From positions 1-51,867 of the forward strand of contig DYFC01000026.1 in NCBI GenBank assembly GCA_020725385.1: a DNA stretch of 51,867 nt. Direction: 5' to 3'. Of this stretch, positions 1 to 51,867 are shown in pieces (the stretch's first letter is position 1; each line of letters starts with the position of its first letter). This DNA comes from Nitrospira japonica (GTDB taxonomy: Bacteria > Nitrospirota > Thermodesulfovibrionia > Thermodesulfovibrionales > SM23-35). The notes under the pieces are model-generated. The model saw only the letters and a list, made by a program, of their open reading frames with translations. It was not told where the DNA came from and searched no databases. A program made the translations under genes and the position numbers.

Positions 1-100
1 GCATATCTGTCTTCCGCTCAAGATGAGAGGGATCTGTATGGTGATATTCCCCTCTATCAAGAGGGGATAAAGGGGTGTGTTGTTTGATGGCAAGGATTTG
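1..100. repeat. 100-bp direct repeat, copy 1
   Basis: Bases 1-100 recur at 763-862 with a single difference (G at 31, T at 793). The repeat contains a CCCCTCT..AGAGGGG hairpin followed by AAAGGGGTGTG. It coincides with coding remains of a DNA methylase 3' end, so the duplication is of a gene fragment and not a free intergenic repeat. Confidence 0.95.
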
Positions 101-130
101 GTCGACGATAGGTGATGAAAGGCTCCTGAT
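1..130 (-). pseudogene. C-terminal fragment A of an N6-adenine DNA methylase / type IIG restriction enzyme
   Basis: After the toxin stop codon the same minus-strand frame stays open to the window edge. It encodes SPIVDQILAIKQ, then an insert, then DTSHLERKTDM-like residues (DPSHLERKTDM here). The VDQILAxK...LERxxD pattern is the usual lead-in to the last helices of Eco57I/type IIG and other N6-adenine methylases. The reading continues off the left edge, so the final residues are not visible. The fragment has no start codon and no catalytic motifs (no NPPY), so it is a relic. It shares 99 of 100 bases with fragment B. Assignment rests on recalled family consensus, not on a search. Confidence 0.6.
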
Positions 131-394
131 TCATACCTTATAAACTTCTTTGCGATGTTTGATAGCATAAATAGTAATAATCCTTGATGAATGTTCAAAG
201 GAATATATTACCCTCCGGTCGCCAACTCTGAGTTTATATTTGCCTTTAAATTTTCCCTTGAGTGGAGCATGAATCATATATTCAATACTTTGTGAAAGCC
301 ACTCTATTTTATTTGAAACTTGCTGGGCAATGGATTTATCAAGACGGGCGAGATCTTCTTCAGCCTGAAGCGTAAACTGAACTAAGTATGTCAT
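131..394 (-). CDS. RelE/ParE-family toxin
   Basis: A small basic protein of about 87 residues with the RelE/ParE fold signature: an N-terminal YLVQFTLQAEEDLARLD strand-helix, then KLRVGDRRVIYSF, then IITIYAIKHRKEVYK. Members are mRNA interferases or gyrase poisons held in check by a co-transcribed antitoxin. The start chosen is ATG at 394; it shares one base with the antitoxin stop (TGATG), so translation is coupled. A TTG three bases upstream is also possible. The basic residues (R57, R61, R62, H81) and C-terminal Tyr are typical of RelE-like toxins; whether the target is mRNA or gyrase cannot be told. The upstream partner encodes the presumed antitoxin. Confidence 0.85.
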   Translation of the reverse strand: MTYLVQFTLQAEEDLARLDKSIAQQVSNKIEWLSQSIEYMIHAPLKGKFKGKYKLRVGDRRVIYSFEHSSRIITIYAIKHRKEVYKV

Positions 395-591
395 CAACTC
401 AACCCAAGTTTTTTCTTAACATCTTCAAAAGGTATTCTTTCTTTAGAGGCAATGGATATTTCAAGTGCCCGAACAAAATCTTCTCTTAACTCAAGTCCAA
501 GGTCAGGGTCAATAAGTTCTTTGAACTTTTCTTCAATGGTTTTACTTATTAATTCTTTTAACTCATCTGTAGTTAGATCAGCTACTTTCAT
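394..591 (-). CDS. Antitoxin of the RelE/ParE-type module
   Basis: A 65-residue acidic, helical protein just upstream of the toxin, sharing a base with its start. It opens MKVADLTTDELKELISKTIEEKFKE and ends FEDVKKKLGLS, a helical layout common in small antitoxins paired with ParE-like toxins. No clear ribbon-helix-helix or AbrB DNA-binding motif is seen, so autoregulation is uncertain. A GGAGG-type ribosome binding site lies before the ATG (AACAGGAGGTATAACC on the minus strand). Function is inferred mainly from position and size. Confidence 0.75.
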   Translation of the reverse strand: MKVADLTTDELKELISKTIEEKFKELIDPDLGLELREDFVRALEISIASKERIPFEDVKKKLGLS

Positions 592-616
592 GGTTATACC
601 TCCTGTTTAAAATATT

Positions 617-676
617 TTACCCTTTCCCGTCCACAATCTCAATCTCCTCATCTGTCAGGGAGTAGGGGCAATTCAT
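617..676 (-). pseudogene. Fossil C-terminal tail C of a DNA methylase-like protein
   Basis: The minus strand reads YSLTDEEIEIVDGKG then stop. This matches the terminal LYGLTEEEIxIVE(G) signature found at the end of many N6-adenine methylases and type IIG enzymes. Upstream the frame runs straight into a 24-bp palindrome, which supplies an ATG by chance. It is too short to be functional. It is a third relic of the same kind of gene within 900 bp, from a different parent than fragments A and B (IVDGKG against IVEEKK). Confidence 0.55.
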
Positions 677-688
677 GAATTGCCCCTA
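663..688. repeat. Palindromic REP-like element
   Basis: A perfect inverted repeat, TAGGGGCAATTC meeting GAATTGCCCCTA around a central AT. This is a recurrent bacterial intergenic palindrome, usually flanked by GTAGGGG/CCCCTAC. A related element is at 1110-1137. Elements of this class are mobilised in trans by REP-associated tyrosine transposases, and a broken one lies 180 bp away. Confidence 0.8.
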
Positions 689-700
689 TATTAATGATCG

Positions 701-862
701 TCATTTTTTTTCTTCAACAATTTCTATTTCTTCTTCGGTTAATCCATACAACCGATATGCCAGCATATCTGTCTTCCGCTCAAGATGAGAGGTATCTGTA
801 TGGTGATATTCCCCTCTATCAAGAGGGGATAAAGGGGTGTGTTGTTTGATGGCAAGGATTTG
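701..862 (-). pseudogene. C-terminal fragment B of an N6-adenine DNA methylase / type IIG restriction enzyme
   Basis: Fifty-three in-frame codons end in LERKTDMLAYRLYGLTEEE, then IEIVEEKK and stop. They start at QILAIKQ immediately after the stop codon of the transposase relic upstream. Between QILAIKQ and DTSHLE sits a segment HTPLSPLDRGEYHH. It is encoded by the CCCCTCT/AGAGGGG hairpin, which looks like a repeat inserted without breaking the frame. The fragment has no start codon, SAM-binding motif or catalytic motif. It duplicates fragment A. Confidence 0.65.
763..862. repeat. 100-bp direct repeat, copy 2
   Basis: Second copy of bases 1-100, with one mismatch at 793. The right end coincides exactly with the base after the transposase-relic stop codon (863-865). 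Downstream on the minus strand this copy retains the complete methylase C terminus. Confidence 0.95.
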
Positions 863-1240
863 TTATATATAATTTTCATCCAGTTCCCACTGTAGAGGAT
901 TGTCTATAATGTATTCTCTAATTTCGATTAATTCTTTTTCATTGCGGATAATATGTTCGTAATAATTTCGTTGCCAGATAGGTATTCTATGCGCATATCT
1001 CAATTGATTGATTTGTTTTGTGGTGGTGGATTTAAATAACCGGATAATCGTGGGGATTGAATTATGGGTTGGTTTACCGAATTGTTCAATTGGCGTTTCA
1101 TTTTTCCCCGTAGGGACACGTTGCGACGTGCCCCTACAATAATTGGATATAATTAATATTCCGTACTTTTTTGAATTAACTCTATTAACCTTTTCTTTAA
1201 ATTCGCTGCTCCTGTATTGGTTATAAAGTTTTTCATGTTC
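863..1240 (-). pseudogene. REP-associated tyrosine transposase (RAYT, IS200-like) remnant
   Basis: The minus strand has a 125-codon open frame with no start codon, preceded by in-frame TAA TAA. The C-terminal part reads PTIIRLFKSTTTKQIN, then IPIWQRNYYEHIIRNEKEL, then REYIIDNPLQWELDEN. This is the hallmark C-terminal half of Y1-family REP-associated transposases; the YYEHIIR segment contains the nucleophile Tyr. The N-terminal HUH domain is missing: the upstream codons (EHEKLYNQYRSSEFKEKVN..) do not look like it. The join falls at a GTAGGG/CCCTAC palindrome read in frame. The element is therefore dead but may have mobilised the palindromes nearby. Confidence 0.8.
1110..1137. repeat. Palindromic REP-like element inside the RAYT relic
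   Basis: Arms GTAGGGACACGT and ACGTGCCCCTAC surround a TGCG loop, with one mismatch. On the minus strand it is translated in frame as part of CRGTSQRVPTG within the transposase relic. It belongs to the same broad GTAGGG..CCCTAC class as 663-688. Confidence 0.8.
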
Positions 1241-1298
1241 TTATTATTTTTATTTAATCTAAAAAATGCAATTGAAAAAAACTAAAAAGCCATCATGG

Positions 1299-1360
1299 TT
1301 GCAGACAATAATTAGCAAAAGAGGTAAGAGTATAGACCTAACGGGTTAATAAGTCTGCAA
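1299..1360 (+). other. Possible structured leader/operator upstream of nadB
   Basis: TTGCAGAC (1299-1306) and GTCTGCAA (1353-1360) are perfect 8-base inverted arms. Between them lie AGGT/ACCT and TAAC/GTTA shorter arms, so a three-way fold is possible. If the predicted nadB promoter at 1371-1399 is right, this lies upstream of transcription and would be a DNA operator or a terminator of something else. No known riboswitch class is recognised. Confidence 0.25.
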
Positions 1361-1370
1361 GTTAAATGTC

Positions 1371-1399
1371 TTGATTTATATGAAGTTATTCGTTATGCT
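1371..1399 (+). promoter_or_regulatory. Candidate nadB promoter
   Basis: TTGATT (1371-1376), 17-base spacer, TATGCT (1394-1399). Both hexamers match sigma-70 consensus at 4 of 6 positions. The predicted start of transcription falls at about 1405-1407, directly before the ATG at 1408, and no Shine-Dalgarno sequence is present. Confidence 0.35.
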
Positions 1400-1407
1400 T
1401 TTTGATT

Positions 1408-3006
1408 ATGATTATCGAGAAAACAGATTTTCTTATTATAGGAAGTGGTGTTGCTGGATTGAGAGCTGCTATTGAGCTTGCTCCATATGGAGAGGTAATA
1501 GTAGTCACAAAAGACAGACCTGCTGAAAGCAGCACAGAATATGCTCAGGGTGGAATCGCAGTTGCATTAAGTGATGAAGATGAGGTTGGGATACATTATG
1601 AAGATACACTACGGGCAGGAGATGGTCTCTGCAATGAAGAGGCTGTAAAAATACTTGTTGGTGAAGGTCCTGAGAGGATAAAAGAGCTTATTTCATGGGG
1701 CGCAGAATTTGATAAAGAAGGCTTAAAACTCGACTTCACAATGGAGGCTGCCCATTCAAGAAAAAGAGTGCTTCATGCTCACGGTGACGCAACCGGGAAA
1801 GAATTAGAAAGAGTTTTGTTAAATAAAGTGCGGACATTTTCTTCCATAGAAAAATATCCATATGCATTTACAAAGGACCTTATAATTCAGGATGGAAAAT
1901 GTTATGGAGCATATGTTCTCGCAGGAGGACAGATGGTTGCTCTTATTGCAAAAGCTACAATTCTAACTACAGGTGGAGCAGGGCAGATTTTTGCGAGGAC
2001 TACGAATCCTGCTGTGTCAACTGGCGATGGAATGGCTATAGCTTTTAGAGCAGGAGCTGTGCTTGGAGATCTTGAATTCGTTCAATTCCATCCAACAGTT
2101 CTTTATGCTCCTTCAGCCCCACAGTTTCTTTTGAGTGAAGCAATGAGGGGTGAAGGAGCTTTATTGAGGAATATTAATAGAGAATTGTTTATGAAAGAAT
2201 ATCATCCCGATGCAGAGCTCGCACCGAGAGATGTTGTGTCAAGGGCAATAATTTCACAAATGGTTCGTACAAATAGCAATCATGTTTATCTTGACCTTAC
2301 CCATCTTGATAGTGATTTTGTAAAACATAGATTCCCGCGGATATATGCAACATGCCTTCAATATGATGTTGATGTTACAAAAGAGCTTGTTCCTGTATCT
2401 CCTGCTGCTCACTATATTATGGGAGGTGTAAAAACAGATATAAACGGAGCAACAAGCATAAAAGGACTTTTTGCTGCAGGAGAGGTTGCATGCACAGGTG
2501 TTCATGGCGCAAATAGACTTGCTTCAAACAGCCTGCTTGAAGGGCTTGTTTATGGTGCAAGAGCTGGTGTTTCTGCAAGAGAATATGGACTGGAAGCAAG
2601 AATAAATGGAATTGAAGTAGAAGCATTAAATATTAATGAGTCTAAATATATAAAAAGACGTTCACATGATATTACGAGATTTGATATTGAAGAAATCAGG
2701 CATTCTCTAAGAAAATTAATGTGGGAAAAGGTAGGTATAATTCGATGTGCAGATTCTCTTACTGAAGCAAAGAAAAAACTTGACAAATGGTCCTTTATAC
2801 TTAAAGAAGAATTCAATACAAGAAGAGAGCTTGAACTTCAGAACATGATACAATTAGCCCAATTAATAAATTCTGCCGCTATTTTAAGAAAAAACAGTGT
2901 TGGTGCACATTATCGTTCTGATATACCTTTTAAAGCTGAGGGGTGGCAAAAACATATAATATTCAGAAAACAAAAAGAAGAGGTTGTTTATGATTTTATC
3001 TCATGA
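1408..3006 (+). CDS. nadB: L-aspartate oxidase
   Basis: FAD-dependent oxidase that converts L-aspartate to iminoaspartate, the first step of de novo NAD synthesis (quinolinate synthase NadA acts next). The N terminus has the dinucleotide-binding motif IIGSGVAGLRAAIEL. The SdhA/NadB-type active-site region follows: VQFHPTVLY near 228-236 and RGEGALLRN near 247-255. HGANRLASNSLLEGLVYGA near 370 is the flavin-binding motif that defines the family. The helical C-terminal domain is complete. Length (532 residues) is normal. I start at ATG 1408; a TTG at 1402 is possible but neither has a ribosome binding site. The gene ends 17 bases inside pyk. NadA and NadC are not nearby. Confidence 0.95.
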   Translation: MIIEKTDFLIIGSGVAGLRAAIELAPYGEVIVVTKDRPAESSTEYAQGGIAVALSDEDEVGIHYEDTLRAGDGLCNEEAVKILVGEGPERIKELISWGAEFDKEGLKLDFTMEAAHSRKRVLHAHGDATGKELERVLLNKVRTFSSIEKYPYAFTKDLIIQDGKCYGAYVLAGGQMVALIAKATILTTGGAGQIFARTTNPAVSTGDGMAIAFRAGAVLGDLEFVQFHPTVLYAPSAPQFLLSEAMRGEGALLRNINRELFMKEYHPDAELAPRDVVSRAIISQMVRTNSNHVYLDLTHLDSDFVKHRFPRIYATCLQYDVDVTKELVPVSPAAHYIMGGVKTDINGATSIKGLFAAGEVACTGVHGANRLASNSLLEGLVYGARAGVSAREYGLEARINGIEVEALNINESKYIKRRSHDITRFDIEEIRHSLRKLMWEKVGIIRCADSLTEAKKKLDKWSFILKEEFNTRRELELQNMIQLAQLINSAAILRKNSVGAHYRSDIPFKAEGWQKHIIFRKQKEEVVYDFIS

Positions 3007-4417
3007 TTTAGGACGTAGAAAAGCAAAAATTGTTTGCACAATTGGCCCTGCCTCATCGAGCAGGGAACTACTTGATTTACTTGTAAAAAACGGTATGAAT
3101 ATTGCTAGATTGAATTTTTCACACGGAGATTATGAAACCCATAAAAAGAGATTTAAGTTAATCAGGGAAATATCAACCCAACTGAAAATCCCTGTTGCGA
3201 TACTACAAGACCTTCAAGGAGTTAAAATAAGAGTTGGTCAAATGGAAGGTGGTGCGGTTGAGCTTAAAAAAGGTAGAACAATTCTATTAAGTCCGGGTGA
3301 AGGAATCGGGAATCAGAATGAGATATTTATTTCATATCCTTTATTGTCAAAAGAGGTAAAAATTGGAGATAAAATTTTACTCGATGACGGATTGATCCAG
3401 CTTAGGGTAATAGATAAGAAAAAAAACTCTCTTAAGGCAAAAGTAATAGAAGCCGGGATTCTTAAAGACAGAAAAGGTGTAAACCTTCCGGGCATAAAAC
3501 TCTCGGTCAGGTCATTTACTGAAAAAGACGAGCATGATCTTCTTTTTGGTATTAAAATGGGAATTGATTATGTGGCAATTTCTTTTGTAAGAGAAGCAGA
3601 GGATATAATAAAAGTTAAAGAATGGCTTAAAAAGAGAAGAAAATACCTGCCTATAATTGCAAAAATAGAAAAACCCGAAGCTTTATCCAATATCGATTCA
3701 ATATTATCGGAAGTTGAAGGGATAATGATAGCGAGAGGCGATTTAGGTGTTGAAATATCTCCAGAAGAAGTTCCGTTAATTCAAAAAAGTTTAATCCTCA
3801 AAGCAAATCAAAAAGGTAAGATAGTAATAACCGCAACACAAATGCTTGAATCAATGACAGAACACTTAAGACCGACGAGAGCTGAAACCACAGATGTTGC
3901 AAATGCAGTTCTTGATGGAACCGATGCTCTTATGCTTTCTGCAGAAACTGCAGCAGGTAAATATCCTGTTGAAGCGCTAAAAATGATGGATAGAATCATT
4001 AGACATACAGAATATTTAAAAAGTGTGGAATCTTCTTTTTTGAGAAGAGATATTTTTGTTGAAGCTGCTGCAGATGCTGCATGCAGGGCTGCTGAAGACA
4101 TAAATGCAAAGGTTCTGGTTGCATTCACACAATCCGGATTTACAGCAATGCTTATTTCGAAATTAAGACCAAAAGTGCCTGTTATTGCAATGACCCCTGA
4201 TGAAAAAATAATGAGGCGGGTAAACCTTTATTGGGGAATAAAACCCATGATAATGAAGCTTCCTTCAACAACCGATGAAATGATAAAAGGGATAGAAAAA
4301 GTATTGCTAACTGAAAAGATAGTTAAAAAAGGAGATAACATTGTCATTACCTCAAGTTCTCCATTGTCCACCCGGGGTAAAACTAACTTCATGAAACTTC
4401 ACAAAATCGGCGAATAA
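2990..4417 (+). CDS. pyk: Pyruvate kinase
   Basis: Transfers phosphate from phosphoenolpyruvate to ADP at the end of glycolysis. The N-terminal barrel begins KAKIVCTIGPASSS. It contains MNIARLNFSHG, the catalytic-lysine motif IAKIEKPEAL, the metal-binding MIARGDLGVE (near 245) and ATQMLESM (near 283). The regulatory C-terminal domain is present and ends STRGKTNFMKLHKIGE. At 475 residues it is a standard short form without the extra C-terminal domain. The ATG at 2990 follows AGAAGAGG and overlaps the end of nadB, so the two are probably co-translated. Confidence 0.95.
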   Translation: MILSHDLGRRKAKIVCTIGPASSSRELLDLLVKNGMNIARLNFSHGDYETHKKRFKLIREISTQLKIPVAILQDLQGVKIRVGQMEGGAVELKKGRTILLSPGEGIGNQNEIFISYPLLSKEVKIGDKILLDDGLIQLRVIDKKKNSLKAKVIEAGILKDRKGVNLPGIKLSVRSFTEKDEHDLLFGIKMGIDYVAISFVREAEDIIKVKEWLKKRRKYLPIIAKIEKPEALSNIDSILSEVEGIMIARGDLGVEISPEEVPLIQKSLILKANQKGKIVITATQMLESMTEHLRPTRAETTDVANAVLDGTDALMLSAETAAGKYPVEALKMMDRIIRHTEYLKSVESSFLRRDIFVEAAADAACRAAEDINAKVLVAFTQSGFTAMLISKLRPKVPVIAMTPDEKIMRRVNLYWGIKPMIMKLPSTTDEMIKGIEKVLLTEKIVKKGDNIVITSSSPLSTRGKTNFMKLHKIGE

Positions 4418-4420
4418 ACA

Positions 4421-4500
4421 TAGGTACGTTAAAATCCCGCCACTCGAAATGATGTTTCCGCGACAAAGCCTGCAGGTTAGAGTGTGACGGTTAAAACAAT
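4421..4500 (+). ncRNA. Possible riboswitch-like leader (resembles c-di-GMP-I/GEMM core)
   Basis: The 230-bp gap before the hybrid kinase contains an ordered set of elements: TTAAAATCC, then CGAAA, then GCGACAAAGCCTGCAGGTTA, then GACGGTT followed by a T run. CCG..ACTC (4437-4446) can pair with GAGT..CGG (4480-4490). CAAAGCC followed by a G-rich arm resembles the GEMM motif, but the canonical GGCAAACC and ACGCAAAGCC are not exact. It could be a variant, a decayed copy or chance. A covariance-model search would decide. Confidence 0.3.
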
Positions 4501-4647
4501 TTTTTTGAATAGAATCCCGGATAAATAAATTTGGAGAAATATTTGTTAAAATAATTTTATTAAATAAAATTAATCGTGTATGATGGGGGAAGGTGTTGAG
4601 AATCATTTAAGCTTCATTTATGGCTTAGTCAAAATCCGGTATTAAAT

Positions 4648-7600
4648 ATGGATAAAGAAGAGAGATATAGAATTGATAACTGCTGTAATAAATTTTACGA
4701 GTTAGAAAATTATTTCAATTTGAGTCTTGATCTTCTGTGCATAGCCGATACAGATGGTTATTTCCGCAAGCTTAATCCGGAATGGGAGAAAGTCCTCGGA
4801 TATAATTTAAACGAACTCGAAAATCGAAAGTTTATTGATTTTGTACATCCGGATGATATTGAATCAACTCTTAAAGCTCTTTCGCAACTCGGCCAGAAAA
4901 TTGATGTCCTGAACTTCAGAAACCGTTATCGTTGTAAAAACGGTTCATATCGATGGATAGAATGGCGTTCAACTACTTCTAAGGAAGGTTTAATATATGC
5001 TGTTGCAAGAGATATTACCGAAAAGATAAAAACTGAAGAGAGATTACAAAAAAGCGAAGAAAGATATAGAAAAATTACCTCGGCCATAACAGATTATATT
5101 TATACAGTTTATTTGAAAAATGGAGAAGTAATAAAAACTATTCATGGCCCGGGATGTATTGCTGTAACAGGTTATTCAGAAGAGGAATTTGAACAGGATT
5201 CTTATCTATGGATTAAGATTGTTCATCCTGATGACCGGCCTATCGTTGAAAAACATGCTAATAATCTTGCAAAAGGAATAGAATCTGCACCAATAGAACA
5301 TCGCATATTTCATAAGAACGGCGAAATACGCTGGGTTCAAAATACCCCTGTCCTACATTATGATGAAGAAGGGAATTTAATAAGCTATGACGGGCTTATT
5401 AGGGATATTACAGATCGCAAGATAGCAGAAGTAGCACTCAAGGAACGTGAAGAGAGATTGCAAAGTATTTTTAAAGTTGCGCCAATTGGTATAGGTATAG
5501 TAGTAAACAGAGTTTTTATAGATATAAATCAATGTATTTGCGATATGACCGGTTATTCAAAAGAAGAACTTATCGGTAAAAGCGCGAGAATACTTTATCC
5601 TTCTCAGGAAGAGTTTGAGTATGTAGGAACCGAAAAATACCGGCAGATTGCTGAAAAAGGTACAGGATTTGTTGAGACAAAGTGGATTAAAAAAGATGGA
5701 ACTATCTTTGACGTACTTCTTGCTTCTACTCCGATTGATGTTAATGATCTAAAAAAAGGGGTAACATTTACTGCTCTTGATATAACCGAACGTAAAAAGA
5801 ATGAGGAAGCAATAAAAAAAGAAAAACAATTCACCGAACTAATTCTCGAAAGTTTGCCGGGTCTTTTTTATCTATATGAGCTTAACAAAGAATTTCCTGA
5901 AGAAAGTCATCTTGTACGGTTTAATAAAAAACATTCTACTTTAACCGGGTATTCTCCCCGGGAACTTTATGGCATGAAGATTAAAGATTGGTTTGAACCT
6001 GAAGTTCTTAAAGAAGCAATAAAGGCTATTAAAACAGTCGCAATCCAAGGTGAAGCTCAAATAAATTTAAATCTTAAAATCAAGGATGGTTCTATAATTC
6101 CTTATGCCTTCACTGGAAGATTACTTCAGATAGATGACAAAATGTATTTTTTTGGCATGGGACTCGATATATCAGATTTTGTCAATGCACAGAAAGCACT
6201 TAAGGAATCCGAAGAAAAATACCGTCTTGTTGTTGAGAATGCAAATGATGCTATTTTCATTGTTCAGGACAGATTAATTAAGTTCCCAAATCGGAAATTA
6301 ATGGAAATTAGTGGATATACCGAGGAAGAATTAACCGGAATTCAATTTCAATATTTTATACATGAAGATGATAGAGAGATGGTAATTAGCAATCATATTA
6401 AAAGATTGGGTGGTCTTGAAGTACCGCCTGTATATTCTTTCAGGGTGATTAAAAAAACCGGTGAAGTGAAATGGGTTGAGATTAGCGCAGTGCTCATAAC
6501 ATGGGAAGATAACCCTGCTACACTTAATTTTTTAAGAGATATAACTTTTCAGAAAAAACTTGAAGAGCAACTCTTACATGCACAGAAGCTGGAAGCTATT
6601 GGAACCCTTGCAGGAGGCATTGCGCATAATTTCAATAATCTTTTAATGGGAATACTCGGACATACATCTCTGATGCTTCTAAGAACAGATGAACATCATC
6701 CTTTCTATAAAAAGCTTAAGATAATAGAAAAACTGGTAGAGAGTGGGTCCGAGTTGACCAAACAATTGCTCGGTTTTGCAAGAAAAGGTAAATATGAAAC
6801 AAAGCCAATTGATATCAATGAACTTATTATTGAAACCTCAGAAATGTTTATCAGCACAAAAAAAGAAATTACCCTTCAAAGAAATCTTCAGAAAAATCTT
6901 TATATTGTAGAGGCAGATAGAGGACAGCTCGAGCAGGTTTTAATAAATCTTTACTTGAATGCATGGCAGGCAATGCCATCCGGCGGGAATTTATATATTG
7001 AAACACAGAATGCATTTTTTGATGAAAATGAAAGTCGTGGTTACGATTTAAGTCCCGGAAGATATGTAAAGATAAATATTACTGATACAGGGGTTGGAAT
7101 GGATGAAGATACACTTAAGAGAATTTTTGAACCTTTTTTTACAACTAAAGGACTTAGTGAAGGGACAGGACTCGGGCTTGCTTCTGCATATGGAATAATT
7201 AAAAATCACGGAGGGACAATAAAAGTTTATAGTGAAAAAGGTTATGGAACAACATTTACAATATATCTTCCTTCATTAGAAATAAATCTTTTGAAAGAGC
7301 ATAGTATTGTTGATTTAAAACCTTTTAAAGGAGATGAGACTATTCTTATAATTGATGACGAAGAAGTAAATACCGAAGCTGTAAAAGAACTCCTTAGTAC
7401 TCTCGGGTATAAAGTATTAACAGCAAAAAGCGGCAAAGAAGCTATTAAAAAATATAAAGAAAATTTTCAGGAAATACAGATTATAATCCTTGATTTGATA
7501 ATGCCCGATATGAGCGGTAGAGAGACTCTTGAGAAACTAATGGAGATCAATAAAGATATAAAGGTTCTTCTTTCAAGCGGTTATAGCATGAATGGCGAGG

Positions 7601-7698
7601 CATCAAATTTACTCAAGCTGGGTTGTAAAGGTTTTATCCAGAAACCTTTCAGAGTAGAGGAACTAACAAGAAAAATAAGGGAAATATTAGATGAATAG
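4648..7698 (+). CDS. Soluble five-PAS hybrid sensor histidine kinase
   Basis: A 1016-residue sensor without signal peptide or membrane segment, so it acts in the cytoplasm. Five PAS/PAC units lie at about 20-130, 140-262, 270-385, 395-515 and 525-645, each closing in a DIT-like motif (RDITEK, RDITDR, LDITER, LDISDF, RDITFQ). The HisKA dimerisation domain has phospho-accepting His660 in [11 protein letters not shown]. The ATPase domain has N ([10 protein letters not shown]), G1 (DTGVGM) and G2 ([10 protein letters not shown]) boxes. A C-terminal receiver has DD near 905, phospho-accepting Asp949 ([10 protein letters not shown]) and Lys999 (QKPF). The residue after the His is Asn and not the usual Asp/Glu. 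The ATG at 4648 has no good ribosome binding site. The signal and output partner are unknown; its 3' end overlaps cysK by 12 bases, convergent. Confidence 0.93.
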
Positions 7699-8607
7699 CT
7701 CTGTGCTTAAATAACGCTCGCCTGTGCTTGGCAATATTACAACAATCTTTTTGTTTTTATTTTCTTGCCGGTTTGCCACAGCAAGCGCTGCATATAATGC
7801 AGCACCTGATGAAATTCCACAAAGAATTCCCTCTGTTTTAGTTATAAAACGTGCTGCCTCAAATGCTTGTTCATTTGTTACATGGAAGACCTCATCTATT
7901 ATAGAGGTATTCAAAACAGGCGGAATAAATCCTGCGCCAATTCCCTGAATTTTATGCGGGCCCGGATTTCCACCAGAAAGCACAGGCGAATCAGCAGGTT
8001 CTACCGCAATTGATTTGAATGAAGGTTTTCTACTTTTTATGACTTCTGAAATTCCGGTAATTGTTCCCCCTGTTCCTACACCTGCAACAAGTATATCAAT
8101 ATCTCCATCCGTGTCTTTCCAGATTTCTTCTGCAGTAGTTTTTCTGTGGATTTCCGGATTTGCAGGATTGCTGAACTGATCAGGCATGTAAGCATTTTCT
8201 GTTTGTGAAAAGATTTCTTTTGCCTTATTTATTGCTCCTTTCATTCCTTCACTTGCAGGTGTAAGAATGAGTTCTGCTCCAAGATGTTTGAGAAGTTTCC
8301 TCCTTTCTATACTCATTGTTTCGGGCATCGTAAGGATTAGACGATATTTTTTAACCGCACACACAAAAGCAAGGGCAATCCCTGTGTTTCCACTTGTAGG
8401 TTCTATTATGATTGTATCCCTATTAATGAGTCCTTGTTCCTCTGCCGATTGAATCATGGCAAGACCAATACGGTCTTTAACACTGCCGAGAGGATTTCTC
8501 ATCTCAAGCTTTGCGAAAATAATTGCTTTCAGCTCTGATGCAATTTGATTCAATCTTACAAGTGGAGTTTCACCTATAGTTTGAGTTATATCATAGAATA
8601 TTTTCAT
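7687..8607 (-). CDS. cysK: Cysteine synthase (O-acetylserine sulfhydrylase)
   Basis: PLP enzyme that makes L-cysteine from O-acetylserine and sulfide. PLP-binding Lys44 lies in NPLGSVKDR. The substrate loop [12 protein letters not shown] is near 68-79, and the glycine-rich phosphate loop [10 protein letters not shown] near 176. The late region contains [11 protein letters not shown] and [13 protein letters not shown]. Length (306) is typical of CysK. The start ATG overlaps the stop of cysE by four bases (ATGA), so the acetyltransferase and sulfhydrylase are coupled; they usually associate as the cysteine synthase complex. The C terminus ends [11 protein letters not shown]. Confidence 0.95.
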
Positions 8608-9584
8608 TTAAATATAAGCTCCGGTTTTTTCTGAAAAACCCTTGTATCAGGTGGAACAGATTCAGTCAACCAGGAATTCCCACCTATTACAGATCTTGCG
8701 CCAATTACAGTTTCTCCACCGAGAATTGTAACACCAGCATAGATGATTACATCATCCTCGATGGTGGGATGGCGTTTCTTATTTCTAAGTTCTTCAACAG
8801 CATCTTTTGGTAATGAAAGAGCTCCGAGAGTAACTCCCTGATAGAGCCTGACACGATTACCAATTACAGTAGTTTCCCCGATTACTACACCTGTACCATG
8901 GTCTATAAAAAAACTCTCCCCTATTTCAGCACCGGGATGAATATCAATTCCTGTTAAACTATGGGCGTATTCTGTCATGATACGGGGTATTAGCGAGACC
9001 TTTTGTTTATAAAGTTCGTGTGCTATACGATAAACAGTTATTGCAAAAAGTCCCGGATAACTGAATATAACCTCGTCATATGTTTTTGCAGCAGGATCAC
9101 CTTCATGTGCCGCACGAACATCTTTAGCGAGCATGTATCTAATTCTCGGGAGTTCTTTGATAAAATTTACAGTTATTTCCTGAGCTTTTTCTTCGCAATT
9201 GAAGCACGACATATTATGCCTTCTGCATTCGTGTCTTAATGCAAGTGTTATTTGTTCAGAGAGTGATTCAAATAAAGAGGTAACTTCCTGACCGAGATTA
9301 TAGCTCAAATTTACTTTATCAATTCTTAAATTGGAGAAATATCCTGGATATAGAATCCGGCATGTTGTGTAAATGATCTCAATAATCCTTTCTTTTGAAG
9401 GCAAAGGCTCGAGATCAACATGATCGAAGCATTCCCCGGTGTTGCAAGACTTGACAAGAATTTCTATAACACCGGGAAGTTCTTCCCGAAAATGTTTGGT
9501 TGTTTCTTTCTGTATTTTGCATTGATTTAATTTTTCATTGTCCAATTTAGATCCCCTTTGTATGTTTTTCTTAAATTCTATCAT
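8604..9584 (-). CDS. cysE: Serine O-acetyltransferase (long form)
   Basis: Acetylates L-serine with acetyl-CoA to feed CysK. The C-terminal left-handed beta-helix begins [19 protein letters not shown] near 212 and runs through [23 protein letters not shown] to [15 protein letters not shown]. At 326 residues it has the extended helical N terminus seen in many anaerobes. The C-terminal tail ends KKPELIFK. The first ATG at 9584 lacks a ribosome binding site. A TTG at 9545 (reading LDNEKLNQ) is preceded by AAAGGGG at good spacing and may be the real start. With serA upstream in the window the serine-to-cysteine path is represented, though not in one operon. Confidence 0.93.
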
Positions 9585-9699
9585 AAAATATAAAATCTGT
9601 TGTTCATAATTTTTTCATATTCCATTCTTTGTTTGTTCATAATTAAAAAGTAAAATTAATTTAATAATTGTGAGCAATCTTTCAATTCCTCCTTCTTGA

Positions 9700-9756
9700 T
9701 CGGGAATGAGGAGGTGAATATTAAAATTAAAATTTATTCCTCCTCAATCCCTGTTT
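9700..9756. repeat. Imperfect inverted repeat upstream of the htrA gene
   Basis: GGGAATGAGGAGG..GAATA and TATTCCTCCTCAATCCC form long arms with small bulges around an A+T-rich loop. A third CCTCC block lies just before. It sits about 50 bp before the protease start and could be a regulatory hairpin or operator. It does not match CIRCE. The rest of the 9585-9802 gap shows nothing else I can name. Confidence 0.45.
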
Positions 9757-9802
9757 TTAAAAGAAAAATTATTTTGTATATAAATACATGAAAGGAGTGT
9801 AG

Positions 9803-11263
9803 ATGATGCTTAAAAGAAAACCTATTTTCATAGCATCCATATTTACAATCGCAGGTTTGATTTTAGGGCTGATTATCTCTTCAAATTTTGGTTTTCATTC
9901 AAAGGGTTATTCAGGAGAAGCTTCTATTTCCAAAGAGGCCATAGAAATTCTTACGAAAACAAATAATGCTATTGCAGAAGTCGCCGAAGCAGTAAAACCT
10001 TCTGTAGTGAATATTTCTTCTACAAAAACTATAAAGGACCACGGCATACCATCTCCTTTTTCTAATGACCCCTTTTTCAGGAGATTTTTTGGTGATGATT
10101 TATTTGATAAGCCAAGAGAACACAAGCAATCAGGTCTTGGCTCCGGAGTTATTGTAGATAAAAACGGCTATATACTCACCAACAATCACGTAATAAAAGA
10201 CGCTGATGAAATAAAAGTGAAGCTCTCAGACAAGAGAGAGTTTAAAGGCAAAGTTATCGGTACCGATAAAAAAACAGATATAGCAGTTGTCAAAATAGAC
10301 GCGAAAGATCTTCCAGCCATAAGATTTGGAGATTCTGATAAGTTAAAAGTTGGTGAGACAGTTCTTGCTATAGGGAATCCATTCGGGCTAAATCTTACTG
10401 TAACAACTGGAATTATAAGCGCAACAGGTAGAGCAAATGTTGGGATAGCAGATTATGAAGATTTCATACAGACAGATGCTGCTATTAATCCAGGCAATTC
10501 CGGTGGAGCTCTTGTAAATGTAAGAGGTGAATTGGTTGGAATTAATACTGCAATTTTAAGTACAAGCGGAGGCTATCAGGGAATTGGGTTTGCTATCCCG
10601 AGCAATATGGCAAAAGCTGTTATGGATTCTCTTATTAAAAAAGGCAAAGTTGTCAGGGGATGGCTGGGTGTTAGTATACAGGATTTAACACCCGAACTTG
10701 TTAAGCAGTTCAACCTTAAATCAGAAGAAGGTGTTCTTGTAGCAGATGTTGTTGAAGATAGTCCTGCTGAAAAAGTAGGGATAGAGCGGGGAGATGTTAT
10801 AGTTGAATTTGATGGCAAAGAGGTTAAAGACTCTCGCAGTCTGAGAAACATGGTAGCAGGGACTGCGCCTGATACAGAGGTTAAAATCAAGTTAATCAGA
10901 AATGGAAGTTCAAAAACAATTACTGCAAAAATAAGTGAAGTATCGGGTGAGATGAGAGCAGGCTTAAAGGATTATGAAAATCTCCTAAAAGGTGTTTCGG
11001 TTCAGGATTTAACTCCTTCAATCAGAAAAAGCCTGAATATTCAGAAGAAAATTGATGGTGTAGTTATAACTGATATTGAAGAAGACAGTCCTGCTGAAGG
11101 GGTATTAATGAGAGATGATGTAATAATGGAGATTAACAGGAAAAAGATTAAGAATGTAAAAGACTATGAGTCAGTGGTATCAAAGATTAAATCAGATCAG
11201 AATATTTTACTTCTGCTTCACAGAAAAGGTGCCACAACTTATATAACTTTAACAGAGAAATGA
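9803..11263 (+). CDS. HtrA/DegP-family periplasmic serine protease
   Basis: Envelope quality-control protease or chaperone. An N-terminal signal-anchor (residues 5-27) exports it. The trypsin-like domain has catalytic His129 (TNNHV), Asp159 (KTDIAVV) and Ser233 (GNSGGAL). Two PDZ domains follow: GWLGVSIQDLTPELV to about 375, and KGVSVQDLTPSI to the C terminus. Length is 486. GGAGTGTAG precedes the ATG, so the start is secure. It is a close paralogue of the minus-strand protease at about 20-21.5 kb (shared GRANVGIADYEDFIQTDAA block), indicating duplication. A tiny zinc-ribbon gene follows 8 bases later. Confidence 0.95.
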   Translation: MMLKRKPIFIASIFTIAGLILGLIISSNFGFHSKGYSGEASISKEAIEILTKTNNAIAEVAEAVKPSVVNISSTKTIKDHGIPSPFSNDPFFRRFFGDDLFDKPREHKQSGLGSGVIVDKNGYILTNNHVIKDADEIKVKLSDKREFKGKVIGTDKKTDIAVVKIDAKDLPAIRFGDSDKLKVGETVLAIGNPFGLNLTVTTGIISATGRANVGIADYEDFIQTDAAINPGNSGGALVNVRGELVGINTAILSTSGGYQGIGFAIPSNMAKAVMDSLIKKGKVVRGWLGVSIQDLTPELVKQFNLKSEEGVLVADVVEDSPAEKVGIERGDVIVEFDGKEVKDSRSLRNMVAGTAPDTEVKIKLIRNGSSKTITAKISEVSGEMRAGLKDYENLLKGVSVQDLTPSIRKSLNIQKKIDGVVITDIEEDSPAEGVLMRDDVIMEINRKKIKNVKDYESVVSKIKSDQNILLLLHRKGATTYITLTEK

Positions 11264-11271
11264 GGTAAAAA

Positions 11272-11430
11272 ATGAAAGCTAACAAATGTATAAGCTGTGA
11301 CAACAAAACCTTGCAGAAAGACGGGATTTGTGTTTCTTGTAAAACAGGCATTCGTCAGATGCATAAAGAACTGCTTGACCTTATGCAGAAACAAAGAAAT
11401 CAGAATTCGAAAAGAACCCGCAACAGGTAG
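11272..11430 (+). CDS. Small zinc-ribbon protein (52 residues)
   Basis: A short gene with its own GAGG ribosome binding site, starting 9 bases after the protease stop. It encodes MKANKCISCDNK..GICVSC followed by a basic, Gln/Arg-rich helix ending KRTRNR. Two CxxC pairs (C6/C9 and C20/C23) should hold one zinc. It is followed directly by a strong terminator, which supports a real expressed unit. Function is unknown. Small Zn-ribbon proteins of this kind may bind RNA or ribosomes, but nothing in the context says so. Confidence 0.75.
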   Translation: MKANKCISCDNKTLQKDGICVSCKTGIRQMHKELLDLMQKQRNQNSKRTRNR

Positions 11431-11433
11431 CTT

Positions 11434-11484
11434 AAAACAAATCGGGCTGACAGTTAGACATTAATTGTCAGCCCGATTTGTTTT
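11434..11484. terminator. Bidirectional rho-independent terminator
   Basis: AAAACAAATCGGGCTGACA and its exact 19-base complement flank a 13-base loop. The A run on one side and T run on the other make it work both ways: for the htrA/zinc-ribbon unit (plus) and for rpoD (minus), whose stop lies four bases beyond. Confidence 0.95.
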
Positions 11485-11487
11485 TTA

Positions 11488-12909
11488 TCAATTACTTCTT
11501 AGTACCCTTAATGCCCTGCTTCTTATAGGATGTTTTAGTTTCTTAATTGCCTTGGCTTCAATCTGCCTTACACGTTCCCTTGTAATTGAGAGATGCCTTC
11601 CAACTTCTTCAAGAGTATGGTCGCGCTCAAAACCTATTCCGAATCTCATCCTGATAACGAGTTCTTCTTTAGGTGTTAAAGTATGCAGAACCTTTATAAT
11701 ATCCTCGGTAGTATTTCTTTTTTCAACATCTGAATACAGGTTGATGTTGTTATCACTGATGAAATTTTCAAGTGTTGTCTCTTCATCTCCAACAAGTGTT
11801 TGCAAAGCTATGGGATCCTGAATCGCTCTATAAACATCGTCGACTTTGCTTCTTGAGACACCGAGTTTTTTTGCTATTTCATCAATATCAGGTTCTTTGC
11901 CAAGTTGTTGTGTTAGTTCCTTCGCAGTTGCAGATACTTTATTGTAAAATTCAACCATATGGACAGGAACTCTTATAGTTTTTGTCTGATCTATCAATGC
12001 TCTTGTGATTCCCTGTCTTATCCACCATGTTGCATACGTGCTGAATTTAAAACCCTTTCTATAATCAAATTTATCTATTGCCCTCATAAGACCTATATTA
12101 CCTTCCTGAATTAAATCAAGCAAAGACAAACCTCTTCCAATATAATTTTTGGCAATGTTAATAACCAGTCTCAGATTATGTGTTATTAATTCTTCCTTTG
12201 CGGATGTTACCAGATTCACAACTTTATTGAGCATTCCGTGTTTGATTTTGAATTCTTCAGCACCCAGTCCTGTTTCAGATGCGATCTTTTTGTATACTTC
12301 AAGAGTTTCCCTTGCGAGCGCAGAAAGTTTAAAAGGATTTATATCTTTTTTCTTTTTCTCTTGAATGTATTTTTTAAGGTCTTTCAGAGAACCATATCTT
12401 TCAATTTTAGCTTCAGCTTCGGATAATTGCTTAATTAAATTATCAAGGACAATAATCGTTTGTCTTAATGCCTCTTCTTTAGTATCATCATCGGGTATGT
12501 TATCATCCGTTTTCTCCATCTCACCGAGTTTTTGAATTGTTTTTTGATAAAATGGGGTTTTTGTAACTATTTCCTCGATGATTTTTTTGCCTTCTTCTAT
12601 TTTACGGGCAAGTTCAACCTCTTCATCCCTTGTTAATACCTGAATATCGCCCATTGAGTGGAAATAGGCCTGGACAAGATCTTGAGATTTTTCATCCGAT
12701 TCCCCGATAATTTCTTCTTCCGCAAGAATATCACCTTCTTCACTTTCAATGATGCTTATGCCGGTTTCTTGAATTGTACCTATCATCTCTTCATATTCTT
12801 CCTGTGAAATCATTTCAGAAGCAAAAAATTCATTTATCTCATCATAGGTTACATAACCACGCCTTTTGCCGAGTTCAATAAGGTCTTCTATGATATCCCA
12901 TTCTTTCAT
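11488..12909 (-). CDS. rpoD: Primary sigma factor RpoD (sigma-70)
   Basis: Housekeeping sigma subunit directing RNA polymerase to promoters. The N-terminal region 1.1 (EWDIIEDLIELGKRRGYVTYDEIN) is followed by region 1.2 (QDLVQAYFHSMGDIQVLTRDEE). Region 2 contains NLRLVINIAKNYIGRGLSLLDLIQEGNIGLMRAIDKF and YATWWIRQGITRAL. Region 3 begins RVPVHMVEFYNKV. Region 4 has the helix-turn-helix HTLEEVGRHLSITRERVRQIE. At 473 residues it is compact because the region 1.2-2.1 spacer is short. It is not followed by dnaG or rpsU. The ATG has only a weak AGG upstream. Confidence 0.95.
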   Translation of the reverse strand: MKEWDIIEDLIELGKRRGYVTYDEINEFFASEMISQEEYEEMIGTIQETGISIIESEEGDILAEEEIIGESDEKSQDLVQAYFHSMGDIQVLTRDEEVELARKIEEGKKIIEEIVTKTPFYQKTIQKLGEMEKTDDNIPDDDTKEEALRQTIIVLDNLIKQLSEAEAKIERYGSLKDLKKYIQEKKKKDINPFKLSALARETLEVYKKIASETGLGAEEFKIKHGMLNKVVNLVTSAKEELITHNLRLVINIAKNYIGRGLSLLDLIQEGNIGLMRAIDKFDYRKGFKFSTYATWWIRQGITRALIDQTKTIRVPVHMVEFYNKVSATAKELTQQLGKEPDIDEIAKKLGVSRSKVDDVYRAIQDPIALQTLVGDEETTLENFISDNNINLYSDVEKRNTTEDIIKVLHTLTPKEELVIRMRFGIGFERDHTLEEVGRHLSITRERVRQIEAKAIKKLKHPIRSRALRVLRSN

Positions 12910-13240
12910 TTTATTTGCCTGTCTTTCTTATCGTCATTAATGTTAATAATGTTTAACTTAGATATATCTTCCAGCATAAAACCCGTTAATACATATTTTT
13001 TAAATAATTTTATTAATTAAAAGCAATTCGTATGCCATGCTAAGAGGTTTTAATTAGAATTTAGGGGTAAAATAATATTCAAGATATTTTTTGTAACTTA
13101 TTGGATTTATTGGGAAAATGTCCCGGGAAAATTGAAGTAGTCAAATATGTTGCCGGTTCTTATTAAATATTAATCGAAACAAAATAAGAATATGTAACTT
13201 TTTACTTATACTGTGTAAAAATCCACAGAGTTAATTTTTT
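12910..13240. other. A+T-rich gap upstream of rpoD
   Basis: About 330 bp between rpoD and the downstream end of the next minus-strand gene. It should hold the rpoD promoter, but I find no convincing hexamer pair. A short CTGTG/CACAG hairpin at about 13205-13232 lacks a T run. A 23-codon frame (MLEDISKLNII..) ends on the rpoD ATG and may be chance. Confidence 0.4.
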
Positions 13241-14236
13241 TCAGATTATGTCAGGGTTTATTTCTTCTTTTTTTTCAGTTGTATCAGAAATTGGTTCCGG
13301 AGTTTCAGGAGCAACTTCGATTGGTTGCTCCTGAAACTCTTTTGAATAATAATAACTAAGGACTATAGCAATTACCACGAGACTGAGATATGTCTGCAAA
13401 GCATAGTATAAAAATTGGTATGGGAAAGAAATGATAGTACCTATTATTGGTATCAAAGTAAAAGGATAGCTGAGAAGTCCAAGAAGAAAGAGTATAATAA
13501 AGTACCCTAAAAACAGGACAGTATAGAGCCAAAAGCCATTCGGGTATTTTAAGAGAAAATTTACAGCTTCTTTTATTGATTTAAAAGCACCTGTTTTCTT
13601 GAAATAGAGTGCTGCAAAGCCATAAATAGTTATGGCAAGGATAAATATGATCATTATTATGGAGAGAATTACAAGTATTAAAGAAAAGAATGTTCCGAAA
13701 AATAATGCAAGAGTCGAGTCCTGCTCTTTTGCATATGATATAATCGCTGCTATACTCCCGCCAACAATACTGAGAAAGAATGCTGTTAAAATAAAAATAA
13801 GTCCGATTACCGATGTAAATCCAAGTAATTTAAGAAAAAGACTTTTTGCCTCATGTGTGAAGTCCTTAAATGAAAAATGAGTTAAATTTCCCTGTAAGGT
13901 TTTACCGATAACACCAATTGAACCGCCAAGAACGTATAAGCCAAGCATTATCGCAAAAAGTATATATAAGATTAAACTGATTGTAAGAAGTAGAATCAGA
14001 ACTATGTATTTTGAGAAAGTATTCGAAGGTGACTTTAATATTCTGAAGACATCAGTTATATCCGTGAATTCTGTCAGGTCAATGCCAAATATAATAAATG
14101 CAATTCCAAAAGGGATACCAACAATAATGAAAAAAGAAATTATGCTGACAAACAGCATGCCAATCTGGATTAGAACCAGTTGCCAGTTCTTATTTATTGT
14201 CTTGAAACCATTTTTTATAGCTTCAATATATTTCAT
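13241..14236 (-). CDS. Multi-pass membrane protein of unknown function
   Basis: A 331-residue protein with about six hydrophobic segments (near 20-48, 72-105, 135-165, 175-207, 232-258 and 264-298). It resembles uncharacterised DUF-type integral membrane proteins with repeated two-helix units. The C-terminal tail is soluble and acidic, rich in Pro, Glu and Thr (QPIEVAPETPEPISDTTEKK). It shares 14 bases with the end of the helicase gene upstream, so it is probably co-expressed. I do not recognise a catalytic motif. Confidence 0.75.
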   Translation of the reverse strand: MKYIEAIKNGFKTINKNWQLVLIQIGMLFVSIISFFIIVGIPFGIAFIIFGIDLTEFTDITDVFRILKSPSNTFSKYIVLILLLTISLILYILFAIMLGLYVLGGSIGVIGKTLQGNLTHFSFKDFTHEAKSLFLKLLGFTSVIGLIFILTAFFLSIVGGSIAAIISYAKEQDSTLALFFGTFFSLILVILSIIMIIFILAITIYGFAALYFKKTGAFKSIKEAVNFLLKYPNGFWLYTVLFLGYFIILFLLGLLSYPFTLIPIIGTIISFPYQFLYYALQTYLSLVVIAIVLSYYYSKEFQEQPIEVAPETPEPISDTTEKKEEINPDII

Positions 14237-16220
14237 TGGATAACTCTACAATGACCTCCTCATATGATTCTCTTGGCAACTCTTTAATAAAACGTGAAGG
14301 CCTTACAAAACCTATCCCCTGCCATTCTTGAGAAGATTCAGGATAGCAGAGATATAGTTCTTCCTTAGCTCTTGTTACTGCAACGTAAAAAAGTCTTCTT
14401 TCTTCCTCTTCGTCATCTGTTCTAAGAGCTCTTGCAGATGGAAATCTACCTTCATTTAAACCGATAATAAAAACAGTATTCCACTCAAGCCCTTTTGCCT
14501 GATGTACTGTTGACAGTATAACACATTCACGGGAATCATCTGAATTTTGTTCATCAGCACCGGAAGCACTTTGAAGGCTCATATCACTTGTAAAAGACTC
14601 AAGAGTTTTATATCTCATAGAAAATTTTGCCATCTGGTTTATATCTTCAATACGCTCCTCTGCATTAGGGTAATGTCTGTATAAATATTCTTCATATCCA
14701 TATTTCATAATATATTCTATAGCAGATGGAGGCTTAATCATATTTTCAGTATTATAATCTCTTATTAAGATTTTCAGAAGCGCCAGGAAATGTTCTATAT
14801 TACCTGTAGCTTTTCTCGGAACAAATTTTTTAGATTTAAAAATAGCTTCAAGAGGATTTTCTGATGTCCTTATGTTTTCCCATATTTTCGATGCTGTAAT
14901 ATTGCCGATACCCGGAATAAGTTTTAATGCCCTTTTCCAGCTCAGTTCGTCGTATGGATTCAAAAGTACTTTAAGAAATGAGAGAATATCTTTGATATGA
15001 GCCTGTTCAAAAAATTTCAGCCCTGACCTTATCTCAAAAGGTATATTTCTTCTTTGAAGTTCCATTTGAAGTTCCATAGACTGGAAATGCGAGCGATATA
15101 ATACAGCTATATCATTTAAAGATATGCCATCAGAAATAAAATCAAGTATCTTTTGTGATATAAAATCTGCTTGCTGATAAATATCTTTAAGTGAAACAAG
15201 ATAAGGCAAGTTGCCGGTATTCTTAATCGATTTAAGCTTTTTCTGGAATTGACGCATATTATTAGAAATACTATTATTTGCAAGATATAATATTTCAGGT
15301 GTGGAACGGTAGTTTATTGTTAAGTTGAATATTTTTGCATCAGGGTATCTTTCTTTAAATTTAAGTATATTCTCAAAATTAGCGCCTCTGAAAGAGTATA
15401 TTGACTGGGCATCATCTCCGACTGCCATAATATTTCGATTTAAAGAAGAGATTATATCAACAATTTCAGCCTGAAGTTTATTTGTGTCCTGATATTCATC
15501 AACAAGTATGTGCTGGAATTTTCTTGAATAAAATTCCTTAATACTATCATTTTCAAGTAAAAGCATCTTCCAGTTTGTAAGCAGATCATCAAAATCCATA
15601 AGATTCAGATTTTTCTTTTTAGTTTCATAAACTAGCAAAGTATCATTTATTTCATCTATGATATTCAGGGAATGTGGAAATCTGAAAAGTAAAACTTCTT
15701 CAACTGTTTTTCCGGTATTTTTTGCAAGGCTGTATATATCGGCCAGTACCGACCCTTTTGGCATCAATTTATTCCTGTTACCCATTTCCGTAACACATAT
15801 TTCGAACAATTCCTTTGAATCTTCCCTGTCAAGAATCGAAAAGCCCTGATTGTATCCGAGAAGCTGGCAATGTTTCCTTAGTACCATATTGCCAATATGA
15901 TGAAAAGTTCCTCCGAAAAGTTCCTGTATATTTCTACCAATTAATAACTCAACTCTCCTCATCATCTCACGGGCAGCTTTATTTGTAAATGTCAAAAGAA
16001 GGATATTTGCCGGACTTATTCCTGTATTTATCAGATGTGCCACACGGTATGTAACTGTTCTTGTTTTTCCTGTTCCGGCACCGGCAAGCACAAGCATTGG
16101 ACCGCCCTGATGTGTAACAACTTCAAACTGTTCCTGATTAAGCTCTTTTTCATAGTTGAGTCTTACTGAAGACGTTATATTATGTAAAAAATATTTCTTC
16201 ATATTATACGCTATATTCAT
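14223..16220 (-). CDS. UvrD/Rep/PcrA-family superfamily 1 DNA helicase
   Basis: ATP-driven 3'-5' DNA helicase with the ordered SF1A motifs: Q motif LNQEQFEVV, Walker A AGAGTGKT at 46-53, LTFTNKAAREM (Ia), LVDEYQDTN (II), VGDDAQSIYSFRGA (III), INYRSTPEIL (IV), VILSTVHQAKGLEW (V) and FYVAVTRAKEELYL (VI). Length is 665, slightly short of UvrD, with no C-terminal Tudor region evident. The ATG at 16220 overlaps the Mur ligase gene by 17 bases. A second ATG at 16202 (MKKYFLH) or a later start near LNYEKELNQ are alternatives. It could serve in repair or replication restart. Confidence 0.92.
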   Translation of the reverse strand: MNIAYNMKKYFLHNITSSVRLNYEKELNQEQFEVVTHQGGPMLVLAGAGTGKTRTVTYRVAHLINTGISPANILLLTFTNKAAREMMRRVELLIGRNIQELFGGTFHHIGNMVLRKHCQLLGYNQGFSILDREDSKELFEICVTEMGNRNKLMPKGSVLADIYSLAKNTGKTVEEVLLFRFPHSLNIIDEINDTLLVYETKKKNLNLMDFDDLLTNWKMLLLENDSIKEFYSRKFQHILVDEYQDTNKLQAEIVDIISSLNRNIMAVGDDAQSIYSFRGANFENILKFKERYPDAKIFNLTINYRSTPEILYLANNSISNNMRQFQKKLKSIKNTGNLPYLVSLKDIYQQADFISQKILDFISDGISLNDIAVLYRSHFQSMELQMELQRRNIPFEIRSGLKFFEQAHIKDILSFLKVLLNPYDELSWKRALKLIPGIGNITASKIWENIRTSENPLEAIFKSKKFVPRKATGNIEHFLALLKILIRDYNTENMIKPPSAIEYIMKYGYEEYLYRHYPNAEERIEDINQMAKFSMRYKTLESFTSDMSLQSASGADEQNSDDSRECVILSTVHQAKGLEWNTVFIIGLNEGRFPSARALRTDDEEEERRLFYVAVTRAKEELYLCYPESSQEWQGIGFVRPSRFIKELPRESYEEVIVELSNEIY

Positions 16221-17559
16221 TCAGTTTCCCGGCAATCTGTCTTGCATAATCAGACAATGTATCATCTCTTGCTCCAAAAATTACATAAGTATCATATTTA
16301 TCGAGCATATTAAATATTTCAGCACGTTCATGAAAAACCTGTGCTGATTTACCAGCATTATTAATTTCAATTGCAAGGTCTTCACTTGATATATCCTTAC
16401 CAGCAGTTCCTCCGGCATAAAATATTGGTAAAAGTACAAGATAATCCGGATCCCGTAAATTATTTACAAATGTTTTAATATAACCATCTTTCATGAGTTT
16501 TGTAGGTCCGAACCCATGAGGCTGAAAGATATAACAGATTCTTTCTCTAAATTTTTTAACTGTTTGCATAAGAGATTCTATTTTATGAGGATTATGAGCA
16601 TAATCATCTATAACTAAGTACTTTCCATTATATAAATGTACATCGAATCTTCTTGTAATTCCTTTAAAGTCAGGAATTACTTCAGCAATATCTTTTAAAG
16701 AAATATTTAAATTTGAAAGAAGAGAAATACACGAAAGGGCATTATAGACATTATATTTGCCCGGCAACGAAACCCGAAAGATCACGTTATCAATGGTAAA
16801 AATAGTATCAAAAGGATTATAAGTAATGTCTTTGGCCCGAAAATCCGAAAAATTTTCAATCGAAAAACTAATGGAATTCTTAAACTTTATTTTTTCGAGA
16901 TTAGAATCATCTGCATTTATGAAAACAGTTCTATTGGTATTTTCTCCGAGCATCTTAAACATCCCTGCTGTATCTTCAACCGGGTTGTGATCAAGGCTTA
17001 GATTCGAAATTACAGTATATTCAGGATGATAATTGACAATTGAACCATCTGATTCGCAAGCCTCAAAAACCATTAAATCCGATTTTCCATATAGATAATT
17101 GCCGGTACAATTGTTCTTGAAAAAATTTTTAACCTTGCCTCCGCCTATATAATTAGGTTCAAGACCGAGTTGGTTCATTATAAAAGCAAGCATTCCTGCG
17201 ATAGTGGATTTTCCACTTGTACCTGCCACTGCGATGGTTTTATATTCAGATATTAGTTGATTTAAAAATTCAGGACGGGTTTTTATTGGGAGACCAAGTT
17301 CATGAGCTCTAATAATATCAGGGTTATTAGATTCAACAGCTGTGCTTGAAATGATTAAATCAAAACTTGAATCAATTTTAGAGCCATCTTGCTTAAAGAT
17401 GGATATGCTTTTTTCTCTTAAGATATTTGCTGTAATATTATCTGGCTGAATATCAAAAGTTCTATCCGAACCAGCAATAACATGACCCCTATCGTGAAGA
17501 AAACCGGCAATTGCAGACATTCCGCTCCCGCCAATTCCTGATAAATAAATTTTTGCCAT
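16204..17559 (-). CDS. Mur ligase-family protein (MurC/Mpl-like)
   Basis: A 451-residue ATP-dependent amide ligase. The N-terminal domain starts MAKIYLSGIGGSGMSAIAGFL, as in MurC. The central P-loop near 110 is AGTSGKST, where classical MurC has GTHGKTTT. The C-terminal domain has LPGKYNVYNALSC and VIDDYAHNPHKIE. It could be UDP-N-acetylmuramate:alanine ligase, the recycling ligase Mpl, or a related ligase on another substrate. No other mur genes are nearby, which argues against the cell-division cluster MurC. The start is ATG 17559, 10 bases after ispF; longer upstream frames lie inside ispF and are rejected. Confidence 0.8.
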   Translation of the reverse strand: MAKIYLSGIGGSGMSAIAGFLHDRGHVIAGSDRTFDIQPDNITANILREKSISIFKQDGSKIDSSFDLIISSTAVESNNPDIIRAHELGLPIKTRPEFLNQLISEYKTIAVAGTSGKSTIAGMLAFIMNQLGLEPNYIGGGKVKNFFKNNCTGNYLYGKSDLMVFEACESDGSIVNYHPEYTVISNLSLDHNPVEDTAGMFKMLGENTNRTVFINADDSNLEKIKFKNSISFSIENFSDFRAKDITYNPFDTIFTIDNVIFRVSLPGKYNVYNALSCISLLSNLNISLKDIAEVIPDFKGITRRFDVHLYNGKYLVIDDYAHNPHKIESLMQTVKKFRERICYIFQPHGFGPTKLMKDGYIKTFVNNLRDPDYLVLLPIFYAGGTAGKDISSEDLAIEINNAGKSAQVFHERAEIFNMLDKYDTYVIFGARDDTLSDYARQIAGKLNEYSV

Positions 17560-17569
17560 TAATTTGGAA

Positions 17570-18055
17570 TTAACCAATCCTTTCGCATAGACGGTCAAGC
17601 AGACAAATTGCCTGTGCAGCGATGCCTTCATTTCTTCCAATAAACCCCATTGTCTCATTTGTTTTCGCTTTGATGTTTATTGCGCCGGGAGGAATACCTG
17701 CTTCGGAAAGAGCTTTTTTCATTGAATCAATATAAGGCTGCATCTTTGGTTTCTCTGCAAATATAATCGAATCAACCCATGCAACTTCAAGATTATTTGC
17801 ATGTACATGATCAATGATCTGTCTCAACATTACAATGCTTGAAATATCTTTCCAGCGCGGGTCTGTATCCGGGAAATGATGCCCGATGTCACCCAATCCG
17901 AGTGCCCCTATTATCGCATCAATTATAGCGTGGCATAAAACATCTGCGTCAGAATGTCCCTTAAGTCCTTTGCTAAAAGGTATTTCTACACCACCTATAA
18001 TGAGCTTGCGGCCTCTAACAAGTTTATGCGAATCATATCCTATGCCTATTCTCAT
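17570..18055 (-). CDS. ispF: 2-C-methyl-D-erythritol 2,4-cyclodiphosphate synthase
   Basis: Fifth enzyme of the non-mevalonate (MEP) isoprenoid pathway. It closes CDP-ME 2-phosphate into the cyclic diphosphate. Zinc ligands Asp8 and His10 (GYDSHKL) and His42 (ADVLCHAIIDA) are present. DIGHHFPDTDPRWK and the C-terminal KAKTNETMGFIGRNEGIAA complete the signature. The 161-residue length is normal. The start overlaps the ispD stop by four bases. Confidence 0.96.
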   Translation of the reverse strand: MRIGIGYDSHKLVRGRKLIIGGVEIPFSKGLKGHSDADVLCHAIIDAIIGALGLGDIGHHFPDTDPRWKDISSIVMLRQIIDHVHANNLEVAWVDSIIFAEKPKMQPYIDSMKKALSEAGIPPGAINIKAKTNETMGFIGRNEGIAAQAICLLDRLCERIG

Positions 18056-18750
18056 TGTGCCTCCATTTTTCTTAAAAATATTTCAGCGATTGAAATATCT
18101 TCCGGGGTTGTTATTTTGATGTTTTTGTAAGAACCCATAACAATTTTTACTTTCCCGCCATTGAATTCCACAAGAGATGAATCATCTGTAGAATAGTATT
18201 TCTCTTTCATCGCTTTAATATAAGCATCCATTATTGTTTCATACGGGAATACCTGCGGAGTCTGAACTGCCCATAGGTTTTCTCTTTTTAATGTTCTGTT
18301 TACAATCATTTTTTTTGACTCTTTTATTGTATCTTTTGGAGGCACTGCAAGGATAACTCCGTCATATCCTGATAGTTCCCTAATAGCATTTTCAACCATT
18401 TCTACGCTTATTATTGGCCTCACTGCATCATGTATAACTACTATAGAATTTTTATTTTCAATAAATTTAAGTCCATTATACACAGAGTCCTGTCTTTCTT
18501 TTCCGCCGGGAGCAATTTTTTTAACTTTCTTTATGCCTTCTTCTTCTATTAATCTCCGGCCGATTTCCATATCTTCTGGTTTCATGACAGGGATTATTTC
18601 TTTAATACTTTCTAAAGCCTCAAAAACCTCAAGAGAATATATAAAAAGAGGCTTGCCATTAAGTAAGATAAATGGCTTGTTTGAGCCAAATCTTTTACCC
18701 ATACCCGCAGCCGGCACAACTGCTATTATGTCCTGTTTTTTAGTTCGCAA
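18052..18750 (-). CDS. ispD: 2-C-methyl-D-erythritol 4-phosphate cytidylyltransferase
   Basis: Third MEP-pathway enzyme, making CDP-methylerythritol from CTP and MEP. The nucleotidyltransferase motif VVPAAGMGKRFGSNKPFILL lies at 10-29. VVIHDAVRPIIS near 102, PKDTIKE and TPQVFPYE follow. Length is 232. The first codon appears to be TTG at 18750, since no ATG precedes the first strand. The gene order ispD-ispF with overlapping codons is common. Confidence 0.95.
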   Translation of the reverse strand: MRTKKQDIIAVVPAAGMGKRFGSNKPFILLNGKPLFIYSLEVFEALESIKEIIPVMKPEDMEIGRRLIEEEGIKKVKKIAPGGKERQDSVYNGLKFIENKNSIVVIHDAVRPIISVEMVENAIRELSGYDGVILAVPPKDTIKESKKMIVNRTLKRENLWAVQTPQVFPYETIMDAYIKAMKEKYYSTDDSSLVEFNGGKVKIVMGSYKNIKITTPEDISIAEIFLRKMEAQ

Positions 18751-18771
18751 TATTTCAACTCTTAAAATTAT

Positions 18772-19776
18772 CTATTTTGCTGTTCTTACTTCTTCATGCT
18801 CGTATTCTTCTTTTAGTTTTGTGAAGATCATTCTTCCTGCTGTTGTTTGAAGTACACTTGTGACAGTAACTTCGGCATTCTTGCCTATGAACTTTCTCGC
18901 ATTTTCCACAACTACCATTGTTCCATCATCAAGATATGCAACGCCCTGATTGTACTCTTTCCCTTCTTTTAAGATAAACACTTTCATGGACTCGCCGGGG
19001 AGCACAACAGGCTTAAGAGAATTAGCAAGTTCATTGATATTCAAAACAGAAATTCCGTGAAGTCCTGCAACTTTATTTAAATTGTAATCATTTGTTATTA
19101 CTTTTGCATTAAGAAGTTTTGCAAGAGCTACCAGTTTTGCATCAACCTCATGTATATTAGGGAAATCCTCATCAATAATCCTGACGTTAATATGAGACAT
19201 TTTCTGTATCTTGTGCAGAATGTCAAGCCCTCTTCTTCCCCGTGCTCTTTTCATAGGGTCAGGAGAATCCGCAATATGCTGGAGTTCCTGAAGAATGAAC
19301 TGTGGAAGAATAAAAACTCCTTCAAGAAACCCTGTTTCGCATATATCGGCAATACGGCCGTCAATTATTACACTCGTATCGAGAATCTTCTGATTCTCTT
19401 CAATACTTTGACCTCTGAATAATCTAAAGATACTCGCAAGAGAAATGGATTTTCCCTTATATAATCCAAGTAAAAGGCCACTATATCCAAATATGGTCAT
19501 TAATATCATTGAAACAAATTTAATTTCATCTCCAATGAATAGTCTTAAAGGCAAAACAATAAGATAGGCAAATAATAATCCGGAGGAAATACCCAGAATG
19601 CCTCCAATAATGATACCCGGAACAATTTTTCGGAAGTATATCTCAATACTAACTGCAATAATTCCGAGCACAGCACCTGATATGGTGCCATAAATTTCAT
19701 AATTGTACTTGAGTCCTATAAAATAACCTGAAAATCCAAGAAAAGCTATAATAATTGCTCTTATAATAAGTAACAT
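18772..19776 (-). CDS. Membrane-anchored PIN-TRAM domain protein (YacL-like)
   Basis: A 334-residue protein. Four N-terminal membrane helices (about 1-115) are followed by a PIN nuclease domain starting LDTSVIIDGRIADI near 137. Its conserved acidic residues run through LQELQHIAD, RGRRGLDIL and the late TNDYNLNKVA. A C-terminal TRAM domain (about 275-330: VFILKEGKEYNQGVAYLDDG) probably binds RNA. This architecture is that of YacL, often next to ispD as here. The start is ATG 19776, seven bases after GGAGGT; a GTG at 19785 overlaps that site. The RNA target is unknown. Confidence 0.92.
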   Translation of the reverse strand: MLLIIRAIIIAFLGFSGYFIGLKYNYEIYGTISGAVLGIIAVSIEIYFRKIVPGIIIGGILGISSGLLFAYLIVLPLRLFIGDEIKFVSMILMTIFGYSGLLLGLYKGKSISLASIFRLFRGQSIEENQKILDTSVIIDGRIADICETGFLEGVFILPQFILQELQHIADSPDPMKRARGRRGLDILHKIQKMSHINVRIIDEDFPNIHEVDAKLVALAKLLNAKVITNDYNLNKVAGLHGISVLNINELANSLKPVVLPGESMKVFILKEGKEYNQGVAYLDDGTMVVVENARKFIGKNAEVTVTSVLQTTAGRMIFTKLKEEYEHEEVRTAK

Positions 19777-19796
19777 TGTTCTCACCTCCTTTTATA

Positions 19797-19926
19797 ATGT
19801 AAAACGTGAAAAGCAAAGCGTAAATGTTGAAAAATCCTTCTCGAAATTTCAAGGTTTAAATCTTCTTATGTGTTTAAGCTTAACGGTTTTATATTTTACG
19901 TTTACGTTCACGCTTTACGTCTTACG
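19797..19926. repeat. Inverted ACGT-rich filler repeat
   Basis: GTAAAACGTGAAAAGCAAAGCGTAAA on the left and TTTACGTTCACGCTTTACGTCTTAC on the right are imperfect inverse copies flanking about 70 bp. The GTTTACG/CGTAAA words recur at 28104-28127 and 29195-29240. This is a low-complexity intergenic repeat type and no gene is present. Confidence 0.7.
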
Positions 19927-19987
19927 GTATTAAAAAGATGATGAGAAATTAAGAAAAGTAAAAGAAGATATCTAAAAACGTAATATT

Positions 19988-21457
19988 TTATGCCCTGAGG
20001 ATAACATAAAATTTTCTGCCACCTCTGTTGACAAATAAAAGCACAGAATCATTTTTCTTTAGACTTGATACTACTTTGTTGAAATCCTCAATAGAATTTA
20101 TTGATTTTTTATTTATTTCTTTTATTATGTCACCTTTCTTAATCTCAGCATCATCAGCCGGACTCCCCGGCTCAACCTTAATTACAACAACTCCTTTTTC
20201 TTCTTTATTTAAACCTAATTGTCTTACAATATCTTTCGATAACTCCATTACAGAAAGCCCGGTGAGAGCTTTTAGTTCTGATGGTTCGGGTAATAATTGT
20301 TCGGGCGTTACCTCTGCAACTTCTCTTGGCAGTTCAGTAATATTTACTTTTACATTAAATTCTTTGCCTGCTCTTAAAATTTTCAGAGTAACTTCAGACC
20401 CTGCTTTGCTTTGAGCAACCATATTCCGGAGATTGCTTACATCTTTGACCTCTTTGCCATTAAATTCAAGTATGATGTCACCTCTTAAGATGCCAGCACG
20501 TGAAGCAGGACTATCCTTAGCCACATCACTTACCAGAGCTCCCTTTGTGTTTTTCAGACCAAATTCGTGTGCGAGTTCTGGTGTTAGTTCTTGAATAGTT
20601 ACTCCAATCCAGCCTCTGGTCACTTTGCCTTTTTGTAAAAGTTGATCCATTACAAGTCTGACCATATTGCTTGGAACCGCAAATCCTATGCCCTGATAAC
20701 CACCTGTACGTGAAAAGATAGCTGTATTAATTCCGATTAGTTCACCCTTGATATTTACCAGAGGTCCGCCTGAATTTCCAGGATTTATGGCAGCGTCTGT
20801 TTGTATAAAATCTTCATAATCAGCAATTCCAACATTTGCCCTGCCAACAGCACTAATTATCCCCATCGTAACTGTATTACTTAAACCATAGGGGCTACCA
20901 ATGGCAAGAACAAATTCACCAACCTGAAGTTTGTCAGAATCACCCCATGGTAATGTCGGAAGATTACCTGTATTAATTTTAATGATTGCTATATCGGTCT
21001 TAGGATCTGCTCCTACAATACGACCTTTAAAAGTTCTTTTATCAATAAGGGTTACTTTGATTTCTTCCGATTTTTCGACAACATGATTGTTTGTAACAAT
21101 ATAACCGTCAGGAGAAACAATTACACCCGAGCCAAGACTTCTTTCCTTCCATTTTTTGGGAGTATCAAAATCATGAAAAGGACTAAAAAAGTCAAAAAAT
21201 GGGTCTTCAAAAAAAGGTTGCACCTCCCTTCTTATTATTTTTGTTGTTGAAATATTTACAACAGAAGGTGAAACTGCCCTTACAATATCTGAAAATGCCC
21301 TTCCTGTTTCGAGTATCTGACGGGGCACATTCGGAGCAAAAGTACCGGGCATTGAGCCTGATTTGCAGGTTATTTTACTAAGAGAATAATAAGTTATTCC
21401 TCCGAGCAGAAATCCTACAAGTAAAATTATTATGCCAAAAGCTATTTTTTTCTTCAT
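19988..21457 (-). CDS. HtrA/DegQ-family periplasmic serine protease (second copy)
   Basis: A 489-residue paralogue of the protease at 9.8 kb. The signal-anchor lies at residues 4-26. The catalytic triad is His125 (NNHVV), Asp155 (KTDIAII) and Ser229 (GNSGGPL). PDZ1 begins near 275 (GWIGVTIQELTPEL) and PDZ2 near 400 (TGLSVMELSKDIV). I place the start at ATG 21457. The longer frame to 21502 would run through a near-perfect sigma-70 promoter and adds a non-signal N terminus. Cys31 just after the anchor is not in a lipobox. Duplicated HtrA genes are frequent in Gram-negatives. Confidence 0.94.
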   Translation of the reverse strand: MKKKIAFGIIILLVGFLLGGITYYSLSKITCKSGSMPGTFAPNVPRQILETGRAFSDIVRAVSPSVVNISTTKIIRREVQPFFEDPFFDFFSPFHDFDTPKKWKERSLGSGVIVSPDGYIVTNNHVVEKSEEIKVTLIDKRTFKGRIVGADPKTDIAIIKINTGNLPTLPWGDSDKLQVGEFVLAIGSPYGLSNTVTMGIISAVGRANVGIADYEDFIQTDAAINPGNSGGPLVNIKGELIGINTAIFSRTGGYQGIGFAVPSNMVRLVMDQLLQKGKVTRGWIGVTIQELTPELAHEFGLKNTKGALVSDVAKDSPASRAGILRGDIILEFNGKEVKDVSNLRNMVAQSKAGSEVTLKILRAGKEFNVKVNITELPREVAEVTPEQLLPEPSELKALTGLSVMELSKDIVRQLGLNKEEKGVVVIKVEPGSPADDAEIKKGDIIKEINKKSINSIEDFNKVVSSLKKNDSVLLFVNRGGRKFYVILRA

Positions 21458-21464
21458 ATTTTTA

Positions 21465-21494
21465 ATTATAATAACACATTCTGGATATTGTAAA
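21465..21494 (-). promoter_or_regulatory. Sigma-70 promoter for the second htrA gene, near-leaderless
   Basis: Minus strand: -35 TTTACA (21494-21489), 18-base spacer, -10 TATAAT (21470-21465). Only seven bases separate the -10 from ATG 21457, so transcription should begin at about the A of the ATG. No Shine-Dalgarno sequence is present. Confidence 0.65.
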
Positions 21495-21505
21495 GCATCC
21501 AACCC

Positions 21506-21535
21506 TTGACCTGAGGGCTTGTATTGTGCTAATTT
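21506..21535 (+). promoter_or_regulatory. Possible divergent promoter for the aminotransferase-serA unit
   Basis: TTGACC (21506-21511), 18-base spacer, TAATTT (21530-21535). It lies back-to-back with the htrA promoter; the leader to ATG 21627 would be about 85 bases and carries AGGAGG. The -10 is weak. Confidence 0.35.
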
Positions 21536-21626
21536 CCAGAGTTTGATATTCTAAGGGAAATCTGTTTCAGAAATATAACTAAAGGCTTAAACGTCTTTAT
21601 AGATTTAAATTTCAGGAGGGAATTAA

Positions 21627-22781
21627 ATGGGAAAACGTTATTTACTTGCGCCGGGACCTACACCTGTTCCTTCAGAGGTTCTTCTGGCTATGGCAGCACC
21701 TATTATTCACCACCGTTCACCGGATTTTTTACCTGTACTTGATTCTGCGAAGAAAGGGCTACAATGGCTCTATCAGACAAAAAATGATGTTTTAATATTA
21801 TGTTCTACAGGTACAGGCGGGATGGTTGGTTCTGTTAATAATTTTTTTAACAAAGGGGATAAGGTACTCGTAATAAATGGTGGAAAATTTGGAGAAAGAT
21901 GGACAAAAATCTGTCAGGCATACGGGCTTGATGTCGAAGAGATAGTCGTTGAATGGGGATATTCAGTAAAACCCGAAGAAGTGGAAAACAAGCTCAAAAA
22001 AAACAGGAACATAAAAGGTGTTTTTGTCCAGGCCTCTGAAACTTCAACAGGTGTTTATCATGATATTCAGGCACTGGGTTCTATCGTAAAAAAATATGAT
22101 GATACGCTTTTTATTGTAGATGCTATAAGCGCGCTTGTAGCTCATGACCTTAGAACTGATGAATGGGGAATTGATATTATGGTTGGAGGCTCACAAAAAG
22201 GAGTTATGCTTCCGCCGGGAATAGCATTTGTAAGTGTCAGTGATAAAGCATGGGCAAAAGCCGAGACATCAAAACTTCCTAAATTTTATTTTAATTTTAA
22301 GAAAGAGCGTGAGAATCTTGCAAAAAATCAGACGAACTTCACATCTCCTGTTACCCTTATAATTGGTTTAAATGAAAGCTTAAGGATGTTGCAGGCAGAA
22401 GGTCTTGAAAATGTTTTTAAAAGACATGCAAAACTGGCAGATGCTACAAGACAGGCAGTCAAAGCACTCGGTCTTGAGTTATATCCCAGGGAATCTCCTT
22501 CAAATGCAGTAACTGCTATAGTGGCGCCTCAGGGAATAGATGGTCAGGCAATATATAAGAACCTGCGTGAAAAATATGGAATTACTGCTGCAGGCGGTCA
22601 GGATAAAGCAAAAGGCAAGGTATTCAGAATAGCTCATTTAGGATATTCAGATAGATTTGATATAATTACAGCTATTGCAGGCATAGAAATGGTCTTAAAA
22701 GGCATGGGCTATCCTGTAAAACTTGGAACAGGGGTGGCTGTGGCTGAAGAATTGCTGATGGTTTCAGAGGAGGCAAAATGA
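21627..22781 (+). CDS. Class V aminotransferase (serine-pyruvate / alanine-glyoxylate type)
   Basis: PLP enzyme of the SGAT/AGAT family, 384 residues. It opens LLAPGPTPVPSEVLLAMAAPIIHHRSPDF. PLP-binding Lys191 lies in GGSQKGVMLPPG. The C-terminal half contains RIAHLGYSDRFDIITAIAGIE. It shares four bases (ATGA) with serA, so it probably supplies the transamination step after SerA: making phosphoserine in place of SerC, or interconverting serine and hydroxypyruvate. The ribosome binding site AGGAGGG is strong. Substrate is inferred from context. Confidence 0.88.
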   Translation: MGKRYLLAPGPTPVPSEVLLAMAAPIIHHRSPDFLPVLDSAKKGLQWLYQTKNDVLILCSTGTGGMVGSVNNFFNKGDKVLVINGGKFGERWTKICQAYGLDVEEIVVEWGYSVKPEEVENKLKKNRNIKGVFVQASETSTGVYHDIQALGSIVKKYDDTLFIVDAISALVAHDLRTDEWGIDIMVGGSQKGVMLPPGIAFVSVSDKAWAKAETSKLPKFYFNFKKERENLAKNQTNFTSPVTLIIGLNESLRMLQAEGLENVFKRHAKLADATRQAVKALGLELYPRESPSNAVTAIVAPQGIDGQAIYKNLREKYGITAAGGQDKAKGKVFRIAHLGYSDRFDIITAIAGIEMVLKGMGYPVKLGTGVAVAEELLMVSEEAK

Positions 22782-24355
22782 AAGTTCTTGTAAGCGACAA
22801 TCTATCACAGAAAGGTATTGACATACTTAAAAAAGCAGGGCTTGATGTTGATGTGAAAACAGGGATGAAGCCAGAGGAGTTAAAAGAGTGTATCGGAGAA
22901 TACCATGGCCTTGTCATACGCTCTGCTACAAAAGTTACTTCTGAAATTATAGATGCCGCGACAAACTTGAAAGTAATAGGAAGAGCAGGTTCTGGATTGG
23001 ATAATGTTGACAGGGTTGCCGCGACTAAAAAAGGTATTGTTGTAATGAACACTCCGGGTGGCAATACAATAACAACAGCAGAGCATACAATAGCTTTAAT
23101 GGTTTCACTGGCAAGAAAAATACCACAGGCTACTATGTCAATGAAAGAGGGCAAATGGGAAAAGAAAAAATTCATGGGAGTTGAACTTTATAATAAAACT
23201 CTTGGTATAGTCGGGATAGGAAATATCGGGAGTCAGGTTGCAAAAAGAATGCAGGCATTCGGTATGAATGTGATAGCCTTTGATCCATTTCTAAATGAAG
23301 AAAAGGCAAAAATTATGGGTGTTGAAAAAGTTGATCTTCAAACTCTGTTCAAACGCTCTGACTTTATTACGCTTCATACTCCACTAACACCCGAAACAAA
23401 AGGAATGATTAATAAGGATTCTATAAAAATAATGAAAAATGGGGTACGAATAATTAACTGTGCTCGTGGTGGCATAGTTAACGAAAAAGACCTTTATGAT
23501 GCTATAGTTGAAGGAAAAGTCGCAGGAGCTGCTCTTGATGTGCTCGAAAAAGAACCACCCGAGAATAATCCTTTAATTGCTCTTGAGCAGGTAATATGCA
23601 CACCCCATCTCGGCGCATCTACAACTGAAGCACAGGAAAACGTTGCTGTTGCAGTTGCAGAACAAATAGTTGATTATTTATTGAAAGGCATAATCAGAAA
23701 TGCTGTTAACTTCCCTTCAATTCCATCTGATCAGATTGCAGTTCTCCAGCCATACATTGACCTTGCAGAAAAACTCGGGGGTTTTGCTTCCCAGATAATT
23801 GAAGGTGCTGTTTCAGAGATAAAAATTGAATATCAGGGCGATGCATGTAAAATTAATTCAGCGCCTGTTACTATTGCTGCTTTGAAAGGTTTTCTTTCTC
23901 CAATTCTCGAAGAAACAGTAAATTTCGTTAACGCACCATATATAGCAAAAGAACGCGGCATTGAAGTTAAGGAAATCAAAAGCTCCGAACCGGGTGATTA
24001 CCAGAGTCTTATTGGTTTGAGACTTCAGACAAGAGACAAGACTTCATACATAGCAGGGACTTTGTTGAGTAAAAAAGACCCGCGCATTGTAATGATAGAT
24101 GACTTCAAAGTAGAGATTGTACCTGAAGGTGAATTGCTTTTTATGTATAATAACGATAAACCGGGTGTTATAGGAAATATTGGAGCTTTATTAGGCAAAA
24201 ATGAAATAAACATTGCCCGTATGCATTTCGGGAGGGAAACTCCAGGGGGGCTGGCTATATCTGTTGTGAGTATTGATACCCCTGTAAATGAAAAGATAGT
24301 GAGTAAAATTAAAAAACTGCCCAATATACTTTCAGTAAAGCAGATAAGTTTATAA
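22778..24355 (+). CDS. serA: D-3-phosphoglycerate dehydrogenase
   Basis: NAD-dependent first step of serine synthesis. The substrate-binding lobe starts MKVLVSDNLSQKGIDIL. The Rossmann motif TLGIVGIGNIGSQVAKRM is near 142. RIINCARGGIVNE near 228 carries a conserved Arg. The catalytic His is in PHLGASTTEAQEN (near 277). An intervening domain (about 320-450) and a C-terminal ACT domain (about 450-525: GELLFMYNNDKPGVIGNIG) mark the long type 1 form, usually open to serine feedback. It is coupled to the aminotransferase upstream and followed 15 bases later by purA. Confidence 0.96.
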   Translation: MKVLVSDNLSQKGIDILKKAGLDVDVKTGMKPEELKECIGEYHGLVIRSATKVTSEIIDAATNLKVIGRAGSGLDNVDRVAATKKGIVVMNTPGGNTITTAEHTIALMVSLARKIPQATMSMKEGKWEKKKFMGVELYNKTLGIVGIGNIGSQVAKRMQAFGMNVIAFDPFLNEEKAKIMGVEKVDLQTLFKRSDFITLHTPLTPETKGMINKDSIKIMKNGVRIINCARGGIVNEKDLYDAIVEGKVAGAALDVLEKEPPENNPLIALEQVICTPHLGASTTEAQENVAVAVAEQIVDYLLKGIIRNAVNFPSIPSDQIAVLQPYIDLAEKLGGFASQIIEGAVSEIKIEYQGDACKINSAPVTIAALKGFLSPILEETVNFVNAPYIAKERGIEVKEIKSSEPGDYQSLIGLRLQTRDKTSYIAGTLLSKKDPRIVMIDDFKVEIVPEGELLFMYNNDKPGVIGNIGALLGKNEINIARMHFGRETPGGLAISVVSIDTPVNEKIVSKIKKLPNILSVKQISL

Positions 24356-24370
24356 AAGCGAGGATATGAA

Positions 24371-25660
24371 ATGCCAAGTGTTATTGTAGTGGGGCTTCAA
24401 TGGGGTGATGAAGGAAAAGGCAAGATAGTAGATGTTCTATCTGAAAAAGCTGATGTTGTCGCAAGGTTTCAGGGAGGACATAATGCAGGGCATACAGTTG
24501 TAATTAATAATGAAAAGTTTATACTTCATGTAATACCTTCGGGCATTTTATACAAGGGTAAAAAATGTTTAATAGGCAATGGAGTTGTTGTTGACCCAGC
24601 ATCTTTAGTGAAAGAAATCGAAGGACTTATAAGAAGAAATGTTCAAATAGATGGCAGCAATCTCCTTCTTAGTAAACATGCTCATGTTATTATGCCATAC
24701 CATATAGCTATTGATCAGGAAAGCGAAAAATTAAAGGGTTCAAAAAGTATTGGCACAACAGGAAGGGGCATAGGTCCAACATATTGCGATAAGATAGGAA
24801 GAACAGGAATCAGGATAAGCGATCTTTATCAAGGTGAACTTTTCAGGAGCAAACTTAAGTCAAACCTTTTACATATAAATTTTTTACTCGAAAACCTTTA
24901 TCAATCTAAGGGTTTTAATCCGGATGAAATATTTGAAGAATATTCAGGATATGCTGAAAAACTTAGGGAACATGTTGCGGATACTGATATTATTATAAAT
25001 GATGCAATAAATTCAAATAAAAATGTTCTTCTTGAGGGAGCTCAAGGCACTTTGCTTGATATAGATCATGGAACATATCCTTATGTGACTTCATCAAACT
25101 CAACAGCAGGGGGCGCGTGCACCGGTCTCGGCATAGGACCGACAAAAATAACAGGAGTTCTTGGAGTTATAAAAGCTTATACAACAAGAGTTGGTGGAGG
25201 ACCATTCCCGACAGAGATTCACGATTCTCTCGGCGAGCTTATAAGGGAAAAAGGTGGTGAGTACGGCGCAACTACAGGAAGACCGAGAAGATGTGGCTGG
25301 CTCGATATGGTAATACTCAGGCATTCTGTAAGAGTGAATGGATTGACCGGAATTGCTATAACAAAACTTGATATTCTTGACGGGCTTGAAAGTCTTAAGA
25401 TTTGTACTTCATATAAATACAATGGCCGTATATATAATGAATTTCCAAAGGAAATAAATATCTTCAACGAATGCGAGCCAGTTTATGAAGAGATAAAGGG
25501 ATGGAAAGAAAGCACTTCTGGAATTACAGATTATAAAAAATTACCTGAAAGAGCAAGAGAGTATATTGAAAAAATTCAGGAAATGCTCGGAGTTGAAGTT
25601 CAGATTATCTCAACGGGTCAAAGAAGAGATGAGCTTATAAAAATCAAAGAACAATTCTAA
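24371..25660 (+). CDS. purA: Adenylosuccinate synthetase
   Basis: Uses GTP to join IMP and aspartate, the first committed step to AMP. GLQWGDEGKGKIVDVL at residues 8-23 is the family P-loop. GHNAGHTVV, STGTTGRGIGPTY-like SIGTTGRGIGP, LLEGAQGTLLDIDHGTYPYVTSSN and GGGPFPTE follow in order. A TRVGGGPF and TTGRPRRCGW pair completes the active site. The length of 429 is normal. It sits in a serA-purA-pilZ-comF run; the next start codon touches its stop. Confidence 0.97.
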   Translation: MPSVIVVGLQWGDEGKGKIVDVLSEKADVVARFQGGHNAGHTVVINNEKFILHVIPSGILYKGKKCLIGNGVVVDPASLVKEIEGLIRRNVQIDGSNLLLSKHAHVIMPYHIAIDQESEKLKGSKSIGTTGRGIGPTYCDKIGRTGIRISDLYQGELFRSKLKSNLLHINFLLENLYQSKGFNPDEIFEEYSGYAEKLREHVADTDIIINDAINSNKNVLLEGAQGTLLDIDHGTYPYVTSSNSTAGGACTGLGIGPTKITGVLGVIKAYTTRVGGGPFPTEIHDSLGELIREKGGEYGATTGRPRRCGWLDMVILRHSVRVNGLTGIAITKLDILDGLESLKICTSYKYNGRIYNEFPKEINIFNECEPVYEEIKGWKESTSGITDYKKLPERAREYIEKIQEMLGVEVQIISTGQRRDELIKIKEQF

Positions 25661-26170
25661 ATGGAAGATAGACAAAGGGGATATAAAAGAAACCCGAGAT
25701 TCACAAAAAGGCTCGAAATATCTTTTTCTTCCGGGGTTCACAGTTTCAGAGGCATATTAAGCAATATATCGGAAAATGGTCTATTTATAAGAACCAATCG
25801 TGGTTTTGCACCCGGGACAATGGTTGATCTTGAACTCGTTCTTCCGGATCAAAAAATTTCACATCTCAAAGGAATTGTAAGAAGAACTATAAAAACACCG
25901 TTAACCACAATGAAAAATGGTATGGGTATTGAGCTTATAGAAAGAGATCGGAATTATATTGATTTTTTTAATGAATTTATAAAAGAAACAGGATTTGAAG
26001 ATGATTATAGCGAGAATGAAGAAAAAAACTATGTTGAAGAAAAACAAAATCCACCGCCTGAATTTCTGATAATAAGCTGTCCAAACTGTGGCGTTAAGAA
26101 TAAGGTTTCATATCAAAAAATTTCTCTTGGTCCTAAATGTGGAAAATGCGGGGCATTACTACCGGTTTAA
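25661..26170 (+). CDS. PilZ domain protein with C-terminal zinc ribbon
   Basis: A 169-residue protein whose ATG follows the purA stop with no gap. Residues 8-105 form a PilZ domain. The second c-di-GMP motif is intact (NISENG, D/NxSxxG). The first is KRNPR, with Lys where RxxxR has its first Arg. Residues 137-169 have CPNC..CGKC, a zinc ribbon. A charged linker (DDYSENEEKNYVEE) separates them. Binding of c-di-GMP is likely but not certain. It may link second-messenger signalling to pilus or surface functions; its partner is unknown. Confidence 0.85.
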   Translation: MEDRQRGYKRNPRFTKRLEISFSSGVHSFRGILSNISENGLFIRTNRGFAPGTMVDLELVLPDQKISHLKGIVRRTIKTPLTTMKNGMGIELIERDRNYIDFFNEFIKETGFEDDYSENEEKNYVEEKQNPPPEFLIISCPNCGVKNKVSYQKISLGPKCGKCGALLPV

Positions 26171-26868
26171 AAAGTATTACCTCTATTATATTTAATAGTC
26201 TTTATCCTTCTTTTTGTCCTATCTGCGGTGACAAATCCAATTCATTTTCCATATCTCCGGTATGCAGTAAATGCTGGTCGGAAATAAAGCAATATGATGG
26301 TCCTTCATGCAATATATGTGCTTTACCTTTTGTTTCGGAAAAATCAAAAATATGTGGCAATTGTCTAAGAAATAAACCAGTATTTAAAGAGGTAATAGCT
26401 TTTGGTTTGTATGAAGGTATCTTAAAAGAAGCTATAAGTCAGTTCAAATTTTATGGAATAAGAAGACTCGCAAAGCCTCTTGGAAATTTGCTCTTAAACT
26501 TTAATATCCCTGATGCTGATGCTGTTATCCCTGTCCCTATGACAAAGAAAGGACTTATCCAGAGAGGATTTAATCAATCAGTGCTTATTGGTAAATCTAT
26601 TGCTCGACACAAACGTATTCCGCTTTTGATTAATGTTCTTTACAAGATAAAAGAAACTCCTCCTCAGGTTGGACTATCTGCTTCGGAAAGGTTAAAAAAT
26701 CTGACAGGCGCATTCATAGCAAAGGGAAATTTAAATGGTAAGTTTTTAATCCTTGTTGATGACGTTATGACAACCGGTGCAACAGTAACAGAATGTACCA
26801 AAGCGCTTTCAAAAGCAGGAGCAAAAGAAGTAATTGTTCTTGTTTTAGCAAGAACGGGTGGATTATAA
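26137..26868 (+). CDS. comF: ComF-family amidophosphoribosyltransferase-like protein
   Basis: A 243-residue protein. The N-terminal double zinc finger has FCPICGDK..VCSKCW and CNIC..CGNC. The C-terminal PRTase domain has the PRPP loop LILVDDVMTTGATVTECTKAL and VIPVPMTKKGLIQRGFNQS. Family members are linked to DNA uptake (ComFC, GntX), acting with ComFA. The start at 26137 lies 34 bases inside pilZ, in another frame; an ATG at 26146 is also possible. Neither has a ribosome binding site, so translation is probably coupled. Confidence 0.88.
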   Translation: MWKMRGITTGLKSITSIIFNSLYPSFCPICGDKSNSFSISPVCSKCWSEIKQYDGPSCNICALPFVSEKSKICGNCLRNKPVFKEVIAFGLYEGILKEAISQFKFYGIRRLAKPLGNLLLNFNIPDADAVIPVPMTKKGLIQRGFNQSVLIGKSIARHKRIPLLINVLYKIKETPPQVGLSASERLKNLTGAFIAKGNLNGKFLILVDDVMTTGATVTECTKALSKAGAKEVIVLVLARTGGL

Positions 26869-26881
26869 GCTTCAAAATGTA

Positions 26882-27991
26882 TTATTTCAATTGCTTTTTT
26901 TGGTTTAATAGGGGTTCATGCAGAATTCTTTCCGAAGCAGATATTACTTCATCAACCGAAATCAGGTTCATGCATCTAAAGTTGTTTGGACACGGTGGTG
27001 TATAACCGTATTTAGTGCAGGGACTGCATGATAAGTGTTTGTTTAAAATTATGTGGTTTTTCCCTTGTGGAGCCCACTTCTTTTCAATTCCTGAGCCAAA
27101 AAGAGAAACCGTGGGAGTACCGATTCCGTAAGCAATGTGCATAAGCCCTGAGTCAGCAGTTATAAGCAAATTGCAATACTTCAATATGTTAGCCGCTTCT
27201 TTCAATGAGGTTTTACCGGTAAGATCAACGCTGTGTTGAGCCTGCTTTTTGATTTTTTCAGCTTCATTTCTATCGGCATTGGAACCGAGTATAATAATAT
27301 TATAATTCCTATCCTCCAAAGCTTTAGCTACCAATCCGTATTTGTCCCCACCCCATTTTCTTTCAGGAACTGTTGCACCCGGAAAAATCGCAACTAATTT
27401 TTTTGTGCTTTCTTTCAAAAACATAGAAGGAAAACCTTCTTTGATATTGATGAAAGGAACATCCAGATTAAATTGCGGTGCGAAATTAATTAACGGTTTG
27501 ATTAGATTCAAAAAACTATAAACTTCATAATCTTCATGGCTATAAACTACTCTATGGGTAAAAAGCTTTCTTCTTTCATTGGTGTCAAATCCAATTTTTA
27601 AGGGTGATTTAATCATACGGGCAACTATTGCAGAAAGCCTGTGCCATTGCTCTGTATCTATTACAGCATCATATATATTGCGAAGACACTTAAAAAGTTC
27701 AAAGTCCCGATCATATAAAAAAATACTTTTAATATTGTCAGAAAGCTCAAATACCCCTGCATTTCTCTTCTCACCCAATATGTCTATATTTGAATACGGA
27801 AAAGCTGTTTTAAGTATATTAATCGCAGGCAGTAAAAGCACCGCATCACCGATGCCGCCGGGACGGATAATAAGTATTGATTTTAAATTTGAAATGTTAT
27901 ATTTATCAGCAGGAATATTGTTTCCTAAAAATGAGATTAAAAATTTTCCTGCAATTCTATCAATTGTTTTAATAAATTTTATTTTATTCAT
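26882..27991 (-). CDS. Glycosyltransferase family 9 (heptosyltransferase-like)
   Basis: A 369-residue GT-B enzyme. The N-terminal domain has LIIRPGGIGDAVLLLPAIN; the C-terminal nucleotide-sugar domain has FPGATVPERKWG, DLTGKTSLKEAANIL and ADSGLMHIAYGIGTPTVSLFG. Members add ADP-heptose to the lipopolysaccharide inner core. The Cys-rich end (CSPCTKYGYTPPCPNNFRCM) is common in this branch. It is convergent with comF, 13 bases apart. The start ATG 27991 lacks a ribosome binding site but has TATAAT six bases upstream. Confidence 0.9.
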   Translation of the reverse strand: MNKIKFIKTIDRIAGKFLISFLGNNIPADKYNISNLKSILIIRPGGIGDAVLLLPAINILKTAFPYSNIDILGEKRNAGVFELSDNIKSIFLYDRDFELFKCLRNIYDAVIDTEQWHRLSAIVARMIKSPLKIGFDTNERRKLFTHRVVYSHEDYEVYSFLNLIKPLINFAPQFNLDVPFINIKEGFPSMFLKESTKKLVAIFPGATVPERKWGGDKYGLVAKALEDRNYNIIILGSNADRNEAEKIKKQAQHSVDLTGKTSLKEAANILKYCNLLITADSGLMHIAYGIGTPTVSLFGSGIEKKWAPQGKNHIILNKHLSCSPCTKYGYTPPCPNNFRCMNLISVDEVISASERILHEPLLNQKKQLK

Positions 27992-27997
27992 ATAGTT

Positions 27998-28003
27998 ATT
28001 ATA
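27998..28003 (-). promoter_or_regulatory. -10 element of the GT9 gene, leaderless spacing
   Basis: Perfect TATAAT on the minus strand, six bases before ATG 27991, placing the predicted start of transcription on the A of the ATG. The -35 is weak. No Shine-Dalgarno sequence. Confidence 0.5.
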
Positions 28004-28055
28004 AATGAGATTTATTTTTAAGTAATGGAATTTATTAGCATTAGAAAAAGGTTAT

Positions 28056-28227
28056 ACCCCAAAATAATACTGATATTGCTTAGATAACAAATATAAAGCG
28101 GAATCACATGAACACGTTAAGGCGTAAAGTGGAAATTTGGCTACCGTGTCTGTTGACCGTATAAAAAACTGATACGATGAACGGACGCGTAGAACGATTT
28201 CTCGTGCAATGTACGCATTATTGGGGT
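28056..28227. repeat. Possible small terminal-inverted-repeat element
   Basis: ACCCCAAAATAAT (28056-28068) and ATTATTGGGGT (28217-28227) are inverted ends with a two-base bulge, enclosing about 148 bp without a gene. The inside carries a CACGTTAAGGCGTAAA block shared with 29206-29230. It may be a miniature element or a chance pair. No target-site duplication is clear. Confidence 0.35.
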
Positions 28228-28277
28228 TAAATTTTTAAGTGATTGTGAAGTTAAGGAATTTAAGTCTGGAACCCAGA

Positions 28278-28700
28278 TCAGCCAGAAGCTTGCAATGATG
28301 CCTCAATTTGTTTGATAAAGGAATCGATATCTTTAAGACTTGAAATGGTTTTATTATAGATAATTTCTGCTTCAATCTTCTCGTAATCATGAGCAAGAAA
28401 ATTTCTGAAGCCTGCAATTTTGGCGAATTCAAAAGCAAATTCAGGATCTAATATTCTGTTTTCTCCCAAAATATCAATTACATCATGGTAGGACTGAGGT
28501 CTTCTTAATCCCTTATATTTGATCACTATTTCGGCAAGAGAAAGGCAGCTATCAGCTAATAAATACAAATAGTGTAATAATGCGCCCCGATATATGGGGT
28601 CTGTTTTGAAGCGACTCATACATTCATCTTTGATTGACCTGATGATGTTAGGATATTCTTTAATCCTTCCAATTTTTTGGTATATCCTCTCTTCCATCAA
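28278..28700 (-). CDS. HepT-like HEPN ribonuclease toxin (module 1)
   Basis: A 140-residue helical DUF86/HEPN protein. The catalytic motif R-x4-H-x-Y is R99, H104, Y106 in RNFLAHDYEK. In characterised pairs HepT cleaves tRNA or mRNA until its partner MntA poly-AMPylates the Tyr of this motif. Its ATG overlaps the stop of the nucleotidyltransferase upstream (ATGA), as in other MntA/HepT pairs. A first Met is doubled (MM). Confidence 0.9.
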   Translation of the reverse strand: MMEERIYQKIGRIKEYPNIIRSIKDECMSRFKTDPIYRGALLHYLYLLADSCLSLAEIVIKYKGLRRPQSYHDVIDILGENRILDPEFAFEFAKIAGFRNFLAHDYEKIEAEIIYNKTISSLKDIDSFIKQIEASLQASG

Positions 28701-29092
28701 GCACCTATTATAGCTTTCCTGTGCTCCTTAAAATCAATAGACTGATGTAATGTTTTAATTTCAAAATCTTCCCTTAAAACCCTGTCTCTCTCAAAAAGAA
28801 TTTTTCCTTCCCTCACAATTGCATCTAGTAGAACAAAATTATTTATAGTATTAAGAACAATCACATCTACATCATCCCTTTTCAATACCCTGCAAAAATC
28901 GGCATGTATAGAAAGTTTTAAATCAAAATATGAGTGCTTCGTCCCCTTCTCAAGAAAAACGGCTATATCAATATCGCTTAAAGGAGTTAACTCACCTTTA
29001 GCATATGAACCAAACAGATACGCAAATATAATATGCTTCCTATATTTTTCAAATACAGGCATAAGGATATCCTGAAGTTCTTTTAGACTCAT
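28697..29092 (-). CDS. MntA-like minimal nucleotidyltransferase antitoxin (module 1)
   Basis: A 131-residue protein with the minimal nucleotidyltransferase signature GSYAKGELTPLSDIDIAV: G28-S29, ten residues, then D40-x-D42. The third acid is in DDVDVIVL. It likely AMPylates and silences the HEPN toxin encoded next. I start at ATG 29092; the longer frame to 29209 runs through the promoter and adds unrelated residues. No ribosome binding site is seen. Confidence 0.9.
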   Translation of the reverse strand: MSLKELQDILMPVFEKYRKHIIFAYLFGSYAKGELTPLSDIDIAVFLEKGTKHSYFDLKLSIHADFCRVLKRDDVDVIVLNTINNFVLLDAIVREGKILFERDRVLREDFEIKTLHQSIDFKEHRKAIIGA

Positions 29093-29098
29093 TGATTT

Positions 29099-29107
29099 AG
29101 TATAGCA
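29099..29107 (-). promoter_or_regulatory. Extended -10 promoter of MntA/HepT module 1, leaderless spacing
   Basis: Minus strand TGC-TATACT: an extended -10 (TGnTATACT) six bases before ATG 29092, so transcription should start at the A of the ATG. The -35 region (ATGCCA) is poor, as is usual with extended -10 promoters. Confidence 0.5.
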
Positions 29108-29194
29108 AAAATGTAACCTTATGGCATCAGGAATATAGCGTCCCAATTGGAAGTTAGCCCAAATAATTGAGACATTGCTTAAAGAACGTAAAAC

Positions 29195-29450
29195 GTAAAT
29201 CGTAAGCATGTGAGCACGTTAAGACGTTAAAAATTACCGTTCTACGTTCAATGTTCAAGGTCAAACAACTGTTCAAAGTTCTATGTCAAACTAGTTTTCA
29301 ATGTAAAAAAGCAAAGAGCCAAAAGAAGATAGAAGCTACACACCCCCACACCACTTTTTATAGAGGGGAAGTCGGGAATAGTGTTTGTTTTTTATTCGGA
29401 CAACGGATTACGAATTACAGATAACGGATTTCGCAACATCAGCATATTTC
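29195..29450. repeat. Low-complexity intergenic filler repeats
   Basis: A run of near-duplicate words: ACGTAAAACGTAAATCGTAAG, CACGTTAAGACGTT, TTCAATGTTCAAGGTCAAAC / GTTCAAAGTTCTATGTCAAAC, and GGATTACGAATTACAGATAACGG. At 29337-29370 ACACCCCCACACCAC..TATAGAGGGG is a degenerate relative of the hairpin in the 1-100/763-862 repeat. No gene is seen in 29210-29491. Confidence 0.65.
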
Positions 29451-29491
29451 AAGTGTTTTTTAAGATAAAAGCAATTTCAAAAGATAAAATA

Positions 29492-30049
29492 CTAACTAAA
29501 AATTTCTTTAGCTTCCAAATTAAATTCGGGTAAAAGTAAAGAGTTGACAACTCCTTCTGTTCTTACAGATTGTATCATCTCAAATTTCCCATTCTTATTT
29601 TGAAAAACCTCAATTATATGTTGAATAGGGTCAACAATCCAGTATTCTTTTACTCCGGTTTTTTCATAAGTATCTTTTTTCACTCTTAAATCATAATATG
29701 CAGTAGCAGGCGATAGAATTTCTATAATAAGATCCGGCGGACCTTCAATATTCTTTTCTCCGATTATATGGAGTCTTTCTTTTGATATAAAAATAATGTC
29801 AGGCTGATAAATCTCGGTTTCTGAAAAATATACGTCAAGAGGTGAGATGTATATTTTACCGATTCTTTTTTCTTCAATAAAAGAAGAAAGTTTAATACTT
29901 ATTTTTCTTACAATATCCTGATGATAAGGAACAGGTGAAGGTGTCATAATCAATTGTCCTCCTATTAGTTGATAGGGCGCACCCTCCGGGAGTTTCTCAT
30001 AATCCTGATAAGTATATACTTTTTTACTTTTTTCTAAAGTTAACTGCAT
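29492..30049 (-). CDS. Uma2-family (DUF820) PD-(D/E)xK nuclease-fold protein
   Basis: A 185-residue protein with the family layout: YTYQDYEKLPEGAPYQLIGGQLIM, then PDIIFIS, then PPDLIIEILSPATAYYDLRVKKDTYEKTGVKEYWIVDP. The Asp of PDLIIEILSP, the Glu, and the Lys of KKDTYE form the PD-(D/E)xK core. Family members are abundant in cyanobacteria and other genomes with mobile DNA; their biological role is not established. It has its own promoter and AAGGATAGGATT before the ATG. Confidence 0.88.
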   Translation of the reverse strand: MQLTLEKSKKVYTYQDYEKLPEGAPYQLIGGQLIMTPSPVPYHQDIVRKISIKLSSFIEEKRIGKIYISPLDVYFSETEIYQPDIIFISKERLHIIGEKNIEGPPDLIIEILSPATAYYDLRVKKDTYEKTGVKEYWIVDPIQHIIEVFQNKNGKFEMIQSVRTEGVVNSLLLPEFNLEAKEIFS

Positions 30050-30070
30050 AATCCTATCCTTCTTAATAAA

Positions 30071-30099
30071 ATTATAGGAATGAAAGAAACTTTTTGCAA
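30071..30099 (-). promoter_or_regulatory. Promoter of the Uma2 gene
   Basis: Minus strand TTGCAA (30099-30094), 17-base spacer, TATAAT (30076-30071). Good sigma-70 match; leader of about 15 bases. Confidence 0.6.
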
Positions 30100-30126
30100 C
30101 GTTATTTTATGTCACCTTTCGAATCC

Positions 30127-30155
30127 TTGTACTTTCATTAAACATAGGCTAAAAT
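30127..30155 (+). promoter_or_regulatory. Promoter of MntA/HepT module 2
   Basis: TTGTAC (30127-30132), 17-base spacer, TAAAAT (30150-30155). Predicted transcription start about 30162, giving an 11-base leader to ATG 30173. Divergent from the Uma2 promoter. Confidence 0.5.
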
Positions 30156-30172
30156 AAATCAAATTAAATATC

Positions 30173-30643
30173 ATGATGTTACATATGAAAACAGAGCTTC
30201 AAAAAATAGCAGAGAGATATGGAATTGCTTTGATTTATCTTTTCGGTTCGCAAGCTGAAGAAGGTAAAAAATATTTAGAAGGTGAAGAGATAACATCTAT
30301 TAAACAATCAGATCTTGATATTGCTGTTGCTTTTAAAAATACTGAGGGAGTAAATATAAAGACTTATGCATCTGTTTTTAAAGAATTCTCCCTGCTCTTC
30401 GATCCCTTTGAAATAGATCTTGTCTTTATGCATGAACATAGTCCACTTTTCCAATATGAAGTTATTAATGGAATTAGGATTTATTCAATAAATGAAGAAT
30501 ATGCTGATAATTTTGAAGAGACAATAATGAAACAAGCTGAGGACTTGTCATTCAAGAAAAAAGAATTTTATAAGGATATAATGGAGGCAATCGAAGATGG
30601 TTATTTCGAATTTGAATACAACCCGTATCTTAGAACTCGTTAG
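30173..30643 (+). CDS. MntA-like nucleotidyltransferase antitoxin (module 2)
   Basis: A 156-residue minimal nucleotidyltransferase. YLFGSQAEEG holds the Gly-Ser, and SDLDIAVAF holds D47-x-D49; the third acid is in FEIDLVFM. Twenty residues separate Ser26 from Asp47, where the classical spacing (and module 1) is ten, so there is a ten-residue insertion in the active-site loop. It overlaps its HEPN partner by 47 bases. ATG 30185 is an alternative start. It likely AMPylates the toxin. Confidence 0.88.
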   Translation: MMLHMKTELQKIAERYGIALIYLFGSQAEEGKKYLEGEEITSIKQSDLDIAVAFKNTEGVNIKTYASVFKEFSLLFDPFEIDLVFMHEHSPLFQYEVINGIRIYSINEEYADNFEETIMKQAEDLSFKKKEFYKDIMEAIEDGYFEFEYNPYLRTR

Positions 30644-31049
30644 ATTTATCGAAACATGTCTCCAAGAAATAAAATATTTTGCCGATCTTTCTGAAGAAGA
30701 GTTCCTTTCGGATAAAAAGAATCCACCTTTTGTTGAAAGTTATCTAAGAAGGTCACTTGAGGCAATTTTTGATATCGGAAGACATATTCTGGCAAAAACA
30801 TATGGCTTTAAAGAATTAGAATATAAAGCGATAGCAAAGGAATTGGGTAATAAAGGAATAATTACAAAACAATTATCCGATTCCCTTTTAATGATGGCAG
30901 GCTATAGAAATAGAATGGTTCATTTTTATAAAGAAGTGACACCTTTGGAACTTTATCAAATTGTCAAAAATAACTTATCTGACATTGAACAATTCATAAA
31001 AGAGATAAATGCTTTTTTGAAAGATTACTCTAATATAAAAATACATTAG
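30597..31049 (+). CDS. HepT-like HEPN ribonuclease toxin (module 2)
   Basis: A 150-residue DUF86/HEPN protein with R104, H109 and Y111 in YRNRMVHFYKEV, the R-x4-H-x-Y catalytic and AMPylation motif. It starts inside the nucleotidyltransferase gene, so expression is tightly coupled. Sequence similarity to the module 1 toxin is low, so these are separate acquisitions and not a local duplication. Confidence 0.9.
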   Translation: MVISNLNTTRILELVRFIETCLQEIKYFADLSEEEFLSDKKNPPFVESYLRRSLEAIFDIGRHILAKTYGFKELEYKAIAKELGNKGIITKQLSDSLLMMAGYRNRMVHFYKEVTPLELYQIVKNNLSDIEQFIKEINAFLKDYSNIKIH

Positions 31050-31061
31050 TGTTTTAATTAT

Positions 31062-31217
31062 CTATGATTCTCTAACAATTTTCTCAAAAACTTCAAGAGC
31101 CCTTTTTACAACCTGATCCATGTTGTAATATTTATATTCAGCAAGCCTGCCGATACAGGATTTATTCGAATTTTCTTTTAACAAGAAGCAATAAAACATG
31201 TAAAATTCATCTGGCGG
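31062..31217 (-). pseudogene. glf: Fossil 3' end of UDP-galactopyranose mutase
   Basis: The minus strand encodes IGRLAEYKYYNMDQVVKRAL then EVFEKIVRES and stop. GRLAEYKYYDMDQV is the conserved C-terminal segment of UDP-galactopyranose mutase. Upstream codons (FYMFYCFLLKENSNKSC) no longer match the family and no start is near; the GT2 stop is 7 bases beyond the frame's upstream stop. So all but the last about 30 codons are gone. The enzyme makes UDP-galactofuranose, so the polysaccharide locus once had, or was recombined from one with, a galactofuranose branch. Confidence 0.75.
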
Positions 31218-31223
31218 CTAATA

Positions 31224-32153
31224 TTAACAAAAGGTACTTTTACCTTTAATACCTCTTAAATAATCGAAATAACCAAATAAAGCACTTTGTACTGCTTTGA
31301 AACGTTTTTTAAATAATTGTATTGTAATCCAAACTGGTATTAATGTTAAGAACTGAACAAGATTGAATAGTAACTTTTTAAAGAAAGGTAGTCTTTTATT
31401 AAAAAAATACATTCTATTTCTGTGAAAATAGTATTGGTTTCGCATGGAATATAATCCGCCTATGGATGCACTTACTTTGTGATATATAATAACATTACAG
31501 TTAACAATAAGAGAATATCCTGCTTCTTTTACTCTGCATGAAAAATCAATATCTTCGACGTTCAAAAAATAATTCTCATCGAAGAATCCTACTGCCTTGA
31601 ATACTTCAGAAGGTATTAACATTAAGCATCCTGTTATAAAATCAGATTCTATTAGATTAGAACAGATATCGGTTTTATGATAAAAAGCGCCTTTAAAATA
31701 ATTTATAATTCCTCCGCTAAACCATACCTGTTCCTTATTATTATAATAGTGAATTCTACACCCAATCACTCCAATTTTCTTATTTATAAGTGAAGTCGTT
31801 ATTAATTTATCAATAAAGTCTTCAGTTACAACAGTGTCGTTATTAAGTAGTAGAATAAAATCTGCGTTATTGTCGAGCGCATATTGAATCCCTTTGTTAT
31901 TTGCACCTCCAAATCCTATATTCTGCTCTATTTGCAAAATTGTGATGAAATCATCACAATTTTTTAATTTTATCCACTCCCTTATTTTTTGAACTGAATT
32001 ATCAGAAGAACCATTATCAATGAGTATAATTTTTTTATTATTGTATTTATTAAGAAGTAGTGAATCAATACATTCGACTGTATCTGAAAAGTTGTTCCAG
32101 TTTACGATTATTATAAAGATAGAAGCACTAGCCCTATTGTTTTCTTTTTTCAT
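31224..32153 (-). CDS. Family 2 glycosyltransferase (rhamnosyltransferase-like)
   Basis: A 309-residue GT-A enzyme. IFIIIVNWNNFSDTVECIDSL opens the fold. LIDNGSSDNSV and the DxD-region LLNNDTVV bind the nucleotide sugar, and NVEDIDFSCRVKEAGY holds the acceptor-side acids (ED). A hydrophobic C-terminal segment (about 255-285) suggests membrane association. It resembles WbbL-type rhamnosyltransferases; the sugar is not determinable. Overlaps the next gene upstream by 20 bases. Confidence 0.88.
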   Translation of the reverse strand: MKKENNRASASIFIIIVNWNNFSDTVECIDSLLLNKYNNKKIILIDNGSSDNSVQKIREWIKLKNCDDFITILQIEQNIGFGGANNKGIQYALDNNADFILLLNNDTVVTEDFIDKLITTSLINKKIGVIGCRIHYYNNKEQVWFSGGIINYFKGAFYHKTDICSNLIESDFITGCLMLIPSEVFKAVGFFDENYFLNVEDIDFSCRVKEAGYSLIVNCNVIIYHKVSASIGGLYSMRNQYYFHRNRMYFFNKRLPFFKKLLFNLVQFLTLIPVWITIQLFKKRFKAVQSALFGYFDYLRGIKGKSTFC

Positions 32154-32856
32154 ATGAGATTAACGACAGGATGAATAAAAAGTCAATAAGTAACATATTT
32201 ATTGTACCCATTAGAGAGGAAATAATAAATCCAATTTTAACGTTATTAAAAATAGGGAAAATAAAGAAAACTATTGTCTGAAATTCAACAATAGTAAAAG
32301 GATATGTAAATTTGCCTAAAAATTTATTTTTAATGCTAATTTTACTGATCTTAGTGTTAATTTTCTTTATTATTTCTTCCTTTTTGTCTGCAAATGCTTT
32401 TTGCTTGAATTCATGAAATAGAGTTTGCGATAAAAAAATAAAAATAAACCAAATTTCAAGGAAAAGCAAGTGGATGTCTGGATTTTTATAATATTGCCCT
32501 AAAATTAAAGCATTAGAAAGAATAAATCCTTTCCAGATGTCAAAGTAAGGATCAATAAATGTTCCAAGTTTTGATTTTTTATTCTTTAGACGTGCAAGTG
32601 TGCCATCCATTGCATCGAGAGCAAAAGAGATTTCATATAAAAATCCCCCAACGATAAGATACCCCCAAGTTCCCTGATAAAAACACGCAGCTGATATAAG
32701 TGCAATAAGAAAAGATATAACTGTCAGATTATTTGGTGTAATAGAAGAATAATTTGCTATTAAAAGTAATGCCCTATCTGAAAAAGGATGAACAATCCAT
32801 TTTGACCAATTCCCAACAGGTTCAGAATGAAACTTGATGTCTTTAAGAGAAAACAT
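32134..32856 (-). CDS. CDP-alcohol phosphatidyltransferase-family membrane protein
   Basis: A 240-residue membrane enzyme. The family motif is complete: DAMDGTLAR, then G, then DPYFDIW (D-x2-D-G-x2-A-R-x8-G-x3-D-x3-D) near 82-108. About five further hydrophobic segments follow. Such enzymes move a phospho-alcohol from a CDP-alcohol to an acceptor hydroxyl. Two genes upstream is a cytidylyltransferase that could make the CDP donor. Together with the flippase this points to a phospho-substituted glycan or lipid. The exact alcohol is unknown. Confidence 0.88.
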   Translation of the reverse strand: MFSLKDIKFHSEPVGNWSKWIVHPFSDRALLLIANYSSITPNNLTVISFLIALISAACFYQGTWGYLIVGGFLYEISFALDAMDGTLARLKNKKSKLGTFIDPYFDIWKGFILSNALILGQYYKNPDIHLLFLEIWFIFIFLSQTLFHEFKQKAFADKKEEIIKKINTKISKISIKNKFLGKFTYPFTIVEFQTIVFFIFPIFNNVKIGFIISSLMGTINMLLIDFLFILSLISYEKRKQ

Positions 32857-32859
32857 TTA

Positions 32860-33693
32860 TTATTTTTTCCTGCAAATAAAAAAATACTGCGTCACTGGAT
32901 ATTTTGTTTTTTTTAGTCTCGAATGTTTTAAATGAGTAAGAAATTTAATGCGTAAAAGATAAGGATCCATTCTCCACTGAATTTCATATAATAACTTCAT
33001 AAATGATTTGATAAATTTTGAATTTTTTAAAAATTTTGGAACTACATAAAGAAAAAAAGGTACAGGAAACACATAAGAATGAGTTTCGCATGTTTTTTCT
33101 ATTATAAAATATTTTTCAAGGAGATTAATAAAACGATCAATTGGGCGATAATAAGCAGAGTATTTATTTCCTGCTACCGATAAATCTTCAACCATAATCT
33201 CTTTTGTAAGACTTATGCTTTCTCGGAGAATAAGCAACCCTCCGTTAACTAGTTTTTCATTGCATCTTCGAATAATGTTAATGAAATCCGAATCGTGGAC
33301 ATAGAGAAGCACTCCTCCAATGTGAATTATATCAACTGGTTCGTTAAGTGTAAAATCAGAAATTGATTCCTGCTTCCATTCAATGTTTGTTAATTTTTTT
33401 TTTAAAGCTTCTGTACGTCCGATTTCTATAAGCGTTTCTGATATGTCGCTTGCAATAACTTTTTTGCATTTACCGGCAAAATCGAGAGTCCATCTTCCAG
33501 TCCCGCAACCAATATCTGCAAGTATAAGATCGGGATTAAGTTTAATTATTTTAAATAATATATTTTTTTCTGTTTTGTCTCTATAAACAGCGTGATAAGG
33601 GATTTCAAAGGATAACGTTGTTATTAATAAAGGATTTTCGTTACAAATACAAGGACATTTATCCCAGAAATCTTTAATTTTCTCCTTTTCCAT
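32860..33693 (-). CDS. Class I SAM-dependent methyltransferase
   Basis: A 277-residue protein with SAM motif I LADIGCGTGRWTLDFAGK near 53, VIASDISETLIEIGR (motif II) and NGGLLILRES (post-II). The C-terminal third is basic and contains hydrophobic stretches. It sits between the cytidylyltransferase and CDP-alcohol genes with gaps of 1-3 bases. It may methylate the alcohol headgroup or a sugar; no substrate motif is seen. Confidence 0.85.
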   Translation of the reverse strand: MEKEKIKDFWDKCPCICNENPLLITTLSFEIPYHAVYRDKTEKNILFKIIKLNPDLILADIGCGTGRWTLDFAGKCKKVIASDISETLIEIGRTEALKKKLTNIEWKQESISDFTLNEPVDIIHIGGVLLYVHDSDFINIIRRCNEKLVNGGLLILRESISLTKEIMVEDLSVAGNKYSAYYRPIDRFINLLEKYFIIEKTCETHSYVFPVPFFLYVVPKFLKNSKFIKSFMKLLYEIQWRMDPYLLRIKFLTHLKHSRLKKTKYPVTQYFFICRKK

Positions 33694-33694
33694 C

Positions 33695-34426
33695 TTATGA
33701 AAACAAATTCATTGCGTAATTGAGATCATGGATATTATCTATTTCAGCCCACTTATAACCTTCTATATTACAGATTGAAATGTTCAAGGATGATATATAT
33801 TTCGATAAAACGAGGTCATAATAAATATTTTTATTATTGTTTGTTATTTCATTATCAAGAAATTCAGAAAATAATTTTCCGCAATCACTGTTGATTTTGA
33901 GAATTCCAACAGACTTGTACATATTTTCATTATATTCTTTAAGTTCTTCCCTTACAATCTGAATTGATATAATTCTACCAGCATTGTCCGCTGTCAGGAG
34001 ACAACCATCCATACCTTTAATGAATTTGTCCACCATCCACATTGAATTATCAGAATTTGATGAGAGTTTTTTAAAAGCTTCTTCATCAAAAATAACATCA
34101 CTTTCAATAATATAAGCTCCATCTTGAAGGTATTTACGTGCTAACCAGAGGGACACAATATTATTTGTTGACATATATTCTTGATTTTCAATTAAAACAA
34201 AATCCGATAACTTGAAACTATGACCCAATAATTCAATTATCTTTTTACTCTGGAATCCTAAGACTATTATTATTTTTTCAATACCATATTTTTTAATAAT
34301 AGAAATGCTTCTTTCTATAATGGAAACATTATTTATTTTTATCATACATTTAGGAATATCTTGTGTTATGGGATTTAAACGTAAGCCAAGACCTGCAGCT
34401 AGAATTATTGCATTCGTTATTTTCAT
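33695..34426 (-). CDS. Sugar/choline-type nucleotidyltransferase (LicC-like cytidylyltransferase)
   Basis: A 243-residue nucleotidyltransferase beginning NAIILAAGLGLRLNPITQDI then PKCMIKI. The middle part TNNIVSLWLARKYL and YIIESDVIFDEEAF matches phosphocholine/inositol-phosphate cytidylyltransferases more than hexose-1-phosphate ones. Together with the CDP-alcohol transferase it could generate a CDP-alcohol. Four-base overlap with the flippase gene. The substrate alcohol (choline, ethanolamine, inositol or a phosphonate) is open. Confidence 0.82.
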   Translation of the reverse strand: MKITNAIILAAGLGLRLNPITQDIPKCMIKINNVSIIERSISIIKKYGIEKIIIVLGFQSKKIIELLGHSFKLSDFVLIENQEYMSTNNIVSLWLARKYLQDGAYIIESDVIFDEEAFKKLSSNSDNSMWMVDKFIKGMDGCLLTADNAGRIISIQIVREELKEYNENMYKSVGILKINSDCGKLFSEFLDNEITNNNKNIYYDLVLSKYISSLNISICNIEGYKWAEIDNIHDLNYAMNLFS

Positions 34427-35841
34427 ATTTTTCTCAAAAAGCTGTACATAGAGCTATCTCTGAAATCTTTCAATAATACATTGTAAATGTAACATATTAC
34501 TATTAAAATGTAAATTAAAAGGCCTATAGAATAATAATTGTCTGATATGTTCATTATTATAACATTCGATAAAATAATAATAAAAAAAACAATATTCTTT
34601 GCTGAAAAAAATGGCAATTGCAATTTAGCAAAAACGATAAAATAAGCACATTTCATTCCCACATAAGTGAGCATCGTCGCGATAGCCGCGCCTATGATCC
34701 CGAATTTGGGTATAAGAATAAGATTTATTACAACATTTGTAGCTGCTGCCCCAAAAGCTATATGGAAATTGATTCTTTGGTACCCTATTGCAGGGAGAAT
34801 AATACCATAAGGTGGACCGTAATAGAAAAGGTAGCCTATCCCGAGCAAAATCAGGGCAGTTGATGCCCCTAAGTATTCCTTTCCGTAAACAATAGAAAGA
34901 GTTTCTTTGCTGAAAAAAATAACCATAAGAAGGATCGGCCAAACCAGAGCTATAGTAATATCACTGACTTTGCGAATTATATATTTACCTTTTTCAGGGC
35001 TCTCTAGAAATTTTGCTGATATAAAAGGGAAAAGATTGTTTAACATGACATCTCCAAGAAATACAGAGACTACTGTTATTTTTATAGCTGCCTGATATAA
35101 TCCAACCGAATCAATAGAGGTGTAGTGCGATAATATAATAGTATCAATTTGAACATAAATCCATGAAGTCAGTGTATATAGCAAGAAATATTTTGATTCT
35201 AAAAGCAAATTTTTCCATATGTTTGATTGAAATTTGAGTTTTATCTGAGAAGTTTTCTTTAAGACAAAAAAACAGAAAGACATTAAGATTGAATTATTAA
35301 GAACCCATAACATTATGACTTTGTCGATCTTTACCTCAAAAAAGTATATATAGAACAAGAAAATTCCTGTAAATAGTAAGTTAAAAAAAGAAACAAGTAA
35401 TTCTATGTCCATTCTACCTGTAGCTCTGAAAGAGAAGATGAAAAGGTTTGTAATTCCTATTGGCAACATTGATAATCCGAAGATGAAGGAAAGTCTTATG
35501 ATATGTTCAGAATATCCTGATATGCTGACAAATGTCTGCATAAAAATATAGGCAATAATAAAAAGCAACAACTTTATTGATAAAACGTTATTAAGATACG
35601 TATTTAGTAACTCTCCTTTCTTTGAAATATCTCTTAGATATAGGGTATTTATACCGAAATCTGCAATTAGAATGAAAAAATTCTGTATTGTTGCGATAAG
35701 GAAAAACTCGCCGAAATGTGTTGGACCGACTTTTTTTGCGATTATCAGGGCTATGAAAAAATTAAGGACATATGAAATCAATTGTGAAAGAAGAAGATAT
35801 ATGAAATTTTTTATGAATCTAACAACTTCTATTCTGTCCAT
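34423..35841 (-). CDS. Wzx-like polysaccharide flippase
   Basis: A 472-residue integral membrane protein with about 12-14 helices, starting FIKNFIYLLLSQLISYVLNF. It is of the MOP/PST flippase superfamily that moves undecaprenyl-linked repeat units across the inner membrane. The conserved KVGPTHFGEFFLI region near 35-50 and GKEYLGASTALILLGIG near 315 are typical. No Wzy polymerase is recognised in the window, so polymerisation may be encoded elsewhere. Overlaps the GT4 gene by 23 bases. Confidence 0.88.
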   Translation of the reverse strand: MDRIEVVRFIKNFIYLLLSQLISYVLNFFIALIIAKKVGPTHFGEFFLIATIQNFFILIADFGINTLYLRDISKKGELLNTYLNNVLSIKLLLFIIAYIFMQTFVSISGYSEHIIRLSFIFGLSMLPIGITNLFIFSFRATGRMDIELLVSFFNLLFTGIFLFYIYFFEVKIDKVIMLWVLNNSILMSFCFFVLKKTSQIKLKFQSNIWKNLLLESKYFLLYTLTSWIYVQIDTIILSHYTSIDSVGLYQAAIKITVVSVFLGDVMLNNLFPFISAKFLESPEKGKYIIRKVSDITIALVWPILLMVIFFSKETLSIVYGKEYLGASTALILLGIGYLFYYGPPYGIILPAIGYQRINFHIAFGAAATNVVINLILIPKFGIIGAAIATMLTYVGMKCAYFIVFAKLQLPFFSAKNIVFFIIILSNVIIMNISDNYYSIGLLIYILIVICYIYNVLLKDFRDSSMYSFLRKI

Positions 35842-36865
35842 TAATGAGTTGTATCAGGGTGTTTTCAAATAAATATTTTGAGTTATTAAGGTCGAATTTG
35901 GATACCGTATCTTTTGAATTTTTTATCAAAATATTGGCTAATTCCTTATTAGAAAAAATTGATTTAATTTTTTCTTCAAGACATTCTGTGTCCTCAACAG
36001 GACAGACCAGCCCGTTAAATCCATCTTTAACAATATTTGAAGCTTCAGTAGTAACAACAGGGCATCCACAAGACATTGCTTCAAGTATAAAAAGTGGCAA
36101 CCCTTCATGTCTTGATGGATAAAAAAATATATCAGAACATGAAAGTAATTTTCTTAAAATTTCAGGGGTAACGAAACCAAAATATTTTAAAGGAAACGAA
36201 ACTGGAATATGTTCACCGACTGACCATACTGATATTTCGCCAGCATCTATCCGATTTTTGAATTTCTCTAACACTCTTATAGCCAAATCAAAACCTTTTC
36301 TGAAATCACTTCTAGAAAAAATTAAAATAACTTTACTTTTGCCTTTTAAAGACAAATAAACTTCATCTTTATCAGGGTAAAAGAGATTTGTGTCGACGCC
36401 GTTATTAATAACTTTAACGTTTGCAGAAAATCTCTGTTTAAGTAAAGTCCCAAGCTTTTCAGAAACAGCAATCGTGGGTATTTTAAGGAAATTTAGACAA
36501 ATGTAATATATTAAACGAATAAAAAGCTTCATTATAGAACTTTTATAATATGATTCATCATAGTCTTGAGCAAAATAGAGTAAATTTTTACGGTTCCGAA
36601 ACGAGAGCAATAATGTCATTATTATGATATCTGCGATTATGAGATCTGATTTTTTATTAAAAAATAAAGCATGTATTATTGTACTTAATTTGCTTTTGCC
36701 TCGGGAAATGTTTTCTACTTTCGCCTGAATATCAAAGACCGTATCAACAATATTGGTAAGGATAGTAACGTCATGGCCTTTGAATTTCAAATAATTAGCG
36801 TATTCTGTTACCATTTTATCGCCACCTCTACTTAAAAGTGAATGCCTGAAAAAGCAAATATTCAT
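35819..36865 (-). CDS. Family 4 glycosyltransferase
   Basis: A 348-residue GT-B retaining enzyme. N-terminal SRGGDKMVTEYANYLKFKGH binds acceptor. The C-terminal domain has INNGVDTNLFYPDK, FSRSDFRKGFDLAI and the EX7E-type motif PSRHEGLPLFILEAMSCG with CPVVTTE. Its sugar donor is unknown. Gene overlaps on both sides place it in the polysaccharide operon. Confidence 0.9.
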   Translation of the reverse strand: MNICFFRHSLLSRGGDKMVTEYANYLKFKGHDVTILTNIVDTVFDIQAKVENISRGKSKLSTIIHALFFNKKSDLIIADIIIMTLLLSFRNRKNLLYFAQDYDESYYKSSIMKLFIRLIYYICLNFLKIPTIAVSEKLGTLLKQRFSANVKVINNGVDTNLFYPDKDEVYLSLKGKSKVILIFSRSDFRKGFDLAIRVLEKFKNRIDAGEISVWSVGEHIPVSFPLKYFGFVTPEILRKLLSCSDIFFYPSRHEGLPLFILEAMSCGCPVVTTEASNIVKDGFNGLVCPVEDTECLEEKIKSIFSNKELANILIKNSKDTVSKFDLNNSKYLFENTLIQLINGQNRSC

Positions 36866-37845
36866 ATTTTTTTAGACTTTTTTAAGTACAAAGCAACCTG
36901 ATCACCCTTATTCTCAAGGTTGAGCTTTTTTGCTTTCTCCCTGAACTTATATATATCGGATCTTGAAAAAAACGATTTCGATGGATTGATTCTATATGAA
37001 ATTTCAGATAAATGAGCTATGCCCTTTCGATTTTGCTCACTTCCCCAGAACTGGAACTCGTTGGAATCATAATATATATAATATAACTCCATATTTGATT
37101 TTTCGGCCAATATTTGAAAGCTCTCAATTGAATAAAGAAATAAATGCCTCGGAGCATCAAGTTGTACCCAGTCTGTACCATAATGTTCCCATGCATAAGA
37201 AGAGACAGTAGGAATTCTGATTAAACAGACTCCATACTCTGACAGGAGTTTTGAAACATGTAGCAAAGTTTCAAGAGGATCTGTCAAATGCTCAAAAGAA
37301 TGGTGAAACATAATTATATCCCATTCACCTTTGAGTTTATATATTGAACTTTTAACAATTTTAAGGCCATTCTCATATGTAATATCCTCTTCGATATAAG
37401 GATCGATTCCCAATAATTTATTAAAACCTAATTCTGTAAGTGAATAAAGTAAAAAACCTGCACCACAGCCGACATCCAGTATTTTTGTGAATTTGGTTAA
37501 TTTCAACTTTGATAAACTTCTTAAGGATTCGTTGGGAAAATAATTATAAAGTAGTTTTCCTATAATCCCTCTATTTAATACCGCATATTTATCCCTTAAC
37601 CTTCTTGCTAACCTTTCAATCGGGTTTTTAAAATATTGTGACGATGATTCAAAGCTATAATAATCCGAGCTATAATATTTTGATAAATCTTTAGGGAATT
37701 CCTGAATTTGTAAACATTTGCATTTTGAACATTGGAAATAAGTAAAACAATCTCCGGTACCGAACATAGTTTCCCGAACTGTAAATAGTCTGTTGTTTTC
37801 GTCGTTATCGCAAATTCTACAAGTATTTATTTTAGTGCCTCCCAA
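36862..37845 (-). CDS. Methyltransferase with N-terminal zinc-binding motif
   Basis: A 327-residue protein. The N terminus has CRICDND and later CSKCKCLQ, a Cys4 zinc site common in sugar C-methyltransferase relatives. The SAM domain has ILDVGCGAGFLLYSL near 145, and IIMFHHSFEHLTDPLETL near 195, the typical Methyltransf_23 HxFEH motif. Likely modifies a nucleotide sugar or glycan of the cluster. Four-base overlap with the GT4 gene; one base separates it from the UbiA gene. Confidence 0.87.
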   Translation of the reverse strand: MGGTKINTCRICDNDENNRLFTVRETMFGTGDCFTYFQCSKCKCLQIQEFPKDLSKYYSSDYYSFESSSQYFKNPIERLARRLRDKYAVLNRGIIGKLLYNYFPNESLRSLSKLKLTKFTKILDVGCGAGFLLYSLTELGFNKLLGIDPYIEEDITYENGLKIVKSSIYKLKGEWDIIMFHHSFEHLTDPLETLLHVSKLLSEYGVCLIRIPTVSSYAWEHYGTDWVQLDAPRHLFLYSIESFQILAEKSNMELYYIYYDSNEFQFWGSEQNRKGIAHLSEISYRINPSKSFFSRSDIYKFREKAKKLNLENKGDQVALYLKKSKKI

Positions 37846-37846
37846 A

Positions 37847-38701
37847 TCAATATCCAGCTAGATGTGAATACCTAATAATAAAAATAGATAAAATCCATAA
37901 TATAATGGTAACAATAAGGAGAAAATCTTTTGTCATAGCTTCTGTCGGATCTCCCATACCCTGCTTTGAAATCATCAAATATCTGAACAATCCAAAAGTT
38001 ACAACTGGAATTGTATAAATAAGCCTGTGGAACTGTTCAACTGTATATAAGGAATATGCTATAAGTGCCGCTGATGATGAGATAAGCAATATTTCGTTTA
38101 GGGTTGATATTGAATAAGAGGTTAAACTTTTTCTGTGTTCTGCTATTTTCTCATTAAGCAATGAGACCTCTCCAAGCCTTTTGCCTGTAGCAAGAACAAG
38201 TGATATCATAAACATTGTAAGTAAAAGCCATCTGGATACTTCTACGTTAAAAACCACGCCACCTGCGAGAACTCTTATCACAAAGCCAGAAGCTATGCAA
38301 AAAATATCAAGGATTGGCACTGTTTTTAAATAGATGGAGTATCCGGTTTGTATGAGAAAATATAAGATAATAAAGTAAAAGAAATGGATTTCAATTTTAA
38401 AAGATAGAATTAATGAGGTTAAGATTAAAAAAGAAGATAATAAATAGGCAGAAGTTTTACTAATTTGACCCGATGCAATAGGTCTCTTGCTTTTTTTCGG
38501 ATGAAACCTGTCTCTTTCAATATCCCATATATCATTAAAAATATAAACAGAGCTTGCACAAAATGAAAAGGCTATAAAAGCAGGAATCCCGGCATATGCT
38601 ATTTTTTCTGTAAATAATACACCTCCAAAAAAAGGAGCAGCAAAGAGAAAAAGATTTTTAATCCAGTGTTTTGTTCTAAGTATTTTTAAATATGAAATCA
38701 T
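37847..38701 (-). CDS. UbiA-family prenyltransferase, decaprenyl-phosphate phosphoribosyltransferase-like
   Basis: A membrane protein of 284 residues with eight or nine helices. The first aspartate motif is FNDIWDIERDRFHPKKSKRP near 56-75, followed by IASGQ. The DPKKxxRPIASG context, RTKHWIKNLFLFAAPF start and GKRLGEVSLL are those of DPPR synthase, which joins PRPP to polyprenyl phosphate for ribose or arabinose donors. The other steps (phosphatase, DprE1/E2) are absent here. I start at ATG 38701 (MISYLKILRTKHW); 38725 is an alternative. It appears to be the promoter-proximal gene of the cluster. Confidence 0.82.
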   Translation of the reverse strand: MISYLKILRTKHWIKNLFLFAAPFFGGVLFTEKIAYAGIPAFIAFSFCASSVYIFNDIWDIERDRFHPKKSKRPIASGQISKTSAYLLSSFLILTSLILSFKIEIHFFYFIILYFLIQTGYSIYLKTVPILDIFCIASGFVIRVLAGGVVFNVEVSRWLLLTMFMISLVLATGKRLGEVSLLNEKIAEHRKSLTSYSISTLNEILLISSSAALIAYSLYTVEQFHRLIYTIPVVTFGLFRYLMISKQGMGDPTEAMTKDFLLIVTIILWILSIFIIRYSHLAGY

Positions 38702-38784
38702 ATAAATTTTATTATGATAACCCAACTAATACTAACATTGCTCTAAAAATTTGAAAACATAAAAATAAATTACATATCTTTAGC

Positions 38785-38883
38785 TTGTCATTCTCTATCT
38801 TGACCAGAGAATCCAGAAAACTTAAAACTGGATTCCCCGATCCCGCCACAAAAACGGCGGGCAGGCAAATCGGGGAATGACAA
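38785..38883. repeat. REP/MITE-like 'GTCATTC' palindromic element, full copy
   Basis: The ends TTGTCATTC and GAATGACAA are exact inverted repeats. Inside are AGAATCCAG/CTGGATTCC arms, GGGGAAT-type arms and a CCCGCC/GGCGGG hairpin. The same family, in half or full form, occurs at 43397-43438, 45295-45325 and 49144-49230, always between genes. The rest of the 38726-39012 gap shows only filler. Confidence 0.85.
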
Positions 38884-39012
38884 TATATTCGGTTACCATG
38901 TCCGTTGTCTGTGTCTGTTTTTTGTGCGATTAACGAACAACGGATTATGGAGAACGTACTTTCCAATATCTTTATTTTTCAATTGCATTTTTAGATTCAA
39001 ACAATATAACTT

Positions 39013-40326
39013 TTATATTACATTTCCCCCGGATTTTCTTGACAGGAATATTATTATCCAGGAAGTAAATAACGATACCAGTATCAGAACTATTGAAATC
39101 AGAAAATTGTTAAGAAGATCTGGATTTATAATCAGTAAAAGGCCAAGATAAAGCATCATTATTCCTGAAATAAGCTTTAAGATTTTTCCCTGCCATTCTG
39201 TGAGCTTACGCTTGCCGATACTTATGGAAAAAATGAAGACAATAGTCATCAGAGGAATTACATAAATCAAATTGTAGAAAATCAGATAAATGTAATAAGA
39301 ATATTTCGAAATATTATTCAAAGTTAAAGCTCTTGTATAGACCATGGGAAATCCTGCGGTACATAAAAGTTCGTATATATTGGCTGTAAAAGCAAGTATA
39401 ATTGTCCCTGTTATCATAGCCGGCCGCGAGCTTTCTCTTACTATTTTTCTTACAAGATCATATATCTTCGGTTTAGCCTTGTCCGGAATAGTTAGGGATA
39501 CCCCTTTTTTTAAAAAAAAGAACTCTTTAATATTGATTAAAGCGATTAGCAGAGCTGTTATTCCTGCAAAAATAGTTATTTCTTTCATGCCGCCTAAAAT
39601 CAAGAAAAGATTTAACCACGCTGACATAAAAGCAAAATAAATGAGCCCGGAGAAAAATATAAATATACCTCCTATTAATAACATAATTTTTCTTGAGTGA
39701 GCGTGTCCCAGAACACTTAACAAGATTAACAATACAAAAAAGGAGCAAGGATTAAATCCATCTATTCCGGCAATTATAATAGTCAGGACCGGTAACGATA
39801 TTTTAGATGAATCTACTTTGCCTAAAAATGGTAGTTCGATAATGTTATGATCTGAAGCAGATATATTTGTTTGGGGAATTATTTTCCGGTTTTGTGAATT
39901 CCGGATCTTTTCAACCGGATCTATGCAACCAAAATCAATACAGTGCTTGACAGCTAAATCAAGTGATTTTCCCGTTGTATCATCACTTAAATATCCTACG
40001 AATGGTTCAAAGTTTCCGATGAAAATAGCGGGAACAGCTTCAATTTTTATCCCGTAAGCATCGGACATGCTCGAAAAGAGCTTTGAGTTGTCAGTATTGT
40101 TCCAGACCTCATAAGATTTAATTTTGAGTTGTGGATATTTCTGTAATAGAACTTTTAAAAAACGGTCTGCTTCTTTGCAATTATGACAGCCTTTGCCCCA
40201 AAAAAAATATATTGTAACATCGTTGCCGGCCTTTACAACTTCGGAATGAAAAAAAATAAATTGTGAAATAATGAGAATGAAAAAGATATACCGGGTTCTA
40301 TTTTTGCATAGACGAAAAACTTCCAT
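39013..40326 (-). CDS. Exported thioredoxin-like domain fused to DsbD/CcdA-like membrane domain
   Basis: A 437-residue protein. A signal segment (12-27) leads to a periplasmic glutaredoxin/thioredoxin-like domain (35-140) with redox pair C47-C50 (WGKGCHNCKEAD) and cis-Pro VPAIFIG. From about 175 there are six or more helices with single Cys in DGFNPCSFFVLL and in ELLCTAGFPMVY, the positions used by CcdA/DsbD to carry electrons across the membrane. So it likely moves reducing power to periplasmic thiols. The pilin-type proteins nearby contain Cys pairs and could be substrates. Confidence 0.82.
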   Translation of the reverse strand: MEVFRLCKNRTRYIFFILIISQFIFFHSEVVKAGNDVTIYFFWGKGCHNCKEADRFLKVLLQKYPQLKIKSYEVWNNTDNSKLFSSMSDAYGIKIEAVPAIFIGNFEPFVGYLSDDTTGKSLDLAVKHCIDFGCIDPVEKIRNSQNRKIIPQTNISASDHNIIELPFLGKVDSSKISLPVLTIIIAGIDGFNPCSFFVLLILLSVLGHAHSRKIMLLIGGIFIFFSGLIYFAFMSAWLNLFLILGGMKEITIFAGITALLIALINIKEFFFLKKGVSLTIPDKAKPKIYDLVRKIVRESSRPAMITGTIILAFTANIYELLCTAGFPMVYTRALTLNNISKYSYYIYLIFYNLIYVIPLMTIVFIFSISIGKRKLTEWQGKILKLISGIMMLYLGLLLIINPDLLNNFLISIVLILVSLFTSWIIIFLSRKSGGNVI

Positions 40327-40346
40327 CTTACGGTTTTATTTTTCAA

Positions 40347-40820
40347 TTACCATGTGCAGGCATCCCCTCCTGTCATTTCATTATTCTGATTGAGGCAAAG
40401 TTTTGTATTTTTTACTATAGTATTGGATTTGCCCATAGCCTTAGCAATAAAACCAGATGCTGAAGGGTCTCCGGATATTACAAGTTTATAATCGAACTTT
40501 AGTGCTCTTTCATCTCCCGGTTTAAACATACTATAAGTAGATTTAATTTGGGAGAAAGTAAGAGTTCCATTAGCACAATTTCCGCCTGATTTATAGTAGC
40601 AGCCATTTTCAGCATAATATTGTTCGAGAATAAGCCTTAATGATGTTAAGTTAGTTTGAGCTTCTGTGCGCGCTGCTTTAGTTCTTTCGCCCAAATATGT
40701 TGGTATGGCAATTGCTGCAAGAATAGCAAGAATAGCAATGACAAGTAAAAGTTCGATTAAAGTAAAACCATTTTTATTCGAACTATGCCGGCAACTTTTG
40801 TTAAATATTGGATTTTTCAT
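40347..40820 (-). CDS. Type IV pilin-like protein
   Basis: A 157-residue prepilin. After a 17-residue basic leader comes G/FTLIELLLVIAILAILAAIAIPTYLGE, the class III signal cut by prepilin peptidase before Phe. Glu5 of the mature protein is present. Later Cys pairs (NGCYYKSGGNC, and KLCLNQ..DACTW) likely form disulfides. AAAGGAGT precedes the ATG. It may be a minor pilin or a second major pilin next to the TMTC-like glycosyltransferase. Confidence 0.9.
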   Translation of the reverse strand: MKNPIFNKSCRHSSNKNGFTLIELLLVIAILAILAAIAIPTYLGERTKAARTEAQTNLTSLRLILEQYYAENGCYYKSGGNCANGTLTFSQIKSTYSMFKPGDERALKFDYKLVISGDPSASGFIAKAMGKSNTIVKNTKLCLNQNNEMTGGDACTW

Positions 40821-40926
40821 ATTGACTCCTTTCTTAAAAATATCCCAAATGTCATACAGCTTTATTTTACTATTTTATTTATTTTAAAACTTTATGGCAT
40901 TAAATTGCTTCCCAAAGTAAAAATTA

Positions 40927-42702
40927 TTATTTGCCCATCGGAATATTCCGTTTTGCAAATTCCACAATTAGAAGAAGCTGCATGGCTTCGTTAGACAAAG
41001 TGCCTCTTGGATCTAACTCAATTACTGATTCAAAATATTTTTGAGCTTTGTCATATTCTTTTATCTGAAGGTAACATAACCCGAGATTAAACCTTGCCTG
41101 TATGAATCCCGGAGAAATTAACAGTGCTTTCTCGATGTTGCTTATAGCTTTCTCTATCACCGGTTTTTTTTCTTCTTCGTTTTTGATAGATTCTGACATT
41201 CTTAAGTATAAGATTCCGAAATTACTGAGTGCTGTAATATTTTTTGGATTAGCCTTTAAAGATTCGTTGAAATAATCTTCGGCTTTTTGAAAGTTTTTAT
41301 TTCTCATCTCTGCTACTCCAAGCATATCCATGATAATTGATACAAGCTCCGCGCTTATTTTCTTCTGCTGTAAAGCAACAAGCAATTCTTTTCTGCCCTG
41401 TTCAAAATCATTTTTTTCCATTAAAGCTCTGCCATAGTTTGCATGTGCTATTGCAGATGAAGGACTTTTTGCAACTGTATCTTTCCATAATGTCAAATCG
41501 TTTTCCCATGCTTTTAATCTTTCGTATGTGGAAAATGAACCTAAGATTACTATCATTGCAAAAGATGTAAATAGTAATTTCTTATTGCTTATTCTCGAAA
41601 ATAAAGAACCTGCAAGAATACAAAAACCAGCAGAAGGTAGATATAAATATCGTTCTCCAATTGGAGAACCTATTTGAGAAACTAAAATAATCAGAGAAGG
41701 TAGCAATGTAAGAATAATCCATGATATTAGAAAGAATTCAAATTTACGTTTTTTAAAATATAAGAAAATTAGAAGGGTAAACGGTAGAAGAGCAATTACA
41801 AAAAATAAAGGATTTTTTGGCACATCCGGTAAAAGATTCAGATTAAATGGCAATATAAGTTTTTGGAAGTAATAACCAATAGCTCCCGATAAAATAGAGA
41901 AAAAATTTTCCATACGGATGCTGGCAGAGAAAAAAGCGTTATCAGTGCCGGGAGTTGAAAGCATCATATTTATAACTTTGCTTTGTCTTAAGATAAAATA
42001 AATTATAATGACGAAAGATAATGAAGTTAAAGAAAGCGCTATTTTTTTACGCGGCATGCCTGTTAGCAAACCATAGATTAATATAATTAAGAACAGGGAA
42101 ATTGCATTTTCTTTGCTAAATAGTGAAAAGAGGAAAAAAATACATGTCAGAACAAGTCCTGAAAATTTACTCTCTTTGCTATAGATAAGGAATGAAAGAA
42201 AAGCAAGTAGCAAGAAAATTGTTGAGAGTATATCGGTTCTTCCGGAAATCCATGCTACTGACTCTGTATGTACAGGATGTATTGCAAAAATAATTGATGA
42301 TAATAATGCAGGCATAATATTTTTTATGTTTTTATCATCGAAATTGCTATGGTAATTGTGAATTTTTCCATCTTTCGTAATCAACAACCCTGTTAAGAAA
42401 ACAAGTAAAGAAGCTATACTGTGAAGAATGACATTTGTCAGATGGTATCCCATTGGATTGAGATGCCAGAAACTATAATCTATTGCCATTGAAAGATGTA
42501 GAAATGGCCTGTAATATATTCCCCCACCCAAAAAGAAAGAATAAGGATTTTCCCCAAGGTTTAAAGGGTGTGTTATTAATTGAATATCGTCCCAAACAAA
42601 TTTATTCCAGATAGTAGGTAAATAAATTAGAAAAGCAATGGTAAAAATTAGAAAACCAAATATTAAAGTTTTCTTATTGTATGATTCTTTTACTTTTAAC
42701 AT
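40927..42702 (-). CDS. TMTC/PMT-like membrane glycosyltransferase with C-terminal TPR repeats
   Basis: A 591-residue protein. The first loop has FVWDDIQLITHPL with the acidic pair of GT-C mannosyltransferases. About ten helices follow (to about 410), including IFAIHPVHTESVAWISGRTD, the hallmark of this family. The tail (about 420-590) has at least three TPR units (AIAHANYGRALMEKND, ITALSNFGILYLRM, IQARFNLGLCYLQIKEYDKA). Such proteins glycosylate secreted proteins; here it lies between two pilin genes, so pilin O-glycosylation is a reasonable guess. No ribosome binding site; see the -10 at 42710. Confidence 0.88.
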   Translation of the reverse strand: MLKVKESYNKKTLIFGFLIFTIAFLIYLPTIWNKFVWDDIQLITHPLNLGENPYSFFLGGGIYYRPFLHLSMAIDYSFWHLNPMGYHLTNVILHSIASLLVFLTGLLITKDGKIHNYHSNFDDKNIKNIMPALLSSIIFAIHPVHTESVAWISGRTDILSTIFLLLAFLSFLIYSKESKFSGLVLTCIFFLFSLFSKENAISLFLIILIYGLLTGMPRKKIALSLTSLSFVIIIYFILRQSKVINMMLSTPGTDNAFFSASIRMENFFSILSGAIGYYFQKLILPFNLNLLPDVPKNPLFFVIALLPFTLLIFLYFKKRKFEFFLISWIILTLLPSLIILVSQIGSPIGERYLYLPSAGFCILAGSLFSRISNKKLLFTSFAMIVILGSFSTYERLKAWENDLTLWKDTVAKSPSSAIAHANYGRALMEKNDFEQGRKELLVALQQKKISAELVSIIMDMLGVAEMRNKNFQKAEDYFNESLKANPKNITALSNFGILYLRMSESIKNEEEKKPVIEKAISNIEKALLISPGFIQARFNLGLCYLQIKEYDKAQKYFESVIELDPRGTLSNEAMQLLLIVEFAKRNIPMGK

Positions 42703-42709
42703 AGAATTT

Positions 42710-42718
42710 ATTTTAACA
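42710..42718 (-). promoter_or_regulatory. Extended -10 of the TMTC-like gene, leaderless spacing
   Basis: Minus strand TGT-TAAAAT, seven bases before ATG 42702, just beyond the pilin terminator. The -35 is not recognisable. Predicted transcription start at or one base from the ATG. Confidence 0.4.
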
Positions 42719-42741
42719 GTTCTCTAAATATCAGATTAAAA

Positions 42742-42771
42742 AAAAAGGCGGGATTTAATTCCCGCCTTTTT
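42742..42771 (-). terminator. Rho-independent terminator after the major pilin gene
   Basis: GGCGGG and CCCGCC arms around an A+T loop, flanked by A and T runs, located 13 bases past the pilin stop (42784). It should also read in the opposite direction. Confidence 0.92.
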
Positions 42772-42783
42772 ATGCAAGTTCTT

Positions 42784-43335
42784 TTAACGTGCAGATACAG
42801 TTGTGCTGAAAACAGGATTTGTCGTATCCTGGGCGTATCCTTCAATTGTAATAGTAGTACTATTTGGTGCTCCAAGTATAATTTGTCCGGCTTGGGCTGC
42901 TCCTTTAGCAAAGAGACTAATTGTCCCTACAAAGCAGCTTCTTTCACCTTTATTTGCATGATGGGCAATGGCTTTATCTACAACGTCATCAGCACTTGCT
43001 GTATAAGTGCCAGTAGCCGTCATGCCATTATACATTGCTGCACAGGTTTTGGCAGGGTCTGCTTGGGGTGCTTCGTAACATTCTGCGTTTCCACCAGCTC
43101 CTGAAATTAAATATGGATCTCCCGAGACAACTGCATCAAGCCAGCTTTGTAATTCTGATACAGCACCTTTTGCGCCTGCAATAACACAACGAACCTTTGC
43201 TTTTTCTCTCTGGCCAAGATATGCAGGAATTGCGATTGCTGCGAGGATACCGATGATTGCAACGACAATGAGCAATTCAATGAGGGTAAAACCTCTTTGA
43301 TCCCTTTCCTTCATTTGTTGAATTGTTTTAAACAT
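42784..43335 (-). CDS. pilA: Major type IV pilin
   Basis: A 183-residue prepilin. Leader MFKTIQQMKERDQRG is followed by FTLIELLIVVAIIGILAAIA, cut after Gly, with Glu5 for assembly. The C-terminal globular part is Ala/Gly/Thr-rich with Cys at NAECYEA, KTCAAM and RSCFVG. It is longer than the short conductive pilins of Geobacter. GGGGGAAAG precedes the ATG (strong site), a sigma-54 promoter lies 150 bp upstream and a strong terminator follows: the layout of a highly expressed single-gene unit. Confidence 0.9.
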   Translation of the reverse strand: MFKTIQQMKERDQRGFTLIELLIVVAIIGILAAIAIPAYLGQREKAKVRCVIAGAKGAVSELQSWLDAVVSGDPYLISGAGGNAECYEAPQADPAKTCAAMYNGMTATGTYTASADDVVDKAIAHHANKGERSCFVGTISLFAKGAAQAGQIILGAPNSTTITIEGYAQDTTNPVFSTTVSAR

Positions 43336-43396
43336 CTTTCCCCCTTTTGTTTTAATTTAAGAGTTATTACTAAAAAATAATTGCCATCTCAACCTT

Positions 43397-43438
43397 TTCT
43401 GATTGGATTCTCCGGTCAAGCCAGAGAATGACAGAAAT
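43397..43438. repeat. Half copy of the 'GTCATTC' element in the pilA leader
   Basis: GGATTCTCCGGTCAAGCCAGAGAATGACAG: the GGATTC..GAATGACA half unit, within the 5' untranslated region of pilA as predicted from the sigma-54 promoter. Confidence 0.7.
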
Positions 43439-43494
43439 TCACATGCTTTTATATCTTTTTGCACCACCTCCTTTAATTTCGTTACTTTTAATAA

Positions 43495-43510
43495 AGCAAT
43501 CACTATGCCA
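43495..43510 (-). promoter_or_regulatory. Sigma-54 (RpoN) promoter of pilA
   Basis: Minus strand TGGCAT (43510-43505), five bases, TTGCT (43499-43495). The GG and GC dinucleotides are exactly one helical turn apart (-24/-12). Transcription would start near 43484, with a leader of about 150 bases. PilS/PilR-RpoN control of pilA is the known scheme in Pseudomonas and Geobacter. The rest of the 43336-43691 gap is A+T-rich; an AAAGGAGGT at about 43466-43474 has no credible start after it. Confidence 0.75.
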
Positions 43511-43691
43511 GAAAGTAAATCAGGAGGACTGCAATATTTAATATACTAAAAAATTATAAAACAATCAATATGTTTGTTAATGATTCTTCTACTAATACTA
43601 TAAGTTTTTTCTTTAATATTATATAGCTCAAAATTGAACAAAAAACAAAATATTGACAAAAATTGTCAATAAAAATTACATACTGGGACAA

Positions 43692-44126
43692 TTATTCCCA
43701 GCTATTAATATCCTGATTTTCTCCTTCACCACCGGGATTGCCATCGGCTCCGTAAGAGTAAAGGTCATAGTCACCATGTTGACCTGGAGATTCATAATGA
43801 TAAGGTCTTCCCCATGGATCATTTGGTATTCCTTTTTTTAAATATGGTCCGTCCCACCCATTTACACCCGGATTTACCTGAAGTGCATTTAAACCTTCCT
43901 GGGTGGTTGGATACCTTCCTGTTTCCATTCTAAATTGATCAAGTGCCTGACCGAGTAATTCAATCTGGGTCTTTGCAGCAGAAACTTTCCCTTTTCCAAC
44001 CTTGGAAATGAATTTCGGGAAAACCAATGCTGCGAGCATGCCGAGTATAACCATTACGACTATCAATTCAACTAAAGTAAACCCTTTTTTGTTTTTAACA
44101 ATACTGTTATCTTTCTTTTGAATCAC
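43692..44126 (-). CDS. gspG: Type II secretion major pseudopilin GspG
   Basis: A 144-residue pseudopilin. KKG/FTLVELIVVMVILGMLAALV is the cleavage and assembly segment. LDQFRMETGRYPTTQEGLNAL, then GPYLKKGIPNDPWGRPYHY and DYDLYSYGADG are the GspG calcium-site and core motifs. The start is GTG 44126 after TAGGAGG. No other gsp genes are in the window, so it is an orphan or the edge of a dispersed secretion system. Confidence 0.92.
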   Translation of the reverse strand: MIQKKDNSIVKNKKGFTLVELIVVMVILGMLAALVFPKFISKVGKGKVSAAKTQIELLGQALDQFRMETGRYPTTQEGLNALQVNPGVNGWDGPYLKKGIPNDPWGRPYHYESPGQHGDYDLYSYGADGNPGGEGENQDINSWE

Positions 44127-44217
44127 TTAAACCTCCTAAGACTTTCTAAATATAACTAATATCTAAATTTAAAGAAAAATTCAATTATAAATATTATGAT
44201 AACACTTATTAGACATT

Positions 44218-44391
44218 TTGCAACAGATAACAGAGGACAGAAGTCAGAAAACAGATAACAGAAGTCAGACAACAGAAAACAGAATACAGAATATAGACTA
44301 CAGAAAAAAGACAAAAGACAACTGACAAAAGACAAAAGATAAAAGAACACAGATAACAGAAAACAGAAAACAGATAACAGACTGCAGAGAA
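44218..44391. repeat. ACAG-rich low-complexity tract
   Basis: About 170 bp built from variants of ACAGATAACAGA, GAAGTCAGA and AAAAGACAAAAG with irregular 7-10 base period. It fills most of the 44127-44442 gap between gspG and radC. A minus-strand open frame across it is an artefact of the composition. Confidence 0.85.
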
Positions 44392-44423
44392 GAGATTGAA
44401 TTTATCTCGGAATTAAATATCTC

Positions 44424-44452
44424 TTTACAATATATTTAATAGATGCTAATAT
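44424..44452 (+). promoter_or_regulatory. Candidate radC promoter
   Basis: TTTACA (44424-44429), 17-base spacer, TAATAT (44447-44452). Predicted start of transcription about 44459, only a few bases before ATG 44464. Argues against the upstream ATG at 44443, which lies inside the promoter. Confidence 0.45.
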
Positions 44453-44463
44453 TTTTTGTTTTT

Positions 44464-45153
44464 ATGAGGTATAAGAGCATTAGAAAATGGCCTGAAGATG
44501 AAAGGCCGAGAGAAAGGCTTCTGAAACACGGACCTCAATTTCTATCCGATGCACAGTTGCTTGCAATTATTCTCAGAACAGGTGGTGGAGGAAAAAGTGC
44601 GATTGATCTTGCCTTGGAATTAATAGATAAATTTAAGAATCTTAAGGATATGGAGCAAGCATCTGTTCATGAATTTTCTAAATTTAAAGGAATGGGAAAC
44701 GCAAAAATCGCTCAAATAAAAGCTGCTCTTGAAATTGGTAGAAGATTTACGGGTGAAAGTATTCAGAGAGGTTCTCAATTTTTATCAGCTAATGAAGTAT
44801 TTCAATACTATAAACAAAGAATCGGGAATACAAATAAAGAAGTTTTTCACTGTGCGATGCTTGATGCTAAAAACAGGATTATAAAGGATTACCGCATATC
44901 AGAAGGAACACTAACAAATTCTTTAATACATCCCCGGGAAGCATTTAGAGATGCAATAAAAGAGTCAGCAGCATCGGTAATATTTGTCCATAATCATCCA
45001 AGCGGGGATCCTGCACCAAGCAAGGATGATATTATAATCACTGAAAAGCTTGTGAATGCAGGCAATATTTTAGGCATAAAAGTACTTGATCACATAATTA
45101 TAGGTGATAACCAATTTACAAGTATGATGGAAAAAGGATATATAAAAAAGTAA
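44464..45153 (+). CDS. radC: RadC-family JAB/MPN domain protein
   Basis: A 229-residue protein, start ATG 44464 (MRYKSIRKWPEDERPRERLL). The N-terminal helix-hairpin-helix region has LSDAQLLAIILRTGG and FSKFKGMGNAKIAQIKAAL. The C-terminal MPN+ metal site is HNHPSGDPAPSKDD with an upstream Glu (SEGTLTNSLIHPRE). Despite its name its role in DNA repair is doubtful; some members travel with mobile DNA. Flanked by filler repeats on both sides, so it is a single-gene unit. Confidence 0.93.
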   Translation: MRYKSIRKWPEDERPRERLLKHGPQFLSDAQLLAIILRTGGGGKSAIDLALELIDKFKNLKDMEQASVHEFSKFKGMGNAKIAQIKAALEIGRRFTGESIQRGSQFLSANEVFQYYKQRIGNTNKEVFHCAMLDAKNRIIKDYRISEGTLTNSLIHPREAFRDAIKESAASVIFVHNHPSGDPAPSKDDIIITEKLVNAGNILGIKVLDHIIIGDNQFTSMMEKGYIKK

Positions 45154-45167
45154 TAATAGTTTACTCG

Positions 45168-45194
45168 GTTTACACAGTTTACATAATTTACATA
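45168..45194. repeat. Short tandem repeat, three 9-mers
   Basis: GTTTACACA, GTTTACATA and ATTTACATA in tandem. It resembles TTTACA promoter words, but no well-placed -10 can be chosen. Filler sequence after radC. Confidence 0.7.
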
Positions 45195-45294
45195 GTTGAT
45201 AATATTTGTACAAATCTAAACGTTCAGGTTATATTAAAAATTTCCTGGGAAAATATGGTGTAAGAGAATTGAATCGGAGGATGACATTTAAATA

Positions 45295-45325
45295 TTGTCA
45301 TTCTCGGGCTTGACCCGGGAATCCA
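45295..45325. repeat. Half copy of the 'GTCATTC' element
   Basis: TTGTCATTCTCGGG CTTGAC CCGGGAATCCAG: a CCCGGG-type hairpin version of the element at 38785-38883, 50 bp upstream of purH. Confidence 0.8.
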
Positions 45326-45375
45326 GAAAAGTGAGCATGTTTTGACAAAATGAATATTGAGAGAAGGAGGGTTTT

Positions 45376-45975
45376 ATGTCAGGGATTCAGAGGGCTATTA
45401 TCAGTGTATCGAATAAAAAAGGTATAGTTGAATTTGCAAAAGAATTGAGCGCATTCGGGGTTGAGATACTTTCAACAGGAGGTACTGCAAAGGCACTGAA
45501 AGAGGGGGGTGTTAAGGTAAAAGAAGTATCTGAATATACCGGCTCACCTGAAATGCTTGATGGTAGAGTAAAAACACTACATCCAAAGATACATGGAGGA
45601 TTGCTTTGCAGAAGGGATAATCCAAAAGATATGGAAGAGATAAAAAAACATGATATAGGTCTGATAGATATGGTTGTTGTGAACCTTTATCCTTTTGAAG
45701 AGACGATCTCAAAACCGGATGTTACATTTGATGATGCTATAGAAAATATAGATATTGGGGGTCCAACAATGCTGCGTTCTGCATCAAAGAATTTCAAAGA
45801 TGTTGTTGTGATTGTTGACCCTGCTGATTATGAAAAAGTAATAAATGAAATGAAAAATAGTAATGGTAATATAAGTTATAAGACAAGACTTAAACTTGCT
45901 ACAAAAGTATTTCGACATACATCAAGATACGATACAATAATATCAGAATATCTTGGTAAGGTGAGTGAAAGCTAA
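45376..45975 (+). CDS. purH: Stand-alone IMP cyclohydrolase (PurH N-terminal domain only)
   Basis: A 199-residue protein corresponding to the MGS-like IMP cyclohydrolase half of bifunctional PurH. It carries [60 protein letters not shown] and [18 protein letters not shown], all intact. The AICAR transformylase half (about 320 residues) is absent: the frame ends at a clean stop and no remnant follows. So FAICAR must be made by a separate transformylase (PurV-type) or PurP elsewhere. AAGGAGGG precedes the ATG. The diverged PurD-like gene follows after 14 bases. Confidence 0.9.
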
Positions 45976-45989
45976 ACAGGAAATAAAAA

Positions 45990-47231
45990 TTGAAAGTACT
46001 TGTTTTAGGAGACAGGGGGAGTGAACATGCAATTGTATGGAAACTTTCCCGGAGCAGAAATATTGAGAAAATTTATTGTTGTCCGGGTAATGCAGGAATT
46101 ACCTCATATGCCGAATGTATTGAATTGAATAACGGGGCACTTGATGTTCTTGCTGATTTTGTAAAGTATGAATGGATAGACCTTGTTTTTGTCAGTTCAG
46201 AAAAATTTATTACACAGGATGCGGTCAGTCTTTTCCGGCGGGAAGGTCGCAGGGTAATAGGTCCTGATTCAAAAGCATTTCAATTGCAATCAAGTAGAGT
46301 TTTTTCACATGACTTATTTAAATTTTACGGGGTACCGTTGCCTGATTATAAAGCCTTTTCCGCATTTTTGCATGCTGTTGATTATATAATGCTGAAAGGT
46401 GCCCCTGTTTTAATAAAAACAGACGGACATATTCAGAATATAGGAATTTATAAGGCTCAGACAGTTGATGATGCGATCTATGCTCTAAAAAAAATTATAA
46501 ATGAAAAAATATTCAATGACGCAGGCAATCACATAATTATCAGTGAAATTCCCCGGGGTGTAAAATTTTCTTTTGTCTTTTTGACCGATGGTAATCATTT
46601 GAGACATCTTGCTACTGTCAGGAAAAAAAATACAAACAGCATTTTTTCGAAGACACTTATGTGTTTCAGTCAGAAACAGAGTATATTTGAAGGTATCGAC
46701 GATACATTGGATAAAAAGATTATCGCTCCTTTTCTTGATGCTGTTAATTCTGAAGGAATTAAATTTAAAGGTATATTTTCTTTAGATTTATTTTTGAATG
46801 ATAAACAAATATTTTTTCATGATGTAAACTGCACATTTGATTGTTTGGAAGCCCAGACAATTTTACCATTAATAAAGACAGATATGATGGATATTTTCAC
46901 AGCTATTATGGATGAGAAGCTCGATAAAATTGATATTAAACTGGAAGATAAACTCTCTCTGACTACAATGGTTTTTTCAGAAAATGAAGATAGGGGAAAT
47001 GTAATATCCGGTATTGAAGATATAATAGATGATAACATTCACATCTTTCATGAGAATACATCTTTTTCAAATGGTGACATTGTAACAAATGGCGATCAGG
47101 TTCTAAGTGTTAATGTTGTTTCAGATAGTAAAGATGAATTAATAGAAAAAGCCGGGTCAATTTTGAGTAAAATTAAGTTTAAGGGAATGAAGTATGATTT
47201 AGATAAAGAATTTATTTTAAAGGAGGATTAA
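45990..47231 (+). CDS. Highly diverged PurD-like (ATP-grasp) protein
   Basis: A 413-residue protein with the overall PurD (phosphoribosylamine-glycine ligase) outline: MKVLVLGDRGSEHAIVWKL, YCCPGNAGITSYAE, VIGPDSKAFQLQSSRVFSHDL, FKGIFSLDLFL and a late VNCTFDCLEAQTILPLI. But key GARS motifs are lost. KADGLAAGKGV is KTDGHIQNIGI, QDHKR is VRKKN, PNTGGMG is missing, and NxRFGDPE is NCTFDCLE. The frame is open and clean between purH and purE. It may be a pseudoenzyme, a changed-specificity ligase or a drifting PurD. No other PurD is in the window. The start codon is TTG 45990 (or a coupled upstream read). Confidence 0.8.
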   Translation: MKVLVLGDRGSEHAIVWKLSRSRNIEKIYCCPGNAGITSYAECIELNNGALDVLADFVKYEWIDLVFVSSEKFITQDAVSLFRREGRRVIGPDSKAFQLQSSRVFSHDLFKFYGVPLPDYKAFSAFLHAVDYIMLKGAPVLIKTDGHIQNIGIYKAQTVDDAIYALKKIINEKIFNDAGNHIIISEIPRGVKFSFVFLTDGNHLRHLATVRKKNTNSIFSKTLMCFSQKQSIFEGIDDTLDKKIIAPFLDAVNSEGIKFKGIFSLDLFLNDKQIFFHDVNCTFDCLEAQTILPLIKTDMMDIFTAIMDEKLDKIDIKLEDKLSLTTMVFSENEDRGNVISGIEDIIDDNIHIFHENTSFSNGDIVTNGDQVLSVNVVSDSKDELIEKAGSILSKIKFKGMKYDLDKEFILKED

Positions 47232-47729
47232 TTGAAAGCGCAGGTTTTGATTGTAATGGGTAGTGAATCGGATTTGGCCGTAATGGAATCCGCAGGAGAA
47301 ATACTCGAAAAATTTGGAGTTCCTTATGAGATGACAATAGCTTCTGCACATAGAACGCCGGCACGTGCGATAAAACTTGCTGAGACCGCAGAACAAAAGG
47401 GTATTGGTGTCATAATCGCAGGAGCAGGGATGGCCGCACATCTTGCAGGGGTTCTTGCAGCACATACTGTTTTGCCTGTAATAGGTGTTCCTATAGAATC
47501 TTCACATCTTAAAGGACTTGATTCTTTGCTTTCAACTGTGCAGATGCCGCCCGGAGTTCCTGTTGCTACAATGGCAATAGGAAAGGCAGGTGCGAAAAAT
47601 GCTGCAATTTTTGCTATACAGATTTTATCTGGTAAGGATAAGGAACTTTTGAAAAAATTCAAAGAGTATAAAAAACAAATGGCAATTGAAGTAGAAGAAA
47701 AAGCAAATAACCTAAAAAAGAAGAAATGA
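47232..47729 (+). CDS. purE: N5-carboxyaminoimidazole ribonucleotide mutase (class I PurE)
   Basis: Interconverts N5-CAIR and CAIR in purine synthesis. VLIVMGSESDLAVMESAGEI, the catalytic-His segment ASAHRTPARAI, IIAGAGMAAHLAGVLAAHT, PVIGVPI and STVQMPPGVPVATMAIGKAGAKNAAIFA are in order. Length 165 is normal, with a Lys-rich tail. The start is TTG 47232 after AAAGGAGG, adjoining the PurD-like stop. PurK is not nearby. Confidence 0.95.
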   Translation: MKAQVLIVMGSESDLAVMESAGEILEKFGVPYEMTIASAHRTPARAIKLAETAEQKGIGVIIAGAGMAAHLAGVLAAHTVLPVIGVPIESSHLKGLDSLLSTVQMPPGVPVATMAIGKAGAKNAAIFAIQILSGKDKELLKKFKEYKKQMAIEVEEKANNLKKKK

Positions 47730-48571
47730 AAGTTCACCTCGATTGTTTCCCTTGTTTTCTTAAACAGGCTTTAATTGCACTCAGACTTGGAACAAGTGAT
47801 GAAATTCTTCAGGAAACTATTCTGAAGGATATAATGGATTATATTAAGGCTGCCGATACTTCTATGCCTCCGGCATACACTACCACTTTTATCCACAGGA
47901 AGATACGTCAAATGCTCGGAGGAGATCCTTTCAGCAATATCAAAACAGAATACAATAAAATCGCTCTTGGACTTTATAGCAAACTTAAAACTATAGTATC
48001 AGAAAGTAAAGAGCCACTTGTAATAGCATCAAAACTTGCGATAGCCGGCAATGTTATTGACTTCGGGATTTTTACTTCAATTGATATTGAAAGCACAATA
48101 AACAGGGCGATGAATGACAATCTTAATGTAGATGATAGTAAGGACTTTTTAGAGTCATTATCATATGCGGATGAAATACTTTATCTTCTTGATAATGCTG
48201 GTGAGATAGTTTTTGACAGGATCTTGATAGAAGCATTGATTGAAAATAAAAAGAAAGTTAAAGCTGTTGTAAAGGGCTCTCCTGTTATAAATGATGCAAC
48301 AATTTTAGATGCAGAAGAATCTGGACTAACAAAGGTTTGTGAAGTGATTGACAACGGTTCCGATGCAGTTGGTACCATTCTCCAATGGACATCGAAAAAA
48401 TTTCAGGATGAATTTAACAGGGCACAAATGATTATAAGCAAAGGACAGGGTAATTTTGAGACTCTACTACATGCCAGGAAGAATATTTATTTTCTTTTCC
48501 AGTCAAAATGCGGTGTGGTTTCAAAAGAACTCGGTCTTAGTAATGGCGCAATGCTGCTTATGAAGGGATAA
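47726..48571 (+). CDS. DUF89/ARMT1-family metal-dependent phosphatase
   Basis: A 281-residue protein. The N-terminal CFPCF pair (C7, C10) marks subfamily I. DNAGEIVFDRILIEALI (near 154) provides the catalytic metal Asp/Asn. KGSPVINDATILDAEESG and ISKGQGNFETLL complete the site. Characterised relatives hydrolyse harmful phosphosugars and phosphopantetheine (damage control). Here the ATG overlaps the purE stop by four bases, so removal of unstable or wasteful purine-path phosphates is a specific idea. It is convergent with the HEAT-repeat gene. Confidence 0.88.
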   Translation: MKVHLDCFPCFLKQALIALRLGTSDEILQETILKDIMDYIKAADTSMPPAYTTTFIHRKIRQMLGGDPFSNIKTEYNKIALGLYSKLKTIVSESKEPLVIASKLAIAGNVIDFGIFTSIDIESTINRAMNDNLNVDDSKDFLESLSYADEILYLLDNAGEIVFDRILIEALIENKKKVKAVVKGSPVINDATILDAEESGLTKVCEVIDNGSDAVGTILQWTSKKFQDEFNRAQMIISKGQGNFETLLHARKNIYFLFQSKCGVVSKELGLSNGAMLLMKG

Positions 48572-48573
48572 AA

Positions 48574-48984
48574 TTATTTGTTTCTTGATTCGATATCCTG
48601 AATAGCTTCTGATGCGATGATTCTTACGTTTTCATTTTCATCATTAATAAGTTCTTTGAGGTTGGGAATTACTTTTTCATCTCCGATAGTTCCTAACAGA
48701 TAAGCAGCGTCACCCCTTAAAACAGGGTCAGAGTTTTTTAATAATGAGATTACCTGAGGTATTGCTTTTTTTGAATTTTCTGGGTCTTCAGAACTGAGAG
48801 TTTCAAGAAGTGCGGTTGTTCCGATTCTTACACGCATTCGTTCATCGGTAAGAAGATAACCTATGTAATCATAAAGACTGGAGTCATATTTGAACATGTC
48901 AATAATATTATCCAGCATGCCTGCTTCCATATAATCTGCTATCATTTTTTTTAAGTCCTGCTGTTCAGGTTTTGGATTTTCCAT
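48574..48984 (-). CDS. HEAT-repeat protein
   Basis: A 136-residue protein. Three or four HEAT/PBS-lyase-like repeats start near 30: IGYLLTDERMRVRIGTTALL, VISLLKNSDPVLRGDAAYLL and LKELINDENENVRIIASEAI. These form a protein-binding solenoid. There is no catalytic motif. It has its own promoter and ends two bases from the DUF89 gene (convergent). Partner unknown. Confidence 0.85.
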   Translation of the reverse strand: MENPKPEQQDLKKMIADYMEAGMLDNIIDMFKYDSSLYDYIGYLLTDERMRVRIGTTALLETLSSEDPENSKKAIPQVISLLKNSDPVLRGDAAYLLGTIGDEKVIPNLKELINDENENVRIIASEAIQDIESRNK

Positions 48985-48991
48985 TGCAAAT

Positions 48992-49020
48992 ATAATAACA
49001 TAAAAAAATAACGTTGTCCG
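48992..49020 (-). promoter_or_regulatory. Promoter of the HEAT-repeat gene, leaderless spacing
   Basis: Minus strand CGGACA (49020-49015), 17-base spacer, TATTAT (48997-48992). Seven bases separate the -10 from ATG 48984 and no Shine-Dalgarno sequence exists. Confidence 0.5.
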
Positions 49021-49065
49021 TAATCCGATAGCAATTCACGGCGAATTTTGAAAGCCTTGAGATTT

Positions 49066-49096
49066 CTCGCTTCGCTCGAAATGACAGAGTGATGGA
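49066..49096. repeat. Intergenic palindromic repeat (TTTCTCGCTTCGCTCGAAATGACA type)
   Basis: TTTC-TCGC-TTCG-CTCGAAATGACAG: a short GC hairpin motif of a recurrent bacterial intergenic type, ending in the same AATGACA word as the larger element beside it. Confidence 0.6.
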
Positions 49097-49143
49097 TTCG
49101 AAATAACAGAGAGGGATTTGAAATTACAGATAAAAAAGGGCAT

Positions 49144-49230
49144 TGTGTTATTCTCCGACTTGATCGGGGAATCCAGAAAAATATGAAAAATTATAAAGAA
49201 ACTGGATTCCCGCTTTCGCGGGAATGACAC
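49144..49230. repeat. 'GTCATTC' palindromic element, full-length copy
   Basis: TGTTATTCTCCGACTTGATCGGGGAATCCAG, spacer, CTGGATTCCCGCTTTCGCGGG with GAATGACAC. Same arrangement of outer and inner arms as 38785-38883, with a CCCGC/GCGGG hairpin. The 48985-49415 gap otherwise holds only the two flanking promoters. Confidence 0.85.
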
Positions 49231-49351
49231 AGAAGGTTTTCGTAAAAGTGTCAAAAGAGAGTTTTGGAGCAACTAAATTGGAGAAGAACCAAATTATTTT
49301 ACGGACATGGTAACCGAATTTTGAGAAATGTCTGTATTATTTAGGTTAAAA

Positions 49352-49380
49352 TTAACATTGTGTTTAGGATAAGTTATAAT
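49352..49380 (+). promoter_or_regulatory. cysS promoter
   Basis: TTAACA (49352-49357), 17-base spacer, TATAAT (49375-49380). Near-consensus. Leader of about 29 bases with AAGGA before ATG 49416. Confidence 0.75.
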
Positions 49381-49415
49381 TCATAAAATCAAATTATCTT
49401 AAGGAACTATAATCT

Positions 49416-50873
49416 ATGAAAATTTATAATACCCTCACAGGTAAAAAAGAAGAATTTATACCGCTTATGCCGAATAAGGTAAGAATTTATGCCTGCGGAG
49501 TGACTGTATATGATTACTGTCACATAGGTCATGCCCGGAGTGCTATTGTTTTTGATGTTATAAGACGTTATCTGAAATACAGAGGTTATGATGTAACATA
49601 TGTGAGAAATTTTACCGATATTGACGACAAAATTATTAAAAGAGCAAATGAGGAAGATATTCCATGGAATGTTGTTGCTCAAAAATATACAGATGAATAT
49701 TATGCAGACATGGATAGACTCGGTGTTGCGAGGGCTGATATAGAACCGAAAGCAACAGAGTACATCAATGAAATGATAGAAATAGTAAAAGGATTGATTG
49801 ATAAGGGTTTTGCGTATGAAATAAATGGAAATGTTTATTTTTCTGTTGAGAGGTTCAAGGGTTATGGAAAACTTTCTAAAAGAGATATGGAAGATATGAT
49901 GGCTGGAGCCAGGGTCGAGGTGGATGAAAACAAAAGGAATCCAATGGATTTTGCTCTATGGAAAAAGTCAAAAGAAGGAGAACCATTCTGGGAGAGTCCA
50001 TGGGGCAAGGGTAGACCCGGATGGCACATTGAATGCTCTGCTATGTCGCTTAAACATCTTGGAGAAAGCTTCGAGATTCACGGAGGAGGTGCGGATTTAT
50101 TATTTCCCCACCATGAAAATGAAATAGCACAATCAGAAGCATATACAGGAAAGCCATTTGCAAAATACTGGGTTCATAATGGTTTTATCACTATCAACAA
50201 AGAAAAGATGTCTAAATCTCTTGGAAACTTTTTTACAATAAGGGAAGTGCTCAATACATTTGACCCCGAGGTTCTCAGATTTTTTCTTCTATCAACACAT
50301 TACAGAAGTCCGATCGAATTTTCGGATGAACAACTCAAAGAAGCTGAAAGTACCCTGGATAGATTTTATACTACTTTGACGAGAATTGATGATGTAATAG
50401 AAAGACAGTATGCGGAAAATAAAGAATTTTCAAAAGCCGGAAATGAATTTTCTGATTTTGTTTTCTCTTTCAAAGAAAAATTTGTATCAGCAATGGATGA
50501 TGATTTCAACACTGCTCTTGCTCTTGGACATATATTCGAACTTATAAAGGAGGTTAACAGATTTCTCGATAAAAAACCAGCAGGCTCGAAAGATATAGAA
50601 CTTCTATTAATGACTAAACAACTTTTATCCGAGACAGGTAATGTTTTGAATATCTTTAACAGAACAGCGCATGAATGGAATGTTTCTCTAATGAAATTAA
50701 AAGGAATAGCTTTAACAGAAGAGGAAATTGAATCAAAGATAAAACAACGAAATGATGCAAGGCAGGGAAAAGATTGGAAACTTGCAGATTTAATAAGAAA
50801 AGAACTTGAAGAAAAGGGGATTATTCTTGAGGATAAAAAAGATAGGACCAACTGGAAGGTTAAAATTTGCTAA
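49416..50873 (+). CDS. cysS: Cysteinyl-tRNA synthetase
   Basis: Class I synthetase charging tRNA-Cys. Zinc ligand Cys27 in YACGVTVYD, the HIGH motif CHIGHARS near 36, the second zinc site GWHIECSAMS with HGGGADLLFPHHENEIAQSEA, and KMSKSLGNF near 264 are present. The C-terminal anticodon-binding domain ends DRTNWKVKIC. Length 485 is normal. Its 3' end overlaps rlmB. Confidence 0.97.
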   Translation: MKIYNTLTGKKEEFIPLMPNKVRIYACGVTVYDYCHIGHARSAIVFDVIRRYLKYRGYDVTYVRNFTDIDDKIIKRANEEDIPWNVVAQKYTDEYYADMDRLGVARADIEPKATEYINEMIEIVKGLIDKGFAYEINGNVYFSVERFKGYGKLSKRDMEDMMAGARVEVDENKRNPMDFALWKKSKEGEPFWESPWGKGRPGWHIECSAMSLKHLGESFEIHGGGADLLFPHHENEIAQSEAYTGKPFAKYWVHNGFITINKEKMSKSLGNFFTIREVLNTFDPEVLRFFLLSTHYRSPIEFSDEQLKEAESTLDRFYTTLTRIDDVIERQYAENKEFSKAGNEFSDFVFSFKEKFVSAMDDDFNTALALGHIFELIKEVNRFLDKKPAGSKDIELLLMTKQLLSETGNVLNIFNRTAHEWNVSLMKLKGIALTEEEIESKIKQRNDARQGKDWKLADLIRKELEEKGIILEDKKDRTNWKVKIC

Positions 50874-51603
50874 TGGATGGATTTATGGCATAAATCCTGT
50901 TTTTGAGGCTCTTAGAGCAGGAAGAACTATAAAAGAATTCTATATATCATCTGGAAGACGCCAGATACCTAAATGGCTTATTAAAGAAGCTGAAAGCCGT
51001 GGTATCCCGATAAAGACAGCAGCCCAGGATTTCTTTGACAGAAACTTTGGTACCTCGAATCAGGGAGTTGCCGCAAAAGTTCTGGCCAAAGATTATACGC
51101 CTTTGGACGAATTGCTTCAAACCCCTCATATAAAAGGAGAACCCCCCTTATTTATTGTGCTTGATTGTATTGAAGACCCTAGAAATTTCGGGGCTATTCT
51201 GAGAACTGCTGATGCAGCAGGTGTTCACGGCGTTATCATTCAATCTTATAGGTCTGTTTCTTTAAGCGCTGACATGTCAAAAGTCTCAGCCGGAGCAGTT
51301 GAATATGTTCCTGTTTCAATAGTACCGAATATAAAAAATGCTATTATTGAAATGAAAAAAAATGATATATTAGTAGTTGGCGCTGAAAATGATACTCAAA
51401 AATCTATTTGGGATATACAATTAAATATACCATTGGCGATTGTTCTGGGTTCTGAAGGTAAAGGGCTCCGGCAGACTGTTAAAGAAATGTGCGATGTATT
51501 GGTTAAAATTCCTATGTACGGAAAAGTTAATTCATTAAATGTTTCAGTAGCCGCGGGAATTATATTATTTGAGATATTAAGACAAAGAAGAAGTAATTCT
51601 TAG
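50827..51603 (+). CDS. rlmB: 23S rRNA 2'-O-methyltransferase (RlmB/TrmH-family SPOUT)
   Basis: A SPOUT methyltransferase of about 258 residues. The N-terminal substrate-binding domain starts FANGWIYGINPVFEALRAG. The trefoil-knot motifs are LDCIEDPRNFGAILRTADAAG, VLGSEGKGLR and IPMYGKVNSLNVSVAAGIILFE. RlmB methylates G2251 in E. coli; other TrmH paralogues are possible. I place the start at TTG 50827 after AAGGGGA; a TTG at 50806 is the alternative. Both lie inside cysS, so it is translationally coupled to it. Confidence 0.9.
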   Translation: MRIKKIGPTGRLKFANGWIYGINPVFEALRAGRTIKEFYISSGRRQIPKWLIKEAESRGIPIKTAAQDFFDRNFGTSNQGVAAKVLAKDYTPLDELLQTPHIKGEPPLFIVLDCIEDPRNFGAILRTADAAGVHGVIIQSYRSVSLSADMSKVSAGAVEYVPVSIVPNIKNAIIEMKKNDILVVGAENDTQKSIWDIQLNIPLAIVLGSEGKGLRQTVKEMCDVLVKIPMYGKVNSLNVSVAAGIILFEILRQRRSNS

Positions 51604-51639
51604 AAAAAAAGAGTTTTTCCTTAAAAAATTTCTATATTC

Positions 51640-51669
51640 TTGCATAATTAAGGTTGACCATTTTATAAT
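51640..51669 (+). promoter_or_regulatory. Candidate promoter of the tRNA operon
   Basis: TTGCAT (51640-51645), 18-base spacer, TATAAT (51664-51669). The -10 is perfect, the -35 moderate. A TTGACC at 51654 with TTAAAT 18 bases on is an alternative. Confidence 0.45.
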
Positions 51670-51752
51670 AAATATTGTTAAATTGAGATTCTAATTAAAA
51701 GGGCTTATTGTTGTCTTTTTCTGATTTATATATATTTTTGAAAATTGGTGAA

Positions 51753-51828
51753 GCCACCGTAGCTCAGCAGGCAGAGCAGCTGATTTGTAATCAGCGGGTC
51801 GGGGGTTCGATTCCCTTCGGTGGCTCCA
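51753..51828 (+). tRNA. tRNA-Thr (anticodon TGT)
   Basis: A complete cloverleaf. Acceptor arms GCCACCG and CGGTGGC, D arm GCTCAGCAGGCAGAGC, anticodon arm CTGATTTGTAATCAG with TGT, and T arm GGGGGTTCGATTCCC. The discriminator base T is followed by an encoded CCA (51826-51828). Confidence 0.97.
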
Positions 51829-51829
51829 A

Positions 51830-51867
51830 GGAGAGGTTCCCGAGCGGCCAAAGGGAGCAGACTGTAA
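51830..51867 (+). tRNA. tRNA-Tyr (anticodon GTA), truncated by the window edge
   Basis: One base after tRNA-Thr. GGAGAGGTTCCCGAGCGGCC is the start of a bacterial tRNA-Tyr. The window ends in the anticodon loop at AGACTGTAA, with GTA at 51864-51866. A Thr-Tyr tRNA pair commonly precedes further tRNAs and tuf in bacteria. Confidence 0.88.

Follow-up and report, generated by a model that had tools for sequence, protein, structure and literature searches.

The N domain of PurD-type enzymes binds the phosphoribosyl group. For the GAR synthetase PurD of A. aeolicus the ligands of ATP (K103, K143, E185, E192 and K214), of Mg (E100 and K214) and of glycine (D212, R287 and E292) have been described (PMC8880213). 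A hand-over between PurF and PurD has been proposed from kinetics, with no stable complex found (PMC10912719), and the Aquifex pair proved too weakly coupled, which suggested a further factor (PMC3261824). Unusual relatives of PurD are also on record, as haloarchaeal genomes encode, next to a normal PurD, additional PurD-like proteins whose Mg and GDPE motifs are changed (PMC3261824). Inactive homologues kept as subunits occur in nucleotide and polyamine synthesis, including the inactive dihydroorotase chain (pDHO) that supports aspartate transcarbamoylase (ATCase) in Pseudomonas (PMC7053772) and the prozyme of trypanosome AdoMetDC (PMC5201418). In a search of literature open without subscription we came across neither a family of pseudo-PurDs in bacteria nor a paper linking "phosphoribosylamine-glycine ligase" with "pseudoenzyme".

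Here we describe a degenerate PurD, referred to as pseudo-PurD, encoded in a stretch of 51,867 nucleotides (the window) that is an entire contig of the draft genome G000. It resembles GAR synthetase PurD (TIGR00877; 2YW2, 1GSO) in length, three-domain fold, place in a purH/purE operon and N-domain motifs, and differs in lacking the Mg and glycine ligands and the glycine-rich loop and in scoring below the family cut-off. With Pseudomonas pDHO it shares a full-length fold and the apparent status of an inactive nucleotide-synthesis homologue kept as a non-catalytic protein; for pDHO, however, the partner ATCase and its need have been demonstrated, whereas the partners of pseudo-PurD are candidates. 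As with the prozyme, a dead homologue coexists with a live one, but the prozyme arose as a paralogue of the enzyme that it activates, while the live enzyme here (PurD2) is a xenologue and pseudo-PurD is at most a candidate activator. The haloarchaeal proteins likewise are PurD-like, have altered motifs and stand beside a normal PurD, but they lack GARS_N, the domain that pseudo-PurD keeps best.

Results

The gene lies in a purH-purE-DUF89 operon (Table 1), a place that is constant across the genomes examined. The initial annotation of the window had proposed a PurD-like protein inside a purine operon with an intact frame and close spacing to its neighbours, and all of this held. Homology to PurD spans the full length (Pfam, TIGR00877), the 413 codons are open without an internal stop, and the frame begins 14 nt past the purH stop and leaves 0 nt to purE (TTG at 47232). 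The DUF89 gene overlaps purE by 4 nt, a position shared with relatives. The upstream gene, previously read as purH, had to be corrected, as only the IMP cyclohydrolase part is encoded there; the AICAR transformylase domain is a separate 433-aa frame (G000:C54:28775-29584). Elsewhere in the window three prepilin-like genes with the motif GFTLIELL or GFTLVELI are clustered at 40347-44126 (-).

Table 1. Features of the purine operon and of the pseudo-PurD gene, in window coordinates
Feature	Position	Strand	Description	Basis
purH, N part	45376..45975	+	IMP cyclohydrolase (MGS) part only, 199 aa	HMM matches
pseudo-PurD (degenerate GAR synthetase)	45990..47231	+	413 aa, TTG start	HMM matches, AF2 model
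N domain of pseudo-PurD	45990..46289	+	residues 1-100	preferentially conserved in the pseudo-PurD clade
apparently dead ATP-grasp region	46290..46940	+		GLAAGKGV loop lost, residue changes
purE RBS	47220..47226	+	AAGGAGG, within the pseudo-purD frame at its 3' end	sequence
purE	47232..47729	+	165 aa	HMM matches
DUF89/ARMT1-like damage-control phosphatase	47726..48571	+	281 aa	HMM matches

In Pfam searches the PurD domains N, A and C follow in order along the protein, the N domain being the strongest; GARS_N (86.9 bits) and GARS_A (70.9 bits) are both above cut-off and GARS_C (34.5 bits) is slightly below its cut-off of 34.8. Against the NCBIfam model TIGR00877 (purD) the protein scores 237 bits, short of the cut-off of 288 that we used as the mark of an active PurD. 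The best of five AlphaFold2 models (pLDDT 85, pTM 0.86; the others 70-77) shows a complete PurD fold, in which all three domains (N, A and C) are present, and has a TM score of 0.92 to 2YW2, the ATP-bound A. aeolicus PurD.

Direct reading of the active-site motifs gave GHIQNIGI for the GLAAGKGV loop, VRKK for SQDHKR, FSKTLM for NTGGMG and NCTFDCLE for NCR(F/L)GDPE. To quantify the loss we used a set of 11 residues, namely the nine ATP, Mg and glycine ligands of A. aeolicus PurD (PMC8880213) and the ATP-grasp residues E283 and N285. The same ligand residues occur at the same numbers in the intact PurD of G007, a member of the window's family, and in this numbering the window protein shows E100Q (at the edge of the region), K103R, E185S, E192K, D212K, a gap at K214, E283D and R287T. 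Only K143, N285 and E292 are present (3/11). K143 alone is left of the ATP and Mg ligands E100, K103, K143, E185, E192 and K214, and the glycine ligands D212/R287/E292 read K/T/E, so that neither set is that of an active PurD. By comparison, all 11 residues are present in 79 of 80 named PurD relatives, and the sole exception, VGWY01000072.1, comes from the pseudo-PurD family itself; beyond that family these 80 contained no pseudo-PurD. An order-wide scan found a few further genomes with two copies, and in the one of these checked by residue (G039) both copies had 11/11. The window protein thus lacks the conserved catalytic residues of the enzyme to which it is homologous, as expected of a pseudoenzyme, and the stripping of catalytic motifs noted in the initial annotation was borne out. 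Judged from these residues, the protein is almost certainly not a GAR synthetase.

The same loss runs through the clade. The 17 pseudo-PurDs in which all sites are readable keep between 1 and 7 of the 11 residues, with E100 kept in 0/18, D212 in 0/17 and R287 in 0/17, while K143 is kept in 16/18 and E292 in 15/17. PurD2 and the intact operon PurDs have 11/11 in all full-length sequences. Homologues changing gradually while retaining their active sites had been raised as the picture that would speak against a stripped enzyme; change is indeed graded, but the active site is gone from every member of the clade. Since E100, D212 and R287 are lost in all readable pseudo-PurDs, inactivation appears to have occurred in their common ancestor, and the substitutes for D212 and R287, which vary between species, point to drift of the replaced positions afterwards. 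The pseudo-PurDs of G002, G012 and G013 score 484, 479 and 474 bits, above the purD cut-off of 288, so standard annotation would name them purD.

A canonical PurD (PurD2) is encoded elsewhere in the same genome, at G000:C64:5310-6608 (-), with 11/11 residues and 482 bits to TIGR00877, which rules out a genome without PurD. Because G000 also has PurF and PurN, GAR synthesis is no puzzle here, and the concern voiced on that point, for which a search of the genome for a canonical purD had been suggested, did not materialize. PurD2s of the family are 77-95% identical to that of G000, and among 296 sampled Nitrospirota genomes orthologues (E <= 1e-150) were found in nine, all in the window's family. 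This restriction suggests that PurD2 was probably acquired horizontally. PurD2 sits within a folate/C1 cluster (L074:4410-12079, on G000:C64) comprising folE, folD, a GltD-like FeS flavoprotein gene, metV, DUF2520, PurD2 and metF, the names having been assigned by reading translations.

Other families of Thermodesulfovibrionales usually have a single, intact purD, and nearly all genomes of the window's family carry PurD2 together with a degenerate operon PurD. In a maximum likelihood tree 16/16 degenerate proteins tested formed one clade (support 100/100) nested inside the intact operon PurDs. Its sister was the intact PurD of G007, whose genome, 83% complete, has a full-length PurH and no PurD2 that we could find. 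By this phylogeny the degenerate protein is the resident operon PurD of Thermodesulfovibrionales and not a duplicate, so the term paralogue used for it earlier has to give way to displaced orthologue, the working PurD being a xenologue encoded elsewhere. The resident enzyme probably lost catalysis after the acquisition of PurD2 or at about the same time, and conservation of a pseudoenzyme by way of xenologous replacement is well supported. What appears to be a second replacement was seen in G010 (contig C106, L045:735-5358), where PurD2 is cut to residues 243-433, about the C-terminal 190 residues, and an intact f2-type purD lies beside a transposase-like gene.

Selection on the gene was estimated as dN/dS by the Nei-Gojobori method in three within-genus pairs. 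Omega for pseudo-purD was 0.178 (95% CI 0.12-0.25; p = 4e-22 against omega = 1) in the first pair, 0.172 (0.09-0.33; neutrality rejected, p = 4e-8) in the second and 0.226 (0.15-0.34; neutrality rejected, p = 1e-12) in the third. Pseudo-PurD is thus selected as a protein in all three pairs (p < 1e-7), in agreement with the earlier suggestion of ongoing selection. In the same pairs purE and purH gave lower values of 0.055-0.104, and the divergence of pseudo-PurD is about 2-3 times that of the genes beside it in the operon; constraint is therefore relaxed, yet real. In about 13 genera of the family we saw no broken frame, and the two incomplete copies (G011 and G016) stop at contig ends. Synonymous divergence of pseudo-purD among G002, G016 and G019 was 0.12-0.26, compared with 0.5-1.1 for purH, radC and PurD2, which may reflect recombination or constraint at the nucleotide level.

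Conservation is uneven along the protein. Pseudo-PurDs keep 16/36 of the columns invariant in intact PurDs within the N domain and 15/114 elsewhere (p = 2e-4), and their mean identity is 0.65 for N, 0.45 for A and 0.45 for C, against 0.76, 0.74 and 0.68 in intact PurDs. Residues E12, H13, P32, G33, N34, I37, D56, F57, K59, Y60, W62 and D64 of the N domain are invariant in the clade, while R11 of the GREHA motif is kept in only 7/17. The clade has also fixed residues of its own in the cleft region, in window-protein numbering T290 (17/17), P293 (17/17), D/E266 (16/17; D266 in the window protein) and S264 (15/17), and these hold on long branches. Taken together, we regard it as highly probable that pseudo-PurD is a selected, functional protein.

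Two links to neighbouring peculiarities of the pathway were considered and rejected. The split PurH is not the cause of pseudo-PurD, as the f2 relative G020 has a split PurH and an intact PurD; PurP, looked for as a link to the split, was absent. Nor does pseudo-PurD replace PurK, which did not reach its family cut-off in any of 26 genomes (G000 and 25 related), those with an intact PurD included. PurE was present in nearly all genomes checked for PurK, and PurE of Thermodesulfovibrionales may use AIR and CO2 directly. Some relatives have extra DNA between purH and pseudo-purD (1.0 kb at L055:1557-2594 and 0.7 kb at L038:2373-3061) with open frames and repeats, and no remnants of the lost C part of PurH were found in these gaps. 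In most cases the upstream gap closes with a GAGGTTAT-like sequence just ahead of pseudo-purD, so the gene seems to keep its own RBS.

Discussion

Our best reading, which we consider somewhat more probable than not, is that of a non-catalytic pseudo-GAR-synthetase kept after xenologous replacement. The family ancestor would have gained a foreign PurD2, making the resident GAR synthetase redundant; the redundant enzyme would then have lost glycine activation and, now devoid of catalysis, would have been retained for a non-catalytic role. In that role it may bind a ligand with a phosphoribosyl group, a protein of the purine pathway, or both, and may modulate or scaffold early purine synthesis, comparable to the support that pDHO gives ATCase; the candidate binding targets are phosphoribosylamine or GAR, PurF, PurH-N and PurE. 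The best-kept N domain, with the EHA and PGN motifs that are a signature of PurD, and a dead cleft with newly fixed residues suggest that it is probably a binding subunit. From these sequence patterns we lean slightly towards a binding, scaffold or regulatory role within purine synthesis, and the scaffold or regulator that the initial annotation had in mind is possible. Evolutionary rates are of little help, since the rate of pseudo-PurD correlates with that of every neighbour, cysS and rlmB included, and therefore singles out no partner. A more specific proposal would be that PurD, having lost catalysis once the foreign PurD took over, evolved into a non-catalytic protein dedicated to the labile PRA/GAR step, either as a carrier of PRA or as the coupling factor missing between PurF and PurD. 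A PurD-derived candidate carrier would fit the weak Aquifex coupling, though we rate this proposal as unlikely.

It could also be argued that pseudo-PurD is an activator subunit specific to PurD2, in a heteromer where the live enzyme depends on its dead homologue for activation, as trypanosome AdoMetDC does on the prozyme. Within the family the two proteins occur in nearly the same genomes, and G007, in which PurD2 was not found, is also without pseudo-PurD. However, G010 (genome contamination 6%) still keeps pseudo-PurD despite its truncated PurD2 and its intact f2-type PurD, which speaks against a function that depends solely on PurD2, and the rates of the two proteins are uncorrelated, although those of PurD2 scarcely vary. 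We consider such an activator improbable.

An ATP-grasp ligase acting on a new substrate, as proposed in the initial annotation, or another enzyme of new specificity would agree with the complete fold, the well-kept K143 and E292 and the new acidic D/E266 fixed in the cleft region. However, the clade as a whole does not conserve the Gly-rich loop, the residues E100, E192 and K214 or the metal ligands E283/N285, leaving no common ATP/Mg site, and PurK stays below its cut-off in all 26 genomes tested, whatever the state of PurD; we therefore find a new ligase quite unlikely. Equally doubtful is a functionless gene that is dying slowly, or a frame kept only against polarity and for the purE RBS. 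Its fast divergence and the position of AAGGAGG inside its 3' end would agree with this, but a frame kept merely for translation predicts an omega near 1, far from the 0.17-0.23 measured, no frame is disrupted in the family and residues are conserved clade-wide, and the gene has not been lost where 0.7 kb or 1 kb of extra DNA separates it from purH. That pseudo-PurD continues to make GAR alongside PurD2, by means of catalytic residues that have moved elsewhere in the protein, is very improbable in spite of the whole fold and the three members scoring as purD, as D212 and R287 are missing from every readable member, with substitutes that differ by species.

The retained pseudo-GAR-synthetase carries a warning for annotation, in that three members exceed the curated purD cut-off yet are without the glycine-binding residues. 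It also offers a clean natural example of xenologous replacement, as about 13 genera have kept the displaced enzyme in the form of a pseudoenzyme, with intermediate stages preserved. Its retention under selection suggests that it took on a non-catalytic function. Should purine enzymes or intermediates prove to be its binding partners, it would help to ask whether early purine synthesis is organised in bacteria and to study the transfer of short-lived phosphoribosylamine from PurF to PurD.
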